A stretch of 64,000 nt of DNA from Leifsonia sp. Leaf336. GTDB lineage: Bacteria > Actinomycetota > Actinomycetes > Actinomycetales > Microbacteriaceae. A program made the position numbers and the translations under genes. Of the stretch, positions 1 through 64,000 are shown in pieces. Each line of letters begins with the position of its first letter. The first letter of the stretch is position 1. The stretch spans positions 124,658-188,657 of the forward strand of contig NZ_LMOZ01000002.1 of NCBI RefSeq assembly GCF_001423695.1. The letters are read 5' to 3'. The notes below the pieces were generated by a model. The model did no database searches. It was not told where the DNA came from and was given only the letters and a program-made list of their open reading frames with translations.

Positions 1-106
1 CCAGGCCCTTCTCCTCGTACAGGCGCAGCGTCGGCGCCGGCAGGTCTGCGAGTTCGGCTGCGACCGCGATGCTGTAAAGAGGTACGTCCCCTGGCCGGTC
101 CGTCAT
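1..106 (-). CDS. MerR-family regulator, N-terminal fragment (cut by window edge)
   Basis: Only the first 35 residues are in the window; the gene runs off the left edge. They read as a MerR winged-helix start (IAVAAELADLPAPTLRLYEE), the part that forms the helix-turn-helix. Proteins of this kind next to a small heat shock gene are usually HspR-like or close relatives controlling it. The gene is divergent from the small ORF and hsp20 that follow, so the 108 bp between them probably holds both promoters. I looked there for a canonical HAIR inverted repeat and did not find one, so HspR itself is not proven. The start is the ATG at 106-104. Confidence 0.75.
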   Translation of the reverse strand, partial: MTDRPGDVPLYSIAVAAELADLPAPTLRLYEEKGL

Positions 107-214
107 CCTTAGAGTTTCCTGTTAAGTGCAGAAATTGTCAAGGCATGGGTGTATTAAATCTCTATCAGACGCTGTAGGTAATCTCATTCGGATAGGGGAA
201 CGGGAGGCTCCGAG

Positions 215-508
215 ATGCAGACGGCGACCGAGACGACGACGGCAGGGTTCGCAGACCTGATCTGCTCCGACGCGGAGTTGCTGGAGGCCGAGTTCGCCGC
301 TCTGGTCGCACGCACCGGCTTGGAGCCTCCCACACGCGCCGGGTGCTCGGGGCCGGGAACAGCGGTACCCGGCGACCCGCCCTCGACGGTCTTCCGGGCG
401 GAGCGCAGAGCACCCCACGCGCGGATCCGTGCGGTCGCGCGGTGCCCTCCGGTCACCGAGGCCCGCTTGCAGCGCCCATCCCACGAGGCCGTACCCATCC
501 AACAATGA
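215..508 (+). CDS. Small conserved hypothetical protein upstream of hsp20
   Basis: A 97-residue protein whose ATG is preceded by GGGAGG about 7 bp upstream. The first 35 residues (with FADLICSDAELLEAEFAALV) look like a real acidic helical domain of a kind I recall as short conserved proteins in Microbacteriaceae. The C-terminal half is rich in Arg, Pro and Ala and may be poorly ordered. The stop codon overlaps the ribosome binding site of hsp20, 15 bp before its ATG, so the two are almost certainly co-transcribed and coupled. Function is unknown; a heat-shock accessory role is only suggested by position. Confidence 0.6.
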   Translation: MQTATETTTAGFADLICSDAELLEAEFAALVARTGLEPPTRAGCSGPGTAVPGDPPSTVFRAERRAPHARIRAVARCPPVTEARLQRPSHEAVPIQQ

Positions 509-523
509 AGGGAGATCACACCC

Positions 524-949
524 ATGGCCATGTCGTTCGATCCTTTCAGCCAGCTGGACAGGATCGCGCAGAGCGTCTTCGACACCAGCCGCCAGCCGCG
601 CATGATGCCGGTGGACCTGTCGCGTGAGGGCGACAAGTACCTGCTCAACGCGGACCTTCCGGGCATCGACCCGGGATCCATCGACATCGACCTCGACGGC
701 CACCTGCTGAGCATCCGCGCGCAACGCTCGGCGGGAGACCACTCGAACAGCCGCTGGCTGCTCCAGGAGCGGCCGTTCGGCAGCTACCTCCGCCAGTTCA
801 CGATCGGCGACGACGTCGACACCGACGCGATCAGCGCAAGCTACGACAACGGCGTGCTGAGCGTCTTGATCCCGATCGCCGAGCGCGCGAAGCCGCGCAA
901 GGTCGACGTGGAGTCGGCGGGCACCGGACGCAAGGCTGTCACCGCCTGA
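524..949 (+). CDS. Hsp20/alpha-crystallin family small heat shock protein
   Basis: This 141-residue protein is an ATP-independent holdase that binds unfolding proteins in the cytoplasm. The N-terminus (MSFDPFSQLDRIAQSVFD) is the usual variable arm. An alpha-crystallin domain follows from about residue 30, beginning PVDLSREGDKYLLNADLPGI and ending with the beta-strand NGVLSVLIPIAERAKPRKV, which carries the conserved G-V-L motif. Length is normal for bacterial Hsp20. A second in-frame ATG two codons in is possible, but AAGGGAG sits well for the first. The gene follows a small ORF by 15 bp and lies opposite a MerR-type regulator, a usual arrangement for heat-inducible sHsp genes. Confidence 0.93.
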   Translation: MAMSFDPFSQLDRIAQSVFDTSRQPRMMPVDLSREGDKYLLNADLPGIDPGSIDIDLDGHLLSIRAQRSAGDHSNSRWLLQERPFGSYLRQFTIGDDVDTDAISASYDNGVLSVLIPIAERAKPRKVDVESAGTGRKAVTA

Positions 950-1025
950 GCCGCGATCCGCGAGCGGGGCTCCACGCCGGTGAAGGCCGGACCGCATGAT
1001 GCGGGCGGCGCGCCGCGCTCGCGAT

Positions 1026-1125
1026 GATCGGCTCGCCATGTTCGCGCGCGAGCGGAGGAGATCCAGGCTAAGCAGCCCCGGATCTCCTCCGCTCGCCGTC
1101 ATTCCCGGGCGTGTCCGAGCCGATC
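1026..1125. repeat. Nested inverted repeats in the hsp20 downstream gap
   Basis: The gap 950-1265 has no convincing gene. It contains two nested perfect inverted repeats: a 17-bp inner pair (1048-1064 with 1080-1096, GCGAGCGGAGGAGATCC and its complement, 15-bp loop) and a 10-bp outer pair (1026-1035 with 1116-1125, GATCGGCTCG and its complement). A further partial copy of the inner arm lies at 1122-1131. The inner hairpin could act as a terminator for the converging genes, but no T-tract follows. The nesting is more than a terminator needs and may mark a small palindromic intergenic element. Confidence 0.6.
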
Positions 1126-1265
1126 TCCTCCGTTGGCGACAACCCGGCGCTCGACCTCCCGGCGGCGCGGGGATGACGCCCCCGCGGACCCCGGGACCGG
1201 GACGCCCGGACCGGCCGCCCCGCAGCTGCAGGGGCGGGCACGGCCGATCCAGGCGACGGCACGCG

Positions 1266-1544
1266 TCAGCCGTTGACGTTCGACAGCGCCGCGCCGAGCG
1301 CGACCCCGTAGATGATCGAGACGATGATGCCGAGCGCGACGAGGATGGCGCCGACGATGATGCCGGCCTTCGCGATGCCGTTCGAGTAGCCGGCCTTCTT
1401 CGACTGGCTGGAGGCCACGATGCTGATGATCAGGCCGATCAGCGGGAGGATGATCGCCAGCACCAGGCCGACGATCCCGAGGGTCTTGCCCGGGTAGTCG
1501 CCGGACGGCGCGGAGGACTGCTGGTACGGGGAGGTGTCGCTCAT
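1266..1544 (-). CDS. Small two-helix membrane protein, DUF4190-like
   Basis: The start is the ATG at 1544-1542, since GAAAGGAA lies just upstream; the longer reading has no ribosome site. The 92-residue product has a short polar N-terminus rich in Ser, Pro and Gln, then two hydrophobic segments (about residues 23-44 and 58-82) joined by a basic loop SSQSKKAGYSNG. This Gly/Ile-rich two-helix layout matches the DUF4190 type of actinobacterial membrane proteins of unknown function. It stands alone between the hsp20 gene and a sigma-factor operon. Confidence 0.75.
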   Translation of the reverse strand: MSDTSPYQQSSAPSGDYPGKTLGIVGLVLAIILPLIGLIISIVASSQSKKAGYSNGIAKAGIIVGAILVALGIIVSIIYGVALGAALSNVNG

Positions 1545-1678
1545 CGAGTTCCTTTCAACGGGTACAGGGCGCTGGGCCAGCGGTGACACCGTGCCGAGCG
1601 CACACAGTCTGACGGCACAGGAGCCTCACCGCAACCACCTGGGAATGGGGAATGGAGAAATCCTCGTAATGTGCGTGC

Positions 1679-1774
1679 TCACGGCTGGTCGAGCCCGAGC
1701 TCCACGGCCCAGCTGATGTCGACCGTGTGGGTCGGCGGGAGTTCGGTCGCGTCGGGTCGGATGGATGGATTCAT
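1679..1774 (-). CDS. 31-residue peptide coupled to the sigma-factor operon
   Basis: A very short ORF starting with ATG at 1774-1772. It begins 5 bp after the stop codon of the upstream membrane protein, with GGAAAGG at the right distance inside the end of that gene, so it looks translationally coupled. The peptide begins MNPSIRPDATELPPTHTVDI and ends in an acidic, leucine-rich tail. It has no signal sequence and no cysteine. I recognise no family. The good ribosome site and tight spacing are the main arguments that it is real. Confidence 0.45.
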   Translation of the reverse strand: MNPSIRPDATELPPTHTVDISWAVELGLDQP

Positions 1775-1779
1775 GGGCG

Positions 1780-2283
1780 TCACCTTTCCAGTGCCAGGTC
1801 GAGGTCGGAGCAGAACTTCTCGTCGGTGCGGGTGTCGGCGGCGTTCCTCGGGAAGACCGCCGGCACGTTGTCGGGGCGCACGCACACCACGAGGGGTGGC
1901 ACGCCGGTGCTGTCGCTGAGGATGCCGGCGGTCCACGCGGAGGAGCAGAGGTCGACGGCGCTGGCGGCGCGGTCGGCGGGTGTCGGGATCTGCGACGTGC
2001 CGTCGGGGCCGGTCTGCTCGTCGGGGAGGCCGACTTGCGTGTAGCGGGAGTCGACGCTGTCGGCGCTGTAGCAGTACGCGGACCGGGTCTGCTGCACGTG
2101 CGGGGCGAGCGTGACCCAGGCCAGGCTGCCCGCGCCGAGCACGACGGCGGCTCCCGCGGCCGCCGCGATCATGCGGGCGCGCTTCTTCTGCGTGCGCGTG
2201 TACCGGGTCACGCGGTCGTCGAGGAGGGCCGCGATCCGGGCGTCGGCCCCGGAGGGGAGCAGGGGTGCTGAGTTCATCGCCAT
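1780..2283 (-). CDS. Membrane-anchored protein following an ECF sigma factor, anti-sigma-like
   Basis: A 167-residue protein with about 35 cytoplasmic residues (including DARIAALLDDRVTRYTRTQK), one hydrophobic segment (about residues 38-60) and an external domain with four cysteines (AYCYS, DLCSS, VVCVR, KFCSD), perhaps two disulfides. It starts 4 bp after the sigma-factor stop, using the GAGGAG that overlaps it. Position and one-membrane topology suggest an anti-sigma factor or signal-sensing partner. It lacks the HxxxCxxC zinc motif of classical ZAS anti-sigma factors, so the role is inferred from context only. Confidence 0.65.
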   Translation of the reverse strand: MAMNSAPLLPSGADARIAALLDDRVTRYTRTQKKRARMIAAAAGAAVVLGAGSLAWVTLAPHVQQTRSAYCYSADSVDSRYTQVGLPDEQTGPDGTSQIPTPADRAASAVDLCSSAWTAGILSDSTGVPPLVVCVRPDNVPAVFPRNAADTRTDEKFCSDLDLALER

Positions 2284-2287
2284 GCGG

Positions 2288-2860
2288 TCAGCTCCTCGGT
2301 CCCAGTTCGCTCTGCAGCCGAACCCGCATGCGCGAGAGGCGGTTGCGCACGGAGCCGTGCTTCAGGCCGAGCGCGGCGGCGGCCTCCTTGTAGGTGAGCT
2401 CTTCGACCAGGCAGAGGCGGAAGATCTCCTGGTCGACGGCCGGCAGCCGGAGGACGACCTCGCGGACGAGGCCCATCGCCTCGTCCAGCGCGGCGAGGTC
2501 TTCGGCCGACGCGCGGCCGGAAGGCGGGTCGGCGGCATCCAGCGGCTCGGCGGTCCTCCGCTGGATGGCGCGCAGGCGGTTGCGGCTGAGGTTCTTGACC
2601 GTGACGACGAGCCAGGGGAGGACGGAGACGCCGTAGAGCTGTACCTCGCGGCGGCGCGTCCAGAGTGTCAGGAACGCATCGGCGGTCATCTCTTCGGCGT
2701 CCGGCCGTGAGCGGAGGACGCCGTACGCGTTCCAGTACACGCTGCCGCCGTGCCGGCGGTACAGCTCGGTCAGGGCGTCGCGGTCGCCGTGCCGCAGCCG
2801 TTCGACGGCAGGCCGGTCGTCGACCGAGCTCCCCGTCGATTCGGGCGTTGGCGCGTACAC
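2288..2860 (-). CDS. ECF-type RNA polymerase sigma factor
   Basis: This 190-residue protein has the two domains of group 4 sigma factors. Region 2 (about residues 20-85) includes ALTELYRRHGGSVYWNAYGV and the -10-binding part DAEEMTADAFLTLWTRR. After an Ala/Pro-rich linker comes region 4 with RLPAVDQEIFRLCLVEELTY and the recognition helix-turn-helix KEAAAALGLKHGSVRNRLSR. I chose the GTG at 2860-2858 because GGCGGAGGGGG lies directly upstream; the longer ORF start has no ribosome site. It is followed by a coupled membrane protein, the usual sigma/anti-sigma order, so it probably responds to an envelope signal. Confidence 0.9.
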   Translation of the reverse strand: MYAPTPESTGSSVDDRPAVERLRHGDRDALTELYRRHGGSVYWNAYGVLRSRPDAEEMTADAFLTLWTRRREVQLYGVSVLPWLVVTVKNLSRNRLRAIQRRTAEPLDAADPPSGRASAEDLAALDEAMGLVREVVLRLPAVDQEIFRLCLVEELTYKEAAAALGLKHGSVRNRLSRMRVRLQSELGPRS

Positions 2861-3105
2861 GGGTCCCCCTCCGCCGATTCTGCGTCTCACTTACATCATG
2901 TCCGCTCGCGCGGATTCGTCTCACGGCCGTCCAGGAGGCGCGGTCTCCGCTCCGCCGGCTCGAATGTGCGCGCGGACGGATGCGTCTCAAAACGGTCCTC
3001 CACTCCGGCGTGTCGCCAGTGGCCCGTTGCATGGAACCGACGATTCCGGCTTGACTGAGGAGCCGGCTGTGGTCGGCTGATGGATTCGCTGCGGGGGGAG
3101 TGACC

Positions 3106-3702
3106 TTGGGAAGACGCGCGCGAGCGGCCGCGGGGGCGGCCGTTCTCGGCCTGTCGATCACAGTGACGGCGCTGGGGGCGAGCGCCGCGAGCGCGGCCGG
3201 GCCGGCGGTGGCGCCACCGCCGGCCGCGGCCGCCGGCGAGAGCTGCTGGTACGCGGTCGACACCGGCCAGAGCCTGTGCGTGACGACGGGGGAGGACCTT
3301 GTCGCGGCGGTCGCCGAGGAGAAGGGCGTGCTGCTGATCATCCCGAACGGCGAGACCGTCTCCGGGCGGAAGGTCGACGCACGCAGGGAGGCCGCGCTCG
3401 CGCCGGCGGGCCTCCTCGCCAGCACGGCCGTGTCGACCATCTACGACGACAACAACTACGGGGGCGGCTCGTACACGATGTCGGTCTCGAGTGGCAGCTG
3501 CGCGACCACCGCATTCGGCTTCACCGACATCGGCCCGCTCGGCTGGTACAACCGTGTCTCGTCGTTCAAGAGCTACGGCGGCTGCAAGACGGCGCTGTTC
3601 AGCAGCACCAACTACGGCGGATCGACCACCGGTTACTCCACGTCGCTGAGCTCGGTCGGGTCGATGAACGACCTCGCCAAGTCCTGGAGAGTCTCCGGCT
3701 GA
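3106..3702 (+). CDS. Secreted beta/gamma-crystallin-like protein, peptidase inhibitor I36 type
   Basis: An Ala-rich signal peptide (about residues 1-36, with AAVLGLSITVTALGASAASA) precedes a 160-residue exported protein. The C-terminal 85 residues carry the crystallin Greek-key pattern: YDDNNYGGGSYTM, then GWYNRVSSFKSYGG, then FSSTNYGG and NDLAKSWRV. This is the layout of the I36 inhibitor/crystallin family of actinomycetes. Two Cys pairs could form disulfides. I prefer the TTG at 3106 (GGGGGAG 5 bp upstream) over the GTG at 3100, which abuts the purine run. Target proteases are unknown. Confidence 0.8.
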   Translation: MGRRARAAAGAAVLGLSITVTALGASAASAAGPAVAPPPAAAAGESCWYAVDTGQSLCVTTGEDLVAAVAEEKGVLLIIPNGETVSGRKVDARREAALAPAGLLASTAVSTIYDDNNYGGGSYTMSVSSGSCATTAFGFTDIGPLGWYNRVSSFKSYGGCKTALFSSTNYGGSTTGYSTSLSSVGSMNDLAKSWRVSG

Positions 3703-3745
3703 CCCTCCCGCGGCATTCGCCGCGCCAGCGGAGGCCGGATGACCG

Positions 3746-3786
3746 CGACGGTCGGGAGGTGAAGGGGGTTCGCCTCCCGACCGTCG
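3746..3786 (+). terminator. Stem-loop terminator candidate
   Basis: A perfect 14-bp inverted repeat (3746-3759 with 3773-3786, CGACGGTCGGGAGG and its complement) with a 13-bp loop lies 44 bp after the crystallin-like gene. No T-run follows, as is common for high-GC actinobacterial terminators. It isolates the gene from the aromatic catabolic operon downstream. Confidence 0.6.
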
Positions 3787-3840
3787 GCGGGGCACCGCGA
3801 GCGCGGAGATGGCGCACGTGGAGGTGGTCGCAGGGTGCGG

Positions 3841-3854
3841 GATGATATACGATC
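3841..3854. promoter_or_regulatory. Candidate GntR operator before the homoprotocatechuate operon
   Basis: The site reads GATGATATACGATC, an imperfect palindrome around TATA, 50 bp before the first gene of the operon. A near-identical site (12 of 14 bases) lies at 5500-5513 before the third gene. Both are the AT-rich part of their promoter, and a FadR/VanR-type GntR gene sits in the same operon, so they are probably its binding sites. Confidence 0.55.
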
Positions 3855-3904
3855 CTCACGGGGCGATCGGCTCCTTCTCCTTACGCCGTCGAAGGGAGCC
3901 ATCG

Positions 3905-4690
3905 GTGCTCGACAGCCCGACCATCCAGGCCATCGCGGACGAGCTCGCGACCGCTGAACGGGATCGCACGACCGTCCCGCTGCTGACCGCCCGCCACCCC
4001 GGCATGACCGTGGAGGACTCCTACGCCGTGCAGCGCGTCTGGGTCGAACGCGGCCTCGCCGCCGGCCGACGGCTCGTCGGCCGCAAGATCGGCCTGACCT
4101 CCAAGGTCATGCAGCAGGCGACCGGCATCACGGAGCCCGACTACGGGGCGATCTTCGCCGACATGGTCTACGAGACCGGTGCGGTGATCCCGTTCGACCA
4201 GTACTCGAACGTGCGCATCGAGGTCGAGCTCGCATTCGTGCTGGCCCGCCCGCTCGCGGGCCCCGACGTGACCCTGTTCGACGTGCTCGACGCCACGAAG
4301 TACGTGGTTCCCGCGCTCGAGATCCTGTCGTCGCGCATCGAGCTGCAGGGGCGCACCATCGTCGACACGATCTCCGACAACGCGGCGATGGGCGGCATGG
4401 TGGTCGGCGGTCGCCCGGTGGCGGTGGATGCGGTCGACCTGCGCTGGGTCGGCGCCCTCCTCTACCGCAACGAGATCATCGAGGAGTCCGGCGTCGCCGC
4501 GGCCGTGCTCGACCATCCCGCCGCGGGCGTCGCCTGGCTCGCGAACAAGCTCGCGCAGCACGGCACGCGTCTGGAGGCCGGCGACATCGTCCTGGCCGGG
4601 TCCTTCACGCGCCCGATGTGGGTCGAGCGCGGCGACACCATCCACGCCGACTACGGAACCCTGGGAGCCGTGACATGCCGATTCAACTGA
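3905..4690 (+). CDS. hpaH: 2-oxo-hept-4-ene-1,7-dioate hydratase (HpaH-like)
   Basis: This 261-residue enzyme should add water to 2-oxohept-4-ene-1,7-dioate to give 4-hydroxy-2-oxoheptanedioate, the substrate of the next gene product. It has the fumarylacetoacetate-hydrolase-like fold of the HpaH/MhpD hydratases: RLVGRKIGLTSKVMQQATGI near residue 60, the metal-binding region RIEVELAFVLARPL, and PALEILSSRIEL. Length fits the family (about 267). The GTG at 3905 is chosen because GAAGGGA lies 9 bp upstream; the longer reading covers the operator and lacks a ribosome site. It overlaps the aldolase gene by 16 bp. Related hydratases for other 2-hydroxydienoates look similar; the neighbours decide the substrate. 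Confidence 0.88.
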   Translation: MLDSPTIQAIADELATAERDRTTVPLLTARHPGMTVEDSYAVQRVWVERGLAAGRRLVGRKIGLTSKVMQQATGITEPDYGAIFADMVYETGAVIPFDQYSNVRIEVELAFVLARPLAGPDVTLFDVLDATKYVVPALEILSSRIELQGRTIVDTISDNAAMGGMVVGGRPVAVDAVDLRWVGALLYRNEIIEESGVAAAVLDHPAAGVAWLANKLAQHGTRLEAGDIVLAGSFTRPMWVERGDTIHADYGTLGAVTCRFN

Positions 4691-5484
4691 CCCCGACGCC
4701 GACCTTCGCCGACCGACTCGGGGAGGCCGAACGCACGCTGTACGGGATGTGGTCGTGCGGCGGCAGCCCGCTCGTCGCCGAGATCTGCGCGGGCAGCGGC
4801 CTGGACGTCCTGCTCATCGACGGCGAGCACTCGCCGGTCGGGCTGGAGTCGATCCTCACCCAGCTGCAGGCGGTCGCCGCCTACCCGGTGACGCCGATCG
4901 TGCGCGCACCCATCGGCGACGCCGTCATCCTCAAGCAGCTGCTCGACCTCGGGGCCCAGAACATCCTCGTGCCGATGGTCGACAGCGTCGAGCAGGCGGA
5001 GGCGATGGTGCGCGCGGTGCGCTATCCGCCGCTCGGTGTGCGCGGCGTCGGAAGCGCACTGGCCCGATCGTCGCGCTGGAGCCGCATCCCGGACTACCTG
5101 GCCCGCGCTCACGAGCTGGTGTCGCTGACCGTGCAGATCGAGACGGCGGAGGCGCTCGCCGTGGCCGATGAGATCGCTGCGGTGGAGGGTGTCGACGCGC
5201 TGCTGGTCGGCCCGGCCGATCTGGCGGCCTCCCTGGGGTTGCTCGGGCAGCAGAACCACCCGGACGTCGTCGCAGCCGTCGAGGGGGTGATCCGGGCCGG
5301 CCATGCGGCCGGCACCCCGGTCGGCGTCAACGCGTTCGACGCTGCTGTCGCCGACCGCTACGCGGAGGCGGGGGCCGACTACCTGCTCGTGGGCTCGGAC
5401 GTGACCCTCCTGGCGCGCGCTTCGGAGGCCCTCACCGACCGCTTCATCGGCACGGCTGCGGGCCCGGCCGCAGCGAGCTACTGA
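4675..5484 (+). CDS. hpaI: 4-hydroxy-2-oxoheptane-1,7-dioate aldolase (HpaI-like)
   Basis: A 269-residue class II aldolase of the HpcH/HpaI family, which should split 4-hydroxy-2-oxoheptanedioate into pyruvate and succinate semialdehyde. Family signatures are GMWSCGGSPLVAEICAGSGL at the N-terminus, LLIDGEHSP with the catalytic-loop His, NILVPMVDSVEQAEAMVRA, the RYPPLGVRGVG loop, and VQIETAEA with the metal-binding Glu, followed by the second metal ligand region LLVGPADLAASLG. The ATG at 4675 lies inside the end of hpaH with GGGAG upstream, so the two are coupled. A longer reading from 4618 has no ribosome site. Confidence 0.9.
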   Translation: MPIQLTPTPTFADRLGEAERTLYGMWSCGGSPLVAEICAGSGLDVLLIDGEHSPVGLESILTQLQAVAAYPVTPIVRAPIGDAVILKQLLDLGAQNILVPMVDSVEQAEAMVRAVRYPPLGVRGVGSALARSSRWSRIPDYLARAHELVSLTVQIETAEALAVADEIAAVEGVDALLVGPADLAASLGLLGQQNHPDVVAAVEGVIRAGHAAGTPVGVNAFDAAVADRYAEAGADYLLVGSDVTLLARASEALTDRFIGTAAGPAAASY

Positions 5485-5499
5485 TGCGGACTGCCGATG

Positions 5500-5513
5500 G
5501 ATCATATACAATC
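5500..5513. promoter_or_regulatory. Second candidate GntR operator, internal promoter
   Basis: The site reads GATCATATACAATC and differs from the upstream site at 3841-3854 in two bases. It sits in the 70-bp gap before the FAH/RraA fusion gene, the only sizeable gap inside the operon, and is AT-rich against a very GC-rich background. It suggests an internal promoter under the same regulator. Confidence 0.5.
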
Positions 5514-5554
5514 GTGAATATGTTCCGCACATCCCCGACGACGAGGAGCCTCCT

Positions 5555-6988
5555 GTGAGCGCCATCGGCCTGCCAGGCAAGATCATCGCGGTGCACCTGA
5601 ACTACCGCTCGCGTGCCGCGCAGCGCGGCCGCACCCCGGCGCAGCCGTCGTACTTCTTCAAGCCGACGTCGTCGGTCGCCGCCACCGGCGGCGAGCTCGA
5701 ACGGCCCGCGGGCACCGAGCTGCTGGCCTTCGAGGGAGAGATCGCCCTGATCATCGGCCGGCCCACCCGCCGGGTCACGCCCGAGGAGGGCTGGGCGGCC
5801 GTCTCAGGCGTCACCGCGGCCAATGACTTCGGGCTCTACGATCTGCGGGCCGCCGATAAGGGCTCGAACGTCCGCTCGAAAGGCGGCGACGGCTTCACGC
5901 CGCTGGGGCCGGAGGCCATCGCTGCCGCATCCGTCGCGCCCGACGCCCTGCGCGTGCGCACCTGGCTGAACGGCGAGCTCGTGCAGGAGGGCACGACCGA
6001 CGACCTGCTGTTCCCGTTCGGGCAGCTCGTCGCCGACCTCTCGCAGCTGATGACCCTGGAGCCGGGCGACGTCATCCTCACCGGCACCCCGGCCGGATCG
6101 TCGGTCACGCAGCCCGGCGACGTGGTCGAGGTGGAGGTCGACGCCCCGACCGCTCCCGGCGCCCCGACCTCCGGTCGCCTGGTCACACGCATCACCGAGG
6201 GCCGCGTGCCGTTCGGCGACTTCGGCACCAAGCCGAGCGTCGACGACCTCCAGCGGTCCGAAGCGTGGGGAAACCCGCCTGCGCCCGCGTTCGTCCTGAC
6301 GCCCGAACTCCGGGAGAGGCTCGCCTCCGTCGCGACCGCCACGCTCAGCTCCCAGCTGCGCAAGCGCGGTCTGAACAACGTGAGCATCGACGGCCTGACC
6401 TCCACCCGCCCCGAGGCGAAGGTGATCGGCACGGCGCGCACGCTGCGCTTCGTGCCGAACCGGGAGGACCTCTTCGCCAGCCACGGCGGCGGCTACAACG
6501 CCCAGAAGCGCGCGTTCGACGCCGTCGGCGCCGGCGACGTGCTGGTCATCGAGGCTCGAGGCGAGCGTGGCAGCGGCACCGTGGGCGACGTGCTCGCGCT
6601 GCGCGCGCAGGTCAACGGCGCGGCAGGCATCGTCACCGACGGCGGCGTGCGCGACCTCGCCGTCGTCGCCGCGCTCGACATCCCGACCTACTCCGCCGGA
6701 CCGCACCCGGCTGTGCTCGGCCGCAAGCACGTGCCGTGGGACACCGACCTCACGATCGCCTGCGGCGGCGCCACGGTGCAGCCCGGCGACGTGATCGTGG
6801 GTGACGCCGACGGTCTGCTCGTCATCCCGCCCTCCCTCGTCGAGGAGGTCGTGGCCGACGCCATCGAGCAGGAGCGCGAAGAGGAGTTCATCGCCGAGAT
6901 GGTCGCGGCCGGCGAGAAGGTCGATGGCCTCTTCCCGATGAACGCCGCCTGGAAAGAGAGGTATGCCGCATGGCTGACACAGCGGTGA
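5555..6988 (+). CDS. Fumarylacetoacetate hydrolase-family / RraA-family fusion protein
   Basis: A 477-residue, two-domain protein. Residues 1-225 are a fumarylacetoacetate-hydrolase-family domain: YFFKPTSSV, the acidic metal site LLAFEGEIALIIGR, VTAANDFGLYDL, and DVILTGTPAGSSVTQPGDVV. Residues 250-470 are an RraA/HMG-aldolase-like domain: LRERLASVATATLSSQLRKR, VGAGDVLVIEARGE, AGIVTDGGVRDLAVV with the Arg/Asp site, and GDVIVGDADGLLVIP. In the homoprotocatechuate pathway HpaG decarboxylates OPET and isomerises the product using two FAH domains; here one may be replaced by RraA, a family that includes oxaloacetate decarboxylases. That assignment is inference. The GTG start has GAGGA upstream. 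Confidence 0.85.
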   Translation: MSAIGLPGKIIAVHLNYRSRAAQRGRTPAQPSYFFKPTSSVAATGGELERPAGTELLAFEGEIALIIGRPTRRVTPEEGWAAVSGVTAANDFGLYDLRAADKGSNVRSKGGDGFTPLGPEAIAAASVAPDALRVRTWLNGELVQEGTTDDLLFPFGQLVADLSQLMTLEPGDVILTGTPAGSSVTQPGDVVEVEVDAPTAPGAPTSGRLVTRITEGRVPFGDFGTKPSVDDLQRSEAWGNPPAPAFVLTPELRERLASVATATLSSQLRKRGLNNVSIDGLTSTRPEAKVIGTARTLRFVPNREDLFASHGGGYNAQKRAFDAVGAGDVLVIEARGERGSGTVGDVLALRAQVNGAAGIVTDGGVRDLAVVAALDIPTYSAGPHPAVLGRKHVPWDTDLTIACGGATVQPGDVIVGDADGLLVIPPSLVEEVVADAIEQEREEEFIAEMVAAGEKVDGLFPMNAAWKERYAAWLTQR

Positions 6989-7650
6989 AAGCAGTCGCAC
7001 CCAGCAAGTCGCAGCTCGCGTACGAGTTCATCCGCGAGCGGATCGAGGACGGCCATTACGTCTCCGGCTACCGGCTGGTGCTCGGGTCGATCGCCGGCGA
7101 GCTCGGCATCAGCGTCGTCCCGGTGCGCGAGGCGATCCGGCGGCTGGAGGCCGAAGGGCTCGTGACGTTCGAGAAGAACGTCGGCGCCCAGGTCGCCTTG
7201 CTGCACCCCACCGAGTACACGTACACGATGGAGACGCTCGCGCTGGTGGAGGGCGCGGCCACTCAGCTGTCGGCGCCGCGCCTGACGGCCGAGCACTTCC
7301 GGCGCGCGCGCCAGGTCAACGAGGCGATGATCGCCAGCCTCGACGGCTTCGACCCGCACCGCTTCACACAGCTCAACCAGGAGTTCCACTCCGTGCTGTA
7401 CGAGGAGTGCCCGAACCCGCACATCCTCGACCTCGTGCACCGCGGCTGGAACCGGCTCGCCGTCCTCCGCGACTCCGTCTTCAGCTTCGTGCCGGGCCGC
7501 GCCCGCGAGTCGGTCGCCGAGCACGAGCAGATCGTCGCACTGATCGAGTCGGGTGCCGAGCCGCTCGAGATCGAGCTCGCCGCACGCCGGCACAGGCTCG
7601 CGACCCTGGACGCCTTCCATAGGTACCAGGACGAGCACACCCACCACTGA
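6970..7650 (+). CDS. GntR-family transcriptional regulator, FCD type
   Basis: This 226-residue regulator has a winged helix at residues 10-80 (YEFIRERIEDGHYVSGYRL, then ISVVPVREAIRRLEAEGLVT) and an all-helical FCD ligand-binding domain. In the latter, FTQLNQEFHSVLYEEC, VAEHEQIVALIESG and ARRHRLATLDAFH supply the Asp/His-type metal and acid-binding positions. Such proteins bind organic acid intermediates. It overlaps the upstream fusion gene by 19 bp and precedes the dehydrogenase gene by 33 bp, so it is autoregulated within the operon. The twin sites at 3841 and 5500 are its likely operators. Confidence 0.9.
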   Translation: MADTAVKAVAPSKSQLAYEFIRERIEDGHYVSGYRLVLGSIAGELGISVVPVREAIRRLEAEGLVTFEKNVGAQVALLHPTEYTYTMETLALVEGAATQLSAPRLTAEHFRRARQVNEAMIASLDGFDPHRFTQLNQEFHSVLYEECPNPHILDLVHRGWNRLAVLRDSVFSFVPGRARESVAEHEQIVALIESGAEPLEIELAARRHRLATLDAFHRYQDEHTHH

Positions 7651-7683
7651 CCTCACACTCGCCCAGCAAGAAGGAGCCCGCGC

Positions 7684-9180
7684 ATGGCGCAGCACTACGT
7701 TCCCGAGAACCTCCCCACGACCATCCAGCATTTCATCGACGGCACTTTCGTCGACAGCGTCTCCGGCGCGACCTTCGACGTGCTCGACCCGGTGTCGAAC
7801 CAGACCTACGTGCAGGCCGCCGCCGGGCAGAAGGAGGACATCGACCTCGCCGTCGCCGCCGCCACCCGTGCATTCAAGGAGGGCCCGTGGCCGCGGATGA
7901 AGCCGCGCGAACGCGCCAGGGTGCTGAATCGCATCGCCGACGCCGTGGAGGCGCAGGACGCCCGGCTCGCCGAGCTCGAGACCTTCGACACCGGCCTCCC
8001 GATTACCCAGGCGCTCGGCCAGGCGCGTCGCGCTGCGGAGAACTTCCGGTTCTTCGCCGACCTGATCGTCGCGCAGGCCGACGACGCCTACAAGGTGCCG
8101 GGCAGCCAGCTCACCTACGTCAACCGCAAGCCGATCGGCGTCGCCGGCCTCATCACGCCGTGGAACACGCCGTTCATGCTCGAGAGCTGGAAGCTCGCCC
8201 CGGCGCTCGCGACCGGCAACACCGTCGTGCTCAAGCCGGCCGAGTTCACGCCGCTGTCGGCGAGCCTGTGGGCCGAGATCTTCCGTGAGGCCGGAGTGCC
8301 CGACGGCGTCTTCAACCTGGTCAACGGCCTGGGCGAGGAGGCGGGAGACGCCCTCGTGAAGCACCCGGACGTGCCCCTGATCTCGTTCACCGGCGAGAGC
8401 CGCACCGGCCAGCTGATCTTCGCCAACGCGGCGCCTTACCTCAAGGGCCTGTCGATGGAGCTCGGCGGCAAGTCGCCCGCCGTCGTGTTCGCCGACGCCG
8501 ACCTCGACGCCGCGATCGACTCGACGCTGTTCGGCGTCTTCTCGCTGAACGGCGAGCGCTGCACCGCCGGATCGCGCATCCTCGTCGAGCGCGCGATCTA
8601 CGACGAGTTCTGCGAGCGCTACGCCGCCCGCGCGAAGAACATCGTGGTCGGCGACCCGCACGACCCGGAAACCGAGGTCGGCGCGCTCGTGCACCCCGAG
8701 CACTTCGACAAGGTGATGAGCTACGTCGAGATCGGCAAGGGGGAGGGCCGCCTGCTTGCCGGCGGCGGGCGTCCGGAGGGGCTGGAGCACGGCAACTACG
8801 TCGCACCGACCGTCTTCGCCGATGTGAAGCCCGACGCGCGGATCTTCCAGGAGGAGATCTTCGGCCCGGTCGTCGCGATCACCCCGTTCGACTCCGACGA
8901 GGAGGCGCTGGAGCTCGCCAACGGCGTGCGCTACGGCCTCGCCGCCTACCTCTGGACCAACGACCTGGAGCGCGCGCACACCTTCGCCCAGAACGTGGAG
9001 GCCGGGATGGTGTGGCTCAACTCGCACAACGTCCGCGACCTCCGCACCCCGTTCGGCGGCGTGAAGGCGTCCGGCCTCGGCCACGAGGGCGGCTACCGCT
9101 CCATCGACTTCTACACCGACCAGCAGGCCGTGCACATCACGCTGGGGCCGGTGCACACCCCCCGGTTCGGCGCGAACTGA
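7684..9180 (+). CDS. hpaE: 5-carboxymethyl-2-hydroxymuconate semialdehyde dehydrogenase (HpaE-like)
   Basis: A 498-residue NAD-dependent aldehyde dehydrogenase. It should oxidise the semialdehyde from ring cleavage of homoprotocatechuate to 5-carboxymethyl-2-hydroxymuconate. Catalytic residues are visible: Glu259 in MELGGKSPAVV and Cys293 in NGERCTAGSR, with the normal spacing of 34. PWNTPFMLESWKLAPALATG and FTGESRTGQ form the cofactor site, and the C-terminal part has FGPVVAITPF and TPFGGVKASGLGHEGG. Full length. The ATG follows AAGGAG. General ALDH enzymes look alike; the specific reaction is taken from the adjoining dioxygenase gene and the rest of the operon. Confidence 0.9.
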   Translation: MAQHYVPENLPTTIQHFIDGTFVDSVSGATFDVLDPVSNQTYVQAAAGQKEDIDLAVAAATRAFKEGPWPRMKPRERARVLNRIADAVEAQDARLAELETFDTGLPITQALGQARRAAENFRFFADLIVAQADDAYKVPGSQLTYVNRKPIGVAGLITPWNTPFMLESWKLAPALATGNTVVLKPAEFTPLSASLWAEIFREAGVPDGVFNLVNGLGEEAGDALVKHPDVPLISFTGESRTGQLIFANAAPYLKGLSMELGGKSPAVVFADADLDAAIDSTLFGVFSLNGERCTAGSRILVERAIYDEFCERYAARAKNIVVGDPHDPETEVGALVHPEHFDKVMSYVEIGKGEGRLLAGGGRPEGLEHGNYVAPTVFADVKPDARIFQEEIFGPVVAITPFDSDEEALELANGVRYGLAAYLWTNDLERAHTFAQNVEAGMVWLNSHNVRDLRTPFGGVKASGLGHEGGYRSIDFYTDQQAVHITLGPVHTPRFGAN

Positions 9181-9242
9181 CGGCCCGATCCATCCAGACC
9201 GCACTCGACCCAAGACGTACTCAACGCAGAGGAAGCAGCACC

Positions 9243-10376
9243 ATGAGCATCACTCCCGACGGCCCGGAGCCGGTGGTCGGCCTGACCGACCCGATCCCGG
9301 CACCCGCCAATCGCATCCCGACCCCGAAGGCGACGCCGCCCGACGTCGTCCGCGCCGCGTACATGGAGATCGTGGTCACCGACCTCGCGGCCAGCCGCAA
9401 CTTCTACGTGAACGTGCTCGACCTCGTCGTGACCGAGGAGGACGAGAACGCGGTCTACCTGCGGAGCTTCGAGGAGTTCATCCATCACAACCTGGTTCTC
9501 CGCAAAGGACCGGTCGCTGCCGTCGCCGCGTTCGCGTACCGCGTGCGCACGCCGGAGGACCTGGACCGCGCCGTCGAGTTCTACACGGAGCTCGGCTGCC
9601 GCGTCGAGCGTCGCGCCGAGGGATACACGAAGGGCGTCGGCGACAGCGTCCGCGTGGAGGACCCGCTCGGCTTCCCGTACGAGTTCTTCTACGAGGTCGA
9701 GCACGTCGAGCGTCTCGCCTGGCGTTACGACCTCCACACGCCGGGCGCGCTCGTGCGACTCGACCACTTCAACCAGGTCACGCCCGACGTGCCGCGCGCC
9801 GTGAAGTACATGGAGGACCTCGGCTTCCGCGTCACGGAAGACATCCAGGACGAGGCCGGCACCACCTACGCCGCGTGGATGCGCCGCAAGCCGACCGTGC
9901 ACGACACGGCCATGACCGGAGGCGACGGCCCGCGCATGCACCACGTCGCCTTCGCGACGCACGAGAAGCACAACATCATCGCCATCTGCGACAAGCTCGG
10001 CGCCCTGCGCATGAGCGACGTCATCGAGCGCGGTCCGGGCCGCCACGGCGTCTCCAACGCGTTCTACCTGTACGTGCGCGACCCCGACGGCCACCGCGTC
10101 GAGATCTACACGCAGGACTACTACACGGGCGACCCGGACAACCCGGTCGTCACCTGGGACGTCCACGACAACCAGCGCCGCGACTGGTGGGGCAACCCGG
10201 TCGTGCCGTCCTGGTACACCGACGCCTCCCTCGTGCTCGACCTCGATGGCAACCCGCAGCCGCTCACCACGCGCACGGACGACTCCGAGATGGACGTCAC
10301 CATCGGCGCCGACGGCTTCTCGTACACCCGCAAAGACGAGGAGGCCAAAGGCTTCAAGCTCGGCGCACAGGTCTGA
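9243..10376 (+). CDS. hpaD: 3,4-dihydroxyphenylacetate 2,3-dioxygenase (homoprotocatechuate dioxygenase, HpaD)
   Basis: A 377-residue type I extradiol dioxygenase with two vicinal-oxygen-chelate domains. It opens the ring of homoprotocatechuate between C2 and C3. The iron ligands can be placed as His175 (RLDHFNQV), His234 (RMHHVAFAT) and Glu287 (GHRVEIYTQDYYTG). Their spacing (59 and 53) equals that of His155, His214 and Glu267 known for the Brevibacterium enzyme. The long C-terminal tail with VTWDVHDNQRRDWWGNPVVP is also typical of that enzyme. It is the last gene of the operon. The ATG at 9243 follows AGAGGA; the longer reading overlaps hpaE. Confidence 0.95.
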   Translation: MSITPDGPEPVVGLTDPIPAPANRIPTPKATPPDVVRAAYMEIVVTDLAASRNFYVNVLDLVVTEEDENAVYLRSFEEFIHHNLVLRKGPVAAVAAFAYRVRTPEDLDRAVEFYTELGCRVERRAEGYTKGVGDSVRVEDPLGFPYEFFYEVEHVERLAWRYDLHTPGALVRLDHFNQVTPDVPRAVKYMEDLGFRVTEDIQDEAGTTYAAWMRRKPTVHDTAMTGGDGPRMHHVAFATHEKHNIIAICDKLGALRMSDVIERGPGRHGVSNAFYLYVRDPDGHRVEIYTQDYYTGDPDNPVVTWDVHDNQRRDWWGNPVVPSWYTDASLVLDLDGNPQPLTTRTDDSEMDVTIGADGFSYTRKDEEAKGFKLGAQV

Positions 10377-10394
10377 CCCGGCGCCGCCTCCCGA

Positions 10395-11279
10395 TCACTC
10401 GCGGGTGGTCGGGAGGTGCCGGCTGCGGTGGATCTCGAACGACCGCTGCGACGCCGACGCGCCCTCCACCATCGGCCGGTCGGCCATGAACCGCTTGATC
10501 AGCGGGGCGAGCTCGTCGGGCTCGCTGAAGTTGATGGCGTGCGCCGCGCCCTCGAGACGGACGATCACGACGTGGTTGTCCGTCTCGGCCGCGAGCTGCC
10601 GCACACGCTCCGGGTCGGGCATGAGGGGATCGCGGTCGCCGATCACCACCAGCGTCGGGACGCTCAGCTCCAGCAGCCGCTCGAGCGACGGGTAGTTGGT
10701 GAGCGCGTCGAACATGATGACCGTGCTCGCGACGCCGAACCGGAGGTAGTCGGGCACCGCGACCCGGACCATCCGCACGGGCTCGCGGCCGCCGTCTTTC
10801 GCGAGCTGCAGAACGGCGCGCGTCATCGGCCGGTTGTACGCGCCGCCCGCCGGCGACACCAGCACGGCCCGGTCGATGCGGTCGGGATAGTGGTGCGCGA
10901 ACTCGAGGATCACCGGGCAGCCCATCGAGTTGCCGACGAGCGTCGCCTTCTCGACCCCGCGGTCGTCGAGGAACCGCAGGGCCGCGAGCGCGAGGTCGGG
11001 CACGTCGAGCCCGCGGGGCGAGCCTCCGCTGCGCCCGAACCCCGGGAGGTCGGGGACGAGCGTGTGGAACGTGTCGACGAGCCGCTCGGCGGTCGGCAGC
11101 AGGTAACGGCCGGAGAGCCCGAAGCCGTGCACGTGCATCATGGTGGGCGCGCCGGGCGGCCCGGGCGCCTCCCGGTAGAAGACGTCGAGGCCGTCGATCC
11201 GCGTCCAGTGCTCGGACAGGCTCGAGGCCGGCCGGCGCGGGAGCCGACGGGGTTTCGCCGTGCGCTCGTCGCTGCTCAT
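10395..11279 (-). CDS. Alpha/beta hydrolase
   Basis: A 294-residue alpha/beta hydrolase. The nucleophile elbow is LVGNSMGCPV, the acid is in VVIGDRDPLMPDP, and the base is His in LEGAAHAINFSEPDELAP, so the triad is complete. The oxyanion region is HVHGFGLSG and PDLPGFGRSGG. The group includes meta-cleavage product hydrolases and many esterases. It converges on hpaD with 18 bp between, so it is not in that operon and a role in aromatic breakdown is uncertain. The ATG at 11279 is preferred; a GTG six bases upstream is possible, and neither has a strong ribosome site. Confidence 0.8.
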   Translation of the reverse strand: MSSDERTAKPRRLPRRPASSLSEHWTRIDGLDVFYREAPGPPGAPTMMHVHGFGLSGRYLLPTAERLVDTFHTLVPDLPGFGRSGGSPRGLDVPDLALAALRFLDDRGVEKATLVGNSMGCPVILEFAHHYPDRIDRAVLVSPAGGAYNRPMTRAVLQLAKDGGREPVRMVRVAVPDYLRFGVASTVIMFDALTNYPSLERLLELSVPTLVVIGDRDPLMPDPERVRQLAAETDNHVVIVRLEGAAHAINFSEPDELAPLIKRFMADRPMVEGASASQRSFEIHRSRHLPTTRE

Positions 11280-11419
11280 GTCCACAGGATGCTCTGCGCG
11301 CGGGTCCTCGGCAACGCCCGCGCGACCCCTCGGAGATTCCAGGCGTGCTCCCGGGTCGGCTAGCGTTCTCTGAGGGGCGTTCGTGTGCGCCCCTGACGAG
11401 CAGTGAGGATGGTGCGTCG

Positions 11420-12304
11420 ATGATCGCAGGGATCGAGACCGGCGGGACGAAGATCGTCTGCGGTGTCGCGGAACGGGACAGCCTGACCGAGCCCACGTCC
11501 GTCCGGCGGTTCCCGACGACGACGCCGGAGGAGACCCTCGGCCGGATCGCCGACTTTTTGGCGGAGGTCGGGCCCGTGGAGGCCGTCGGCATCGCCTCCT
11601 TCGGCCCGGTCGACGCCGACCCGGCCTCTGCGCACTACGGCTTCGTGACCTCCACCCCCAAGCCGGGTTGGAAGGACACCGACGTGCTCTCCGCGGTGCG
11701 CGCGGCCGCGAACGCGCCGGCCGCCTTCGTCAGCGACGTGACCGGTGCCGCGGTCGGGGAGTCCCGCGCGGGAGCCGGGCGGGGAGCGCGCAACGTCGGC
11801 TACGCGACGATCGGCACGGGCGTGGGCGTCGGCCTGGTGGTCGACGGGCAGCCGCTGATCGGCAACGGCTGGCCTGAGCTCGGCCACCTGCTGGTGCGCC
11901 GCCACCCGGCCGACCGGTTCGAGGGGCACTGCCCGTACCACGGCGACTGCCTCGAAGGGCTCACCGCTGGCCCCGCCGTGAAGGCCCGCTGGGGCGTCGA
12001 CGCGTCGTCCTTCCCCGCCGACGAGAAAGACGAGCGGTTCGACATCCTCGCCTACTACATCGCGCAGCTGGCCTGGACGACAGTGCTGACGCTGGGTCTC
12101 GACAAGCTGGTCCTCGGCGGCGGCGTGATGCTCGCCCCCGGTCTGTTCGAGCGCACCTGGCCGGCGCTGACCTCCATCGCGGGAGGCTACGGCCCGCCCC
12201 AGGTCGCGACCGGCGACCCGCGCGACCTCCTCGTCGCCCCCGGGCTGGAGGGCACGTCGGGACTGGTCGGGGCGCTCAGCCTGGCCGCCGACCTCGTGTC
12301 GTGA
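11420..12304 (+). CDS. ROK-family sugar kinase, fructokinase-like
   Basis: A 294-residue cytoplasmic kinase that should phosphorylate fructose (or a related hexose) with ATP. The phosphate loop GIETGGTKIVCGV is at the start, TGAAVGE and YATIGTGVGVGLVVDG follow, and the zinc motif is GHCPYHGDCLEGLTAGPA, the variant seen in ScrK/GmuE-type fructokinases. The nearby NGWPELGHLLVRRHPAD also matches them. LVLGGGVMLAPG closes the ATP site. It is transcribed divergently from the alpha/beta hydrolase across a 140-bp gap. No other sugar gene adjoins it. Confidence 0.87.
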   Translation: MIAGIETGGTKIVCGVAERDSLTEPTSVRRFPTTTPEETLGRIADFLAEVGPVEAVGIASFGPVDADPASAHYGFVTSTPKPGWKDTDVLSAVRAAANAPAAFVSDVTGAAVGESRAGAGRGARNVGYATIGTGVGVGLVVDGQPLIGNGWPELGHLLVRRHPADRFEGHCPYHGDCLEGLTAGPAVKARWGVDASSFPADEKDERFDILAYYIAQLAWTTVLTLGLDKLVLGGGVMLAPGLFERTWPALTSIAGGYGPPQVATGDPRDLLVAPGLEGTSGLVGALSLAADLVS

Positions 12305-12420
12305 TCCCGGTCTGAGAGCGACAGCGAACCGACGTCCCTCAACGAATTGGGGGCTCGGCGTCAGCGTACTGTCGGCCGGAGGACAGCGGTTTCACTGCCC
12401 GACCGACTTAACCTCCCGGT

Positions 12421-12624
12421 ATGGCACGCTCCATCTCCTCTCTGGCACGGCCGACCGCACCGGCCGGCCGCCAGCCCCACGCCGAGCTGTTCCACTCAGC
12501 GACCGACGAGACCGTGATCGCGGTGGCGTGCGTCTGCCTGCTCGGCCGCACGCACTGGCACGAGGAGTGGCGCCCGGAGTTCGACACCGACACCGCGGGC
12601 GGACGCGGAGCGCAACGTATGTGA
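12421..12624 (+). CDS. Possible small hypothetical protein
   Basis: A 67-residue ORF in the 443-bp gap 12305-12747 after the sugar kinase. Its third codon positions are nearly all G or C, which supports coding. The middle reads HSATDETVIAVACVCLLG and the end is Trp/Glu/Asp-rich. I see no ribosome binding site before the ATG and know no family. It may be real or a chance ORF. Confidence 0.35.
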   Translation: MARSISSLARPTAPAGRQPHAELFHSATDETVIAVACVCLLGRTHWHEEWRPEFDTDTAGGRGAQRM

Positions 12625-12635
12625 CGTGTATTAAC

Positions 12636-12676
12636 AACCGCAACGGTTTGTGACGGCGGAGGGTGCTTTCGCACCC
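12636..12676. promoter_or_regulatory. Paired palindromes upstream of the ABC importer operon
   Basis: Two short inverted repeats lie 70-110 bp before the substrate-binding protein gene. One is AACCG-CAA-CGGTT (12636-12648), operator-like. The other is GGGTGC-TTTC-GCACCC (12661-12676), a compact hairpin. The surrounding AT-rich stretch GTGTATTAACAA (12627-12638) probably marks the promoter. No regulator gene is adjacent. Confidence 0.4.
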
Positions 12677-12747
12677 GCGCCCGTCCTAACGTCGGCGACG
12701 CACCCGATCCCGCGTCATCCCCAGCCCGATGTGAAGGACACACAGCC

Positions 12748-13911
12748 ATGAAGAGAATCCTCCGGAGCGCCGCCGTCGTCTCCGTCGCCGCGCTCACCGT
12801 CGCGGGTCTCGCCGCCTGCGCGAGCGACTCCTCCGCCTCCACCGGAGGCTCGTCCTCGGGCAGGAGCACCGTCTACTTCGGCGTCTCCGCGGCCGTGACC
12901 GGTCAGTACGCGCAGTACGGCGAGCAGTTCAAGGAGGCCTTCGACCTCGCCGTCGAGCAGGTCAACGCCAAGGGTGGCATCGACGGACACCCCGTCGCCC
13001 TCAAGTACGAGGACTCGCAGTCGGACCCGAAGCAGTCCGTCGCCGTCGCGCAGAAGTTCGTGGGCGACGACAGCGTCAGCCTCGTCTTCGGCGACTACTC
13101 GTCGGCCGCCTCCATCCCCGCCTCCCCGATCTACACTGCGGGCAAGCTGCTGCAGTACGGCTTCAACAACTCGAACCCCGATTTCACCGCCAAGGGCACG
13201 CAGTACCAGTGGTCGACCTCCATCACCACGAGCGCCACCTACACGTGGACGGCCGACTACATCAAGAAGCAGGGCGTCAAGTCGGTCGGCGTTACCTACC
13301 TCAACACCGCGGACTGGGGCATCCCGGCGTACAACGCCTTCAAGGAAGAGGCCAAGAAGATCGGTCTGAAGATCACCGACGCGGAGGGCGTGCTCGACAC
13401 CTCCGACGACTACCGGCCCTCGCTCACCAAGGCCGTCGCAGGCAAGCCGGACGCCTTCGTGCACATCGGCTACGGCCCGGATGCCGCCAAGCTGGTCTCC
13501 CAGCTGCGCGCGATCGGCTACGACGGCACCTTCTACGGCGGCCAGGACGAGCAGTCCTTCGACGGCACCAAGGACGCCGAGGGGGCGATCAACGGCGCCG
13601 AGTTCCTCGCCTCCAACCCCGCGAAGGAGGTCCAGGACTTCGTGAAGGCGTTCAAGAAGAAGTACCCGAACGAGACGGAGGTCACCGGCTTCGAGGCCGG
13701 CGCCTACGACGCGCTCAACGTCGCGGTCGCCGCGGCGAAGGTCGGGGGCACCACCCGAGAGGGCATCCTCGCCGGGTTCAAGAAGGTCAAGGACGTGCCG
13801 AGCGTCGTCTACGGCACGATCACCTTCGACCAGGCGACCCGTCGCGTCGCGTCGCCCGAGCTCACCCCGAGCATCCTGAAGGACGGGAAGTGGGTCGCGT
13901 ACAACGGCTGA
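12748..13911 (+). CDS. ABC transporter substrate-binding lipoprotein, branched-chain-amino-acid type
   Basis: A 387-residue lipoprotein with lipobox LAAC (Cys24) after a hydrophobic signal and a Ser/Gly-rich linker. The mature part is a Peripla_BP_6-type receptor: FGVSAAVTGQYAQYGEQFKE at the start, VNAKGGIDGHPVALKYEDSQ, then FGDYSSAASIPASPIYTAG and YGFNNSNPDF. This family captures amino acids, amides, urea or aromatic acids outside the membrane. The full transporter follows directly, and monooxygenase-type genes downstream suggest a small organic ligand to be oxidised rather than a plain amino acid. GAAGGA precedes the ATG. Confidence 0.9.
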   Translation: MKRILRSAAVVSVAALTVAGLAACASDSSASTGGSSSGRSTVYFGVSAAVTGQYAQYGEQFKEAFDLAVEQVNAKGGIDGHPVALKYEDSQSDPKQSVAVAQKFVGDDSVSLVFGDYSSAASIPASPIYTAGKLLQYGFNNSNPDFTAKGTQYQWSTSITTSATYTWTADYIKKQGVKSVGVTYLNTADWGIPAYNAFKEEAKKIGLKITDAEGVLDTSDDYRPSLTKAVAGKPDAFVHIGYGPDAAKLVSQLRAIGYDGTFYGGQDEQSFDGTKDAEGAINGAEFLASNPAKEVQDFVKAFKKKYPNETEVTGFEAGAYDALNVAVAAAKVGGTTREGILAGFKKVKDVPSVVYGTITFDQATRRVASPELTPSILKDGKWVAYNG

Positions 13912-13929
13912 GCCGCTGAAGCGCACATC

Positions 13930-15732
13930 ATGCTCGACACACTGATCGCCGGCCTGCTCCGAGGGAACGTCTACGCCCTCGGAGCGGTCGGCATCTCCCT
14001 CGTCTTCGGCGTCATGAACGTCGTCAACTTCGCCCAGTTCTCGTTCTTCGGGCTGGGCGCGATGCTGTCCTGGTTCTTCGTGGTGAAGCTGGGGCTGCCG
14101 TTCTGGCTGGCGCTCCTGGCCGTGCTGGCGATCTGCGGCGCGATCGGCCTGCTGATCAACGTGACCGTCGTCCGCCCGCTGGCGAAGTACCTGCCGCTGG
14201 CGGCGATGCTCTCGACGTACGCGATCTCGCTGATCCTCGACAACGCCTCGCAGGTCGCGTTCACGGCGCAGTTCCGCGTCTTCCCGGAGGTTCTGCCGAC
14301 CTCCGACCTGCACATCGGCACCATGCGCTTCGGCACCTCCGACCTGGTGATGCTCGGCACGACCGCCGCGGTGATGGTCGTGATGACGGTGTTCCTGAAG
14401 TATGGCAAGGTCGGTCGCGCGATCCGCGCCACTGCGCAGGATCAGGAGGCCGCCCTGCAGATGGGCATCCCCGTCGGCCAGGTGCAGCACGTGTCGTTCG
14501 TGATCGCTTCGGCGCTCGGCGGCCTCGCCGGCGTCTTCATCGCGCTATACGTGGGCGTCGCGAACCCCAGCTCGGGGCTGGACGTCGGTCTCACGTCGTT
14601 CGTGGCCGCGACGCTCGGCGGCCTGGGGTCGCTCGTCGGCGCCGTGGTGGGAGGCTTCGTCCTCGGCATCCTGGAGGCGTTCGGCATCCACTTCTTCGGT
14701 GACACCGCGCGCGAGATCATCGTCTTCGTCATCCTCATCGGGGTGCTGATCGTGCGCCCGGGCGGGTTCTTCGGACGGGTGCCGCTGATCTCGGCCGAGC
14801 CGCTCACCGGGACCTTCCTCGGCAAGGGCCGGCCGCTGCGCATCCCGCGGTGGGTGTGGCCGCTGGCGTTCCTGGCGCTCGGGGTCGTCGTGCCGCTGGT
14901 CGGCAACGACTACCTCCTGACGACCGGCACCCAGGTGCTGGTCTACGCGATCATCGCGGCGGGCTTCACAGTGACCGCCGGGCAGGCCGGCGTGCTCGCG
15001 CTCGGCCAGGCCGGCCCGATCGCGATCGGCGCGTACGCCTCCGCGCTGCTCACGCTGTACGTGCACGTGCCGTTCTGGGTGGCGCTGCCGCTGGCCGGTC
15101 TGACCGCCGCGGTGGTGGCGTCGATCCTGGCGTCGCCGATCTGGGGCGTCAAGGGGCACTACGTTTCCATCGCCACGCTCGGCCTGGGCATCGCGATCGT
15201 CGCCGTGATCCAGCTGGTCCTGCCGCAGGGGCTCTACAACATCCCCGTGCCCGAGTGGTTCGGGACGCCGCTGAACACCCCGCAGGCGTACTACTGGATC
15301 GATTTCGGCGTGCTCGTGATCACGCTGATCGTGATGTGGAGGCTGCGCACCTCGCACCTCGGCACGGTGATCTCGTCGGTCGGCTCCGACGAGGTGGCCG
15401 CCCTGTCGTCGGGCGTGCGCGGCCGGGACTACAAGGCGCTGGCGTTCGCGGTCTCCGGCTTCTTCGCGGGGATCGGCGGCTCGCTGCTCGCCCACCAGTA
15501 CACCTACATCGACCCGACCATCTTCACGATGCTGATGTCGTTGCTCGTGGTGACCATCGTGATCCTGGGCGGCGTCGGCCTCCCGTACGGCGCGGTGGTC
15601 GGCTCGATCATCCTGATCGGCGCGATGGAGCTGCTGCGGTTCACGCCCGAGCTGCGCATCATCGTCTACGGCCTGGTGCTGATCCTGGTCGTCCGCTTCC
15701 GCCCCGGCGGCATCCTGGTGAGGAACTCATGA
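13930..15732 (+). CDS. ABC permease, fused LivH-LivM type
   Basis: A 600-residue membrane protein in which the two permeases of a branched-chain-type importer are joined. Residues 1-285 are the LivH half (GNVYALGAVGISLVFGVMNV, then GRAIRATAQDQEAALQMGIP as the coupling loop, and LGGLGSLVGAVVGGFVLGIL). Residues 300-600 are the LivM half (TAGQAGVLALGQAGPIAIGA, a second coupling loop around GSDEVAALSSGVRGRDYKAL, and GGVGLPYGAVVGSIILIGAM). About 16-18 membrane segments are expected. It forms the channel with the two ATPases that follow; its stop codon overlaps the next start by 4 bp. Confidence 0.9.
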   Translation: MLDTLIAGLLRGNVYALGAVGISLVFGVMNVVNFAQFSFFGLGAMLSWFFVVKLGLPFWLALLAVLAICGAIGLLINVTVVRPLAKYLPLAAMLSTYAISLILDNASQVAFTAQFRVFPEVLPTSDLHIGTMRFGTSDLVMLGTTAAVMVVMTVFLKYGKVGRAIRATAQDQEAALQMGIPVGQVQHVSFVIASALGGLAGVFIALYVGVANPSSGLDVGLTSFVAATLGGLGSLVGAVVGGFVLGILEAFGIHFFGDTAREIIVFVILIGVLIVRPGGFFGRVPLISAEPLTGTFLGKGRPLRIPRWVWPLAFLALGVVVPLVGNDYLLTTGTQVLVYAIIAAGFTVTAGQAGVLALGQAGPIAIGAYASALLTLYVHVPFWVALPLAGLTAAVVASILASPIWGVKGHYVSIATLGLGIAIVAVIQLVLPQGLYNIPVPEWFGTPLNTPQAYYWIDFGVLVITLIVMWRLRTSHLGTVISSVGSDEVAALSSGVRGRDYKALAFAVSGFFAGIGGSLLAHQYTYIDPTIFTMLMSLLVVTIVILGGVGLPYGAVVGSIILIGAMELLRFTPELRIIVYGLVLILVVRFRPGGILVRNS

Positions 15733-16613
15733 GCGCCGACGCATCGACGGCTCCGCCGAACGGGACGCTGCTGAGCGTCCAGAAGCTGGAACGCCACTTC
15801 GACGGGCTGAAGGCCGTCGACGGGATCTCGTTCTCCGTGCACCGGGGGGAGGTCGTCTCGATCATCGGCCCCAACGGGTCCGGCAAGACCACGACGCTCA
15901 ATCTGGTCACCGGCGCGATCCGGCCCGACGGCGGCACCATCACGCTCGAGGGCGAGCGGATCGAGCGCGCGGACAGCGCGCGCATCGCCGAGCACGGCAT
16001 CGCCCGCACCTTCCAGAACGGCCGCGTGTTCGCGACGCTGTCGGTGGCGCACAACATCGAGGTCGGCCTCCACACCACCCTGCGGGCGCACCGCCCGTTC
16101 CGGAGGCTGTCGAACCTGTTCCTGCTGCGCTGGATCCCGCTGCTCGCGGAACTGTACATCGCGATCGTCGGCACGCCGGCCTCCCGCCGCGAGCGCGCCA
16201 GGATCGACGCGGTCGTGGATTCGGAGATCGACCGGTTCGAGGCCAGGCTCGGCCCGCGCCGGGACGACCCGGCGTACTCGCTCAGCTACGCGAACCGCCG
16301 GCGCACCGAGATCGCCCGCGCGCTGGCCCTGGAGCCGAAGCTGCTGGTGCTCGACGAGCCGACGGCCGGCATGAACCCGTCGGAGACGGCCGAGGTGCTC
16401 GCCCAGCTGCTGGAGCTGAAGGCGGCCGGTCAGACCATCCTGCTCGTGGAGCACAAGCTCGACCTGGTGATGACAGTGTCCGACCGGGTGATCGTCATGG
16501 ACGGCGGCCGGATCATCGCCGAAGGCCGACCCGACGAGGTGCGCCGCGACACGGCGGTGGTGGAGGCATACCTCGGTCGCCGACGCGGACTCGGAGGGGT
16601 GGACCTGGCATGA
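15729..16613 (+). CDS. ABC transporter ATP-binding protein, LivG type
   Basis: A 294-residue cytoplasmic ATPase powering the importer. Walker A is GPNGSGKTT (residues 47-55), the LivG-type insert runs through the middle, and Walker B is KLLVLDEPTAGMNPSE. The signature is LSYANRRRTEIARAL, where LivG proteins usually have LSYGQ; the Asn-Arg change is worth noting but the rest is intact. HKLDLVMTVSDRVIVMDGG supplies the switch His. The gene overlaps its neighbours by 4 bp on both sides. Confidence 0.9.
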   Translation: MSADASTAPPNGTLLSVQKLERHFDGLKAVDGISFSVHRGEVVSIIGPNGSGKTTTLNLVTGAIRPDGGTITLEGERIERADSARIAEHGIARTFQNGRVFATLSVAHNIEVGLHTTLRAHRPFRRLSNLFLLRWIPLLAELYIAIVGTPASRRERARIDAVVDSEIDRFEARLGPRRDDPAYSLSYANRRRTEIARALALEPKLLVLDEPTAGMNPSETAEVLAQLLELKAAGQTILLVEHKLDLVMTVSDRVIVMDGGRIIAEGRPDEVRRDTAVVEAYLGRRRGLGGVDLA

Positions 16614-17353
16614 CCGAGCTGCTGGCACTGGAGGACGTGAACGTCTACTACGGCCCGTTCCACGCCCTGCGCGGCAACTCGCTCACGGTGGGGGAGGGCG
16701 AGATCGTGTCGCTGCTCGGCGGCAACGCGAGCGGCAAGTCCACCACGATGAAGACCATCCTCGGGCTCGTACGCCCGAAGTCGGGCACGGTGCGGTTCGC
16801 CGGCGACGACATCACGCACGCCTCCACCCGGCGTCGGGTCGCGGGCGGGATCGCCTCGGTGCCGGAGGCGCGGCGGGTGTTCCCCGAGATGACGGTGGAC
16901 GAGAACCTGATCGCGGGCGCCTACACGCGCCGCTCCCGCTCGCGGGCGGATAAGGCAGCCATCGCCGAGGACCTCGACCGGATGCGCACGCACTTCCCGC
17001 GCCTGGCCGAGCGCCGGAAGCAGCAGGCGGGCACGCTCTCCGGCGGCGAGCAGCAGATGCTCGCGTTCGCCCGCGCGCTGATGAGCCGCCCGAAGCTCGT
17101 CTGCATGGACGAGCCCACCATGGGTCTTTCGCCGAAACTGGTCGACCAGGTGCTCGACGAGATCGTGCGCATCAACACCGAGCTCGGCGTGGCCGTGCTG
17201 TTCGTCGAGCAGCAGGCCGAGCTGGCGCTCTCCATCGCCTCCCGGGGCTACGTGCTCGCGACAGGCGCGATCGTGCTGCAGGGCACCGCGCGCGAACTGC
17301 TCGACGACCCGCAGATCCAGGAGGCCTATCTGGGAAAGGCGGCCCACGAATGA
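16610..17353 (+). CDS. ABC transporter ATP-binding protein, LivF type
   Basis: A 247-residue ATPase, partner of the LivG-type subunit. The Walker A reads GGNASGKSTTMK, with Ala and Ser in positions that are usually Gly and Ala; Lys and Ser are kept, so nucleotide binding is expected. The signature LSGGEQQMLAFARAL, Walker B KLVCMDEPTMGLSPK and the switch region VAVLFVEQQAELAL are normal. Translation is coupled by 4-bp overlaps with the genes before and after. Confidence 0.9.
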   Translation: MTELLALEDVNVYYGPFHALRGNSLTVGEGEIVSLLGGNASGKSTTMKTILGLVRPKSGTVRFAGDDITHASTRRRVAGGIASVPEARRVFPEMTVDENLIAGAYTRRSRSRADKAAIAEDLDRMRTHFPRLAERRKQQAGTLSGGEQQMLAFARALMSRPKLVCMDEPTMGLSPKLVDQVLDEIVRINTELGVAVLFVEQQAELALSIASRGYVLATGAIVLQGTARELLDDPQIQEAYLGKAAHE

Positions 17354-18381
17354 CAGGACTCTCGCGCCAGCGCCTGGGATTCTTCACCCGGCTGCTCGAC
17401 GACGGCACCGCGTTGCAGCGCTACCGCAACGCGCTCGACCAGTTCGTGCGGGCGGAGGAGGTGGGGCTCGACGCGGTCTGGGTCGCGCAGCACCACTTCC
17501 ACGAGGCGGAGGGCGGCCTCCCCTCGCCGTTCGTGCTGCTCGCCCAGGCGGCAGCGCTGACCTCCCGCATCCGGCTCGGCACCGGCATCGTGACGCTGCC
17601 GCTCGAAGCGCCGCTGCGCGTGGCGGAGGACGCCGCCGTGCTGCACCTGCTCTCTGACGGGCGGCTGGAGCTCGGGATCGGCTCGGGCGGCACGCCGTCG
17701 TCGTTCCCGCCGTTCGGTCACGACCCGGCCGACCGGGCGGCGATCTACGACCGGCACAGGGAAGCGCTGTTCTCCGCACTGCGCGGCGAGACGCTGACCT
17801 CGGACGGAGGCCGGCTCTACCCGGCCGCGCCCGAGGTGCTCGAGGTGGTCTGGGAGGCCACGTTCTCGGCCGAGGGCGCCGCCCGCATCGGTCGCCGCGG
17901 CAACGGCCTGATGCTCTCGCGCACCCAGCCCCGCCGCGAATGGAGTGCGCCCTCCTCTTCGCAGCTGCAGGAGGCCATAGTCGACGCGTACCTCGCCGCG
18001 CTGCCCGACGGCGTCGCGCCGCGCATCCTGGCGTCGCGGTCGGTGCTCGTGGTCGACACGGACGCCGAGGCCGCGTCGTGGGTCCACCGCGCGATCGAAC
18101 GTGGCCGCTCGTTCGTCGACTCCCAGGGGCTGGCCGTGCCGGCCGGGACCACCGACGTCGAGTTGCTCGCCTGGCTCGACATCCACATCGGCACGCCGGA
18201 GCACGTGCTGGCCACGCTCGGCGCCGACACGGTGCTCGCGCGGGCGACCGATGTGGCGTTCCAGCCGCACCCGGTGGATCCGCCGCACGAGACCGTGCTG
18301 CGTTCCATCGAGCTCTCCGCCGAGGTCGGGCGGGAACTTCTCGACTGGTCGCCGGCCGTGCCCGCGGCGGCCCTGCGCTGA
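17350..18381 (+). CDS. LLM-class flavin-dependent monooxygenase
   Basis: A 343-residue luciferase-like TIM-barrel enzyme that would use reduced FMN to oxidise a small substrate. Features are RLGFFTRLLDD at the start, RAEEVGLDAVWVAQHHFHEA, then RIRLGTGIVTLPLEAPLRVA and VLHLLSDGRLELGIGSGGTP. I recall a family of putative FMN-dependent luciferase-like monooxygenases (named after KPN_01858) that sits with an ABC importer and the two proteins encoded next, as here. The true substrate is unknown. It overlaps the LivF-type gene by 4 bp, so uptake and oxidation are made together. Confidence 0.85.
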   Translation: MTGLSRQRLGFFTRLLDDGTALQRYRNALDQFVRAEEVGLDAVWVAQHHFHEAEGGLPSPFVLLAQAAALTSRIRLGTGIVTLPLEAPLRVAEDAAVLHLLSDGRLELGIGSGGTPSSFPPFGHDPADRAAIYDRHREALFSALRGETLTSDGGRLYPAAPEVLEVVWEATFSAEGAARIGRRGNGLMLSRTQPRREWSAPSSSQLQEAIVDAYLAALPDGVAPRILASRSVLVVDTDAEAASWVHRAIERGRSFVDSQGLAVPAGTTDVELLAWLDIHIGTPEHVLATLGADTVLARATDVAFQPHPVDPPHETVLRSIELSAEVGRELLDWSPAVPAAALR

Positions 18382-18422
18382 CCCGTCCACCTCCGATCCG
18401 CCCACCCATCGAAAGGACCTCC

Positions 18423-19010
18423 ATGACCACCGACGTCATCGACCAGCTGGTCGGCATCCGGCCGGGCGACGCGCTCGACAGCCTGCGCGACCAGCGCCCC
18501 AACGCCCGCGCCAACGCGCAGGCGAGCTTCGACGCGTTGCTGCGCTCCGGCGACCTGTCTCAGGTCGCCCAGCGGGAGCGGCTCGCCGTCGCCTACTGGA
18601 CCGTCGCCCTCTCGAAGTCGCCCACCGCGTCGTACTACCGCGACCTCCTGGCTGCGGAGGACGCCGGCCTGCTCGCCGCGCTGGAGGCGGCCCTGCCCGA
18701 CGCACTGACCGAAGGCCCGTACGGCGACTACCCCGAGGGTCCGCTGACCGTCGAGAACGTCGACGGCCCGCACTGGCGGTCGTCGGCCGAGCTGGCCGCG
18801 GCAGCCGGCCCGCGCCTCGCCGCCGCACTCGCCCACACGCACCTGCTCGTCTACCGGCCGCGCGATGCCTCGGCCGATGCGCTCCAGGAGCTGCTCGACG
18901 CCGGCTGGTCGACCACGGGCATCGTCACGCTGTCGCAGCTCGTCGCATTCCTCAGCTTCCAGCTCCGCGTCGTCGCGGGGCTCACCGTCCTGAAAGGAGA
19001 GCTCGCATGA
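18423..19010 (+). CDS. CMD domain protein (Avi_7170-like)
   Basis: A 195-residue protein of the carboxymuconolactone-decarboxylase/AhpD-like group. The helical core includes VAQRERLAVAYWTVALSKSP and, near the end, ELLDAGWSTTGIVTLSQLVA. It lacks the CxxC pair of peroxidase-active AhpD proteins; the partner encoded next has it. The pair always appears together in the families I recall, so they may form one complex with the flavin monooxygenase. GAAAGGACC precedes the ATG. The biochemical role is not known. Confidence 0.75.
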   Translation: MTTDVIDQLVGIRPGDALDSLRDQRPNARANAQASFDALLRSGDLSQVAQRERLAVAYWTVALSKSPTASYYRDLLAAEDAGLLAALEAALPDALTEGPYGDYPEGPLTVENVDGPHWRSSAELAAAAGPRLAAALAHTHLLVYRPRDASADALQELLDAGWSTTGIVTLSQLVAFLSFQLRVVAGLTVLKGELA

Positions 19011-19615
19011 GCGAGACGATCACCCGCACCACGACCGAGGCCCCGAACACGTTCACTCAGGCGGAGCTGGGCTGGGAGGCCTGGCTGGAACCGCTGCCAC
19101 TGGAGGAGCTCACCGATCGGCACTACGCGGGCCTCGTCGACAAGGGCCGAGCGAACAGTCCGTACTTCCGGCTGCTCGTGCGCGACCCGGATATCCTCGG
19201 CGCGCGCACCCGCACCGACAACGACATCTTCTACAACGAGAAGGGCGGCCTGACCCGCGCCCTCCGCGAGCTGTCGGCGGCTGCGGCCTCCCGCACCAAC
19301 GGCTGCGTCTTCTGTGCCTCGGTGCACTCGCGGTTCGCCAGCCACCACTCCAAGCGGCCGGAGGACGTGCAGCGCCTGCTCGACGAGGGCACCGCCGCGC
19401 AGCAGGACGACCCGCAGTGGCGGGCCGTGATCGACGCGTCGGTCGCGCTCACCCGCATCCCCGGCGAGTTCGGCGCCGAGAACGTACGTGCGTTGCGCGA
19501 AGCCGGCCTCGACGACGTGGCGATCATCGACGCGATCAACGGCGCCGCGTTCTTCAACTGGGCGAACCGCCTCATGCTGTCCCTCGGCGAGCCCACCCCG
19601 CCCGCGGCGCGCTGA
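19007..19615 (+). CDS. Alkylhydroperoxidase-domain protein (Avi_7169-like)
   Basis: A 202-residue AhpD-like protein with the redox motif in TNGCVFCASVHSRFA (Cys-x-x-Cys followed by a His two residues later in the S-V-H sequence), the hallmark of peroxidase-active members. Helices FYNEKGGLTRALRELSAAAA and DVAIIDAINGAAFFNWANRL complete the fold. It overlaps the CMD gene by 4 bp and ends the operon that starts with the ABC importer. It may remove hydroperoxide formed by the flavin enzyme; that is inference. Confidence 0.82.
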   Translation: MSETITRTTTEAPNTFTQAELGWEAWLEPLPLEELTDRHYAGLVDKGRANSPYFRLLVRDPDILGARTRTDNDIFYNEKGGLTRALRELSAAAASRTNGCVFCASVHSRFASHHSKRPEDVQRLLDEGTAAQQDDPQWRAVIDASVALTRIPGEFGAENVRALREAGLDDVAIIDAINGAAFFNWANRLMLSLGEPTPPAAR

Positions 19616-19636
19616 CCGGCGCGCGGTCTCGCACGA

Positions 19637-21634
19637 CTAGATCTCGACGTCGCTGCCCATGGTCACCGTGCGAAGCGGGGGGAGTCCGAAGCGGGCCGCC
19701 GGGTCGGCCGCGTTGTGCGCCAGCGCCACGAACAGCCCGCGGCGCCACGGCACCATGCCGTGCTGGCGGGTGACCCGGATCGCGCCGCGGGAGATGAAGT
19801 ACGACGCCCTCTTGAAGTTGGCCGAATCGAGCGGCAGCGCTCCGACCCGCACTGCCATGCGGAGCGCGCGAGGGATGTCCGGGTCGTCCGAGAAGCCGAA
19901 CCGGACGCTCAGGAACTCGATCCCGTCGTCGGCGTAGCCGAGCGTGTCGCACTCGAAAGCCTCCTCGGGCGGCACGTGCGGAACCTGCGCGAAGCTCACC
20001 GAGACGATGATCACGTGCTGGTGCAGCACATGATTGTGCTTGACGTTGGCCCGCAGGGCCAGCGGCACCGTCTCCTTGCTCGGGTGCGGGAAGATCGCGA
20101 TGCCGGGCACCCGTGGCAGGTGCATCTGGCGCAGGTCCTCCACGAAGGCGGCCATCGACCCCTCTTTGCGCTTGCGGTCGGCCTGCACCAGTTGCCGCCC
20201 GCGACGCCACGTCGTCATGACCAGGATGACGAAGGCGGCGATCAGCAGCGGCACCCAGCCTCCGTTGATGATCTTGGAGAGGTTGCCCGCCAGGAACGAC
20301 AGTTCGAGGCCGCCGAAAGCGACGGCGGCCAGCACGATCTTCCACGGCGCCCAGTGCCAGAGCGGGCGCGCGACGAGCAGCAGCAGCAACGTGTCGACGA
20401 CGAGTGCGCCGGTGACCGAGATGCCGTACGCCGTCGACAACCGGTCGGAGGAGCCGAACGAGAGCGTCACCGCCATCACGCCGATGAACAGCAGGATGTT
20501 GACGGCCGGCATGTAGATCTGGCCGCCCTCCTTCAGCGAGGTCTGCTGGACCTTCAGCGGGGGCAGGAGGCCGAGCTGCACGGCCTGCCGCGACAGCGAG
20601 TACGCGCCAGAGATGACGGCCTGGCTCGCGATCACGGTCGCCGCGGTCGCGAGGATGACGACGGGGAGGCGTCCCCACTCCGGGATGAGCAGGAAGAACG
20701 GGTTCGCCCGCGCGGCCGGGTCGTGCAGCACGAGCGCGGCCTGACCGAGGTAGTTGAGCACGAGCGCGGGGAACACCAGGATGAACCAGGCGCGGCTGAT
20801 CGGCGAGCGGCCGAAGTGGCCCATGTCGGCGTAGAGCGCCTCCGCGCCGGTGATGACCAGGACGACCGCGCCCAGCGCGACGAAGGAGAGCACGGGGCGG
20901 TCGACGATGAAGGCGAAGGCGTACGTCGGCGACAGGCCGAGCAGCACCGACGGGAACTGAACGATCATCGCCAGCCCGGCCGCGGCGATGACGACGAACC
21001 ACAGCACCATGACCGGGCCGAACAGGGCGCCGACCCTCCCGGTGCCGAACCGTTGCACCGCGAAGAGGGCGACGAGGATGACCGCAGCGATCGGGATGAC
21101 GAGGTGCGAGATCGCCGGCACGGTGACGTGGAGGCCCTCGACCGCGGAGAGGACACTGATCGCGGGGGTGATGATCGAGTCGCCGTAGAAGAGTGCGACG
21201 CCGACGATCCCGATGACGAGCAGGGTCCCGGCTTTGCCCGCTTTGGAGGCGTAGAGCCGCTGGGCGAGCGCGGCCAGGGCCATCACACCGCCCTCGCCGT
21301 CGTTGTCCGCGCGCATCAGGATCCCGATGTACTTGATCGAGACGATGATCGTGACGCTCCAGAAGATCAGGGAGATCACCCCGAACACGTCGTCCTGGTT
21401 CGCCCGGACGGCACCGCCGTCGAGCAGGAATACCGTCTTCAGTGCGTAGAGCGGGCTGGTGCCGATGTCGCCGAAGACCACGCCGAGGGCCGCGAGGGCG
21501 GCGGCGTACATGACCCTCTTGCGCCGCTCCGGATGGGTCGGAGCGGGGGTCTCGTCGTCCACGTCATCGTGCGTGACGGCAGGGTGTTTCTGGTGCACGC
21601 GGGCCACGCTACCCCGGTTGTGGCGCGGTGCCAT
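19637..21634 (-). CDS. kup: KUP-family potassium transporter
   Basis: A 665-residue K+ uptake protein of the plasma membrane. The family signature GVVFGDIGTSPLYALKTVF begins the first of about 12 membrane segments. GDSIITPAISVLSAVEGL, DMGHFGRSPISRAWF and GQAALVLHDP are typical conserved loops. A cytoplasmic domain of about 180 residues follows (from RRGRQLVQADRKRKEGSMAA). The ATG at 21634-21632 has GGAGGGT 8 bp upstream; the frame stays open far upstream, but that part is shadow of other genes. It is divergent from the acyltransferase, with an AT-rich 78-bp gap. Confidence 0.93.
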   Translation of the reverse strand: MAPRHNRGSVARVHQKHPAVTHDDVDDETPAPTHPERRKRVMYAAALAALGVVFGDIGTSPLYALKTVFLLDGGAVRANQDDVFGVISLIFWSVTIIVSIKYIGILMRADNDGEGGVMALAALAQRLYASKAGKAGTLLVIGIVGVALFYGDSIITPAISVLSAVEGLHVTVPAISHLVIPIAAVILVALFAVQRFGTGRVGALFGPVMVLWFVVIAAAGLAMIVQFPSVLLGLSPTYAFAFIVDRPVLSFVALGAVVLVITGAEALYADMGHFGRSPISRAWFILVFPALVLNYLGQAALVLHDPAARANPFFLLIPEWGRLPVVILATAATVIASQAVISGAYSLSRQAVQLGLLPPLKVQQTSLKEGGQIYMPAVNILLFIGVMAVTLSFGSSDRLSTAYGISVTGALVVDTLLLLLVARPLWHWAPWKIVLAAVAFGGLELSFLAGNLSKIINGGWVPLLIAAFVILVMTTWRRGRQLVQADRKRKEGSMAAFVEDLRQMHLPRVPGIAIFPHPSKETVPLALRANVKHNHVLHQHVIIVSVSFAQVPHVPPEEAFECDTLGYADDGIEFLSVRFGFSDDPDIPRALRMAVRVGALPLDSANFKRASYFISRGAIRVTRQHGMVPWRRGLFVALAHNAADPAARFGLPPLRTVTMGSDVEI

Positions 21635-21712
21635 TGCACGACCCTCCAGAAAGTGTTCAGTGCACAATGTTAGTATTACATTTATGCTTAATGGCCCCGT
21701 CTCAGAGCCAGC

Positions 21713-22798
21713 ATGAGGGCCGCGTCGTCGCCGCGACTTGCCGCCCTCGACTATCTGCGGCTGGTGGCCGCTCTGAGCGTCGTGGCCTATCACTGGCTGT
21801 TCTGGGGGCCTGAGCACGGAGAGATTCCGTCGCCGGGCGCGCCGGCGCTGAGCGCCGTCGCCGCGTACGGCTTCCTCGGTGTCGAGCTGTTCTTCCTGAT
21901 CAGTGGATTCGTCATCTTCTGGTCGGCGAACAGCCGCGATGCGGCATCGTTCGCGGCCGGCCGGGCGACCCGGCTGTATCCGGCGTTCTGGGCCGGGGTG
22001 CTGCTCACGACGGCGACCCTCGTCGTCACGGGGCAGGCGCACCTCCCGGAGGTGGTGCCCCGGGTTCTCGCCAATCTCACGATGGTGCCGGCGGCCTTCG
22101 GCCAGGCGCAGCTCGACGGCGTGTACTGGACGCTGACGCTCGAGCTCGAGTTCTACGCCGTGGTCCTTCTCTTCCTGCTGGTAGGACGTCGACGATGGCT
22201 GGAGCCGTTCTTCGCGGTCTGGGCGATCGTGATGCTCATCACGAACCTCCTGTCGCCCGGCCTGGCGGCGATACCGTTGCTCGGCGGCCTCTTCTCGCTG
22301 TTCGCCGGCGGCGCGATCATCGCGGCGATCGGCCGCACCGGATGGAGACCGCTGAACACCATCGGGCTCGCGGCGAGCGTGCTCTCCTCCGTCCTCGCGA
22401 CGATTCACCACACGGAGTCCGGCGAGGACCCGCTGTCGACGGATCCACTCGTCGTCAGTGCCGTGGTCGTGGCTCTGTTTGCTCTCGTCTTCTTCCTCAC
22501 CCGGCCGCGTGCCGCCCGCCTGCGCCTCCCGGGAAGCAGGACCGCCGGCGCCCTCACCTACCCGATCTACCTCTGCCACGCCGTCTTCGGCTACGCGCTC
22601 CTGAACAACATCGACATCCCCGGCGGTTGGGGTCGGTACGCACTGGCGTTCGCGATCGTCCTCGCGGTCGCGGCCTGCGTCCACTTCGGGGTCGAGAAGG
22701 CCGCCGGGCCGTTCTGGCGCCGCCTCTTCCACGTCCTCCTCGCAGTGCCGATCGGCCGGCTGCCTCGACGCGCAGGCGGGGTCACCGACGCTCCGTGA
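21713..22798 (+). CDS. Acyltransferase 3 (OafA/YrhL-type) membrane protein
   Basis: A 361-residue integral membrane acyltransferase that would move acyl groups onto surface sugars. The N-terminus LDYLRLVAALSVVAYHWLFW holds the conserved R and H of the family, and FLGVELFFLISGFVIFW follows. WTLTLELEFYAVVLLFLL is the third signature. About ten membrane segments are visible. It ends 17 bp inside the converging amidohydrolase gene. The ribosome site is weak. The acceptor is unknown. Confidence 0.87.
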   Translation: MRAASSPRLAALDYLRLVAALSVVAYHWLFWGPEHGEIPSPGAPALSAVAAYGFLGVELFFLISGFVIFWSANSRDAASFAAGRATRLYPAFWAGVLLTTATLVVTGQAHLPEVVPRVLANLTMVPAAFGQAQLDGVYWTLTLELEFYAVVLLFLLVGRRRWLEPFFAVWAIVMLITNLLSPGLAAIPLLGGLFSLFAGGAIIAAIGRTGWRPLNTIGLAASVLSSVLATIHHTESGEDPLSTDPLVVSAVVVALFALVFFLTRPRAARLRLPGSRTAGALTYPIYLCHAVFGYALLNNIDIPGGWGRYALAFAIVLAVAACVHFGVEKAAGPFWRRLFHVLLAVPIGRLPRRAGGVTDAP

Positions 22799-24410
22799 CC
22801 GCCTGCACGACCTCGCCGCCCATGACGGTGAGGCGGGCCGCGGCGCCGAGCAGGGCCTCCGGGCCGTCGCGGAACGGATCGGCGTCGATGACGACGAAGT
22901 CCGCGGCCGCGCCCGTCCGTAGCACCCCGAGTTCCCCGTCCCAGCGGGACGCGTATGCGGCGTCGCGCGTCGCCCTGCGCACGGCGTCCGCGACCGCCAT
23001 CGCGTTGGCGGGGACGTTCGCCGGCAGGCGCGGATCGGACGTCGACCGGCGGGTCGCGGCGATGTAGAGGTTCGCGAACGGGCCGTAGGGCGCGGTCGGG
23101 GCGTCCGTGCCGAGCGCGATGGTGGCGCCGGCGTCAGCGAGCTCGCCCCACGGATACCCGCGCTCGACCCGATCGTCGCCGAGCATCGCACGCCAGTTCT
23201 GCTGGATCGCCGGGTCGCTGTGCACCGGCTGCACCGAGGCGATCACGCCGAGCCGGGCGAGGCGCGCGGGGGTGGCGGCATCCACGGTCTCGAGGTGCTC
23301 GATGCGGTGCCGGCGATCAGCGCGCGGCCCGTTGGCCGCCACAGCCGCCTCGAGAGCGTCGAGGGCGAGAGCGGATGCCGCATCGCCGATCGCGTGCATC
23401 GCGACCTGGAGGCCCGCGGCGTCCGCGGCCGTCACCACGGCCGAGAGCGAGGGGAGGTCCCACAGCGCATCCGGCTGGGAGCCGTCCGCGAACGGGGAGC
23501 GCATCGCGGCGGTGCAGCTGTCGATCACGCCGTCGACGAAGAGCTTGATGCCGGTGACGCGGAGCCAGGGGCCGGGGTGCTGGGCAGCCAGCTCGATGGC
23601 GCGGTCGACTCCGGCGAGGTCGCCCTCGGTCGTGCCGGTGCGGTTGACGACCCAGTGGGCGGCGACCCGCATCGGCAGGCGGCCGTCGCCGTCGGCCTGC
23701 ACGGCGATGAGCGCGCGCAGCTCCGACTCGCGCAGGGCCATGTCGACCGCCGCGGTGACGCCGGCCTCCAGATAGGTGTCGAAGGCGGCCCGCAGGGCGC
23801 CCTCGCGCTCGGCGTCCGAGACGAGGGCGTCGAGCCGCTCGAGCATGAGCCCGAGCGCCGCGTTCTCGACGAGCCAGCCGGTCGCCGTTCCTGTGGCGTC
23901 CCGCTCGATCCTTCCGCCCAGCGGGTCGGGCGTCTCGTCGTCGATGCCGAGCTCGACGAGCGCCGCGCTGTTCACCCAGGCCGAGTGCACGTCGTTGGCG
24001 TGGAGGTAGACGGGGCGATCGGAGACGACCGCGTCGATCATGTCGCGGTGCGGCGCCCGTCCGTCGAGAGCCGAGAACAGCCAGCTGCGGCCGATCAGCC
24101 GGCCGCCGCCGGGGGTGGATGCGGCTGCCTCCGCCAGCCGTGCCTGGATCTCCTCCACGTTCGCGGCGCTCTGCAGATCGACCTGCGTCAGCGACTCGCC
24201 GAGGCTGACCAGGTGGGTGTGGGCGTCGACAATGCCGGGGAGGACGACCGCACCGTCGAGTTCGACGGTCTCGTCGATCGGGAGGGCCTCCGCGGTGACG
24301 GTGTCGCCGACATAGGCGATACGGCCGTCTTCGACGACGATGGACTCGGCCCACGGGCGGGTGTCCGAGGTGAAGACCGCTCCGCCGCGGTAGTGGGTCA
24401 GGGTGCTCAC
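22782..24410 (-). CDS. YtcJ-like metal-dependent amidohydrolase
   Basis: A 542-residue hydrolase of the amidohydrolase_3 group. Metal-site elements are GIVDAHTHLVSLG (HxH), GIKLFVDGVIDSCTA with the Lys position, MHAIGDAAS, RRHRIEHLETV and LGTDAPTAPYGP. The C-terminal beta-domain ends with GELGVLRTGAAADFVVID. Members act on N-substituted formamides, hydantoin-like and other amide compounds. The GTG start (24410-24408) has GAAGGAG upstream and overlaps the permease gene by 4 bp, so the imported compound is probably its substrate: a nucleobase- or hydantoin-like amide. Confidence 0.88.
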   Translation of the reverse strand: MSTLTHYRGGAVFTSDTRPWAESIVVEDGRIAYVGDTVTAEALPIDETVELDGAVVLPGIVDAHTHLVSLGESLTQVDLQSAANVEEIQARLAEAAASTPGGGRLIGRSWLFSALDGRAPHRDMIDAVVSDRPVYLHANDVHSAWVNSAALVELGIDDETPDPLGGRIERDATGTATGWLVENAALGLMLERLDALVSDAEREGALRAAFDTYLEAGVTAAVDMALRESELRALIAVQADGDGRLPMRVAAHWVVNRTGTTEGDLAGVDRAIELAAQHPGPWLRVTGIKLFVDGVIDSCTAAMRSPFADGSQPDALWDLPSLSAVVTAADAAGLQVAMHAIGDAASALALDALEAAVAANGPRADRRHRIEHLETVDAATPARLARLGVIASVQPVHSDPAIQQNWRAMLGDDRVERGYPWGELADAGATIALGTDAPTAPYGPFANLYIAATRRSTSDPRLPANVPANAMAVADAVRRATRDAAYASRWDGELGVLRTGAAADFVVIDADPFRDGPEALLGAAARLTVMGGEVVQAVTERR

Positions 24411-25846
24411 AGAGACTCCTTCGATCGACGCGAAGACCGCACGATCACGAGGTAGAGGACGAACGGGATGACGAGGCCGACCGGCACGGAGAGGTCGATG
24501 CCGTTCATGGCGGCGGCGACCGGGCCGATGAAGACCAGGGTGGCGCTGCACATCAGCGAGGCCGCGATGCCGACCAGCACCGCCACGACGCCCGCGACGT
24601 GGAAGCCGCCGGTGAACCAGAAACGACTGCCGCGGGAGTCGTCGGTGAGCGCGGGGCCGTCGTAGCGGTTGCGGCGCCACAGCATGTCGGCGAGGTAGAC
24701 GCCCATGATCGGCGCGAGGATCGTGACTCCCAGCTGCAGGGCGCTGGAGACGCTGTCGAGGAAGTTCCAGATCAGGAGGGCGAACAGGGTCATGGCGACC
24801 CCGACCGTCCCGTCGAGCAGCACCGTGCGCGAGCGCGGGAGCTTGATGCCGACGGCCTGCAGCGCGAGCCCCGAGCTGTACGCGGTCATGGCGTTGTTGG
24901 CGATGGTGCCGACGATCACCGAGATGAGGAAGATCGGTGCGAACCAGGCGGGCAGGAACTTCTCGAGGCCGGCCTCCGGAGACGTCATGTCCACGGCGCT
25001 CGCGGCGAGGCTGCCGACGAACGTGGCCAGGATGCCGGGGATGACGAGCCCGAGCGTCGTCCACAGCGCCACGTCGCGGACGCGTGTGCCCGACGGCAGA
25101 TAGCGCGAGAAGTCGGCGCTGTTCGTATACGAGAGCGGCGCGGACGCGACGAGCGCGATGCCGGCGGCCATCATGGCGGCGAGCTCGACGCCGGAGAGCG
25201 GCTTCGCGGGGGCGAAGCTCCAGTGCGCGCCGCTGACGACGAAGACCGCCATGCCTGCGAAGATCAGCGCCAGCACGACAGCGAGCGGCTGGTAGAGGCG
25301 CATGATCAGGCCGTGACCGTACACGCTGATGACCATGGTGGCCGCGGCGATGACGACGGCGCTGATGGCGATGGTCCAGCCGTTCGAGGGGACGCCGAGG
25401 CGTCCGAGCAGACCAACGGCGACAGTGGTCGCGGCGGCCCAGTTGATGGCGAGGTAGCAGACGCTGATCAGCCAGCCGGCGATCGCGACGTTGAAGCGGT
25501 TGCCGGTGATGCCGTACATGGCACGCGTGATGACCTCGCTCGGGGTGCCGGCCGCAGGGCCGGAGCCGGCGACGATGCCGGTGATGATCGAGAACACGTT
25601 CCCGATCACGATGACGGCGAGGGCCTGCCACAGGGTGAGACCCATCACCATGAGGGTCGCCCCGACCACGACGGCGAGGAAGTTGACGTTCGGCGCCGCC
25701 CAGACGGCGAACAGATCGCGGGCGCGGCCGTGGCGCTCGGTGTCCGGGATGTAGTCGATGCCATGCGTCTCGACACGCGTGGGGCTGTCGATGTCGGTCG
25801 TCAGCGTCGACGCCTCCACGGTCTCGATGGGTGGTCTGTCTGACAC
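24407..25846 (-). CDS. NCS1-family cytosine/purine-type permease
   Basis: A 479-residue membrane carrier with about 12 hydrophobic segments. FAVWAAPNVNFLAVVVGATL is the typical first segment of the nucleobase:cation symporter-1 group, followed by AAGTPSEVITRAMYGITGNR and NSADFSRYLPSGTRVRD, which fits the substrate-site region. Substrates in the family are cytosine, purines, hydantoins and thiamine. It is coupled to the amidohydrolase and divergent from a LacI regulator. GGAGGACCC precedes the GTG start. Confidence 0.88.
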   Translation of the reverse strand: MSDRPPIETVEASTLTTDIDSPTRVETHGIDYIPDTERHGRARDLFAVWAAPNVNFLAVVVGATLMVMGLTLWQALAVIVIGNVFSIITGIVAGSGPAAGTPSEVITRAMYGITGNRFNVAIAGWLISVCYLAINWAAATTVAVGLLGRLGVPSNGWTIAISAVVIAAATMVISVYGHGLIMRLYQPLAVVLALIFAGMAVFVVSGAHWSFAPAKPLSGVELAAMMAAGIALVASAPLSYTNSADFSRYLPSGTRVRDVALWTTLGLVIPGILATFVGSLAASAVDMTSPEAGLEKFLPAWFAPIFLISVIVGTIANNAMTAYSSGLALQAVGIKLPRSRTVLLDGTVGVAMTLFALLIWNFLDSVSSALQLGVTILAPIMGVYLADMLWRRNRYDGPALTDDSRGSRFWFTGGFHVAGVVAVLVGIAASLMCSATLVFIGPVAAAMNGIDLSVPVGLVIPFVLYLVIVRSSRRSKESL

Positions 25847-25922
25847 GGGTCCTCCAGGTCATTCTGCAGAAGCGCTCGGGTGCGCGGAACGTCGTCGTTC
25901 GCGTCGCAGGGCACGCTACGTA

Positions 25923-25938
25923 CCCAAAACGATTTGGG
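25923..25938. promoter_or_regulatory. LacI-type operator between permease and regulator
   Basis: The site CCCAAAACGATTTGGG is a 16-bp palindrome (six-base arms) around a central CG, the hallmark of LacI-family operators. It lies 31 bp before the LacI gene and 77 bp before the divergent permease gene, so it can control both. Confidence 0.75.
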
Positions 25939-25968
25939 CAAGCCGATTCCGACAATTAGGATGCGGGC

Positions 25969-26994
25969 ATGGCCCGTCAGCGCTCGACCATCCGCGACGT
26001 GGCCCGACGCGCGGGCGTGTCGGTGACGACGGTGTCCCACACGTTCTCGGGGAACGGAGTGGTGAATCCGGCTACCCAAGCGCGCGTGCGGGCCGCCGCG
26101 GCCGAGCTCGGCTATCACCCCGATGTCGTGGCGAGCGGCCTGCGGCGCAGCCGGCTCGGGGTCGTCGGCCTCGTGCTGCGGCCGGCCGTCGGCGAGCACC
26201 CGGAGCATGTCAGCGACGTCGACTACTTCCCGCGATTCGCGGGCGCCGCCGCTCTCACCTGCCTCGAGCACGGCTACGCGCTCATGCTCGTGGCGGACCC
26301 GACCGTGCCGGGAGGCCCGGTGACCGCCTACGCGTGCGACGGGATCGTGGTCACCGACCCGGTCGCCGACGACCCCCTGGTCGCGTATCTGCGCTCGAGC
26401 CGCACCCCCTACACGCTGGTCGGAGCGGACGTGAACGACCCGGACGACCCCTGGGTCGTGGACATCGCGACTCCGGAGATCACCGACCGCGTGCTCGACC
26501 ACCTCACGGAGGCCGGGGCGACACGAGTGGCGCTGGTCACCGGCTGCGACCCGATCGAGTGGAACGCCGCGACCGAGCAGCGCTACCGGGAGCGGATGCG
26601 CGAGTCCGGAGCCCCGGAACTCGTCGTCCACGCACTCGAGCTCGGGGGAGGCGAGGCGGGGATGCAGGCCGCGGACGACCTCCTCGCGCTGCCCGACCGC
26701 CCGGACGGCGTGTACTGCCAGACGAGCGACCACGCGCGCGGTCTGGTCGACCGGCTCCTGGAGCGCGGCCTCCGGGTGCCCGACGACATCCGCGTCGTCT
26801 GCGGGTCGGATGCCGACCGCCTCCGAGCCACGGAACCGTCCATCACCGCGGTGGATCTTCAGCCGGAGGCGCTCGGCAGGCAGGCGGCCGCGGGTCTGCT
26901 GCGGCAGCTCGAGCCGGGACTGGATCTCACGGTGCCCGACCCCCAGCACGGCCGCATCATCGAGCGCCGCTCCACCGCGCGCCGAGCTGTCTGA
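25969..26994 (+). CDS. LacI-family transcriptional regulator
   Basis: A 341-residue repressor. The helix-turn-helix is STIRDVARRAGVSVTTVSHT, with hinge helix VVASGLRRSRLGVVGLVL, and a periplasmic-binding-like sensor domain follows (SDVDYFPRFAGAAALTCLEH, CDGIVVTDPVADDPLV, then IRVVCGSDADRLRATEPSIT). It is divergent from the permease-amidohydrolase pair, and the CG-centred palindrome between them is its likely site. The effector is probably the permease substrate or its breakdown product. Confidence 0.9.
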   Translation: MARQRSTIRDVARRAGVSVTTVSHTFSGNGVVNPATQARVRAAAAELGYHPDVVASGLRRSRLGVVGLVLRPAVGEHPEHVSDVDYFPRFAGAAALTCLEHGYALMLVADPTVPGGPVTAYACDGIVVTDPVADDPLVAYLRSSRTPYTLVGADVNDPDDPWVVDIATPEITDRVLDHLTEAGATRVALVTGCDPIEWNAATEQRYRERMRESGAPELVVHALELGGGEAGMQAADDLLALPDRPDGVYCQTSDHARGLVDRLLERGLRVPDDIRVVCGSDADRLRATEPSITAVDLQPEALGRQAAAGLLRQLEPGLDLTVPDPQHGRIIERRSTARRAV

Positions 26995-27011
26995 GAGAGT
27001 CCGCAGGGAGC

Positions 27012-27044
27012 GTTCACCGGCCCGTTCCCGCTGGTTCACGCGGC
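27012..27044 (+). promoter_or_regulatory. PHO-box-like direct repeats
   Basis: GTTCACC at 27012 and GTTCACG at 27034 are exactly 22 bp apart, with a degenerate GTTCCCG between them at 27024. Actinobacterial PhoP sites are GTTCACC-type direct repeats with an 11-bp unit, so this fits two good units flanking a poor one. The site is about 66 bp before a secreted phosphoesterase gene, which makes phosphate control plausible. Confidence 0.5.
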
Positions 27045-27109
27045 TGTCGCCCCGGGTACTGAGGCTCGCTCCTGGGGAACTCTCACTCACCGTTCAGGAG
27101 GATCACGCG

Positions 27110-28297
27110 ATGCGCTCTCGAGCCCGCACGTTCACTTTCGTCGCCGCAAGCGTCGTCGCGGTCACGCTGTTCGGCACAGCCGCCGCGGTCGCCGCGCCGG
27201 CCATCGACAACGGCTGGCCGTACGACCACGCCGTCAAGGCCCACGACGACAAGACCTACACGCTCGCCGCCGTCGGAGACATCGCCTGCGAGCCGGACGA
27301 CCCTGACAACGCCGCGACTCCCGCCGCGCTCAAGTGCGGCAGCCCGAGCCTCGGCGGCTACGATGCCGAGTTCGCGACCGCGAAGCAGGCAGACGCGATG
27401 AAGCCGGACGCCGTCGCCCTTCTCGGCGACGAGCAGTACGAGGTCGGCAAGCTGAGCGACTTCGAGGGCTCCTTCGAGCAGGCCTGGGGAGGCCTCAAGT
27501 TCCTGGAGAAGCCGGCGCCCGGCAACCACGAGTACTACGCGTACACGAAGAAAGGCGACAACGAGGCCGGCCAGAACGGAGATGGCTACTTCGCCTACTT
27601 CAACGGCCACGACCAGTCCGGAACGCCCAACATCTCCGGTCAGGCCGGTGACGACACCACCTCGAACCAGGGCTGGTACTCGTACGACCTCGGCAACTGG
27701 CACATCATCTCGCTGAACGTCGAGTGCAACTCGGCTGCGTTCGCGAACGACTGCTCGACCACCGACGGAGGCCTCCTGGCGCAGGAGACGCAGTGGCTGG
27801 CCGCCGACCTGAAGAGCAACCAGCAGCAGTGCACCATCGCCTACTGGCACCAGCCCACGTTCAGCGCGACCACGGCCTCCACGGCGACGGTCGCGGCGTC
27901 GGCGCCGGGCGCCGGAGGGCAGGAGGGCCAGGTGGCTGACGCCTGGTGGAAGCTGCTCTACGACAACCACGCGACCCTCGTCCTGAACGGCCACGAGCAC
28001 GCCTACGCCCACCTCAAGCCGATGAACCCGGCCGGGCAGTACGACCCGAAGCACGGCATCCCGGAGTTCATCATCGGCACCGGAGGCGAGGCCCTCGACA
28101 CGCTCGCGAAGAACGCCGACGGCAGCTACGCGAACAGCAACGTGCTGACCGGCTACGACCAGGGCTACGGCACGATGAAGTTCACGCTCGGGCAGCACGG
28201 CTACTCGTACTCCTACGCCCCCGCCCTCGCGGGCGCCGGCCAGCCGGCGTCGGCGCTGAGCTACACCGACTCCGGATCGGGGACGTGCAAGGGCTGA
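27110..28297 (+). CDS. Secreted metallophosphoesterase
   Basis: A 395-residue exported enzyme. Residues 1-29 form a signal peptide ending AAAVAAPA. The calcineurin-like metal site is complete: AAVGDIACEP (GD), VALLGDEQYEVG (GDxQY), PAPGNHEYYA (GNHE), AYWHQP (H), and LNGHEHAYAH (GHxH). It should hydrolyse phosphate esters outside the cell, probably to gain phosphate. The N-terminal DIACEP and the insertion with two Cys resemble purple-acid-type phosphodiesterases of actinomycetes. CAGGAGG precedes the ATG, and a PHO-box-like repeat lies upstream. Confidence 0.9.
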   Translation: MRSRARTFTFVAASVVAVTLFGTAAAVAAPAIDNGWPYDHAVKAHDDKTYTLAAVGDIACEPDDPDNAATPAALKCGSPSLGGYDAEFATAKQADAMKPDAVALLGDEQYEVGKLSDFEGSFEQAWGGLKFLEKPAPGNHEYYAYTKKGDNEAGQNGDGYFAYFNGHDQSGTPNISGQAGDDTTSNQGWYSYDLGNWHIISLNVECNSAAFANDCSTTDGGLLAQETQWLAADLKSNQQQCTIAYWHQPTFSATTASTATVAASAPGAGGQEGQVADAWWKLLYDNHATLVLNGHEHAYAHLKPMNPAGQYDPKHGIPEFIIGTGGEALDTLAKNADGSYANSNVLTGYDQGYGTMKFTLGQHGYSYSYAPALAGAGQPASALSYTDSGSGTCKG

Positions 28298-28364
28298 ACT
28301 GAGCTGGCGTGCTGCGCCAGCTCGAACCTGGTCTCGTCCGGCGATCCGCGCCGAATGTGGTGAT

Positions 28365-28421
28365 GGATTCGTCACGAATCCACCGATTCGTGGCACGAAT
28401 CTCGACATTCGTCACGAATGT
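28365..28421. repeat. Three-palindrome array, 20-bp period (copy 1)
   Basis: Three 17-bp palindromes start at 28365, 28385 and 28405, exactly 20 bp apart. They read GGATTCGTCACGAATCC, GATTCGTGGCACGAATC and ACATTCGTCACGAATGT; the middle one has perfect 8-bp arms. The array lies between two converging genes, 68 bp after the phosphoesterase. A second array in the opposite orientation is at 37992-38048. It could be a terminator, but the regular spacing suggests protein binding. Confidence 0.8.
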
Positions 28422-28472
28422 GGGTCGCGACATTTGCGGAAAAGGCGCGGGGTGCTTCGGCGGGCTCGGAGG

Positions 28473-29798
28473 TCAGAGGCCCTCGGCGACCGCGGCGGCG
28501 GCGTGCAGCCAGGCGCGTCGGGTGCGCGGCGAGAGGGTGTCGAACGACAGCCGGCCGCCGTGCATCTCGGGATCGAACGGGATGGTGACCGCCCGGCGCG
28601 CGAGGGGCTCGAAGCCCGCCGCGACCCGGCGCACGTCGGAGGCCGGCCCGGTGCGCTCGGACTGCGACACGATGACGACGGCGTCGCGGGCGAGCCGCGC
28701 CGAGTTCGCGTCGCGCTGCAGCAGCGCTTCCAGCAGCAGGGCGCCGGCCTCCGCGTGCTCGCCGAGCGCGGTGGTCGCGATCACGAGCTGGTCGGTGTGG
28801 TCGATCATCCGCAGCCAGCGTTCGGCCGACTCGTCGTTGCCGCTGTCGATGAAGACGAGCCGGTAGAACTTGGTGGCCACCGTGTGGAGGAGGTCGAAGT
28901 CGGCGGAGGAGATCCGCTGCTCGGTCGCGAGCATCGTCGGGTTCGAGCGCAGCACGTCGTACTTGTCGGCGTTCTGGTGGTGCACGAAGTGCCCGATGTC
29001 GGCCGTGCGAGCCTCCGCCGCCAGCAGGGAGTCGGTCGCGGGGAGCAGCGACTGGACAGTGGCGTCGTGATCGTCCTGCTCTGTGCGCCAGCCGAGGGTG
29101 CCGCGGGTCTCGTTGTTGTCCCACGCGAGCACGCCGGAACCGCCGCTGCGCGCGAACACCGCCGACAGCAGCGCCGTCGTCGGCGTCTTGTTGGCGCCGC
29201 CCTTGCCGTTGACGATCGCGATGGTGCGCGGGCCGGCCCAGTGCCGGCTGACTGCGTCGAGCTCTGCGCGCTCGCGCAGCTCGGCGGCCGACGGTTCCAG
29301 AGGGATGCCGGCGCGCGCCAGCGCACCGCGCACTCCGCGGCGCGCGCGGTCGGGGCGCGGCTTCTCCACATAGAGGAACGACTCGCGCTCCGGCGCCGAA
29401 CGGGGGAGGAGGGCGACCGGCGCGGGTGCAGGGGACTCGTCGGGGGCGAACCCCGCAGCAGACGGTGACGCACCCAACGCCGGCCCTCCCGCCGACGGGG
29501 AACCCGCCGCAGCGGTCGGAGCCGCGTCCACCTCGGGAGGAAGCTCCTCCTCGTCGCCGATCGTTCCGTCGGGGTGCACGGCGAGCAGCCAGTCGCCTTC
29601 CTCGTCGGACACCATGAGCTGCACCGGGTGCCCGGCCGACGCGGCGATCTCGCCGACCCGGCTCAGGACGACCTCCCGCAGTCGTTGCGTGCTCTCCTCG
29701 GCGAACCATTCGGGCGCGCCGTCGATCGTGAGCTCCCCGGTCGCGTCCGCGTTGAAGCGGGCGCTGAGGTGCGGGGATACTGGCAGGTTGAGGGCCAC
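28473..29798 (-). CDS. ParA/MinD-like ATPase with altered Walker A
   Basis: A 441-residue protein. An N-terminal domain (residues 1-90, with FNADATGELTIDGAPEWFAE and GHPVQLMVSDEEGDWLLAV) and an Ala/Pro-rich linker precede a SIMIBI ATPase domain. Its deviant Walker A is KGGANKT at residues 199-205, where ParA/MinD have a Gly in place of Asn. VFIDSGNDESAERWLRMIDH and VIVSQSERTGP fit the switch and base-binding regions. Similar proteins occur in actinobacteria, some near type VII secretion genes; no such genes or ParB are here. The GTG at 29798-29796 has GGAAGGAG upstream. Confidence 0.8.
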   Translation of the reverse strand: MALNLPVSPHLSARFNADATGELTIDGAPEWFAEESTQRLREVVLSRVGEIAASAGHPVQLMVSDEEGDWLLAVHPDGTIGDEEELPPEVDAAPTAAAGSPSAGGPALGASPSAAGFAPDESPAPAPVALLPRSAPERESFLYVEKPRPDRARRGVRGALARAGIPLEPSAAELRERAELDAVSRHWAGPRTIAIVNGKGGANKTPTTALLSAVFARSGGSGVLAWDNNETRGTLGWRTEQDDHDATVQSLLPATDSLLAAEARTADIGHFVHHQNADKYDVLRSNPTMLATEQRISSADFDLLHTVATKFYRLVFIDSGNDESAERWLRMIDHTDQLVIATTALGEHAEAGALLLEALLQRDANSARLARDAVVIVSQSERTGPASDVRRVAAGFEPLARRAVTIPFDPEMHGGRLSFDTLSPRTRRAWLHAAAAVAEGL

Positions 29799-29984
29799 GG
29801 GACTCCTTCCGGGTCCGCGCAACGAGACGCACACAGACCGACCGTGGACGGTAGACCCCTCCGCCGCGCGCGTCCAGTGATGTCCAGGGCTTTGCCAGGA
29901 CGCGGCGGAGGCGGACGCCGCGGTCTACGTTCCCGTACGAGTTGCCTGAGCGTACGCTCACGTTCACCAGAGACCGGTGATCGG

Positions 29985-30269
29985 ATGTCCCCCCGTCGCT
30001 CGTCCGGCCCGCACCCCTTCCGTCGCCTGTGGGCCTACCTGAACGAGCCCGATACCGACGGCGTGTACGCCGCCAGAGGCGACGACTCCGACGTCGACGT
30101 GCGCGAAGACGCCTCCGGAGCCATCGTCTGCATCGACTGCTGCCTGACGCGGTCCGAGGGCCACTACGCCACGTGGACCGAGGACGAGATGGCCGAGCAC
30201 CTGCGCGACCACAAGCTCGCGGGTCACCGGGTTCCGGGGACCGCCGTGCCGAGACTGCTTCGCCGCTAG
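29985..30269 (+). CDS. Small hypothetical protein with Cys/His cluster
   Basis: A 94-residue protein with near-uniform G/C third positions. The middle reads AIVCIDCCLTRSEGHYATWT and the end DEMAEHLRDHKLAGHRV, so three Cys and several His could bind zinc. I do not recognise the family. It is divergent from the ParA-like gene. The ATG at 29985 has no strong ribosome site, and the 186-bp gap before it shows no other feature. Confidence 0.6.
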   Translation: MSPRRSSGPHPFRRLWAYLNEPDTDGVYAARGDDSDVDVREDASGAIVCIDCCLTRSEGHYATWTEDEMAEHLRDHKLAGHRVPGTAVPRLLRR

Positions 30270-30329
30270 ATCGCGCCTTACGGTTCGCGGCCCATTGCGA
30301 TCTGCCGAGGGAGGTGCACAATCGGCGGC

Positions 30330-30611
30330 ATGGACGAGCTGACCCCCGACAACAGCACACCCGGCGACGGCACCGCCTCGCGCGCCCACGGCGACGGCCT
30401 GAGCGACCAGACCGTCGCGCTCGAGCACGCCGCCGAGCGGTTGAGCGCCCGGTTCCCGGAGGTTCCCCGCGAAGACATCGACCGCCTGGTGGAGGAGCAC
30501 AGCGAGGAGTACGACGACGCGCCCGTGAAGGATTTCGTGCCGGTGCTGGTCGAGCACGACGTGAAGGCCGAGCTGCGCGAGAGTGCCGAGTCGGCCTCCG
30601 AGCGGGAGTAG
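30330..30611 (+). CDS. Three-helix-bundle dimerisation domain protein
   Basis: A 93-residue acidic protein. After a polar start (about 30 residues), ALEHAAERLSARFPEVPRED, IDRLVEEHSEEYDDAPVKDF and VPVLVEHDVKAELRESA form three helices. This RFP-x-V ... DAPVRDFVPVLVE pattern is that of the small actinobacterial three-helix-bundle dimerisation domain proteins, of unknown role. It starts 60 bp after the Cys/His protein, and GGGAGG lies upstream. Confidence 0.75.
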   Translation: MDELTPDNSTPGDGTASRAHGDGLSDQTVALEHAAERLSARFPEVPREDIDRLVEEHSEEYDDAPVKDFVPVLVEHDVKAELRESAESASERE

Positions 30612-30821
30612 CTCAGCGGGTCCGTGCCCACCGCGATCGGAGGCGGTGAAATAGATAGAGCTTTCTCATTTCGGCATCGTCGTCCACGGACCCAGCCCTG
30701 CACGCTCGCTGGCCCGCGGCCCCCAACTTGGTCCGGGTCAGCCAGCGTAAGCAGGGCCGCGACTTCGGGGCGTTGAAGTGCCTCTGGAAGGGAGCAGCCA
30801 CCGACGGCATATGCTCGTCGC

Positions 30822-31046
30822 ATGTCCGAGGATTCGCGGGATGTCTCCACGCCTCCGCATGCGAACAGACGCTACGCAGGAATCGTCGAGTCCTTGATTA
30901 CCAAGCTCTTCATCGCTGATTCGGACCCGCGGGCGGAATCGAAGCGTGCCTTCGTCCACTGGGTGGTGGTCAGCTCCACGGTGATCGTCGCTTTAGTGTT
31001 CGTGGCGCTCATCGTGATCATGCTGGCGGCCGTCCTCCGAAGCTGA
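30822..31046 (+). CDS. Small single-pass membrane protein, hypothetical
   Basis: A 74-residue ORF. Its C-terminal third is one clear membrane segment (HWVVVSSTVIVALVFVALIV and onward to a short RS tail), after a polar, charged N-terminus with RRYAGIVESLITKLFIADSD. Codon use is less GC-biased than its neighbours and no good ribosome site is visible. The 210-bp gap before it shows nothing else. A terminator hairpin follows 34 bp later, which supports a transcribed gene here. Confidence 0.5.
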   Translation: MSEDSRDVSTPPHANRRYAGIVESLITKLFIADSDPRAESKRAFVHWVVVSSTVIVALVFVALIVIMLAAVLRS

Positions 31047-31080
31047 GGCCGTTGCGTGCATTCCGTGTTGTCGCTCCGCT

Positions 31081-31145
31081 TGATCGAAGGGCACGCAAAC
31101 GCCCCTAAAACAGCGTTATAGGGGCGTTGACGTGCCCTTCGATCA
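31081..31145. terminator. Bidirectional terminator hairpin (copy 1)
   Basis: A long imperfect hairpin between two converging genes. The outer arms are 15 bp (31081-31095 with 31131-31145, TGATCGAAGGGCACG and its complement). The inner arms are 9 bp (31098-31106 with 31120-31128). A-rich and T-rich flanks of the loop give both strands a terminator form. The right arm contains the stop codon of the exporter gene. A close copy lies at 44179-44227. Confidence 0.8.
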
Positions 31146-32675
31146 GTGGATCGTTGCCGGCTCGGCGTCGGCGGGAGTGGCGGGTGCGTCGGACGCAGCG
31201 ACCGCGGCCGCCGGCTTGCGGCGCCGGTACAACAGGGCCGAGAGCACCGCGCCGAAGGCGAAGAGCCCCGCGCTGAACCAGTAGGCGGTCGAGTAGCTGT
31301 GCACCGCGGCCTCCTGGAGCACCTGCGGCGTCGGCGGCAGGTGGCTCGACACGTAGCCGGTCAGCGCCGTCGCGGCGAGCGTGTTCAGGAGGGCCGTGCC
31401 GATCGAGCCGCCCACTTGCTGGCTGGTGTTCACGAGCGCGGAAGCGACGCCGGCGAAGTGGCGGTCGACGCCGAGCGTGGCCGTCTGGATCGCCGGAGGC
31501 ATGATCGAGCCCATGCCGACGCCCATCACCATGAGCGCCGGGAGGATCTCGGTGCCGTAGTTCGCCGTGACTCCGAGGCGGGTCAGCAGCAGCATCCCGG
31601 AGCCGGCGACCACCATGCCGATCGGCACCATGACCTTCGGCCCGAACTTCGGCAGGAACAGGTTGGTCGAGAACTGCGCCGAGATGACGAGCATGACGAT
31701 CATCGGCAGGAAGGCGAGGCCGGTCTGGATGGGCGAGAACTTCAGGGTCGTCTCGAGGTAGTAAGTGACGAACAGGAAGATGCCGAACATCCCCGAACCT
31801 GCGATCAGGATCGAGCTGTAGGAGGCTCCGCGGTTGCGGTCGAGCACGATCGGCAGGGGGAGGAGCGGGTGCGACGCCCTGCGCTGCCAGAGCACGAAGG
31901 CGATCAGCAGCACTCCGGAGGCGGCGAGGAAGCCCCAGGTGAGCGGCGAGTCCCAGCCGTCGCTCTCGGCGTTCGAGAACCCGTAGACGAGGGAGAACAG
32001 CGCTCCGGACACCAGCACCGTGCCGGGGATGTCGAGCTTCGGCCGCGGGCCGGAGCGGTGGCCGGCGGTGACGAAGACCGTCGCGAGGATGATCGCGGCG
32101 ATGGCGATGAAGACGTTGATGTAGAGGTTCCAGCGCCAGTTGAACTGCTGGGTCAGCACGCCGCCGAGCAGGAGGCCGACCGCGCCGCCCGCACCGGCGA
32201 TCGCACCGAAGATGCCGAACGCGCGGGCGCGCTCCTTCGGGACGGTGAAGGTCGTGGTCAGCACGGCGAGAGCGGTCGGGGCGAGCAGCGCGCCGAACGC
32301 GCCCTGCAGCGCGCGGGCGCCGACGAGCATCCCGAACGTGCCGGCGGCGCCGCCCAGCGCGGAGGCGCCGGCGAAACCGATGAGGCCGATGATGAAGGCG
32401 CGTTTGCGCCCGATGAGGTCGGAGATGCGGCCGCCGAGCAGCAGGAGGCTGCCGAACGCGAGCGAGTAGGCGGTGACGATCCATTGCCGGTCGGCGTTGG
32501 AGAAGCCGAGGTCCTGCTGGGCGGCGGGGAGGGCGATGTTCACGACGGTCGAGTCGAGCACGACCATGAGCTGAGCCAGGGCGACGGTGACGAGCGTCCA
32601 CCAGCGCCGCGAGTGCGGTACGGAGCCGCCGGGGGCCGCCGGCGCGACCGAGGGAACGGGAGAAGTCTGGGTCAT
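31143..32675 (-). CDS. DHA2-family MFS drug efflux transporter (14 TMS)
   Basis: A 510-residue major facilitator with about 14 membrane segments. LMVVLDSTVVNIALPAAQQD carries the DHA2 motif D1 in segment 1, and LGGRISDLIGRKRAF is the A-loop. GALLAPTALAVLTTTF and GAIAGAGGAVGLLLGGVLTQ (motif C) mark it as a proton-driven exporter of the EmrB/QacA group. I use the ATG at 32675; one four codons upstream is also possible. It is divergent from a TetR gene with an operator-like palindrome between, so it is likely induced by its own toxic substrate. Confidence 0.9.
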   Translation of the reverse strand: MTQTSPVPSVAPAAPGGSVPHSRRWWTLVTVALAQLMVVLDSTVVNIALPAAQQDLGFSNADRQWIVTAYSLAFGSLLLLGGRISDLIGRKRAFIIGLIGFAGASALGGAAGTFGMLVGARALQGAFGALLAPTALAVLTTTFTVPKERARAFGIFGAIAGAGGAVGLLLGGVLTQQFNWRWNLYINVFIAIAAIILATVFVTAGHRSGPRPKLDIPGTVLVSGALFSLVYGFSNAESDGWDSPLTWGFLAASGVLLIAFVLWQRRASHPLLPLPIVLDRNRGASYSSILIAGSGMFGIFLFVTYYLETTLKFSPIQTGLAFLPMIVMLVISAQFSTNLFLPKFGPKVMVPIGMVVAGSGMLLLTRLGVTANYGTEILPALMVMGVGMGSIMPPAIQTATLGVDRHFAGVASALVNTSQQVGGSIGTALLNTLAATALTGYVSSHLPPTPQVLQEAAVHSYSTAYWFSAGLFAFGAVLSALLYRRRKPAAAVAASDAPATPADAEPATIH

Positions 32676-32690
32676 GCGGGACAGCATATA

Positions 32691-32708
32691 CGAAACTAAG
32701 CAGTTTCG
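32691..32708. promoter_or_regulatory. TetR operator candidate
   Basis: The 18-bp site CGAAACTAAGCAGTTTCG has perfect 7-bp arms around a 4-bp centre. It lies between the divergent exporter and TetR genes, just upstream of the exporter start. Size and position fit a TetR-family operator controlling both genes. Confidence 0.7.
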
Positions 32709-32779
32709 GATCTACTGAGTTCTAGAATTAACCTTACAATGGTTTCAATGACACCGACAGACCCAGGGAGACAGCCGCA

Positions 32780-33403
32780 ATGACGCAGCTCGACACCACC
32801 GGCTCCGCGCCGAAGCTCGGCCGCAAACGCGACCACTCCCGCGACGCCGACATCCTCGACGCCGCACTCGAGGTCCTCGCCGAGACCGGTTACGACCGGA
32901 TGACGATGGACATGGTCGCCGCACGCGCCAAGGCCGGCAAGGCGACCGTCTACCGGCGCTGGGCCTCCAAGGGCGAGATGGTCGTGGAGGCCGTCGCGTG
33001 CATGAAGAAGAACGACATCGACTTCGAGCACCTGCCCGACACCGGCACCCTGCGCGGCGATCTGGTCGCGATGATCAAGCCGCACGCCATCGAAGACGGC
33101 GAGCGCAAGCTGCAGATCATGGCCGGTCTGACCTCCATGCTCGCCCGCGACCCCGACCTGGTGGACGCGGTGACGGCGGCGATCGTCGAGCCGCGCGCCT
33201 CCCTCAACCGGCTCTTCATGCGCCGCGCGATCGAGCGCGGCGAGATCTCGGCCGACACCGATGTCGACACGCTGGCGATGATCGTGCCCTCGATGACGGC
33301 CTACCGGGTGCTCATCCTCCAGCAGCCGGTCGACCGCGACTATCTGCTCTCGCTCATCGACGGCGTGCTGCTGCCAGCCGTGGGCATCCGGCCCGGGAGC
33401 TGA
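32780..33403 (+). CDS. TetR-family transcriptional regulator
   Basis: A 207-residue repressor. The DNA-binding domain (residues 17-65) has DILDAALEVLAETGYDRMTM, DMVAARAKAGKATVYRRWAS and KGEMVVEAVA. The helical C-terminal ligand domain is of the TetR_C_11 kind (LMAGLTS-type helix and RRAIERGEISADTDVDTLA). It is divergent from the DHA2 exporter, and a palindrome in the gap is its probable site. Confidence 0.92.
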   Translation: MTQLDTTGSAPKLGRKRDHSRDADILDAALEVLAETGYDRMTMDMVAARAKAGKATVYRRWASKGEMVVEAVACMKKNDIDFEHLPDTGTLRGDLVAMIKPHAIEDGERKLQIMAGLTSMLARDPDLVDAVTAAIVEPRASLNRLFMRRAIERGEISADTDVDTLAMIVPSMTAYRVLILQQPVDRDYLLSLIDGVLLPAVGIRPGS

Positions 33404-33410
33404 ACCGGCG

Positions 33411-33866
33411 TCAGCGCCGGTCGAACCTCGCGCCCTGCGGGTTCGACGGCAGCAGGTAGAAGACCAGCAGGATGATCGGGCCGACCACCGGGACGAAGCC
33501 GAGGAACCAGAACGGGCCGGCCAGGTTGGCGTCGTGCAGCCTCCGCCACACCAGCGCCAGGCTCGGTACGACGATCGTGACGACCCAGATCAGGTAGGCG
33601 ACCAGCAGGATCCAGCCGATCGGGCCGAACAGGTGACCGCCGCTGTCGGTCGTCGGTCCGCCGATGTAGCCGACCGCGACCAGCAGGATCCCGAACACGA
33701 TGCCGATGAGCGCCGCGAACAGAGCCCACCACCAGTATTCGCTGCGGCTCGCCCGTCCGGTGAAGTCGGCGTATTTCCTGAAGAAGCGGCGGAGGGCCTC
33801 GCCGAACGAGGCGCCGTACAGCGGCAGCCCCAGAGGAGCGGAGGACGCCGGTTGCGAATCGGTCAT
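33411..33866 (-). CDS. DUF805 family membrane protein
   Basis: A 151-residue inner membrane protein of unknown function. The DUF805 signature is complete: ALRRFFRKYADFTGRASRSE then YWWWALF at the first membrane segment, VPSLALVWRRLHDANLAGPF in the second half, and a last segment ending FYLLPS. About four segments are present. It is convergent with the TetR gene (7-bp gap). The ATG at 33866 is preferred over one three codons upstream; both lack a clear ribosome site. Confidence 0.88.
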   Translation of the reverse strand: MTDSQPASSAPLGLPLYGASFGEALRRFFRKYADFTGRASRSEYWWWALFAALIGIVFGILLVAVGYIGGPTTDSGGHLFGPIGWILLVAYLIWVVTIVVPSLALVWRRLHDANLAGPFWFLGFVPVVGPIILLVFYLLPSNPQGARFDRR

Positions 33867-33935
33867 GGTCCGCATTATGACGCCGCACCTCCACCCTGCG
33901 GAAGGAGCGGAACGCGCGACGAACCGCGGTGCGCC

Positions 33936-36569
33936 TCACCGCCTTCGCGTCAGGATCAGGTGGGCCACCATCGCGGTCCAGCCGGTCTGGTGGGAGGCGC
34001 CGAGGCCCTGGCCGGTGTCGCCGTCGAAATACTCGTAGAAGAAGATGTTGTCCTTCCACCGCGGGTCGGCCGAGAGCAGCGGGTACCGGGCGTCGGCCGG
34101 CCGGCGGCCGTCGGGGCCGGGGAGGAACAGCGAGATCAGCCGGCGGGAGAGGTCGTCCGCGGCCTCCCCGGGCGTCAGCGCGTTGCCCGACCCGAGCGGG
34201 TCCTCGATGCGCACGCCGGTCTCGCCGTGCGACTCGTAGTGCTGCAGCGCGGCGATGAGGAGGGCGTTGAGCGGGAACCACACCGGTCCGCGCCAGTTCG
34301 AGTTGCCGCCGAACAGCGGGGAGGTCGACTCCGCCGGCTCGTAGTCGACCGACGCCTCGACGCCGCCGACCTCCACGGTGAACGGGTGCTCGCGGTGGTA
34401 GGCGGAGACGCCGCGGATGCCGTGGTCGCTGAGCAGGCCCTCCGAGTTGAAGACCTGCTTCAGGATCCGCGTCAGCCGCTCGGGAGAGACCAGCGCGAGC
34501 AGGTACACCTGCTCGTCGCCGAACGCGCGACGGTGGAACGCCGACCCGAGCTCCGGATGCTTCACCAGGTACTGGTTGAGCACGCGCCGGAACTCCGGGA
34601 GCGTCCGCACCCCCGGCTCGTCGTAGGCGAGGGAGGCGACCACGGGCACCAGCCCGACCAGCGAGCGCACCTTGAGCGGCACCTCCCGGCCGTCGGCGAG
34701 GTGCAGCACGTCGTAGAAGTAGGCGTCCTGGTCGTCCCACATCCCGGAGCTGTTGGCGGAGCCGGCGATGCGCAGGAACTGCTCGCCGAACTTCACGGCG
34801 ACGTCCTCGTAGACGTCGTTGCGGCGCGCGAGCCGCAGGGCGATCTCGAGGAGGTCGAGCGCGTAGCTCGCCATCCAGCCGGTCGAGTCGGCCTGCTCGA
34901 GCGTCCCGACCTCCGGAGGCAGCGTCGACCGGTTGAGCGGTGCGATGTTGTCGAGGCCCATGAAGCCGCCCTCGAAGAGGTTGTCCTCGTCCTTGTCCTT
35001 GCTGTTCGTCCACCAGGTGTAGTTGATCAGCAGCTTGTGGAGGATGCGGGCGAGGAAGCCGTAGTCGGTGCCGCCGTCGATGAGGAAGACCTGGATCGCC
35101 GACCACGCGTGCGTCGGCGGGTTGACGTCGGACAAGTTCCACTCGTACGCGGGCAGCTGCCCGTTGGGGTGCATGTACCACTCCCGCAGCAGCAGGATCA
35201 GCTGGGCCTTGGCGAACGCGGGGTCGATGTGCGCCATCGTGACGCAGTGGAACGCGAGGTCCCACGCGGCGAACCACGGATACTCCCACGGGTCGGGCAT
35301 CAGGATGACGTCGTCGGCGTCGAAGTGCCGCCACTGCCCGTTGCGCACATCGCCGCGACCGGGCGGAGGGGGAGGGCTGCCCGGGTCGCCGTCGAGCCAC
35401 TTGTTCACGTTGAAGTGGAAGTACTGCTTCGACCAGAGGAGTCCGGCGAACGCCTGGCGCAGCACGCGCGCCTCATCGGCGTCGGAGGGCGCGTTCGGGA
35501 GCGCCGCGTAGAACGCGTCGGCCTCCGCCGCCCGCTGCTCGACGACCGCGTCGAAGCCGTCGCCGAGGCCGAGGGCATCGAGGGGTGCCGGATCGCCGGC
35601 CGTTTCGCTCAGCCGCACCCGGATCACGCGGCTCTCGCCCGGGCCGAGCTCGACCTCGTAGTGGAGGGCGGCCTTGGTGCCGGTCTGCGCCGGATTCACG
35701 GTCGCGGCCCCGCCGACGACGTGGTCGTTGATCCCGTCCTTCGGGTACGCGGGCGACTCGTCCGCCGCTGCGCCGAACAGCCGGGCGGTGTTCGTCTCGT
35801 TGTCGCAGAACAGCACCTCCGGCGCGCCCTCCCCGCGCAGGGCCAGCGCTCCGGACGGGCCGGCCCCGACGACGCGCTCGCCGTCGAGCCGCAGCGACGG
35901 TTTCTCGACGTCGTAGCCCCACGACCAGGTGTTGCGGAACCAGAGCGTCGGCAGCACGTGCAAGGTGGCGGCCTCCGGCCCGGCGTTCTCGATCGTGATG
36001 CGCATCAGGAGGTCGTGCGGGCCGTCCTTGGCGTAGTCGACCGTGACCACCCAGTACCGGTCGTCGTCGAAGACGCCCGTGTCGACGAGCTCGTACTCGG
36101 GCTCGAGCCGGCTGCGCGCCGCGTTCGCGGCGATGAGGTCGGCGTACGGATACTCCGCCTGCGGGTAGTGGTAACGCCAGGTGTTCCAGCTGTGCGTGGG
36201 AGTGCCGTCGAGGTACCACCAGTACTCCTTGACGTCCTCCCCGTGGTTGCCCTGCGGGCCGGTGAGGCCGAACATCCGCTCCTTGAGAATCGGGTCGCGC
36301 CCGTTCCACAGCGACAGACCGAGGCACCAGGTTTGCTTCACGTCGGAGAAGGCGGCCATGCCGTCCTCGTTCCAGCGGAACGCGCGGCTCCTGGCGTGGT
36401 CGTGCGGGAAGAACTCCCACGCGTCGCCTTCGGCGCTGTAGTCCTCCCGGACGGTGCCCCAGGCTCGCTCGGCGACGTACGGGCCCCAATCGCGCCAGGC
36501 CGCGGAGCCGTCCTCCGCCCTCGCGATGCGTTCGTGTTCGGCTCCGGTTCCGTCTGCGACCTGCGGCAT
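33936..36569 (-). CDS. GH63-like (MGH1-type) glycoside hydrolase
   Basis: An 877-residue enzyme with no signal peptide. An N-terminal beta-rich half (WRDWGPYVAERAWGTVREDY, then KQTWCLGLSLWNGRDPILKE) precedes a large (alpha/alpha)6 barrel with WEYPWFAAWDLAFHCVTMAH, NGQLPAYEWNLSDVNPPTHA and FFEYFDGDTG-like elements (YEYFDGDTGQGLGASHQTGW). This matches the MGH1-like group near GH63, inverting alpha-glucosidases that include glucosylglycerate hydrolases. The start at 36569 is the first Met after the shadowed region; its ribosome site is weak. Confidence 0.82.
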   Translation of the reverse strand: MPQVADGTGAEHERIARAEDGSAAWRDWGPYVAERAWGTVREDYSAEGDAWEFFPHDHARSRAFRWNEDGMAAFSDVKQTWCLGLSLWNGRDPILKERMFGLTGPQGNHGEDVKEYWWYLDGTPTHSWNTWRYHYPQAEYPYADLIAANAARSRLEPEYELVDTGVFDDDRYWVVTVDYAKDGPHDLLMRITIENAGPEAATLHVLPTLWFRNTWSWGYDVEKPSLRLDGERVVGAGPSGALALRGEGAPEVLFCDNETNTARLFGAAADESPAYPKDGINDHVVGGAATVNPAQTGTKAALHYEVELGPGESRVIRVRLSETAGDPAPLDALGLGDGFDAVVEQRAAEADAFYAALPNAPSDADEARVLRQAFAGLLWSKQYFHFNVNKWLDGDPGSPPPPPGRGDVRNGQWRHFDADDVILMPDPWEYPWFAAWDLAFHCVTMAHIDPAFAKAQLILLLREWYMHPNGQLPAYEWNLSDVNPPTHAWSAIQVFLIDGGTDYGFLARILHKLLINYTWWTNSKDKDEDNLFEGGFMGLDNIAPLNRSTLPPEVGTLEQADSTGWMASYALDLLEIALRLARRNDVYEDVAVKFGEQFLRIAGSANSSGMWDDQDAYFYDVLHLADGREVPLKVRSLVGLVPVVASLAYDEPGVRTLPEFRRVLNQYLVKHPELGSAFHRRAFGDEQVYLLALVSPERLTRILKQVFNSEGLLSDHGIRGVSAYHREHPFTVEVGGVEASVDYEPAESTSPLFGGNSNWRGPVWFPLNALLIAALQHYESHGETGVRIEDPLGSGNALTPGEAADDLSRRLISLFLPGPDGRRPADARYPLLSADPRWKDNIFFYEYFDGDTGQGLGASHQTGWTAMVAHLILTRRR

Positions 36570-36688
36570 GTGTTCATTCTGGTGTCCGCTCGGTCCTCCG
36601 CATAGCCGACTTCCGCTGCGCGTCCGCCCCGGCGTACTCTTCCCACCAGGCTGCCGCGACGAAGCGGCGGCGTGGCAGAAGGAGCACC

Positions 36689-37975
36689 ATGAAATCCAGG
36701 TCGTTCGTCTCAGTCGCACTCGCCTTGGCCGGCGCCGCCACCCTCGCGGTCGCCGTCACGGCGCCCGCATCCGCAACCAGCCCCGCCACCAGCGGGGTCT
36801 ACACGGTGCATCCCATCCTCGAGAAGGCCTCGTTGTCGGCGAAGGCGATCACGCCAGCTCTGACACCGGCCGAGTGTCTCGCCCAGACGGCCGGACGCGT
36901 CGCCTGTCAGACGCCGCAGAGCATCCAGGCGGCCTACGACATCCCGGCCACCATCAACGGAGTTCCGGCCGGGACGGGTCAGACCGTCGTCATCGTCGAC
37001 GCGTTCGGCAGCCCGACCGTGGCCTCCGACCTCGCGACGTTCTCGGCCGCCTTCGGCCTCCCGGCGCCTCAGCTGACGGTCTACTACCCGGGAGGCAAGC
37101 CGACCTGGAACGGTCGGGGAACGCAGGCGGACTGGGCGGGCGAGACCTCGCTCGACGTCCAGTGGGCGCACGCGGTCGCGCCTGGCGCGAAGATCGCCCT
37201 GGTGGTCGCCGCGAACGACAGGGGCGCGACCATCGACAACGCGATCAAGTACGCGGTCGACAACAAGCTCGGCAACGTGCTCTCGATGAGCTTCGGCGAG
37301 TCGGACAACCTGATCTCGTCGGCCAACGCGAACAACGGCCAGGCCAACCAGGCGCGCAAGTCGTTCCAGAAGGGCGTCGCGCAGGGGATGTCGCTCTTCG
37401 CCTCCTCCGGCGATGCCGGTTCCGACAACGGCGCCGGCTTCGCGAACTTCGCGTTCCCGGCCTCCGAGCCCACGGTCACCGCGGTCGGCGGCACCAACCT
37501 CTGGGCCGGCAGCGGTCTGAGCCAGCCGCGCGAGACCGTGTGGGGTGACTTCTCGAACTGCCCGCTGACGTGCGCGTTCGGCGTCGTCGGCGAGACCGGA
37601 GGCGCACCGAGCCTGTTCACCGCCAAGGGCGGTTCCGACGTGTCCTACAACGCGAGCGTCTACACCGGTGTGCTGACGTACCTGGGCTACATGGATCCTG
37701 CCGACAACGGGTTCTACTTCGTCGGCGGTACCTCCGCGGGCTCCCCGCAGTGGGCCGGGATCACGGCGGACGCCATCCAGGCCGTCGGGCACACCGTCGG
37801 AAACGTCAGCCAGTACGCGCAGGGCTGGGCCTCGAAGGGCCTGCTCTACGACGTGACGGTCGGCGACAACACGACCCCGACGTTCAGTGGAGGCTTCTCG
37901 GCCACCGCGGGCTGGGACCGCCCGACCGGGTGGGGGACGCCGGATGTCGCCGGGATCATCAACGCCCTGAAGTAG
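36689..37975 (+). CDS. Secreted S53-family serine peptidase (sedolisin-like)
   Basis: A 428-residue exported protease. A signal peptide (to about residue 30, ending APASATS) leads into the catalytic domain. The active-site Glu and Asp are in WAGETSLDVQWAHAVAPGAK, the oxyanion Asp in LFASSGDAGSDNGAGF, and the Ser in VGGTSAGSPQWAG. The C-terminal DVTVGDNTTPTFSGGF and GWDRPTGWGTPD fit the calcium site. Only about 60 residues lie between the signal and the catalytic core; kumamolisin-type enzymes usually have a pro-domain near 190 residues. AAGGAG precedes the ATG. Confidence 0.88.
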   Translation: MKSRSFVSVALALAGAATLAVAVTAPASATSPATSGVYTVHPILEKASLSAKAITPALTPAECLAQTAGRVACQTPQSIQAAYDIPATINGVPAGTGQTVVIVDAFGSPTVASDLATFSAAFGLPAPQLTVYYPGGKPTWNGRGTQADWAGETSLDVQWAHAVAPGAKIALVVAANDRGATIDNAIKYAVDNKLGNVLSMSFGESDNLISSANANNGQANQARKSFQKGVAQGMSLFASSGDAGSDNGAGFANFAFPASEPTVTAVGGTNLWAGSGLSQPRETVWGDFSNCPLTCAFGVVGETGGAPSLFTAKGGSDVSYNASVYTGVLTYLGYMDPADNGFYFVGGTSAGSPQWAGITADAIQAVGHTVGNVSQYAQGWASKGLLYDVTVGDNTTPTFSGGFSATAGWDRPTGWGTPDVAGIINALK

Positions 37976-37991
37976 CGGGGCGCCGACGCGC

Positions 37992-38048
37992 ACATTCGTC
38001 ACGAATGTCGCGATTCGTGCCACGAATCCCGACATTCGTGACGAATCT
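37992..38048. repeat. Three-palindrome array, 20-bp period (copy 2)
   Basis: Three 17-bp near-palindromes start at 37992, 38012 and 38032, again exactly 20 bp apart. They read ACATTCGTCACGAATGT, GATTCGTGCCACGAATC and ACATTCGTGACGAATCT. Read in reverse it aligns with the array at 28365-28421. It begins 17 bp after the S53 peptidase stop and precedes the promoter of the MFS gene. Confidence 0.8.
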
Positions 38049-38056
38049 CCGGCGTA

Positions 38057-38079
38057 CTTAGGTTGAAAAAGAACCTAAG
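38057..38079. promoter_or_regulatory. Operator-like inverted repeat before the C-glycoside operon
   Basis: CTTAGGTT and AACCTAAG (38057-38064 and 38072-38079) form a perfect 8-bp inverted repeat with spacer GAAAAAG. It lies about 110 bp before the MFS gene that opens the first C-glycoside operon, in an AT-rich patch. The regulator is not identified; it differs from the LysR-type site at 45280. Confidence 0.55.
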
Positions 38080-38190
38080 AGCGTCGTAGAATAACCTTTG
38101 ACGTCGGGGCCTTGCGCCCGTTCCTCACCGTGACGTTGCGGCGAGGGCACAAACAGTCGCGTCGATCACCCGATCGTTCGGGTCTCGCGT

Positions 38191-39687
38191 ATGCCGCTCT
38201 CGCCACTGAGGTTCCGCCTCCTCGTCACCTCCCTCCTCGTCGTGTCCTTCCTGGGCGCTCTCGACAACACCGTCGTCAGCACCGCCATCGCCACGGTCGC
38301 CGGCCAGCTCGGCGCGCTCGAGCACATGAGCTGGATCGTGGTGGGCTACACGCTCGCCAGCACGGCGCTCCTGCCGGTGCTCGGCAAGCTGGGCGACCGG
38401 ATCGGCCCGCGCGCGGTGTTCCTGGCCTCCGTCGTGGTCTTCATCCTCACGTCGATCGCGTGCGGCTTCGCCAACGGCATCGTCTGGCTGATCGTCGCGC
38501 GCGTCGTGCAGGGGATGAGCTCGGCCGGCCTCCAGCTGATGTCGCAGACGATCATCGCCGAGGCGACGACGCCGCGGCAGCGGCCGAAGTTCATGGCGAT
38601 CATCGGGGCCGCCTTCCCGGTCGCGATCCTGATCGGGCCGGTGCTCGGCGGCGTCATCACCGACTACTGGGGCTGGCCCTGGGTCTTCTGGATCAACGCG
38701 CCGGTCGGGCTCGTCGCGCTCGCGCTCGCGGTCGTCGCCGTCCCGCACATCGAGCCGGGGCGGTCCGGGAGGTTCGACATCGTCGGAGCCATTACGCTCA
38801 CGATCGGGCTGGTCGCCCTCGTGCTCGCGGTGACCTGGATCGGCGACAGCTCCCAGACCGTCGCCACCGCGGTCGCGTTCGCCGTCGCCGTCATCGCGTT
38901 CATCGTCTTCTTCGTCGTCGAACTGCGCGTCGACGAGCCGCTCGTGCCGCTCGGCCACTTCCGCGACCGCACGGTCGCCACCGGAACCGTGATCTCCGCG
39001 ATCGTCGGCATCGGGCTGTTCTCGATCACGTCGTACCTGCCCACCTACTTCCAGATGGCGTACCGGACGAGCGCCACGGTCTCCGGTCTGGTGCCGATCG
39101 CCACGGTGTTCGGGATGCTGGTCAGCAACCTCGCCACCGGCTGGCTGGTGAGCCGCACCGGCCATTACCGCGCCTACCCGCTGATCGGAACGGCGCTCGG
39201 CGCCGCGGGACTCGGCGCCATGGCCCTACTGCCCCTCGGCGCGCCGCTCTGGGCGCCGACGGTCGCGATGGCGGTCGTCGGCCTCGGGACGGGCGCCTTC
39301 ATGAGCCTCATCGTCGCGGTCGTGCAGAGCGCGGTACCCCGCACCGAGACCGGCGCGATCACCGCGAGCGTCAACCTCGTGCGCCAGGTCGGCGCCACGG
39401 TGGCCACCGCCCTGATCGGCGGGATCATCGGCGCGACCGTCGTCGCGATGCTGCCGGCCGGGCTCGACCCCGCGACGCTCACCCCCGCGATCGTCCACGC
39501 GCAGAGCCCCGCCGTGCAGCAGCAGGTCGCCCAGGTCTACCAGGGCGTCTTCGTCCCGATCTTCGTGGCGCTAGCCGCGACCTACCTCGTCGGAGTGGTC
39601 GCGTCGATCCTGCTGCCCGACAAGCGTCTTTCCGACGATCCCGGCCCGCTCCGCGGCGCCGCGACCGAATCCGTCCCCGCCGCCTGA
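38191..39687 (+). CDS. MFS transporter, DHA2-like; possible C-glycoside carrier
   Basis: A 498-residue major facilitator with about 14 membrane segments. LGALDNTVVSTAIATVAGQL matches segment 1 of the DHA2 group, LGDRIGPRAVFLASVVVF is the A-loop, and GAAFPVAILIGPVLGGVITD is motif C. The family mostly exports drugs. But only 41 bp separate it from the flavin oxidoreductase, so it is probably the first gene of the operon 38191-44150 and may import the C-glycoside or export its aglycone. The start lacks a strong ribosome site. Confidence 0.85.
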   Translation: MPLSPLRFRLLVTSLLVVSFLGALDNTVVSTAIATVAGQLGALEHMSWIVVGYTLASTALLPVLGKLGDRIGPRAVFLASVVVFILTSIACGFANGIVWLIVARVVQGMSSAGLQLMSQTIIAEATTPRQRPKFMAIIGAAFPVAILIGPVLGGVITDYWGWPWVFWINAPVGLVALALAVVAVPHIEPGRSGRFDIVGAITLTIGLVALVLAVTWIGDSSQTVATAVAFAVAVIAFIVFFVVELRVDEPLVPLGHFRDRTVATGTVISAIVGIGLFSITSYLPTYFQMAYRTSATVSGLVPIATVFGMLVSNLATGWLVSRTGHYRAYPLIGTALGAAGLGAMALLPLGAPLWAPTVAMAVVGLGTGAFMSLIVAVVQSAVPRTETGAITASVNLVRQVGATVATALIGGIIGATVVAMLPAGLDPATLTPAIVHAQSPAVQQQVAQVYQGVFVPIFVALAATYLVGVVASILLPDKRLSDDPGPLRGAATESVPAA

Positions 39688-39728
39688 ATCGACAGAAGAC
39701 CTCAGCCCTGACACCGCAGGAGAGCACC

Positions 39729-41327
39729 ATGACAACCACCAAGACGATCGCCGTCGTCGGCAGCGGCCCGATCGGTTCCGCCTACGCCCGCCTGCTGCTG
39801 GAGGCCGTGCCCGACGCGCGCGTCGTCCTGTTCGAGGCCGGCCCGCAGCTGACCGCCATCGCCGGTGAGAACGTCCGCAACATCCCCGACCCGGAGGAGA
39901 AGGAGCGCGCGCGCGAGCGCTCGCAGGGCCCGCAGGCCGGCGCGTTCCGCGAGTCGCTCGGCATCCCGTCGTCGGTCGTCGTGGAGGGCATGTTCACCGC
40001 GCGCGGAGGAACGCACCTGCTCGACTACGGCGGACAGGGCGCGGCGCACACGCCGACCTTCCCGGCCGCCGCGGCCTCCACCAACGTGGGCGGCATGGGT
40101 GCGCACTGGACGTGCGCGACGCCGAGCCCGTCGTTCAGCGAGCGCATCCCGTTCATCGCCGATGCCGAGTGGGAGGAGCTGGTCGCGGAGGCGTCGCGGC
40201 TGCTGCACGTGCAGACCGCCGCCTTCGCCGACTCCGAGATCGGGTCGGCCATCCGGTCGCTGCTGGCCGAGGAGTTCGCCGGCGAGCTGCCCGAGGGGTA
40301 CGGCCCCGGCACTCTGCCGGTCGCCGGCGACCCGCAGCCCGACGGCACGATGCGCTGGGCGGGCGCCGACGTGGTGCTCGGTCCGCTGCTCGACCCCGGG
40401 AACGAGCCTGCGGAGCGTTTCGAGCTGCGCGACCTCTCCCTGGTGCGCCGGATCGACCACAGCGACGGCGGGGTCACCGGCGTGACCGTCGAAGACCTCC
40501 GCAGTCACGAGGTGTACGCGGTGGAGGCCGACCTGGTGGTCGTCGCGGGCGACGCGTTCCGCTCGCCGCAGCTCCTGTGGGCGTCGGGCATCCGGCCGCG
40601 GGCGCTCGGCCACTACCTCACCGAGCACCCGGTCGTGATCTCGACCGTCGCGCTCGACGCCGACAGCATGAGGCGCTTCGCGACGGAGGACGAGCTCGAC
40701 CAGGAGCTCGCCCGCCGCGCGACGAACCCGGCCGACCCGGTCGCGGCCGTCAACCGCATCCCGTTCTCGGAGCCGGACCACCCGTTCTCGCTGCAGGTCA
40801 TGTACGCGGAGAACCCGCCCTTCCAGCTCGATCCTGACCATCCCGCGGCCGGCAACCGCTGGGGCTACGTCAACATGGGCTACGGGATGCGCAAGCGGCC
40901 GCGCTTCGACGACGCCGTCACCTTCGACGACGACGAGCTCGACTACCGCGGCTTCCCCAACCTCACCATCACCTACGCGCTCACCGATGCCGAGCAGGCC
41001 GAGATCGCGGAGGCCACGGAGCGCCTGCGCCGGGCCGGCAACGCGCTCGGCACGTTCGTCGCCGAGCCGCGGCTGCTGCCGAACGGCTCCAGCCTCCACT
41101 ACCAGGGCACGATGCGGCTCGGCGCGGAGGACGACGGCACCTCGGTCGCCGACCCCTACTCGCGCGTGTGGGGCTACGACAACCTCCTCGTCGGAGGCAA
41201 CGGGCTGATCCCGACCGCCACCACGATGAACCCCACTCTGATGAGCGTGGCGATCGCCGTGCGCGGCGCGCGCGAGGCCGCCCGTCGGCTGAGCGCCGTG
41301 CCGCAGGCCGCCGCACGAACGAACTGA
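39729..41327 (+). CDS. GMC-type FAD oxidoreductase, C-glycoside 3-oxidase (CarA-like)
   Basis: A 532-residue flavoenzyme. The FAD-binding motif AVVGSGPIGSAYARLLLEAV opens it, and STNVGGMGAHWTCATP follows. The active-site pair is His457 (SSLHYQGTMRLG) and Asn501 (TMNPTLMSVAIAVRGAR). Known relatives are pyranose oxidases and the Microbacterium CarA, which oxidises the sugar of carminate at C3 before C-C cleavage. That role fits because a deglycosidase beta gene follows within 13 bp and alpha-type genes come next. The ATG has CAGGAGA upstream. The exact glycoside is not known. Confidence 0.85.
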   Translation: MTTTKTIAVVGSGPIGSAYARLLLEAVPDARVVLFEAGPQLTAIAGENVRNIPDPEEKERARERSQGPQAGAFRESLGIPSSVVVEGMFTARGGTHLLDYGGQGAAHTPTFPAAAASTNVGGMGAHWTCATPSPSFSERIPFIADAEWEELVAEASRLLHVQTAAFADSEIGSAIRSLLAEEFAGELPEGYGPGTLPVAGDPQPDGTMRWAGADVVLGPLLDPGNEPAERFELRDLSLVRRIDHSDGGVTGVTVEDLRSHEVYAVEADLVVVAGDAFRSPQLLWASGIRPRALGHYLTEHPVVISTVALDADSMRRFATEDELDQELARRATNPADPVAAVNRIPFSEPDHPFSLQVMYAENPPFQLDPDHPAAGNRWGYVNMGYGMRKRPRFDDAVTFDDDELDYRGFPNLTITYALTDAEQAEIAEATERLRRAGNALGTFVAEPRLLPNGSSLHYQGTMRLGAEDDGTSVADPYSRVWGYDNLLVGGNGLIPTATTMNPTLMSVAIAVRGAREAARRLSAVPQAAARTN

Positions 41328-41340
41328 AAGGAAGGACGAC

Positions 41341-41742
41341 ATGCTCGAAGAACAGCTGATCCAGGCTGCCGGGTTCCGCAACGTCGGACCGGACGACGCC
41401 CCCTCGGGGTTCCAGCTGCGGGTGCGGAGCCCGTACTACCGCGGGCTCTGGGGCAACCTGATCGAGAAGCCGACAGTGACCGTCGACGGCGAGGAGTTCG
41501 GCGGGGACGACATCGTCTGGACCCTGCCGACCGGCGAGTACACCTTCGACGAGCTGCAGAGGTCGCCCGACGCGCGCTGGCCCATGGACGCGCCGGCACT
41601 GCTCACCGTTCCCAAACCCGGCGGGCTGACGCGCGGCATCCACGATGTGACGCTCGAGCTGCGCCTGCGCATGTCGTACATCCCCGAAGAGCTCCAGCCT
41701 TCGATCTGGACCACGAGCCGGAAGGCGGTGATCGTCCGATGA
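41341..41742 (+). CDS. C-glycoside deglycosidase beta subunit (DUF6379-like)
   Basis: A 133-residue beta-sandwich protein. GFQLRVRSPYYRGLWGNLIE matches the strand pattern (IPWYRSLWLS in its paralogs), then PTVTVDGEEFGGDDIVWTL, and HDVTLELRLRMSYIPEEL near the end, where paralogs have RLPYMQI. This is the beta subunit type (DgpB/CarB) that forms the cleavage enzyme with a TIM-barrel alpha subunit. Its stop overlaps the start of the next gene, an alpha subunit, by 4 bp, so the pair is made together. AAGGAAGG precedes the ATG. Confidence 0.82.
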   Translation: MLEEQLIQAAGFRNVGPDDAPSGFQLRVRSPYYRGLWGNLIEKPTVTVDGEEFGGDDIVWTLPTGEYTFDELQRSPDARWPMDAPALLTVPKPGGLTRGIHDVTLELRLRMSYIPEELQPSIWTTSRKAVIVR

Positions 41743-42665
41743 GCGCGCTTCCGTTCGGCCTGGGCGTCTCCCTGTACAGCTACACCGAGGACATCGGCGT
41801 CACGATGACGGTCGAGGACTGCATCGAGGACGTCGCGGACCTCGGCGCCACCGGGCTCGAGATCCTCGGCGAGGGCCACATCGCGGACTACCCGAACCCC
41901 TCCACCGCCTGGATCGACGCCTGGTTGGCCCGCAACGAGCGTCTCGGGCTCACCCCGACCCTGTACGGATCGTGGATCGACACGCGCCGGTTCCCGGGCC
42001 GCTCGATGACGGCCGCGGAGGGCGCCGCCCAGCTCGCGCTCGACCTGCGGCTGGCCGGCCGGCTCGGCTTCTCGTTCGTGCGTCCGAAGATCGGCGTGAT
42101 CTCCGGCGATTTGCGGGTCGACCCGATCTGGCAGGAGGCGGTGGAGCGCAACCTGGAGCTCGCGGAGGAGCTCGGCATCGTCATCTGCCCCGAGATCCAC
42201 TGGCCGACGGTCATCAAGTCCCCGGTGGTCGAGGAGTACCTGGAGTTCAAGGAGCGCACCGGAGGTTCGCAGTTCGGCCTGCTGATCGACACCGGCGTCT
42301 TCGACGTACAGCGCTACCGGCGGCGCGGCGGCAGCGCCGCCTTCCGGATGGGCGACGGGGGAGCGATGCCGCCCGACGTGCCGTTCGTGCCGGTGTCCGA
42401 CCTCGCCGACGTGATGGAGCACACCGTGTACTTCCAGGCCAAGTTCTACGAGGTCGACGACGACCTGGTCGACCACTACATTCCCTGGCGGGAGATCATC
42501 GACGTCGTCGTCGCCTCCGGCTACACCGGCTGGCTGTCGAGCGAGTACGAGGGCCATCACGAGCCCTACCGTGCCGCCGACCAGCTGCGCCGGCAGCACG
42601 CCCTCATCCGATCCATCGCCGCCGAACGCGCGGCCGCCGCCCCGGCGCTCGCAGACGGGAACTGA
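41739..42665 (+). CDS. C-glycoside deglycosidase alpha subunit (TIM barrel)
   Basis: A 308-residue xylose-isomerase-like TIM barrel. GVSLYSYTEDIGVTMTVEDC begins the barrel. Metal-site positions expected for the fold are Glu (ICPEIHWP), Asp (GLLIDTGVFD) and Glu (WLSSEYEGHHEPYR). The third position, His in all its paralogs here (HVHAKFYD), is Gln in this one (VYFQAKFYEV). Known alpha subunits (DgpC/CarC) cleave the C-C bond of 3-keto-C-glycosides with a divalent metal. Paired by overlap with the beta gene, it is the best canonical alpha/beta unit of the island. Confidence 0.8.
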   Translation: MSALPFGLGVSLYSYTEDIGVTMTVEDCIEDVADLGATGLEILGEGHIADYPNPSTAWIDAWLARNERLGLTPTLYGSWIDTRRFPGRSMTAAEGAAQLALDLRLAGRLGFSFVRPKIGVISGDLRVDPIWQEAVERNLELAEELGIVICPEIHWPTVIKSPVVEEYLEFKERTGGSQFGLLIDTGVFDVQRYRRRGGSAAFRMGDGGAMPPDVPFVPVSDLADVMEHTVYFQAKFYEVDDDLVDHYIPWREIIDVVVASGYTGWLSSEYEGHHEPYRAADQLRRQHALIRSIAAERAAAAPALADGN

Positions 42666-42668
42666 CCC

Positions 42669-44150
42669 ATGCCCAACGGACTCATCGACGACGTGAGCCT
42701 GCGCGTCCACCCCGAGGGCGTCGCCCTCGCCCTCACCATCCCCTGGTACCGCAGCCTGTGGCTGTCGTCGGTCACCACGTTGCAGCTGACCCTCGACGGT
42801 GTGAAGGTGCCGGAGGAGGACCTCGCGTTCGAGCTCGACGGCGTGCGCTATCGCGTCGCCGACCTCCCTCAGCAGAGCGACGTGCTCTGGTACCTGCAGT
42901 GGCACCCGCTGCTGATCGTGCGGCGCGACCCGGCCGTCGAGCTCGGCGAGACGCACGAGGTCGAACTGCACGGCGAGCTGCGGCTGCCGTACATGCAGAT
43001 CAAGCCGGGGGAGGACGGCGGCCCCGGCCTCTACGTCCCGAACGTCGTGCACCAGCGGCTGACGCTCACCGCGACCGACCACGACGCCCCGCCGCCCGCG
43101 CTCGTCACCGATGTGCCGCCGGCACCGGAGGCGACCGAGGCCGACCCGTTCACGCTGGGGCTGACGCTGTACTCGGCCAGCGCGGAGTTCCGGGCGGGCT
43201 GGTTCGACTTCGACGGCCTCCTCGACCGCGTGGCCGAACTCTGCATCGGCCCGGGCATCGAGATCGTCGCCTCCCAGGTGCTGCCGACCTACCCGGTCGT
43301 GTCCGACGAGTTCGTCGCGACCTGGCGGGAGGCGTTCGACCGGCACGGCTTCGACGCCAGCTCGTTCGGGGCCAACCTCGACATGGGCAAGCGGCGCGAC
43401 CGCGACATGACGCCCGACGAGGAATTCGAGGTCAGCGAACTGCTGTTCCGCGGCGCGGCGAAGCTCGGCTTCCCGCTGGTGCGCATCCAGTCGGCCAAGC
43501 CCGCGCTGCTACGTCGCCTGCTGCCGATCGCCGAAGACCTCGAGCTGAAGCTCGCCTTCGAGATCCACGCTCCCCTCGGGCCGAACTCGCCGGAGATCGT
43601 GTCGGTGCGCGACCTCTACGCCGAGCTCGACTCGCCGCTGCTCGGGTTCGTGGCCGACTTCTCCTCGACCATGCAGAGCATGTCGCCGACGCTGCTGCGT
43701 GCGGTGCGGCGGGCGGGTCTCGACGATGCGGCGGTGCAGCGCCTCCAGGAGATCTGGGCGACCGACGCGTCGATGCGCGAACGCCAGCAGGAGTTCATCG
43801 GCTACCTGAACGGCCGCGGCTTCGACCCTGGGCGGCTCGGCGCGTTCGCCCACCTGGCGTTCAACATGCACGGCCACGTCGACCCGCACGAGTGGTCCGA
43901 CATCATGCCGCAGATCCTGCACGTGCACGCCAAGTTCTACGACATCGACGAGAACGGCCAGGAGCCGGCGATCGACTATCCGGAGCTCGTGAAGGTGTTC
44001 GTCGAGGGAGGCTACCGCGGCTACTGGTCGAGCGAGTGGGAGGGGCACGCGTTCGCCGAGCTGGGGGAGGTCGACCCGCTCCTGCTCGTGCGCAAGCAGC
44101 ACGACCTCATCAGGGCCAGCATGCGCTCGCTGCAGACCGCCCGGCGGTAG
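42669..44150 (+). CDS. Single-chain beta-alpha fusion, C-glycoside deglycosidase-like
   Basis: A 493-residue protein in which both subunits are joined. Residues 1-135 are a beta-type domain (IPWYRSLWLSSVTTLQLTLD, then RLPYMQIKPGEDGGPGLYVP). An Ala/Pro linker follows (PPPALVTDVPPAPEATEADP, about 140-160). Residues 162-490 are a TIM barrel (LGLTLYSASAEFRAGWFDFD, NLDMGKRRDRDMTPDEE). All four metal positions are kept: FEIHAP, GFVADFSST, HVHAKFYD and SSEWEGHAF. There is no break in the frame. It ends the first operon, 29 bp before a terminator. The split genes 57053 and 58929 look like its separated halves. Confidence 0.82.
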   Translation: MPNGLIDDVSLRVHPEGVALALTIPWYRSLWLSSVTTLQLTLDGVKVPEEDLAFELDGVRYRVADLPQQSDVLWYLQWHPLLIVRRDPAVELGETHEVELHGELRLPYMQIKPGEDGGPGLYVPNVVHQRLTLTATDHDAPPPALVTDVPPAPEATEADPFTLGLTLYSASAEFRAGWFDFDGLLDRVAELCIGPGIEIVASQVLPTYPVVSDEFVATWREAFDRHGFDASSFGANLDMGKRRDRDMTPDEEFEVSELLFRGAAKLGFPLVRIQSAKPALLRRLLPIAEDLELKLAFEIHAPLGPNSPEIVSVRDLYAELDSPLLGFVADFSSTMQSMSPTLLRAVRRAGLDDAAVQRLQEIWATDASMRERQQEFIGYLNGRGFDPGRLGAFAHLAFNMHGHVDPHEWSDIMPQILHVHAKFYDIDENGQEPAIDYPELVKVFVEGGYRGYWSSEWEGHAFAELGEVDPLLLVRKQHDLIRASMRSLQTARR

Positions 44151-44178
44151 GGCGCTGTGACATCCCGAAGCGATCGAG

Positions 44179-44227
44179 GGGCACGTAAACGCCCCTAAAA
44201 CGCCGCTTTTGGGGCGTTTACGTGCCC
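44179..44227. terminator. Bidirectional terminator hairpin (copy 2)
   Basis: A 17-bp perfect stem (44179-44195 with 44211-44227, GGGCACGTAAACGCCCC and its complement) is extended inward by AAAA/TTTT. It separates the first C-glycoside operon from the converging LysR gene. The sequence is largely the same as the hairpin at 31081-31145, so this is a reused element. Confidence 0.85.
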
Positions 44228-44244
44228 TTCGGCGGAGGGTTAGC

Positions 44245-45180
44245 TCAGGTGTGCTCGCCGGCGGCGACGATACGGCCGGCCTCCTCGAAGAGCCCGCGCA
44301 TCCAGGTGTGCTCGGGGTCGTGCGTGTGCACCGGGTGCCACCACAGCGCGTTGACGATCGGCGTCGGGGCGAACGGGAGGCCGACCACGCGCACCGCGCC
44401 GGCACGCTGGGCGAGGGGCACCAGGGCCCGATGGATGATGCCGACGCGGCGGGTGCCCGCGATGAAGTGCGGGATGGCCAGGAAGCTCTCGACCACGACC
44501 TCCACGTTGGGCTCGATGCCGAGCTGCTGCACCTGGCGCTCCGCCGAGGTGAACGCCGAGCGCGACTGGTAGTTCATCACCCAGGGCAGCTTCGACATCT
44601 CGTCACGCGACAGCGCGTCGCCGACCTCGTCGTTGTCCTCGGCCACGATCGCGACCCAGTCGTCCTGCCAGAGGTCGACGAACGGCAGCTCGGTGAGGAA
44701 GCCGTGCGGGATGACCATGCCGTCCACCGAGCGGAGCCGGTTCGCCGCATCCTCGACGACGGTCGGGTTGTGCAGCATGAACCGGAAGTGCACTCCAGGC
44801 GCCTGCGCGGCGGCCAGCTCGGAGACCACGCGCCCGATGGTGGTGAAGCCGTAGTCGGAGCCGAAGATCGAGAACTGCCGCACCGACTCGGACGGGTCCC
44901 ACGTCGCCTGGCTCTCGAACACCCGGCGCGCGGCCTCCAACGCGATCGTCGTGTGGTCGGCTAGGCGCAGCGCCAGCGGCGTCAGCTCGTACGTGTTGCC
45001 GCGGCGGGCGAGGATCGGGTCGTCGAAGTGGATGCGCAGCCGCGAGAGCGACGCACTGAGCGCCGGCTGGCTCAGCCGCAGACGCTCGGCCGCACGGGTC
45101 ACGCTGCGCTCGGTGAGGAGCGCGTCCAGCGCGATCAGGAGGTTCAGATCGAGCCGCGACATCAGCGGATAGTCGGTCAC
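44245..45180 (-). CDS. LysR-family transcriptional regulator
   Basis: A 311-residue regulator. The helix-turn-helix region is DLNLLIALDALLTERSVTRA, AERLRLSQPALSASLSRLR and LARRGNTYELTPLAL, followed by a periplasmic-binding-like effector domain (FSIFGSDYGFTTIGRVVSEL). The N-terminal pattern is close to NodD/SyrM-type members, some of which sense flavonoids, a suggestive link to C-glycosyl flavonoids. It is divergent from the sugar ABC operon with a LysR-type palindrome between. The GTG at 45180 uses AAAGGA upstream. Confidence 0.88.
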   Translation of the reverse strand: MTDYPLMSRLDLNLLIALDALLTERSVTRAAERLRLSQPALSASLSRLRIHFDDPILARRGNTYELTPLALRLADHTTIALEAARRVFESQATWDPSESVRQFSIFGSDYGFTTIGRVVSELAAAQAPGVHFRFMLHNPTVVEDAANRLRSVDGMVIPHGFLTELPFVDLWQDDWVAIVAEDNDEVGDALSRDEMSKLPWVMNYQSRSAFTSAERQVQQLGIEPNVEVVVESFLAIPHFIAGTRRVGIIHRALVPLAQRAGAVRVVGLPFAPTPIVNALWWHPVHTHDPEHTWMRGLFEEAGRIVAAGEHT

Positions 45181-45279
45181 GGCGGTGTGATCCTTTCCTA
45201 CGCGGGCCAGGCGTTTTCACTATAACGACGCACTCAGTGCGGAGGAGCGCGGGCGCGGTATCGATCGCGTATCGACCCA

Positions 45280-45298
45280 GCTTATGTCTGGGATAAGC
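45280..45298. promoter_or_regulatory. LysR-type operator (CTTAT-N7-ATAAG)
   Basis: GCTTAT and ATAAGC (45280-45285 and 45293-45298) form a palindrome with 7-bp spacer, fitting the T-N11-A rule of LysR sites. A second, partly matching inverted element (ATAAGCAG at 45293-45300 and CTGCTTTA at 45317-45324) overlaps it. The site lies in the 231-bp divergent gap, closer to the ABC operon. Confidence 0.7.
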
Positions 45299-45411
45299 AG
45301 AACTACCGTTGTTTATCTGCTTTAGCACTGCGAAACTCGAATCGCCCCCGGAGGGCCGACGACACAGCCGCCGCCCTCATCGACAACGAAGTCTCAGAAG
45401 AGGTCAATCCG

Positions 45412-46704
45412 ATGAAGCACACACGCAGGAGCCGCACTGCTCGGCTTGCCTGGCTCGCCATCCCCGTCGCCACGGGCCTCCTGCTCGCAGGCTGCTCCAG
45501 CAGCGGATCCACGGGAGGCAAGGAGCCGCAGACCATCACCTTCGCCTACGGCGCGACGAACGACCAGGACAAGGCGGCCTACGACAGCCTGGCCAAGGCG
45601 TTCGAGGCCGCCAACAAGGGGGTCACGGTCACGACCCAGAACCTCCCCGTCCAGAGCTACCCGACGACCATCGCCACCCGTGTGCAGGGCGGCAACGCAC
45701 CCGACACGTTCTACGCGGAGGGCGGCACCGGCCAGTCCAACTCCATCCTCCCGTGGGCCAAGTCCGGGCTCGTGCTCCCGCTCGACGACGCGTCGATCAA
45801 GGCCAACATCCCCGACTCCGCGAAGAGCCTCTACACGTACAACGGCAAGATCTACGGCGTCCCGCTCGGCACTCAGCTGAACGGCGTCATCTACAACGAC
45901 GAGCTCGCCCAGTCGATCGGCGTGAAGATCGACGCGACGACCAGCCTCGACGACATCATCGCCCAGTGCGGCAAGGCCCGCGCCGCCGGCAAGACGGTCT
46001 ACGGCCTGGCCGGATCGACCTACCAGAACAACGGCATCCTCGCCGTCGCGCTCGCCACCTCCACGGTCTACGGCCCGAACAAGAACTGGAACGCCGACCG
46101 CGCCAAGAACAAGGTGACCTTCGCCGGCACCAAGGGCTGGACGACCGCGCTCGAGTCGATCAAGAAGATGTACGACGCGGGCTGCTTCCAGGACGGCGCC
46201 ACCAGCGCCGGCTTCGACGCCCTGACCAACGGCGCGTCCTCCGGCAAGATCCTCGGCTTCTTCGCCCCGAGCGCCGCGGCCCAGCAGATCATGCAGGCGG
46301 CCGGCGGTCACGTGAAGCTCGTCGCCCTCCCGGTCGGCGCCCCGCAGGGCACCAAGACCTACCTCTCGCTGAGCGCCGACCAGGGCGTCACCGCGAGCGC
46401 CAAGACCAAGAGCCCGAAGCTCGCGACCGACTTCCTGAGCTACATCGTCTCGGACAAGGGCCAGGAGGAGTATTCGAAGCAGGTGGGCACCATCCCGGTG
46501 AACGTCGGCAACGACTCGACGCTGCTGCCGCAGTACGCCGGCATCAAGGACGAGATCGCGAAGAACGACACCCGCGGCTACGCGCCGACCGAGTGGCCGA
46601 ACGCCAAGATCTACACCGATCTCGGCAACGGCGTGCAGGGCATCCTGACCGGTCAGATGACCGTCAAGCAGGTGCTGCAGCAGATGGACACCGACTGGGG
46701 TTGA
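45412..46704 (+). CDS. Sugar ABC transporter substrate-binding lipoprotein
   Basis: A 430-residue lipoprotein with lipobox LLAGC (Cys28). The mature protein is an extracellular solute-binding family 1 receptor: ITFAYGATNDQDKAAYDSLA, ATRVQGGNAPDTFYAEGG, NGKIYGVPLGTQLNGVIYND. It would capture a sugar or glycoside and deliver it to the two permeases that follow. No ATPase gene is nearby, so a shared MsiK-type ATPase elsewhere is expected. It opens the second large operon of the C-glycoside island under the LysR-type site. Confidence 0.9.
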   Translation: MKHTRRSRTARLAWLAIPVATGLLLAGCSSSGSTGGKEPQTITFAYGATNDQDKAAYDSLAKAFEAANKGVTVTTQNLPVQSYPTTIATRVQGGNAPDTFYAEGGTGQSNSILPWAKSGLVLPLDDASIKANIPDSAKSLYTYNGKIYGVPLGTQLNGVIYNDELAQSIGVKIDATTSLDDIIAQCGKARAAGKTVYGLAGSTYQNNGILAVALATSTVYGPNKNWNADRAKNKVTFAGTKGWTTALESIKKMYDAGCFQDGATSAGFDALTNGASSGKILGFFAPSAAAQQIMQAAGGHVKLVALPVGAPQGTKTYLSLSADQGVTASAKTKSPKLATDFLSYIVSDKGQEEYSKQVGTIPVNVGNDSTLLPQYAGIKDEIAKNDTRGYAPTEWPNAKIYTDLGNGVQGILTGQMTVKQVLQQMDTDWG

Positions 46705-46772
46705 TCCGGTGACCCGGGCGGCCGACCCTGTCGAGGGCCGGCCGCCCGAATCCGGGTGGAAGGAACGAATCG

Positions 46773-47729
46773 ATGACGACGCAGTCAGAGGTGCGGACGA
46801 TGACGACGAAGACGCAGACCCAGACACCGTTGGCGGCGCCTCATCGCGCCCCCCGCACCAGGCCCTACCGGGTGAAGCTCGGCAGCTGGTGGTGGGCGCT
46901 CCCCGCACTGGTGCTGATGCTGATCGTCATCTACGCGACGACCATCGCCGGAGGGTTCTTCGCCTTCACGAACTGGTCGGGGCTCGGGGCGTTCGACTTC
47001 GTCGGCCTCCAGAACTTCGTCAAGATCTTCCAGACCCCCGAGCTGATCGGGTCGCTGTGGAACACGCTGATCCTGGCGTTCGGTTTCCTGGTCTTCACCA
47101 ACATCTTCGGACTGCTGTTCGCGCTCGCGCTCAACCGCTCGCTCAAGTCGCGCTACGTGCTCAGGACCCTGATCTTCATGCCGGTCGTGGTCAGCCCGAT
47201 CGCCGTCTCGTACATCTGGAAGTTCATCTTCGACTACAACGGTCCCCTCAACCAGGTGATGACCACGGTGGGCCTCCCCAAGCAGAACTGGCTCGCCGAC
47301 CCGACGCTCGCGATCTGGTGCGTGCTGATCGTGATGGTCTGGCAGAACATCGGCTTCGTCATGGTCATCTACCTGGCCGGCCTCGCCACCGTGCCGATCG
47401 AGATGGAGGAGGCGGCCGCCCTCGACGGCGCCGGCGCCTTCAAACGTTTCCGGTACGTCGTCCTCCCGCAGATCCAGCCGTCGGTCGCGATCGCGACGAC
47501 GCTGACGCTCATCCAGGGCCTGCGAGTGTTCGACCAGGTGGTCGCGCTGACGGGTGGAGGCCCGGCCGGCGCCACCCAGACCCTGGCGCTGGAGGTCTAC
47601 CAGCAGGCGTTCACCTATCAGGAGTTCGGCTTCGGGGCTGCGCTGGCCCTCATCCTGAGCCTCCTCATCCTGGTCTTCTCCCTCGCGCAGCAGTACGCGA
47701 CGCGCGATCGCTCGCTCAAGGAGGCGTGA
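46773..47729 (+). CDS. Sugar ABC transporter permease, MalF type
   Basis: A 318-residue membrane protein with six main segments. The cytoplasmic coupling loop is EMEEAAALDGAGAFKRFRYV followed by VLPQIQPS (EAA motif). NTLILAFGFLVFTNIFGLLF and the GGPAGATQTLALEVYQQAF loop are typical of MalF-like permeases. The ATG at 46773 follows TGGAAGGA. It pairs with the MalG-type permease 3 bp downstream. Confidence 0.92.
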   Translation: MTTQSEVRTMTTKTQTQTPLAAPHRAPRTRPYRVKLGSWWWALPALVLMLIVIYATTIAGGFFAFTNWSGLGAFDFVGLQNFVKIFQTPELIGSLWNTLILAFGFLVFTNIFGLLFALALNRSLKSRYVLRTLIFMPVVVSPIAVSYIWKFIFDYNGPLNQVMTTVGLPKQNWLADPTLAIWCVLIVMVWQNIGFVMVIYLAGLATVPIEMEEAAALDGAGAFKRFRYVVLPQIQPSVAIATTLTLIQGLRVFDQVVALTGGGPAGATQTLALEVYQQAFTYQEFGFGAALALILSLLILVFSLAQQYATRDRSLKEA

Positions 47730-47732
47730 GCC

Positions 47733-48575
47733 ATGTTCCGCTACACCAAGAAGACACTCGCGATCGAGATCATCGTGCTGATCGCGGCGGCGATCATGCT
47801 GCTGCCGTTCTGGATCCTGCTGGTGGGGTCGTTCAAGACGCTGCCCGACATCCTGAGCTCGGCCGCCGTCGCACCGCCGACGAGCCCGACGTTCGACAAC
47901 TTCATCCAGCTGCTCTCGCCGGCCTCGTCCTCCTCGGGCAACATCTGGGCGGGCCTGGCGTCGAGCGTGATCATCACCACCGGAAGCATCCTGCTGCTGG
48001 TCGGCCTCGGCTCGGTCGCCGCCTACGGCATCGCCCGCTCGACCAGCAAATGGAGCCGCCGGTCGTTCTACCTGTTCCTCGTGGCCATCATCCTGCCCAC
48101 CCAGCTCGGCACGCTGCCGCTGTACATCGGCGCGCGCGACGTCGGGCTGGTCGGCAACCCGTGGGGCATGATCCTCATCTACACGGGGATGCTGATGCCG
48201 CTCTCGGTGTTCCTCTACGCGAACTTCTTCCGCAATCTGACACCGGAGTACGAGGAGGCCGCCGTCATCGACGGCGCGAACCGCTACCAGGTGTTCTGGA
48301 AGGTCGTCTTCCCGCTGATGTCGCCGGCGACCGGCACCGTGGCGATCCTCGCCGGCCTGATCGTGTGGAACGACTTCTTCACGTCGCTGATCTTCCTCAA
48401 CGGCACGCAGTGGCAGACCCTCCCCGTCGTCATGTACAGCTACGTCGGCTCGCTGGTCTCGCAGTGGAACCTGATCTTCGCGGTCGTCATCGTCTCGATG
48501 ATCCCGATCCTCGCGTTCTACGCGTTCGCGCAGAAGAAGTTCATCCAGGGCTACGCCGGCGGGCTCAAGGGCTGA
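47733..48575 (+). CDS. Sugar ABC transporter permease, MalG type
   Basis: A 280-residue permease with six membrane segments. SFKTLPDILSSAAVAPPTSP is the external loop after segment 1, and the coupling loop is EYEEAAVIDGANRYQVFWKV then VFPLMSPA. The C-terminus AFAQKKFIQGYAGGLKG is the usual MalG end. It completes the channel of the importer. AAGGAGG lies in the end of the previous gene. Confidence 0.93.
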   Translation: MFRYTKKTLAIEIIVLIAAAIMLLPFWILLVGSFKTLPDILSSAAVAPPTSPTFDNFIQLLSPASSSSGNIWAGLASSVIITTGSILLLVGLGSVAAYGIARSTSKWSRRSFYLFLVAIILPTQLGTLPLYIGARDVGLVGNPWGMILIYTGMLMPLSVFLYANFFRNLTPEYEEAAVIDGANRYQVFWKVVFPLMSPATGTVAILAGLIVWNDFFTSLIFLNGTQWQTLPVVMYSYVGSLVSQWNLIFAVVIVSMIPILAFYAFAQKKFIQGYAGGLKG

Positions 48576-48581
48576 CCCCGC

Positions 48582-50096
48582 ATGACCGACGCTCCCCGTT
48601 CCGCCCCCGACCTGGGGAACGGGACCTTCCGCAACCCGGTGCTGCCCGGCGACCGGCCCGACCCCGCTGTCCTGCGGGTGGGCGACCAGTACTACCTGAC
48701 CTACTCGTCGTTCGACGCGTCGCCCGGGCTGACGATCTGGCGCTCGCCGGACCTCGTCAACTGGACGTTCGTGACCTGCGCGCTCGACGAGCCGCTCAGC
48801 ACGGTGTTCGCGCCCGACTTCATCGAGCACGAGGGACGGTTCTACCTCTACATCCCGTTCATCCCGAGTGCGTGGTCGGACGCCATCCCCGAGCCGCAGA
48901 TCTGGGTGATCCACGCCGACAGCCCGGAAGGGCCGTGGAGCGAGCCGGTCTACACCGGGGTCTCGGGAGCCATCGATCCGGGGCATGTGGTGGGGGAGGA
49001 CGGCGAGCGCTACCTCTTCGTCAGCGGCATCCGGCGCTGCCGGCTGAGCCCGGACGGCCTCCACGCGCTGACGCCGCTTGAGCAGGTCTACGACGGCTGG
49101 CGGTACCCCGACGAGTGGATCACCGAGGCGTTCGCACTGGAAGGGCCGAAGCTGTTCCGCCGCGGCGACTGGTTCTACCTCGTGAGCGCGGTCGGCGGCA
49201 CCGGAGGCCCGCCGACCGGCCACATGGTCATCGTCGCCCGGTCGCGTTCGGTGCACGGCCCGTGGGAGAACGCTCCGGGCAATCCGATCGCGCGCACCTG
49301 GTCGGCCGACGAGGCCTGGTGGTCGCGCGGTCACGCGACGATCCTCGACGCGCCGGACGGGTCGTGGTGGATGGTGTCGCACGGCTACGCCAACGGTTAC
49401 CGCACCCTCGGCCGGCAAGCCCTGCTCGAGCCGATCGAGTGGACGGAGGACGGCTGGCCGGTGGCTTCGGCCGCCGACGTCGGCGCGCCGCTGCGGAAGC
49501 CCGTCGGCGCCTCCTCACCGGTCGCCGTCCCTGCGCCCTCCGACGACTTCGCCACTGCCGCGTGGGGTGAGCGCTGGGTCTTCGACAACCCCGGGACCGC
49601 CGAGTCGGCCCGAGCGCACTTCGGCGACGGGCTGACGCTGCGCGGCACGGGCACGACGCCCGCGGACTCCTCGCCGCTCACGACCTGGGCGATGGACGAC
49701 GCCTACGACATCGAGGTCGAGCTCGAGGTGCGCGACGGGTCCACCGGCGGCCTCCTGCTCTACTTCAACGACCGGATGTTCTTCGGGATGGGCTGGGACG
49801 GCTCCGCGATGCAGAGCTACGCGGGCGGGATCCGCACGCACTGGCGCGAGCCGGCGGAGCCCGGCGACATCATCGAACTGCGCCTGAGGAACGACCACCA
49901 CATCGTGACCGGCTGGCACCGGCGACCGGGGGAGGAGTGGACACGGCACGGCGTCCGGTACGACACCTCCGGTGCCCACTCGGCGACGATGAACGACCTG
50001 AAGAGCCTGCGTCCTGCGCTGTTCGCGACCGGAGACGGCGAGGTCGTGTTCCGCAGGTTCCGCTACCGGCCGATCGGCGCGGAGGCACGGCGATGA
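48582..50096 (+). CDS. Glycoside hydrolase family 43 protein
   Basis: A 504-residue cytoplasmic enzyme with no signal peptide. The five-bladed propeller has the GH43 triad: Asp in LPGDRPDPAVLRVGDQYYLT, Asp in GVSGAIDPGHVVGEDG and Glu in TEAFALEGPKLFRRGDWFYL. From about residue 330 a jelly-roll domain (GSTGGLLLYFNDRMFFGMGW) resembles the C-terminal module of beta-xylosidases. It should remove beta-xylosyl or alpha-arabinosyl units. Next to C-glycoside genes it may trim pentose from glycosylated C-glycosyl flavonoids; that is inference. Confidence 0.9.
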   Translation: MTDAPRSAPDLGNGTFRNPVLPGDRPDPAVLRVGDQYYLTYSSFDASPGLTIWRSPDLVNWTFVTCALDEPLSTVFAPDFIEHEGRFYLYIPFIPSAWSDAIPEPQIWVIHADSPEGPWSEPVYTGVSGAIDPGHVVGEDGERYLFVSGIRRCRLSPDGLHALTPLEQVYDGWRYPDEWITEAFALEGPKLFRRGDWFYLVSAVGGTGGPPTGHMVIVARSRSVHGPWENAPGNPIARTWSADEAWWSRGHATILDAPDGSWWMVSHGYANGYRTLGRQALLEPIEWTEDGWPVASAADVGAPLRKPVGASSPVAVPAPSDDFATAAWGERWVFDNPGTAESARAHFGDGLTLRGTGTTPADSSPLTTWAMDDAYDIEVELEVRDGSTGGLLLYFNDRMFFGMGWDGSAMQSYAGGIRTHWREPAEPGDIIELRLRNDHHIVTGWHRRPGEEWTRHGVRYDTSGAHSATMNDLKSLRPALFATGDGEVVFRRFRYRPIGAEARR

Positions 50097-52723
50097 CCCT
50101 CGAGCGCCTCCGCGACGTGGTGACCGGTACCGTCCCGAACGCGATCATGCCCCTGTTCTGGCAGAAGGGCGGCCCGGTGGAGGTCGTGCGCGAGGAGATG
50201 GAGCGCATCGCCGACGCGGGGATCGGCGCCGTCATCCTGGAGGCGCGACCGCATCCCGAGTTCCTCGGCGACGGCTGGTGGCGCGACGTGGACGCTGTGC
50301 TCGAGATCGCCCGCCGCCGCGGCATGACGGTCTGGTTCTTCGACGACGACACGTTCCCGACCGGGCACGCGGGCGGGGCGGTGGAGGCCGCGCCCGCGGA
50401 GCTGCGCCGGCGCTTCCTCACCGAGCGGCACACCGACGCGGTCGGTCCGGCGCGCGGCGCCTCCTTCATCGTCGAGCGCCGCAAATTCTGGGGCCCGGAG
50501 GCCGCACAGGAGCCGGGCCAGCTGCTGCGGGTGCTCGCCTACCCGCGCGCCGAGGACTCCGACGAGCTCGTCGGCGACCCCGTCGACCTGACCGACCGGA
50601 TCGTGGACGGCGTGGTGCACTGGGACGTCCCCGACGGCTGGTGGCGGGTCTTCTTCCTCGCGGTCGGCGAAGGCGGCGGCAGCGAGCCGCACGCCAGGCA
50701 CATCGACTACCTCGACGCCGGCTCCACGCAGCTGCTCATCGACACGGTGTACGAGCGCATCCACGCGCGCTACGCCGACGAGTTCGGGACCACCATCGGC
50801 GGGTTCTTCAGCGACGAGCCCGGGCTCTACAACGACCCGGACACCTTCGACTTCGACTCGCGGCTCGGCAAGCCGGTGCCGCTGCCGTGGAACGACGCGG
50901 TCGCCACCGCGTTGTCCGATCGGCTCGGCCGCGACGCGACCCCGCTGCTGCCGCTGCTCTGGATGCCGGCCGGCGGACGCGAGCGCGAGCTCCGCTACGC
51001 CTACATGGACACGGTCTCGCGGCTCTACTCGGACAACTTCGGCCGGCGGCTCGGCGACTGGTGCCGCGCGCACGGCGTCGAGTACATCGGGCACGTCATC
51101 GAGGACAACGGCTCGCACGCGCGGCTCGGCCCGGGAGCCGGGCACTACTTCCGGGCGATGGCCGGTCAGGACATGGCGGGCGTCGACATCATCGGCGGCC
51201 AGGTCGTGCCCGGGTTCTCCCGCGGGCCGTTCGGCAACCTCGGCGGCGCCGCCGACGGCGAGTTCTTCCACTTCGGGCTCGCCAAGCTCGCCTCGTCGGC
51301 CGCTCACCTGGATCCCCTCAAACACGGCAGGGCGATGTGCGAGACGATCGGAGCGTACGGCTGGTACGCCGGGCTCCGGCTGTTCACCTGGCTGACGAAC
51401 CACCTGCTGGTGCGTGGTGTGACGCACATCGTGCCGCACGCCTTCTCGCCCGCGCCGTTCCCCGACCCGGACTGCCCTCCGCACTTCTACGCACGCGGCA
51501 ACAACCCGCAATACCCGCACCAGCACCTGCTGAGCGCCTACACGAACCGCCTGAGCCACCTGCTGCAGGGAGGCGCGCATGTCGCCCCGTTCGCCGTGCT
51601 CTACCACGCGGACGCGGAATGGCTGGGCGACGCGATGCCCTCCGAGCGGCCGCTGCGGCTGCTGATGGAGGCGCAGCTCGACGCCGACATCGTGCCGGCC
51701 GACGCCCTCCCCACCGCCGGCGCCGACGGGTCGCGGCTGTCGGTCGGCGACGAGACGTACGACGCGCTGATCGTTCCGGGAAGCGCCTACCTTCCGTCAC
51801 ACGTCGCGCGCGAGCTGCTGCTGCTCGACGACGCGGGTGTGCCGGTGGTGTTCGTGGGTTCGGTTCCCGACGTCGCGGGCAGCGGCGGCATCGACGCGAA
51901 CGCGCTGAAGCTCCGGTTCCGTCCGGTGTCGCAGAAGCGGCTGGTCGACGCGGTCTCGGCGATGACCGACCGCGCCGTGCGGCTCGACCGTCCGGCGGCG
52001 TCGCTGCGGGTGCTGCGCCGCGACCTCGGCGACGCGGATGTGATCATGCTGGTGAACGAGTCGGTGCGGGAGGCCGTGCGCACGACGGCGACCCTCCCGC
52101 GCGCGGGAGAGGTCGTCGCCTTCGACGCGGTCACCGGCACCCTCGCGGAGGTGCCCGGGGTGAGCGACGGGCGGTCGACCTCCGTCGGCCTCGACCTGGG
52201 ACCCGGGCAGTCGCTCGTGCTGCTCGTCGGCTCGCCCTCGGCCTGGGAGGGCCTGCCAGTCCGGCCGGCGGCCGAGCGCGGCGCCCCCGTCGAGCTCGCA
52301 CCGACGTGGGCGGTCGCCATCGCGACGGCGGGGGAGCCGACGTACGCCGAGTGGAGCGAGCTCGACGTCCTCCGGCCGCTCAGCGACCCCGACCTGCTGC
52401 CGCGGTTCAGCGGCACGGCGCGGTACACGGCGTCGTTCGACTCCGAGGGAGTCGCGGCCGAGCACGTCCTCGAGCTGGGCGACGTCTTCGAGCTCGCCAC
52501 CGTGCGCCTCAACGGCGTCGACCTCGGCACCCGGATCGCGCCTCCCTATCGCTTCGACGTGCCGGCGGGCGTGCTCAACGGGAGCAACATGATCGAGATC
52601 GAGGTGACGAACACGCTCGCCAAGGCGCAGCCCGACTTCTTCTCCGCGTTCGCGCAGCAGGAGCCCAGTGGGCTGCTCGGCCCCGTGACGCTGGCGACGG
52701 TGACCAGGAGGTCTGCCCCATGA
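50093..52723 (+). CDS. Large glycoside hydrolase, GH106-like (alpha-L-rhamnosidase type)
   Basis: An 876-residue cytoplasmic protein. The N-terminal TIM-like domain has VILEARPHPEFLGDGWW, TVWFFDDDTFPTGHAGGAVE and GGFFSDEPGLYNDPDTFDFD, where the Glu/Asp are candidate catalytic residues. HVIEDNGSHARLGPGAGHYF and LTNHLLVRGVTHIVPHAF follow. A C-terminal galactose-binding-like beta-sandwich (ATVRLNGVDLGTRIAPPYRF) ends it. This layout resembles GH106 rhamnosidases and relatives. It overlaps the GH43 gene by 4 bp, so both probably remove O-linked sugars from the same compound. The family assignment is moderate. Confidence 0.75.
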   Translation: MTLERLRDVVTGTVPNAIMPLFWQKGGPVEVVREEMERIADAGIGAVILEARPHPEFLGDGWWRDVDAVLEIARRRGMTVWFFDDDTFPTGHAGGAVEAAPAELRRRFLTERHTDAVGPARGASFIVERRKFWGPEAAQEPGQLLRVLAYPRAEDSDELVGDPVDLTDRIVDGVVHWDVPDGWWRVFFLAVGEGGGSEPHARHIDYLDAGSTQLLIDTVYERIHARYADEFGTTIGGFFSDEPGLYNDPDTFDFDSRLGKPVPLPWNDAVATALSDRLGRDATPLLPLLWMPAGGRERELRYAYMDTVSRLYSDNFGRRLGDWCRAHGVEYIGHVIEDNGSHARLGPGAGHYFRAMAGQDMAGVDIIGGQVVPGFSRGPFGNLGGAADGEFFHFGLAKLASSAAHLDPLKHGRAMCETIGAYGWYAGLRLFTWLTNHLLVRGVTHIVPHAFSPAPFPDPDCPPHFYARGNNPQYPHQHLLSAYTNRLSHLLQGGAHVAPFAVLYHADAEWLGDAMPSERPLRLLMEAQLDADIVPADALPTAGADGSRLSVGDETYDALIVPGSAYLPSHVARELLLLDDAGVPVVFVGSVPDVAGSGGIDANALKLRFRPVSQKRLVDAVSAMTDRAVRLDRPAASLRVLRRDLGDADVIMLVNESVREAVRTTATLPRAGEVVAFDAVTGTLAEVPGVSDGRSTSVGLDLGPGQSLVLLVGSPSAWEGLPVRPAAERGAPVELAPTWAVAIATAGEPTYAEWSELDVLRPLSDPDLLPRFSGTARYTASFDSEGVAAEHVLELGDVFELATVRLNGVDLGTRIAPPYRFDVPAGVLNGSNMIEIEVTNTLAKAQPDFFSAFAQQEPSGLLGPVTLATVTRRSAP

Positions 52724-53091
52724 CCGGCAACCGCGTTGCGTTCGAGCACTTCTGCGAGCTCTTCTACACGCAGAAGCGGGTCGCCGACGCCTTCGCGTTC
52801 CTCGTAGCCGACGACTACCGGCAGCACAACCCCAACATCGTCGACGGTTCCGCCACCGCGGTGGAGGCGCTGACGCCGAAGTTCGACGGGAGCCCGGACG
52901 CGCGCTTCGAGATCCAGCGGATCCTCGTCGACGGCGACCTGGCGATGGTCCACGTCAAAGCTTCCCGACCCGGTGCGCCCGACGCCGCGGTCGCGGACAT
53001 CTACCGATTCGAGAGCGGCCGGATCGTCGAGCACTGGGACGTTTTGCAGCAGGTCCCCGTGCATGCCGCCCACGACCATCCGATGTTCTGA
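52720..53091 (+). CDS. SnoaL/NTF2-like small protein
   Basis: A 123-residue alpha+beta cone protein. FCELFYTQKRVADAFAFLVA, DDYRQHNPNIVDGSATAVEA and DIYRFESGRIVEHWDVLQQV are the usual SnoaL-like landmarks, including the QHNP and EHWD regions. Members catalyse isomerisations, aldol steps or simply bind ligands. It overlaps the glycosidase gene by 4 bp. A second, longer NTF2-like protein lies at 58134, so this fold seems to have a role in the pathway, perhaps sugar or aglycone processing. Confidence 0.8.
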   Translation: MTGNRVAFEHFCELFYTQKRVADAFAFLVADDYRQHNPNIVDGSATAVEALTPKFDGSPDARFEIQRILVDGDLAMVHVKASRPGAPDAAVADIYRFESGRIVEHWDVLQQVPVHAAHDHPMF

Positions 53092-53103
53092 ACAGGAGAA
53101 CCC

Positions 53104-53898
53104 ATGTACGAGCTCGCACCCAACATCGAACTGCTCTTCACGGAGGCCGGCGACTACCACGACCGCGTGCGTGCGGCCGCGGCGGCGGGCTTCGGCGCCG
53201 TGGAGATGTGGGGACCGACCGGCGTCGACGCGCCGTCGACGCCGAAGGACCTCCCCGCCCTCAAGGCCGCACTGGAGGAGACCGGCACGAAACTCACCGC
53301 CCAGCTCTCGGAGCCGCGCACCCAGTTCATGATTCCGCCGTGGGACCACAGCGAGTTCTACCGCAAGCTCGACGAGGGCGTCGCGATCGCGCAGGACCTC
53401 GGCTGCCCGCGCATCGTCGTCGGCAGTGGCACGGGCTTCGGAGGCTGGAAGCGGCAGGTGCAGCTCGACAAGCTGGTCGAGATCTACCAGAAGGCCGTCG
53501 CGCAGATCGACGGGTCGGGCATCACGCTCGCGCTGGAGCCGGTCAACATCCGCGTCGACCACCCCGGCTCGCTGCTCGACCGCACGGCGGAGGCCGTCTA
53601 CGTGGCGCGCGGTGTGGACTCGCCGTTCTTCGGGGTGCTCTACGACATCTACCACTCGGCGGTCGAAGGCGAGGACATGGCGGCGGAGCTCGCGAACGCG
53701 GGCGACCTGATCGCGTACGTGCAGCTCGCGGACGCCCCGGGCCGCGGCGAGCCGGGCTCTGGCGACCTCGATTGGGCGGACCGCCTCGGCATCCTCCGGG
53801 CCTCCGGCTACGACGGGCCGATCGGGCTCGAGTACTACCCGACCCAGGAGTCGGCGGCCTCCGTCGCGCTCATCCGCGAACTGGCGGCGGCGGCATGA
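53104..53898 (+). CDS. Hydroxypyruvate-isomerase-like TIM-barrel protein
   Basis: A 264-residue protein of the Hyi/IolI-like sugar isomerase group. The metal ligands are in ITLALEPVNIRV (Glu), GVLYDIYHSAVEG (Asp), YVQLADAPGRGEPGSGDLDW (with Gln-Leu-Ala) and IGLEYYPTQES (Glu). The APGRxEPGxG loop is the hallmark of hydroxypyruvate isomerase-like enzymes, including 2-oxo-tetronate isomerase. It is shorter than the alpha subunits and may isomerise the keto or anhydro sugar released by C-C cleavage. It overlaps the next flavoenzyme gene by 4 bp. Confidence 0.83.
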   Translation: MYELAPNIELLFTEAGDYHDRVRAAAAAGFGAVEMWGPTGVDAPSTPKDLPALKAALEETGTKLTAQLSEPRTQFMIPPWDHSEFYRKLDEGVAIAQDLGCPRIVVGSGTGFGGWKRQVQLDKLVEIYQKAVAQIDGSGITLALEPVNIRVDHPGSLLDRTAEAVYVARGVDSPFFGVLYDIYHSAVEGEDMAAELANAGDLIAYVQLADAPGRGEPGSGDLDWADRLGILRASGYDGPIGLEYYPTQESAASVALIRELAAAA

Positions 53899-55466
53899 GC
53901 CGCTATCCCGACGCGGTCGACGTCGTCATCGTCGGCAGCGGGCCCACCGGCGCCGCGTACGCGCGCATCCTCAGCGAGGAGGCGCCGGGCGCGACCATCG
54001 CGCTGTTCGAGGTCGGCCCGACGGTCTCGGAACCGCCGGGCGCGCACGTGAAGAACATCGAGGACCCCGCCGCCCGCGCCGAGGCGCAGGAACGCTCCGA
54101 AGGCCCCGGTGCCGGCGCCGAGACCGTGAGCTCCCCGGGTGCCGTGACCTCCGGCCAGCGGCGTGGGCGGCCCGGCACCTACCTGCTCGACGAGGGCTAT
54201 CAGGAGCCGGGCGAGGACGGCATGCCGGTCGCCGCCTTCTCCAGCAACGTCGGCGGGATGGGTGCGCACTGGACGGCCGCCTGCCCGCGCCCCGGTGACA
54301 GCGAGCGCATCGCGTTCCTGCCCGACCTCGACGCCCTCCTCGACGAGGGTGACCGGCTGCTCGGCGTCACCACCGACGCGTTCGACGGCGCCCCGTTCAC
54401 GGCCCTGGTGCGGGAGAGGATCGCCGCCGCGGTCGACGACGGGCGCCCGGCCGACCGGCGCGTGCAGCGGATGCCGCTCGCGGTGCACCGTCGCGACGAC
54501 GGCCGGCTGGTGTGGTCGGGCTCCGACGTGGTCTTCGGCGACGCGACGCGCGCCAACGAGAACTTCACGCTGTTCGACGAATCCCTCGTCACGCGTGTGC
54601 TGCTGGAGGGCGGCCGGGCCTCCGGGGTGGAGGTGCGCGACCGCCGCACCGGCGACCTCCGCACCGTGCGCGCGCGCTTCGTCGTGGTCGCCGCCGACGC
54701 GTTGCGCACACCGCAGGTGCTGTGGGCCAGCGGGATCCGGCCTCCCGCCCTCGGCCGGATGCTCAACGACCAGACGCAGGTCGTCTACGCGACGCGCATC
54801 CGCGACGCCGAGAAGGTGGCGGCGGCCGAGTCGTCGCAGGGCGGATCCTCGGGTGCTGCCTCCGGCGAGGTCGGGACGGACGAGATCATCGACGGGGCGA
54901 TCAGCGAGCGCAGCGGCGTCACGTGGGTGCCCTACACCGACGAGGTGCCGTTCCACGGTCAGGTGATGCAGCTCGACGCCTCCCCGATCCCGCTCGCCGA
55001 CGACGACCCGGTGGTGCCGGGCTCGATCGTCGGGCTCGGGCTGTTCTGCGCCAAGGACCTCCAGTGGGAGGATCGCGTCGCCTTCAGCGACGACGAGCTC
55101 GACTGGTACGGCATGCCCGCGTTGCGCCTCCACTACACGCTCACCGACCGCGACCATGCCGTGCTGGAACGCGCGCAGGCCGAGATCGTGGAGTTGGCGA
55201 AGGCGGTCGGCGACCCCATCGGCGACCGGCCGTTCACCATGCCGCTCGGAGCCTCCCTGCACTACCAGGGCAGCGTGCGGATGGGGGAGGCCGACGACGG
55301 CCGCAGCGTGTGCAGCCCCGACAGCGAGGTGTGGGAGGCGCCGGGCGTCTTCGTCGCCGGCAACGGCGTCATCCCGACGGCGACGGCGTGCAACCCGACG
55401 CTGACCTCGGTCGCGCTCGCGGTCAGGGGCGCTCGCCGCATCGCCCGGGAGCTCGCTGCCGTGTGA
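53895..55466 (+). CDS. GMC-type FAD oxidoreductase, second CarA-like copy
   Basis: A 523-residue flavoenzyme paralogous to the one at 39729. FAD motif VVIVGSGPTGAAYARILSEE, SSNVGGMGAHWTAACPRPGD, and the active-site pair His456 (ASLHYQGSVRMG) and Asn500 (TACNPTLTSVALAVRGAR) are present. A Gly/Ser-rich insert (ESSQGGSSGAASGEVG) in the substrate domain is specific to this copy. It should also 3-oxidise a glycoside, with a different range. It ends the operon that starts with the ABC importer; a 76-bp gap with a promoter follows. Confidence 0.85.
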   Translation: MSRYPDAVDVVIVGSGPTGAAYARILSEEAPGATIALFEVGPTVSEPPGAHVKNIEDPAARAEAQERSEGPGAGAETVSSPGAVTSGQRRGRPGTYLLDEGYQEPGEDGMPVAAFSSNVGGMGAHWTAACPRPGDSERIAFLPDLDALLDEGDRLLGVTTDAFDGAPFTALVRERIAAAVDDGRPADRRVQRMPLAVHRRDDGRLVWSGSDVVFGDATRANENFTLFDESLVTRVLLEGGRASGVEVRDRRTGDLRTVRARFVVVAADALRTPQVLWASGIRPPALGRMLNDQTQVVYATRIRDAEKVAAAESSQGGSSGAASGEVGTDEIIDGAISERSGVTWVPYTDEVPFHGQVMQLDASPIPLADDDPVVPGSIVGLGLFCAKDLQWEDRVAFSDDELDWYGMPALRLHYTLTDRDHAVLERAQAEIVELAKAVGDPIGDRPFTMPLGASLHYQGSVRMGEADDGRSVCSPDSEVWEAPGVFVAGNGVIPTATACNPTLTSVALAVRGARRIARELAAV

Positions 55467-55485
55467 ATCGGCCGCAAGCCCTTGC

Positions 55486-55521
55486 CTTATGTATCAAAAC
55501 GACATTAGTGTGTAGAAACAC
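55486..55521 (+). promoter_or_regulatory. Promoter region with CTTATGTA motif and short palindrome
   Basis: The only sizeable gap in the second half of the island. It contains CTTATGTA (55486-55493), also found at 63753-63760 and nearly at 45281, and the inverted repeat GTGT-AGAA-ACAC (55510-55521). It is AT-rich, so a promoter for the block 55543-62412 is likely. CTTAT equals one half of the LysR-type site at 45280. Confidence 0.5.
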
Positions 55522-55542
55522 GGAGAAAGTCAAGGAGGACTC

Positions 55543-55941
55543 GTGATCCCCGATCGCATCATCGAGCAGGGCACGCTCACGACCACCGGCACACGTGCCG
55601 CGGTCGAAGTGCGCATCCCCTGGTACCGCGCGCTCCCGGCGTCCTGCATCGCAGGCGCCACGCTGTCCATCGACGGCGTGCCTGCTCCGGTCGAGACGCT
55701 CCGCTGGGAGCTCAACGGCCGCGAGCGCACCTTCGCCGAGATGGCCGACGACACCGAGTCGTGGTGGTTCCCGCTCGACTCCGCGGTGCTCTCCGGTGAC
55801 GTCCCGGTGGCGGCCGACGGCGAGCAGCACGAGGTCGCCGTCGACCTCACCGTGTACATCCCGTACATCATCATCGGCGACGACGAGGTGCTCCACATCG
55901 AGGAGCACGACACCAAGACCATGAAGGCGGTGGCGGCATGA
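55543..55941 (+). CDS. C-glycoside deglycosidase beta subunit (DUF6379-like), second copy
   Basis: A 132-residue beta-type subunit. The first strands read AVEVRIPWYRALPASCIAGA, then TLSIDGVPAPVETLRWELNG, and VDLTVYIPYIIIGDDEVLHI near the end. The IPWYR motif places it with the DgpB/CarB family. It starts with GTG behind AAGGAGG and overlaps the following alpha gene by 4 bp, making a normal beta-alpha pair. Confidence 0.82.
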   Translation: MIPDRIIEQGTLTTTGTRAAVEVRIPWYRALPASCIAGATLSIDGVPAPVETLRWELNGRERTFAEMADDTESWWFPLDSAVLSGDVPVAADGEQHEVAVDLTVYIPYIIIGDDEVLHIEEHDTKTMKAVAA

Positions 55942-57056
55942 GCGACTCGACCTCCCGCCTCGGATCCCCGATCCAGGGCGTGACCCTCTACAGCTTCACG
56001 CGGGCGTTCCACGGCCGCGAGTACGACCTCGAAGGCCTCATCCGCAAGGTCGCCGCCGACGGGTACGGTCCGGGGCTGGAGATCATCGGCTTCTCCAGCT
56101 TCCGCGGCTTCCCGACGATCGACGACGCGTTCGCGGGCTGGTTCCGCGACCTGGTCGCCGAGGTCGACCTCGTGCCGACGTCGCTGGCGATCAACGCCGA
56201 CATCGGCATCCACCGCGACCGGCTACTGAACCAGGACGAGCTCATCGAGTACATGCGCCGCCAGATCGAGGCCGCGGCGAAGCTCGGTTTCCCGATCGCG
56301 CGGGTGCAGATCTCGATCACGCCCGACTCGATGGCCGCGCTCGCGCCGATCGCCGAGCAGTACGGGGTGACGCTCGCGCTGGAGGTGCACGCCGACCAGT
56401 ACGCCTCGCACCCGCGCATCCTCGCGCTGCGCGACCGGTACGAGAAGGTCGGCTCCCCGTTCCTCGGCTTCACCGCCGACTGGGGCGCGACGACCGTGGG
56501 CTTCGCGCCGTCGCTGCTGGAGGCCTACCGCCGCCGCGGCGCGACGGACGAGCTGCTCGGCCAGGTCGTCGACCTCTGGAACGAGTTCTACGAAGCGGGC
56601 CCTCCCGCCGACCAGGCCGACCACGGCCAGCGCTTCGGCCGGTTCATCGGCCTCGCCGCGCAGAACGGCCGCCCCGACCTCGGCATCGACTTCGCCATCA
56701 ACGGCACCGGGCTCTTCGGCCCGGCCCGCGTCGACGACTGGCTCGAGATCATGCCGTGGATCAAGCACGTGCACGGCAAGTTCTTCGGCATCGACGAGAA
56801 CCACGAAGAGCCGTCCGTTCCGGTGCGCGACCTCATCGCGCTGCTGACGCAGAACGGCTACAACGGCGCGATCTCGAGCGAGTACGAGGGCTGGCACTGG
56901 AACTACTGGCAGTCGCCGTTCGAGATCATCCGCGACGAGCAGGCCGTGCAGCGCTCGGCTGCGCAGAACGCGGGGAGCCGGATGGTCACCGACGCCGCGG
57001 AGGCCCGCCTCCAGCTGTCGCAGTGGCTGCCGACCACCGAAGGAGCAAGCGCATGA
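55938..57056 (+). CDS. C-glycoside deglycosidase alpha subunit (TIM barrel), second copy
   Basis: A 372-residue TIM barrel. GVTLYSFTRAFHGREYDLEG starts it, and all four expected metal ligands are present: LALEVHAD, GFTADWGATT, HVHGKFFGIDEN and ISSEYEGWHWNYW. The two-residue HxH pattern and the Trp-rich end fit alpha subunits of C-glycoside deglycosidases. It pairs with the beta gene upstream and overlaps a second alpha-type gene downstream by 4 bp, so one beta might serve two alphas. Confidence 0.82.
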   Translation: MSDSTSRLGSPIQGVTLYSFTRAFHGREYDLEGLIRKVAADGYGPGLEIIGFSSFRGFPTIDDAFAGWFRDLVAEVDLVPTSLAINADIGIHRDRLLNQDELIEYMRRQIEAAAKLGFPIARVQISITPDSMAALAPIAEQYGVTLALEVHADQYASHPRILALRDRYEKVGSPFLGFTADWGATTVGFAPSLLEAYRRRGATDELLGQVVDLWNEFYEAGPPADQADHGQRFGRFIGLAAQNGRPDLGIDFAINGTGLFGPARVDDWLEIMPWIKHVHGKFFGIDENHEEPSVPVRDLIALLTQNGYNGAISSEYEGWHWNYWQSPFEIIRDEQAVQRSAAQNAGSRMVTDAAEARLQLSQWLPTTEGASA

Positions 57057-58111
57057 CCACTGAGAGCATGAGCACTGGCGAACCGGACGGCATCGTCGGC
57101 ACCGGCATCAAGCTGGGCACGACCCTCTACTCGATGACGAGCGAGTTCGCGGCCGGCCTCTACACGCCAGAGACCCTGATCGCCTCGGTCGCCGAGAACG
57201 GCATCGGCCCGGGCGTCGAGTTCAACATCGCCCAGTTGCTGCGCACGTACCCCGACGTCGATGCGGAGTTCGAGAAGCTCTGGTTCGACTCGCTCGAGAA
57301 ATACGAGCTCGAGCCGAGCGCCGTCGGCACCAACCTCGACATGGGCCGTCGCAAAGACCGCGACATGACGCCGGACGAGGAGCACGACTTCCTCGCCCGG
57401 CAGCTGAAGACCGCGCACACGCTCGGCTTCAAGCGGGTCGTCATCCGCTCGGCCGGGCGCGAGCTGCTGCGCAGCCTCCTGCCGCTGGCCGAGAAGTACG
57501 ACCAGCGGCTCGGCTACGAGATCCACGCGCCGCAGGGCCCGAACGACCCCAAGGTCGTCGGCATCCGCGAGCTCTACGACGAGCTCGGCAGCGACCGGCT
57601 CGGCTTCACCGCCGACTTCTCCTCCACGATGCACAGCCTGTCGCCGACGCTGCTGTCGCAGCTGGCGAAGATGGGCCTCGACGAGAAGCACTTCGGCGTG
57701 ATGGACGAGATCTGGCACGAGCCGACGCCCATGCACGTGCGCAACCAGAAGTTCGAGGACTACCTCACCGGCGAGGGCGTCGACCCGGCGCGCTTCGGCC
57801 CGTTCACCCGGCTGGCGTTCAACATGCACGGCCTGGTGCCGCCGGAGGAGTGGCTCGACATCATGCCGCAGATCTTCCACGTGCACGCGAAGTTCTACGA
57901 CATCGACGCGGAGGGCCATGAGCCCGCCATGGACATCCCGCGCATCGTGCGCCAGTTCGTCCAGGGCGGCTACCGCGGGTACCTCTCCAGCGAGTGGGAG
58001 GGTCACGCGTTCCAGGACCTCGGGGAGGCCGACCCGATCGACCTCGTCAAGAAGCAGCACGCGCTCATGCGGCGCACCATCGAAGACGCCGTCGCCGGCG
58101 TCCCGGCCTGA
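57053..58111 (+). CDS. C-glycoside deglycosidase alpha subunit-like (TIM barrel), third copy
   Basis: A 352-residue TIM barrel. KLGTTLYSMTSEFAAGLYTP begins the barrel, and NLDMGRRKDRDMTPDEEHDF is almost the same as in the fusion protein at 42669. Metal positions are GYEIHAP, GFTADFSST, HVHAKFYD and SSEWEGHAF. It is clearly the free-standing version of the fused alpha domain. Its matching beta may be the protein at 58929, which resembles the fused beta domain, although an NTF2-like gene stands between. AAGGAGC precedes the ATG. Confidence 0.82.
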   Translation: MTTESMSTGEPDGIVGTGIKLGTTLYSMTSEFAAGLYTPETLIASVAENGIGPGVEFNIAQLLRTYPDVDAEFEKLWFDSLEKYELEPSAVGTNLDMGRRKDRDMTPDEEHDFLARQLKTAHTLGFKRVVIRSAGRELLRSLLPLAEKYDQRLGYEIHAPQGPNDPKVVGIRELYDELGSDRLGFTADFSSTMHSLSPTLLSQLAKMGLDEKHFGVMDEIWHEPTPMHVRNQKFEDYLTGEGVDPARFGPFTRLAFNMHGLVPPEEWLDIMPQIFHVHAKFYDIDAEGHEPAMDIPRIVRQFVQGGYRGYLSSEWEGHAFQDLGEADPIDLVKKQHALMRRTIEDAVAGVPA

Positions 58112-58133
58112 TCCGCGAAGGAGCACGTCAGCC

Positions 58134-58919
58134 ATGTCAGACACCGTCGCCGAGACCACCGTCTCGGAGCTCGTCGCCGAGGTCGCGCGCCTCCGCGAGG
58201 AGGTCGCGGCCGCGCGGGGCCTCGCCCGCCGCGCCGCCGACCGCGGCGAGATCGAGAACCTCTTCAGCCGCTACATGTACCTGCACAACGCGTTCGAGGA
58301 CGAGCAGATCATTCCGCTCTGGGTGAAGGAGGGCACGGAGGGCATCCGTGCCCGCTACACCAACGCGGGCCAGTACACGACCTACGAGAGCGTCATCCGG
58401 TACCACCAGGGGCGCCCGAACCCGGTCGGCAAGCTCATCCTGCACGCCACCACCACGCCCGTGATCGAGGTGGCCGCCGACGGCGAGACAGCCAAAGGCG
58501 TCTGGCTGATGGCCGGTACCGAGTCAGGCCTGACCGACCCGGTGGTCGCCAAGGACAGCCCCGACTTCATGTACTCGGCGGGCGAGGTGCAGGGCAAGAA
58601 AGTCTGGGCGCACTGGGTCTGGTGCAAGTACGCCATCGACTTCCTCCGCCAGGACGGCGAGTGGAAGATCTGGAAGTTCCGCTGCTACGAGCTCGCCCGC
58701 GCGCCGTTCGAGGAGAACTGGGTCAGCTTCGGCGAGAAGAACCAGGATGCCTTCGACCTCGACCTGATGTACTTCGGCGACGACGGCAAACCCGTGTTCA
58801 TGCCGCCGGCGGACGAGCCCGTGCCGAGCGAGAACCACCCGTACAGCCCGAGCACGGTGCAGACGCTCGAGCCCGCGCCTCCGGTCCCGCACGACACCTT
58901 CACCGACACGTTCAAGTAG
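58134..58919 (+). CDS. NTF2/SnoaL-like protein, long form
   Basis: A 261-residue protein. A short N-terminal coiled-coil-like helix (SELVAEVARLREEVAAARGL) precedes an NTF2-like domain: RGEIENLFSRYMYLHNAFED, then GVWLMAGTESG and HWVWCKYAIDFLRQDGEWKI, WKFRCYELARAPFEENWVSF. The tail (about 60 residues, Pro-rich) is unusual. Similar multi-substrate NTF2-like proteins occur beside aromatic and glycoside catabolic genes. It sits between an alpha-type and a beta-type gene. GAAGGAG precedes the ATG. The reaction is unknown. Confidence 0.75.
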   Translation: MSDTVAETTVSELVAEVARLREEVAAARGLARRAADRGEIENLFSRYMYLHNAFEDEQIIPLWVKEGTEGIRARYTNAGQYTTYESVIRYHQGRPNPVGKLILHATTTPVIEVAADGETAKGVWLMAGTESGLTDPVVAKDSPDFMYSAGEVQGKKVWAHWVWCKYAIDFLRQDGEWKIWKFRCYELARAPFEENWVSFGEKNQDAFDLDLMYFGDDGKPVFMPPADEPVPSENHPYSPSTVQTLEPAPPVPHDTFTDTFK

Positions 58920-58928
58920 GAGACGCTG

Positions 58929-59345
58929 ATGGCCACACACAACTCGCTCTTCGCCGAGAGGGACGTCCGGCGCACGGCCGACGGCATCGCCGTCTCGGTG
59001 CAGCTGCCCTGGTACCGCAGCCTCTGGCTGTCCGCCGTCGACGACGTCGCCGCGACGGTCAACGGCGTCGCGATCCCGCGCGACGACCTCCGCTTCGAGC
59101 TGAACGGACGCAGCTACCGCATCGACGAGCTGCCCGAGCAGACCGAGACCCTCTGGTTCGTCGCCGACCGTCCGGACGTCGTGATCCCGCTGGGCCACGC
59201 GCCGGCGGCCGGCGAGAAGCTCACGGTGGAGGTCGTGCTCACGATGCGGCTGCTCTACATGCAGATCATGCCGGGAGTCGACGGCGGCCCCGGCCGGTAC
59301 GTGACCAACCGCGTGCCCGTCGAGCGCGAGCTGGTGCTGGCATGA
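58929..59345 (+). CDS. C-glycoside deglycosidase beta subunit-like (DUF6379-like), third free copy
   Basis: A 138-residue beta-type domain. LPWYRSLWLSAVDDVAATVN and LLYMQIMPGVDGGPGRYVTN closely match residues in the N-terminal half of the fusion at 42669 (IPWYRSLWLS and YMQIKPGEDGGPGLYV). It therefore looks like the free form of that fused beta domain, with the protein at 57053 as its alpha partner. It is followed with 4-bp overlap by the Gfo/Idh/MocA gene. Confidence 0.82.
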   Translation: MATHNSLFAERDVRRTADGIAVSVQLPWYRSLWLSAVDDVAATVNGVAIPRDDLRFELNGRSYRIDELPEQTETLWFVADRPDVVIPLGHAPAAGEKLTVEVVLTMRLLYMQIMPGVDGGPGRYVTNRVPVERELVLA

Positions 59346-60523
59346 CGCTGCGGGTGGCCATGATCGGCTACGGGTTCATGGGCGCGGCCCACTCGGTGGG
59401 CTGGCGGCAGGCGCCGCGGGTCTTCGACCTCCCCGACACCGTCGAGATGGCCGTAGTCGTCGGCCGGAACAGCGATGCTGTCGCCCGCGCCGCCGAGCAG
59501 TGGGGCTGGGCCGAGTCGGCCACGGACTGGCGGGAGGTCATCGCCCGCGACGACATCGACCTCGTCGACATCGTGACGCCGGGCGACTCGCACGCCGAGA
59601 TCGCGATCGCGGCTCTGGACGCCGGCAAGCACGTGCTGTGCGAGAAGCCGCTCGCGAACAGCGTCGAGGAGGCCGAGGCGATGGCGGCGGCCGCCGAGCG
59701 CGCGGCCGGGAACGGCGTGCGCGCGATGGTGGGGTTCACCTACCGTCGCGTGCCCGCGGTCTCCCTCCTGCAGGACCTGATCGCCCGCGGCACGATCGGC
59801 GAGGTGCGCCAGGTGCGCGCGGCCTATCGTCAGGACTGGCTGGTCGACCCCTCCGTCCCGCTCGGCTGGCGCCTCCAGAAGGAGCACGCCGGCTCGGGTG
59901 CGCTCGGCGACATCGGCGCGCACATCGTGGACATGACGCAGTTCGTGACCGGCCGGCGCGTGACGCGTGTGTCAGGCACGGTCGAGACGATCGTCGCCCG
60001 ACGGCCTCTGCTCCGTGAGCGGACCGGGTTCGCCGGCAGCTCCACGGGCGAGCTCGGGGAGGTGACGGTCGACGACGTCGCGATCTTCACGGGCAGGCTC
60101 GACGGCGGCGCCCTCGTCTCGTTCGAAGCCACGCGCTTCGCGACCGGCCGCAAGAACGCCCTCACCATCGAGGTCTCGGGCTCTGATGGCGCACTGGCGT
60201 TCGACCTCGAACGCCTCAACGAGCTGCGGTACTACGACCGCAACGCGCCGGGCGAGCTGCAGGGGTTCACGACGATCCTGGTCACCGAGCCCGAGCATCC
60301 CTACGTCTCGGCCTGGTGGCCGCCCGGCCACATGCTCGGCTACGAGCACGGCTTCTCCCACCAGGTGGTGGACTTCGTCACGGCGATCGCGCATGGCACC
60401 GAGCTCGACCCGACGTTCGATGACGGCCTGGCGGTGCAGCGTGTGCTCGCGGCGGTGGAGGCCAGCTCGGCGAACGATTCGGCGTGGGTCGCGGTCGAGG
60501 CCGCGGTGCCCGCCCACCCATAG
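59342..60523 (+). CDS. Gfo/Idh/MocA-family oxidoreductase (DgpA-type)
   Basis: A 393-residue NAD(P)-dependent oxidoreductase. The Rossmann motif VAMIGYGFMGAAHSVGWRQA is followed by the Lys signature HVLCEKPLANS. GALGDIGAHIVDMTQFVTGR carries the catalytic Asp/His, and a C-terminal sheet (DGGALVSFEATRFATGR) completes the fold. In gut bacteria DgpA of this family oxidises C-glycosides at sugar C3 before cleavage. Here it could do that, or reduce the released 3-keto sugar. It overlaps the beta-type gene by 4 bp. Confidence 0.9.
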   Translation: MTLRVAMIGYGFMGAAHSVGWRQAPRVFDLPDTVEMAVVVGRNSDAVARAAEQWGWAESATDWREVIARDDIDLVDIVTPGDSHAEIAIAALDAGKHVLCEKPLANSVEEAEAMAAAAERAAGNGVRAMVGFTYRRVPAVSLLQDLIARGTIGEVRQVRAAYRQDWLVDPSVPLGWRLQKEHAGSGALGDIGAHIVDMTQFVTGRRVTRVSGTVETIVARRPLLRERTGFAGSSTGELGEVTVDDVAIFTGRLDGGALVSFEATRFATGRKNALTIEVSGSDGALAFDLERLNELRYYDRNAPGELQGFTTILVTEPEHPYVSAWWPPGHMLGYEHGFSHQVVDFVTAIAHGTELDPTFDDGLAVQRVLAAVEASSANDSAWVAVEAAVPAHP

Positions 60524-60535
60524 AGGAGGAACGTC

Positions 60536-61546
60536 ATGCCCCGACCGATCACCCTGTTCACCGGCCAGTGGGCCGACCTCCCGTTCGAAGAAGTGGCCCG
60601 GCTCGCCGGCGAGTGGGGCTACGACGGACTCGAGATCGCCTGCTGGGGCGACCACCTCGACGTGTCCCGATGGAACGACGCCGACTACGTGCGATCGCGC
60701 AAAGACATCCTGGAGCGCAACGGCCTCCAGGTCTGGACGATCTCCAACCACCTCGCCGGGCAGGCCGTCTGCGACGACCCGATCGACGAGCGCCACCGCG
60801 ACATCCTGAACGACCGGGTGTGGGGCGACGGCGACCCCGAGGGCGTGCGGCAGCGCGCCGCCGAGGAGCTGAAGCTCACCGCCCGCATGGCCGCGGCGCT
60901 GGGCGTGAAGACCGTCACCGGCTTCACCGGGTCGTCGATCTGGAAGGCCGTCGCGATGTTCCCGCCGGCCTCAGACGAGTGGATCGCCGCCGGTTACCGG
61001 GACTTCGCCGACCGCTTCCACCCGATCCTCGACGTCTTCGAGGAGGTCGGCGTCCGGTTCGCGCTGGAGGTGCATCCCTCCGAGATCGCATACGACTACT
61101 GGACCGCGAAGGCGACGCTGGAGGCCATCGGCCATCGCGAGAGCTTCGGGATCAACTTCGACCCCTCGCACTTCATGTGGCAGCAGCTCGACCCGGTGGC
61201 GTTCGTGCTCGACTTCGCCGACCACATCTTCCACGTGCACGTGAAGGAGTCGGTCACCAACCTCGACGGCCGCAACGGCGTGCTCGGCTCGCACCTGCCG
61301 TGGGCGAACCCGCGCCGCGGCTGGACGTTCGTCTCAACCGCGCACGGCGAGGTGCCGTGGGAGCCGATCTTCCGCGCGCTCAACTTCATCGGTTACACCG
61401 GACCGACCTCCGTCGAGTGGGAGGACGCCGGCATGGACCGCCTCCAGGGCGCCCCGGAGGCCATCGCCTTCGTGCGCGAGCTCAACGCGATCACCCCGCC
61501 CGACGCGGCCTTCGACGCCGCCTTCTCGACGAAGGCGGGCCGATGA
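60536..61546 (+). CDS. Sugar phosphate isomerase/epimerase-family TIM barrel
   Basis: A 336-residue TIM barrel unlike the alpha subunits in detail. [20 protein letters not shown] and [14 protein letters not shown] start it, [38 protein letters not shown] and [11 protein letters not shown] supply the metal ligands. The pattern is that of broad sugar isomerase/epimerase proteins often found beside MocA-type dehydrogenases and acting on 3-keto sugars or inosose-like compounds. GAGGAGGA precedes the ATG, and it overlaps the ThuA-like gene by 4 bp. Confidence 0.85.
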
Positions 61547-62412
61547 CGGAGGTCCTCGACGCGCTCATCCTCTCCGGCCATATGACGCGGGAGCACGACA
61601 ACGAGCACCGCAGCTTCCGCCAGCACAACGTCTGGCTGACGCAGCTGCTGGAGGACACCGGGCGCTTCCGGGTGCGGGTCGTGGAGGACCCGCGCGGCCT
61701 CGGCGCCGAGATCATCGACAAGTACGACGTGGTGATCGTGGTGTTCGAGGGCCGGGACGGCTATCACGAGAAGGCGGTCGGCTTCGGCCCGGAGACGGAC
61801 GCCGCGCTGCTGAAGTTCGTGCACGACGACGGCAAGGGCATCGTCTGGTTCCACGGCTCGGCCGCGCAGGAGGACGACTGGGGCTACCCGGACGAGTACA
61901 ACACCCTGCGCGGCTCGCGGCTGACGGTCGCGGGCGGCCTGCGGCCGCGTCCCTGGGGCGAGGCACAGCTCGACACCGTGGAGCCGCGACACCCGATCAC
62001 CGACGGCATCAGCGCGCGCTGGACCGTCACCGGCGACGACATCCTCACCGGCGTCGAGATCCTCGACGGCGCCCAGGTTCTGCTCACGACCTACGACGAC
62101 CTGGAGTCGTACGAGAAGGCGCCGGTCTGGCCGATGTCGCACTACCCGGTGGCGATCCCGGAGGAGGGGATCGCCGCCCTCCCCGGCATGAACACCGACC
62201 AGCCGATCGCCTGGATCAACGAGTACGGCGCCGGCCGCTCGTTCACCATCACGATCGGGCACGACATCGACACGTTCCGCCGCATCGAGTTCATCCGGAT
62301 GTTCCCGCGCGGCGTCGAGTGGGCCGCGACGGGCGCGGTGACGCTCGCCGGCCCGGACCGTCGGGGGGAGCGCCGCTTCCTCCCCTGGCCGTATTACAAC
62401 CGCGAAGGCTGA
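61543..62412 (+). CDS. ThuA-domain protein
   Basis: A 289-residue protein of the ThuA (trehalose-utilisation) group, a class I glutamine-amidotransferase-like fold without the catalytic Cys. [60 protein letters not shown] and [14 protein letters not shown] are typical. ThuA and its MocA-type partner ThuB act in 3-keto-disaccharide metabolism in rhizobia, so a role on the 3-keto sugar fits the local gene set. It ends the island's main strand, 16 bp from the converging fusion gene. Confidence 0.85.
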
Positions 62413-62428
62413 GCCGCCTAGGCGTCTT

Positions 62429-63736
62429 CTAGAGGGAGGCGCTGGCCAGCGCGAGGTGCGCGCGCGTCTGCTGGGTGGGGTCCTCGTCCAGCCACTCATG
62501 GCCTCCCCACTCGCTGCAGAGCGTGCCGGCGAAGCCGGCCGCGGCGTCTCGCAGGAGCGCGCCGAGGTCGCGCAGCGGCCGGGAGACGCGGTCGTCTGCG
62601 TCGTCGAGGTCCCAGAACTTGAGGTGGAACGCGCCGATGAGCGGGAGGATGCCGCGCAGCGCCTCCACCGGCGAGCGGCCGAATCGCACGAGCAGGTTCA
62701 TGTACAGCGCGTGCGCAGCGGGAGGCACGGCGCCCGATCGCAGGTGGGCCACGACGGCGTCGAGCGTCTCCGGCTCCAGCCACGCGTCGGTCAGCCGTGC
62801 CCGTAGCGCGTCCGGGATGTGCGGCGCGAGCGCCGCGAGGTAGGTGACCGGGAGCGCCGGCATCAACATGCTGGTGTCGATGAGCAGCCGGACGCGGGGA
62901 TCGTCGAATTCGGCGATATCGTCCATCGCCCGAGCGACAGCCGGTGCCTCCGGTGTCTGCTGCCCCTGGGCTTCCTCGTAGAGCGTCAGGTCGAGCTCGT
63001 GGAGCACGGGCTGCACGCGACGCAGCAGCGCGGGGCCGGCCTGTCCGAGCGGCAGCCGCACTCCCTCCGCCCCGAGGTCATGCGCGGTGCGCAACTGGGG
63101 GAGGAGGAAGGCGAGCCGCTCGTCGTCGTCGCGCCGCCTGGTGGGACTCACCCAGTCATCGAGGCTCGCGCCGACGATGCCGACCCGGCCGCCCGCGGCG
63201 GCGATCCGATCGCGGAGGTCCGCGGCCTCCGCCGGGGGTGTGATCGGGAACGACCTCCACAGCTGGCCCGGTTCGAGCTCGACCACGCGTGAGACTCCGG
63301 AGGCCACGATGCCGACCGCGATGTCGGCGGCCGGCCGCTCGGCGCGGATGACCTCTGGCGTCCAGTTGAAGGCGCTGGCGGCGAGCGTCCACGGCGTCTC
63401 GGCGACGGCCTCCAGGCGTCGCTCGCCCGCGAAGTCCAGCACCAGCGGTGCATCGGGCCCGGCCGGGAGGTACGGGATGAGCAGCCGGAACGACACGGCG
63501 ACACTGTGCGGGCCGGCGGAGAGCGGGCGGCGGCCGCGCAGGGCGAGCCGGTCTTGCACGAACCACCAGCCGTCGCCGTCCGGCACGTCGACGGCGCACT
63601 CCTCGCCGTCGAGGTGGAGGCGCACCCCTGACACGCTCGACAGCGGCAGCGACCGGATCCACGGCAGGCTCACGTGCACCGCGAACCCGTCGACGGAGGC
63701 GGTGAGCGCGTCGTCACGCAGGATCGGCAGGGTCAT
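62429..63736 (-). CDS. Second single-chain beta-alpha fusion, C-glycoside deglycosidase-like
   Basis: A 435-residue protein with the same beta-alpha order. Residues 1-115 are a beta-type domain (HVSLPWIRSLPLSSVSGVRL, then VAVSFRLLIPYLPAGPDAPL). Residues 125-435 are a TIM barrel (IAVGIVASGVSRVVELEPGQ). Metal positions are LYEEAQG, RLLIDTSML, AFHLKFWDLDD and CSEWGGHEWLDED, so it seems complete though diverged from the first fusion. It lies on the opposite strand to the rest of the island, with GGAGGAAG before the ATG and its own upstream palindromes. It is a separately regulated unit. Confidence 0.8.
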   Translation of the reverse strand: MTLPILRDDALTASVDGFAVHVSLPWIRSLPLSSVSGVRLHLDGEECAVDVPDGDGWWFVQDRLALRGRRPLSAGPHSVAVSFRLLIPYLPAGPDAPLVLDFAGERRLEAVAETPWTLAASAFNWTPEVIRAERPAADIAVGIVASGVSRVVELEPGQLWRSFPITPPAEAADLRDRIAAAGGRVGIVGASLDDWVSPTRRRDDDERLAFLLPQLRTAHDLGAEGVRLPLGQAGPALLRRVQPVLHELDLTLYEEAQGQQTPEAPAVARAMDDIAEFDDPRVRLLIDTSMLMPALPVTYLAALAPHIPDALRARLTDAWLEPETLDAVVAHLRSGAVPPAAHALYMNLLVRFGRSPVEALRGILPLIGAFHLKFWDLDDADDRVSRPLRDLGALLRDAAAGFAGTLCSEWGGHEWLDEDPTQQTRAHLALASASL

Positions 63737-63752
63737 GGCACTCTTCCTCCGG

Positions 63753-63771
63753 CTTATGTAGGAAAGCTACA
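63753..63771. promoter_or_regulatory. CTTATGTA motif with short palindrome upstream of the second fusion
   Basis: CTTATGTA (63753-63760) overlaps the inverted repeat TGTAG-GAAAG-CTACA (63757-63771). The site is 17 bp before the start codon of the minus-strand fusion gene. The motif repeats that at 55486 and the half-site at 45281. Confidence 0.45.
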
Positions 63772-63814
63772 CGCTTCTACTCGAATCCGAAAGAAGAATG
63801 CTTGCGTGAAATAT

Positions 63815-63833
63815 CGGGTGACTACGTCACCCG
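63815..63833. promoter_or_regulatory. Perfect 19-bp palindrome upstream of the second fusion
   Basis: CGGGTGACTACGTCACCCG has 8-bp arms around TAC, 79 bp before the fusion gene start. It reads as a regulator operator. The rest of 63834-64000 holds no gene I can support; only short ORFs without ribosome sites run to the window edge. Confidence 0.55.
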
Positions 63834-64000
63834 ACGGATGACCGAGATTCAGATGCGCCAGCACCGTCTTCGTGCCCTCCGCTGACCCGTGAATGCCTGG
63901 GAAGACATGGCGAGAACGTCATCAAGCCGACCGCCGAACCGGGCCGTCGAACCAGTGGCCCGCTGTCTGCTCGCGCGTTGCCGCGCTGTCGACGTCCGGT

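Follow-up and report, generated by a model that had tools for sequence, protein, structure and literature searches.

A predicted single-chain beta-alpha C-glycoside deglycosidase in Leifsonia sp. Leaf336, from a clade separate from the Microbacterium testaceum enzyme

Few enzymes break carbon-carbon bonds to sugars, and those that remove carbon-linked sugars are usually made of two separate proteins. In soil bacteria, GMC oxidases produce 3-keto C-glycosides, which are the substrates of the deglycosidases (PMC10646112, PMC12724307). In AgCGD2, the manganese ligands are E147, D179, H269, K271 and E305, and the angle of the subunit interface is unlike that of PuCGD (PMC8563793). A natural single-chain beta-alpha enzyme is present among solved structures: PDB entries 8QRZ (crystal) and 8UN2 (cryo-EM), named by Foldseek as the wild-type "Microbacterium testaceum C-glucosyl deglycosidase" and released on 2025-04-23. 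Their chain of 433-435 residues carries a CGDB domain at 2-130 and a TIM barrel at 138-432, and the aligned parts of 8QRZ match M. testaceum NS220 at 100% identity. Our literature search found no paper on 8QRZ/8UN2 or on M. testaceum CGD. The sequence-only reading of the Leifsonia locus had held that no characterised fused form was known, which fails at the level of these structures. It had also offered the fusion as a way to learn how the two parts sit together; this was already known from heteromeric crystal structures (PMC8563793). The novelty, to the extent that our searches could tell, lies in a fusion within the AgCGD2-type branch. The gene described here would represent a second, independent and widespread single-chain lineage, of which our searches found no solved or tested member.

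The fused gene and its surroundings

The window, i.e. the whole 64,000-nucleotide stretch of Leifsonia sp. Leaf336 that was analysed, contains the following features.

42669..44150, + strand: fused beta-alpha C-glycoside deglycosidase, 493 aa, predicted from sequence
42669..43073, + strand: N-terminal beta-sandwich domain of the CGDB (DUF6379) type, residues 1-135 (Pfam, 7dnm_B, model strands)
43074..43142, + strand: interdomain Ala/Pro-rich linker, residues 136-158 (conservation and profile edges)
43143..44123, + strand: C-terminal TIM barrel (residues 159-485) with metal site and helical lid segment (7dnm_A, residues, model)
38191..39687, + strand: MFS transporter, head of the gene row
39729..41327, + strand: GMC oxidoreductase (closest solved structures: 8qve, a pyranose oxidase, and 7qf8, also a GMC oxidoreductase)
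41341..41742, + strand: separate CGDB beta of the upstream pair (2.7e-34 to Pfam; relative of 8QRZ 2-130)
41739..42665, + strand: separate TIM-barrel alpha of the upstream pair (overlaps the beta gene by ATGA; relative of 8QRZ 138-432)
55543..55941, + strand: separate CGDB beta of the third unit
55938..57056, + strand: separate alpha TIM barrel of the third unit (ATGA overlap)
57053..58111, + strand: separate alpha of the fourth unit (A. globiformis alpha orthologue, 80%)
58929..59345, + strand: separate beta of the fourth unit
62429..63736, - strand: divergent beta-alpha fusion, the second in the window, 435 aa (metal ligands align)

The fused gene runs as a single uninterrupted frame from ATG to TAG, exactly at the coordinates first proposed, with the Ala/Pro linker inside the open frame as had been described. 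Pfam CGDB (PF19906) matches residues 15-108 (E 1.9e-13, passing the cut-off) and AP_endonuc_2, the xylose-isomerase-like TIM barrel, matches residues 280-486 slightly below the cut-off (E 1.1e-6). Among solved structures, both chains of AgCGD2 match the protein: 7dnm_B (AgCarC2) aligns to residues 3-138 (E 2e-28) and 7dnm_A (AgCarB2) to residues 160-485, gapless over 326 residues (E 3e-123). The beta-sandwich partner is thus present within the chain, and Foldseek also relates it to 7dnm_B (E 1e-13). These matches support the proposed single-chain beta-alpha C-glycoside deglycosidase; of the domain limits given earlier (beta 1-135, barrel 162-490), the edges moved by a few residues only. No NCBIfam family was found for the fused protein, and the viral fold library returned nothing beyond generic TIM barrels.

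The gene closes a row formed by the MFS transporter, the GMC oxidoreductase and the upstream split pair. The GMC oxidoreductase, an oxidase gene linked to the deglycosidase, is likely, from its sequence, to perform the C3 oxidation that yields the keto-glycoside. The 435-residue chain 8qrz_A was noticed as a phmmer match that is long for an alpha subunit, and its architecture was recognised by querying with the upstream split pair, whose beta matches 8QRZ 2-130 (E 9e-31) and whose alpha matches 8QRZ 138-432 (E 2e-93). The beta domain of the fused protein, used as a sequence query, did not recover 8QRZ. Downstream, a long inverted repeat at 44150-44250 (ggggcacgtaaacgcccctaaaa...ttttggggcgtttacgtgccc) precedes a convergent LysR-type gene (44245-45180, - strand). 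The repeat could terminate transcription from both sides, although it was not among the results of the terminator scan.

Altogether the window holds five deglycosidase-like units: the 8QRZ-type split pair, 42669-44150, 55543-57056, 57053-59345 and 62429-63736. In the fourth unit the order is alpha, a SnoaL-like gene (58134-58919) and beta, while some relatives have a short gap only. In the minus-strand protein the catalytic His is replaced by Ala and the supporting Glu by Gly, so that this sequence may possibly serve another reaction; its relative at locus L065 is fused and the others are split. Two further AP_endonuc_2 TIM-barrel genes (53104-53898 and 60536-61546) resemble hydroxypyruvate isomerase and IolE-like enzymes, and their products perhaps process the released keto-sugar.

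Predicted fold, active site and substrate

Structure prediction, proposed earlier as a check, was run with AlphaFold2 on an alignment of 61 rows. It gave a single two-domain model of high confidence (pLDDT 92.3, pTM 0.91) with the domains packed together and the linker well placed (pLDDT >80). M. testaceum CGD served as a control: its model, predicted in the same way, agreed with the solved chain at 1.1 A over 433 residues, domain placement included. The model superimposes on AgCarB2 with a Z of 43 and on AgCarC2 at 1.9 A, and the helical lid of the AgCGD2 and PuCGD type is found as four helices at 340-399, inside the gapless 7dnm_A alignment. When compared with 8QRZ, the individual domains fit but the full-chain superposition is poor (rmsd 17.6 A, TM 0.52); therefore the domain arrangement of the model is not that of 8QRZ. 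The difference in interface angle between AgCGD2 and PuCGD would fit this departure of the model.

The metal site of the TIM barrel (one His, two Glu, one Asp and one Lys) is complete. Shifted by 151 positions, the manganese ligands of AgCGD2 correspond to E298, D330, H420, K422 and E456, all five identical, which bears out the earlier statement that every metal position is kept. In the ungapped 7dnm_A alignment the catalytic H149 and E307 of AgCGD2 become H300 and E458. E298, D330, K422 and E456 are invariant across the 61 alignment rows, and H300 and E458 are kept in at least 90% of them.

We therefore regard as strongly favoured a single-chain C-glycoside deglycosidase with a within-chain pocket, created by loss of the junction between two genes; most likely, judging from sequence, its product is self-contained and acts downstream of the GMC oxidase step. 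The N-terminal beta-sandwich would cover the mouth of the Mn-binding barrel of its own chain and complete the pocket, in parallel with the role of the separate beta subunit in AgCGD2. The 3-keto C-glycoside delivered by the GMC oxidase encoded upstream would bind at the domain interface, where the metal would hold the sugar, H300 would take a proton and E458 would position a water. Cleavage of the C-C bond by beta-elimination would then release the aglycone.

Alternatively, the domains could pair across chains, so that a beta domain completes the pocket of a neighbouring molecule in domain-swapped dimers or larger rings. Such pairing would recall the alpha4beta4 gut enzymes (PMC8563793), a stretch of 23 residues could extend to a neighbour, and the domain arrangement is unlike that of 8QRZ. 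However, the soil enzymes of the AgCGD2 branch are simple heterodimers (PMC8563793) and the interface is modelled confidently within one chain, so that we hold swapping to be unlikely.

As for the substrate, a C6 preference has been linked to loss of M249, to loss of the loop at 241-242 and to four residues inserted into a beta loop (PMC8563793). In the fused protein F242 and M249 of AgCGD2 are conserved as F393 and M400, and the alignment of AgCarC2 to the beta domain is insertion-free. Because these features are kept and the pocket resembles that of the C8-selective AgCGD2, C8-glucosides and other C8-glycosides are probably the preferred substrates, as far as sequence can indicate. Substrate preference may nevertheless differ from that of AgCGD2, since P241 is replaced by Ala and the beta Thr3 contact is lost. 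The fused form might even serve a different pathway step, with 3-keto O-glycosides or a non-flavonoid plant C-glycoside as substrate. The presence of five deglycosidase-like units in one window suggests that they probably serve different substrates, and C-glycoside-eliminating enzymes are reported to be able to act on O-glycosides too (PMC10628242). Against this, all catalytic residues of AgCGD2 and most of its pocket residues are kept; we consider another substrate unlikely.

Relatives of the fused gene and origin of the linker

The related-locus scan took one genome per species, and 80 of the 111 related places found were kept. Sorted by open frame, the fetched loci hold 302 units that contain an alpha, and 175 of these are fused (duplicates counted). 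Distinct fused relatives of the 42669-44150 protein, the window excluded, number 71. They occur in Microbacteriaceae, which contribute nearly all, Micrococcaceae and Demequinaceae, and include members of Microbacterium, Agromyces, Leifsonia, Subtercola, Naasia, Amnibacterium, Salinibacterium, Pseudolysinimonas, Pseudoclavibacter, Arthrobacter, Pseudarthrobacter and Demequina. Split sisters are found in Geodermatophilaceae, Streptosporangiaceae and Sinomonas. The family is not universal: among 300 genomes from the bacterial family to which the window belongs, 20 carry a CGDB domain of any kind. A search for fused forms in phages found none. Comparison with four relatives gave dN/dS values of 0.10 to 0.36 for both domains, indicating purifying selection; a fifth, with the farthest fused relative (L145), gave 0.93 on the beta domain, a value made unreliable by saturated synonymous sites.

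Some loci needed individual attention. A Niallia plasmid match resembling the fusion is annotated as two genes and was rejected. Locus L151 had been counted as split but carries at 3001-4351 a fused gene, 82% like the 42669-44150 protein, whose frame is broken by a ~120-base deletion or a draft error; its contig label (Planococcus sp.) is probably wrong. At L114 (882-3263) the fused frame extends to 794 aa beyond the usual alpha end, which reflects either a C-terminal extension or a lost stop. L086, from another family of the order, encodes two tandem fused beta-alpha proteins (100-1491 and 1575-2966, - strand) that are 26-27% like known alphas and likely form a further fusion lineage.

The linker between the profile matches is DHDAPPPALVTDVPPAPEATE. 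It is the least conserved internal stretch, with an identity to the window residue of 0.57 compared to 0.72 for the beta and 0.87 for the alpha domain, and yet its length stays at ~20-22 residues in nearly all fused relatives. The chain might be cut there after translation and work as an ordinary alpha-beta heterodimer: ~21 poorly conserved Ala/Pro-rich residues would be exposed to proteases, and the fused MoaX of M. tuberculosis needs cutting to work (PMC4326299). The steady length argues against cutting, as do the confident placement of the linker in the model, the absence of a conserved cleavage motif such as Gly-Gly and the intact single chain of the solved M. testaceum CGD; we judge it improbable. 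An error of sequencing or assembly, for which nothing speaks except the surprising architecture, is practically discounted as the source of the fusion because the same architecture recurs in ~70 independent genomes of 13 genera, which also rules out a frameshift artefact.

All trees were 'quick' trees with SH-aLRT support only, and L151 was left out of the second, combined alpha+beta tree. In that tree the fused clade of the 42669-44150 protein lies among split relatives and is set off by a branch that has 99% support, and three changes between fused and split states are required, all forced by starred branches. The wider alpha tree requires six changes, of which five are forced. The fused clade of M. 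testaceum CGD is separate, both clades are well supported, and the 42669-44150 protein lies outside it. Hence fusion of the same pair of domains took place on at least two independent occasions, in genes that are neighbours within one operon. Indeed, an 8QRZ-type gene lies directly upstream of a 42669-44150-type gene in 57 of the named loci. Most of these carry it in fused form, whereas it is split in Leifsonia, Diaminobutyricibacter and the present window (ATGA overlap). Goekera deserti shows the reverse state, with the 8QRZ-type gene fused and the other split. Neighbours in fused/fused, fused/split and split/fused combinations are all present.

The split sisters point to the route. In Geodermatophilus and Blastococcus the end of the beta gene overlaps the alpha start by ATGA, and the alpha begins with an Ala/Pro tail such as MTATAPARPAQPAVPGSGI ahead of the barrel. 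For Microbispora, Goekera and the NANO1 bin, the start of the alpha gene is ~13 bases past the beta stop. Interdomain spacing is 60-66 nt in the split sisters and 63 nt in the fused gene. Given this overlap and the Ala/Pro tail, the linker probably arose by junction loss. The stop/start junction between adjacent beta and alpha genes would have been lost with a change of frame and no added sequence, leaving a linker made of the former beta tail and alpha N-tail. This event would be independent of the M. testaceum CGD fusion, in whose clade the linker is typically 4-6 residues long compared to ~21 here.

It is an evenly balanced proposition that the two adjacent-gene fusions of one operon reached two within-chain geometries, one with a short linker (DfgAB-like) and one with a 21-residue Ala/Pro linker and another interface angle (AgCGD2-like). 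If so, the 42669-44150 protein would be the first known monomeric enzyme of the second geometry. Two independent fusions beside split copies in the same genomes constitute a natural experiment on when subunits turn into a single chain. A natural single chain, moreover, fixes the 1:1 ratio and would ease expression, engineering and immobilisation.

Comparison with known deglycosidases

AgCGD2 (AgCarB2-AgCarC2 of Arthrobacter globiformis, PDB 7DNM/7DNN) is the closest solved relative in sequence and fold for both domains, with a gapless alpha alignment and identical metal and catalytic residues. However, it is a heterodimer of two chains, and its own orthologue in the window is the split unit 57053-58111 + 58929-59345. 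Soil heterodimeric CGDs of the AgCGD2 and MiCGD type consist of separate polypeptides, whereas the 42669-44150 protein is one. The same holds for PurBC from soil Paenarthrobacter, a C8-selective deglycosidase that acts after a C-glycoside oxidase (PMC12724307) but is a two-chain heterodimer. Deinococcus aerius CGD (PDB 8QVC/8UMC) has alpha and beta folds of the same family, on two chains and with 28-30% alpha identity. The gut enzymes PuCGD (DgpB-DgpC) and EuCGD (DfgA-DfgB) share the fold pair and the chemistry (PMC8563793); they differ by their separate subunits, their alpha4beta4 assembly and their partners, which are Gfo/Idh/MocA oxidoreductases and not GMC oxidases. M. testaceum CGD, like the 42669-44150 protein, is a natural single chain with the beta domain N-terminal and the alpha domain C-terminal. 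Unlike it, M. testaceum CGD belongs to the DfgAB-like branch (28% alpha identity), has a linker of ~4 residues, places its domains differently and has a separate fusion origin.

Follow-up and report, generated by a model that had tools for sequence, protein, structure and literature searches.

A strictly conserved CGD-family variant that lacks the catalytic His/Glu pair and keeps its metal site, a putative 3-keto-glycoside isomerase or epimerase beside a Leifsonia C-glycoside gene cluster

We analyzed a 64,000-nucleotide stretch of DNA from Leifsonia sp. Leaf336 (contig NZ_LMOZ01000002.1, positions 124,658 to 188,657), referred to here as the window. Near its end lies F2, a minus-strand gene that converges on a cluster of genes related to C-glycoside deglycosidases (CGDs), the enzymes that cleave sugars from plant C-glycosides. 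F2, its domains, and the neighboring genes are as follows:

62429..63736, minus strand: F2, a fused CGD-like beta-alpha protein of 435 amino acids (open reading frame, profile and sequence matches, model)
63401..63736, minus strand: CGDB-like beta-sandwich domain of F2 (residues 1-112); in most relatives it is longer by about 12 residues
62432..63400, minus strand: alpha domain of F2, an Mn-type TIM barrel, residues 113-435 (sequence and structure matches)
61564..62412, plus strand: ThuA-domain protein, the convergent neighbor of F2 across a 16-bp gap (neighborhood and profile search)
60536..61546, plus strand: SPI2, which matches 8ro4 and is the cluster's candidate 2-hydroxy-3-keto-glucal hydratase
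59342..60523, plus strand: Gfo/Idh/MocA oxidoreductase of the cluster (profile search)
58929..59345, plus strand: b4, canonical CGD beta (Pfam CGDB search)
57056..58111, plus strand: a4, canonical CGD alpha, ortholog of AgCGD2 with intact His/Glu (sequence matches, residue comparison)
42669..44150, plus strand: F1, the other beta-alpha fusion of the window, with an AgCGD2-like alpha and intact His/Glu (sequence matches, residues)

The F2 frame starts with ATG and runs without an internal stop for 435 codons to the ends of its interval. Its GC content by codon position (0.78/0.50/0.92), its low dN/dS (0.20-0.24 against three Leifsonia orthologs), and the presence of orthologs in Microbacteriaceae and Micrococcaceae together indicate that coding is not due to chance. 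The dN/dS values point to purifying selection on the F2 subfamily, and the open frame and a dN/dS of about 0.2 rule out a pseudogene.

A preliminary description of this DNA had read F2 as a beta-alpha fusion with a short beta domain and no obvious long linker, and each of these observations holds. The N-terminal stretch of F2 has a weak match to the Pfam CGDB profile (E 0.0013; 19 bits against a cut-off of 27.6), and 40 members of the F2-family alignment (60 rows, 43 with a beta domain) match it at E ≤ 0.01. The alpha domain matches the AgCGD2 alpha chain (7dnm_A) in sequence (E 2.4e-21) and, in an AlphaFold model built from 60 sequences (pLDDT 93.8, pTM 0.83), in fold (Z 32.1, 319 residues aligned). 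The best structural matches of the model are CGDs, with 8un2/8qrz aligned across both domains, and CGD beta chains are also found among the matches. F2 thus almost certainly belongs to the CGD alpha/beta family. In the model, about 4 residues separate the last beta-sandwich strand (96-112) from the first barrel strand (117-121). Among 81 sequences examined for the distance between the LPWIR and WWF motifs (4 unreadable, 77 measurable), the spacing is 43-48 in 69/77, versus 33 in F2. The shortening is a local deletion found in 8/77 sequences, four of them Leifsonia including F2 itself, which rules out the short beta domain as a sign of independent origin.

Alignment with AgCGD2 located the active-site positions of F2. 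According to the available portion of PMC8563793, the Mn ligands of AgCGD2 are E147, D179, H269, K271, and E305, and H149 is the proposed catalytic base, with E307 in support. The equivalent positions in F2 are as follows:

62966..62974, minus strand: E255-A-Q257, barrel strand 5 motif; the metal ligand is retained and His149 is replaced by Gln
62876..62878, minus strand: D287, metal ligand (D179 in AgCGD2)
62618..62626, minus strand: H371-L-K373, metal ligands (H269 and K271 in AgCGD2)
62504..62512, minus strand: E409-W-G411; the ligand corresponding to E305 is retained and the catalytic Glu307 is replaced by Gly

All five metal ligands are therefore kept in F2 (E255, D287, H371, K373, and E409), and both members of the catalytic pair are replaced. 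The same holds across 84 F2-type alphas, comprising those of 80 loci found by a pattern scan, the F2 of the window, and three more. Position 149 is Gln in 84/84 and position 307 is Gly in all 83 that are readable there. E147 is kept in 84/84, and D179, H269, K271, and E305 in 83/83 readable sequences, with the conservation of D179 and K271 across the 80 loci owing partly to construction, as the scan patterns cover both. Further replacements are equally consistent: S124 to Q (84/84), N248 to R (83/83), and Y17 to F (83/83). A pattern-independent set, drawn from loci of a family-genome search plus the window, contains 18 F2 alphas, two of which are distant members; all 18 have the Gln/Gly combination and keep the Mn site. 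In these loci, 50/50 canonical CGD alphas have both His149 and Glu307, versus 0/18 F2 alphas (two broken alphas, G226 and G364, were left out of this comparison). The Gln and an SEWGG motif are also common to the distant relatives G016, G232, and G292 (36-39% identical) and to G572, which comes from another family of the phylum.

On this residue evidence, F2 represents a distinct subfamily of the CGD family that lacks the catalytic His/Glu pair and keeps the metal site. Overall, F2 is 26% identical to AgCGD2 (PDB 7DNM, Arthrobacter globiformis), with which it shares the alpha fold, the five metal ligands, and a beta partner; it differs in the five replacements given above and in having the beta domain fused. 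In the open-access literature searched, we found no description of a His-less CGD paralog.

To see where the subfamily occurs, we surveyed 398 genomes of the family, counting a match of at least 55% identity as strict F2 and a match at E ≤ 1e-80 as an a4 CGD. Strict F2 was found in 18 genomes, all of them among the 21 that carry an a4 CGD. The three a4 genomes without strict F2 are G055, which has no F2-type alpha, and G016 and G292, which have a member of the distant class; G232 likewise has a distant-class member and is without an a4 match at this threshold. In the genomes reached from the loci, alphas resembling a4, F1, and a3 accompany F2 in 11/11. Strict F2 was therefore found only alongside canonical CGDs (18/18 family genomes, 11/11 locus genomes). 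Matches to F2 occurred in 5/396 genomes order-wide and in 2/396 phylum-wide, the window's own genome included. Arthrobacter globiformis is the source species of AgCGD1 and AgCGD2, and an F2 ortholog is present in its strain NBRC 12137 (L079). Two loci titled Planococcus (L066) and Stenotrophomonas (L081) are Microbacterium-like, and these assemblies are probably contaminated or mislabeled.

We then examined the neighborhood of the 80 F2 loci, with flanks of up to 8 kb. Matches to the cluster of the window were frequent: Gfo in 65 loci, b4 in 63, SPI2 in 63, a4 in 59, ThuA in 54, and a3 in 49. F2 is usually convergent to the CGD operon, at the edge of the conserved cluster. The preliminary description had called F2 solitary and separately controlled. 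The first part does not stand, since F2 lies 16 bp from the ThuA gene and is itself a conserved neighbor of the CGD cluster; separate control is compatible with the position of F2 on the opposite strand, an upstream element of its own, and the frequent presence of a regulator gene upstream. A private GMC oxidase for F2 was not supported, as the nearby GMC genes read as the known types of the cluster. Between a4 and b4 (within 57056-59345) lies a gene that we take to be SnoaL-like, and the same intervening gene is found in many related loci.

A regulator gene of the ROK family lies upstream of F2 in 74/80 loci, and a Gfo-like gene in 60/80. In Leifsonia shinshuensis, 142 bp separate the end of the ROK gene from F2. 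In the genome of the window, the ROK copy (Pfam ROK, 188 bits) is separated from F2 by approximately 3.1 kb of other genes (L036 1895-4985, partly past the window end at 64000). One of these encodes a 411-aa protein with no Pfam match at E ≤ 1e-5. Beyond the ROK gene (L036 6502-9704) are genes of the glyoxalase/dioxygenase type and the FAD-binding oxygenase type, and other F2 loci presumably hold FAA-hydrolase-like and cyclase-like genes. This gene content fits aromatic-aglycone catabolism, and the dioxygenase-like and FAD oxygenase-like genes probably serve the breakdown of the released aromatic aglycone.

Palindromes in the F2 promoter had also been proposed, which holds in part; two features are present upstream of the gene:

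63752..63771, minus strand: operator-like element near the F2 promoter, a degenerate copy of TGTAGCTTACnnnnGTAAGC with 2 mismatches (expectation for the whole window, 0.03)
63814..63834, no strand assigned: inverted repeat TCGGGTGAC-TAC-GTCACCCGA, with 9-bp arms (repeat search)

The TGTAGCTTACnnnnGTAAGC element sits just upstream of F2 in three Leifsonia relatives (L056-L058). Exact two-half-site operator patterns are confined to three Leifsonia loci, where they precede F2; with 5 occurrences in the 80 loci and 4 in one shuffle, the pattern shows position and not enrichment. The inverted repeat is absent from the upstream sequence examined for three Leifsonia relatives, and perfect repeats of this kind (arms of at least 7, spacers of at most 4) arose in 49/500 shuffles of the 264-bp stretch, so the repeat itself is weak evidence for a promoter palindrome.

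F2-type genes occur in three arrangements: fused in 26 of the 80 loci, tandem beta-alpha in 38, and divergent in 16. Fusion in 26/80 loci, including those of Leifsonia and Diaminobutyricibacter, rules out an assembly artifact and confirms that the architecture exists elsewhere. On the F2 alpha tree (F2-subfamily alpha trees exclude the truncated L102 and the frameshifted L132), the fused label requires 9-10 changes. A clade with SH-aLRT 97 unites the fused F2 of the window with those of three Leifsonia loci, of Diaminobutyricibacter, and of G028. Because 54/80 loci are unfused and a single clade of all fused forms is rejected within the subfamily (AU P = 0.0012), the fusion state changes readily.

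The two fusions of the window were suspected to be independent events. In the alpha tree, from which G226 and G364 were also omitted, the F2 sequences group as a single clade (SH-aLRT 100), and those of F1 cluster with the split a4/AgCGD2 type (95). The beta tree shows the same pattern, with a single F2 clade (96) and the F1 sequences placed with b4 (93). These are quick trees with SH-aLRT support only, in which long branches affect the deep nodes that connect a1, a3, and the other types. Separate clades in both trees and, as the stronger argument, the lability of fusion favor an F2 fusion independent of that of F1, but a single F1 + F2 clade is not rejected by the AU test (P = 0.424 for alpha, 0.102 for beta).

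The top Foldseek match, the Microbacterium testaceum CGD (8QRZ/8UN2), is a natural 435-aa fusion with the beta-alpha order and length of F2. Unlike F2, it keeps the E-x-H motif, is only 17% identical, and has halves that match b1 (residues 2-130) and a1 (residues 138-432), indicating that fusion arose in at least one further lineage. Given this protein and the 26 fused loci, fusion itself is already known and is not unique to F2; what is new here is a strictly conserved CGD-family variant with a putative reaction. The Deinococcus aerius CGD (8QVC) and DgpBC/PuCGD (7BVR) have the same barrel and alpha and beta parts, but they are heteromers of separate subunits and keep the His. The available text of a 2025 review (PMC12141560) describes when heterodimeric enzymes fuse as something yet to be learned. 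The F2 orthologous pair, which is fused, tandem, or divergent in close relatives, offers a natural comparison for this question.

Because His149 and Glu307 are lost, F2 should not be able to work by the accepted CGD mechanism. It is likely that F2 is not a canonical eliminase, and it probably carries out another step of the C-glycoside pathway. The suggestion in the preliminary description of a different substrate or role thereby gains support from a feature it had not seen; overall, its observation is confirmed and its interpretation partly so. A beta partner is fused to the F2-type alpha or lies within 2.5 kb of it in 80/80 loci, so the substrate probably still carries the aglycone.

Tentatively, and at somewhat short of an even chance, we propose that F2 is a metal- and Glu-dependent isomerase or epimerase of 3-keto-glycosides. 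This reading is favored by the loss of the His/Glu pair with every metal ligand kept, the coverage of hydration by SPI2, the retained beta domain, the restriction of strict F2 to genomes that also have canonical CGDs, and a precedent for metal-Glu chemistry. In ketose 3-epimerases, two metal-bound Glu residues carry out proton exchange, as described in the accessible part of PMC8167858. F2 has the corresponding residue features: two metal-bound Glu residues and, two positions beyond the strand-5 Glu, a residue other than His. A His at this position is absent in 5/5 ketose-3-epimerase-type structures compared, including YcjR (6WN6), whereas E-x-H is present in the CGD alphas whose alignments were examined and in the solved hydratase 8ro4. 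YcjR, named as a 3-keto-D-glucoside 4-epimerase, provides a precedent for the 3-keto-glycoside class of substrate.

The CGD beta subunit assists aglycone binding. In the proposed reaction, F2 would receive intact 3-keto-glycosides from the GMC oxidases of the cluster, prior to sugar release. The beta-sandwich beside the Mn-type barrel would keep hold of the aglycone, as in CGDs, and the metal-bound E255 and E409 would work as an acid/base pair. The 3-keto sugar would be epimerized or isomerized, making the glycoside cleavable by canonical CGDs. Against this proposal, the overall fold of F2 is nearer to CGDs than to the ketose 3-epimerases (Z about 21), and the superfamily epimerases among the structural matches, YcjR included, are single barrels with no beta domain listed. 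The conserved R351 and Q232 also find no part in this scheme, and the distant-class member of G232 occurs without an a4 match. More doubtful still is the fuller picture, in which the subfamily would be an undescribed 3-keto-(C-)glycoside epimerase or keto-isomerase on a CGD alpha/beta scaffold, with an aglycone-holding beta domain, a wider sugar range for degraders, and a gene pair that repeatedly switches between fused, tandem, and divergent forms.

The main rival, which we consider rather unlikely, is a re-tooled eliminase. F2 would still beta-eliminate 3-keto glycosides, with a site rebuilt for another aglycone or for O-glycosides and a metal-bound Glu or water replacing His149; Gln257 or another residue could also act in elimination by another route. 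The nearest fold and sequence are indeed those of CGDs, the beta domain is always there, and the conserved replacements Q232 and R351 are at substrate-contact positions. However, the His is important in CGDs: in the available portion of PMC8563793, Ala at the His and Glu positions lowers activity to 10.4% and 49.8%, respectively, in PuCGD and to 1.8% and 1.9% in MiCGD. The corresponding His is also essential in the O-glycoside eliminase AtOGE, an enzyme without sequence similarity, whose H134A variant is inactive. His and Glu are moreover lost together throughout the F2 clade, and three canonical CGD alphas are already present in F2 genomes (11/11).

It is improbable that F2 is a pseudoenzyme that binds, buffers, or senses 3-keto glycosides, possibly as an input to the ROK regulator; the lost catalytic pair and the upstream ROK gene would suit such a role, but the retention of every metal ligand and the low dN/dS suggest selected catalysis. 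Least probable is a hydratase converting released 2-hydroxy-3-keto-glucal to 3-keto-glucose: this kind of pathway requires hydration, and levoglucosan breakdown uses an Mn-stimulated enzyme annotated as a sugar phosphate isomerase for it, but SPI2, with matches in most loci, already matches the solved hydratase 8ro4 (E 2.9e-34), the E-x-H and E-x-E motifs of that enzyme are both absent from F2, and a free sugar has no need of an aglycone-binding domain. The hydratase 8ro4, which acts at a neighboring pathway step, is a sequence relative of the SPI2 barrel and closer to it than to F2; the 7 sequences that the F2 search listed at E ≤ 1 do not include it.

Actinobacterial C-glycoside clusters hold several CGD-like units, all of which annotation would label deglycosidases. 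One such unit, F2, is without the catalytic pair clade-wide and yet strictly maintained. As a putative isomerase or epimerase, F2 would mark a step in the pathway through which plant C-glycosides re-enter the carbon cycle.

Two further observations concern other barrels of the cluster. SPI2 (60536-61546) is far closer to 2zds, which was deposited as a "putative DNA-binding protein" and is probably misnamed, than to 8ro4. In a1-type alphas (41739-42665 in the window), the metal ligand His269 is replaced by Gln in 4/4, and by alignment 8QRZ also has Gln at this position.
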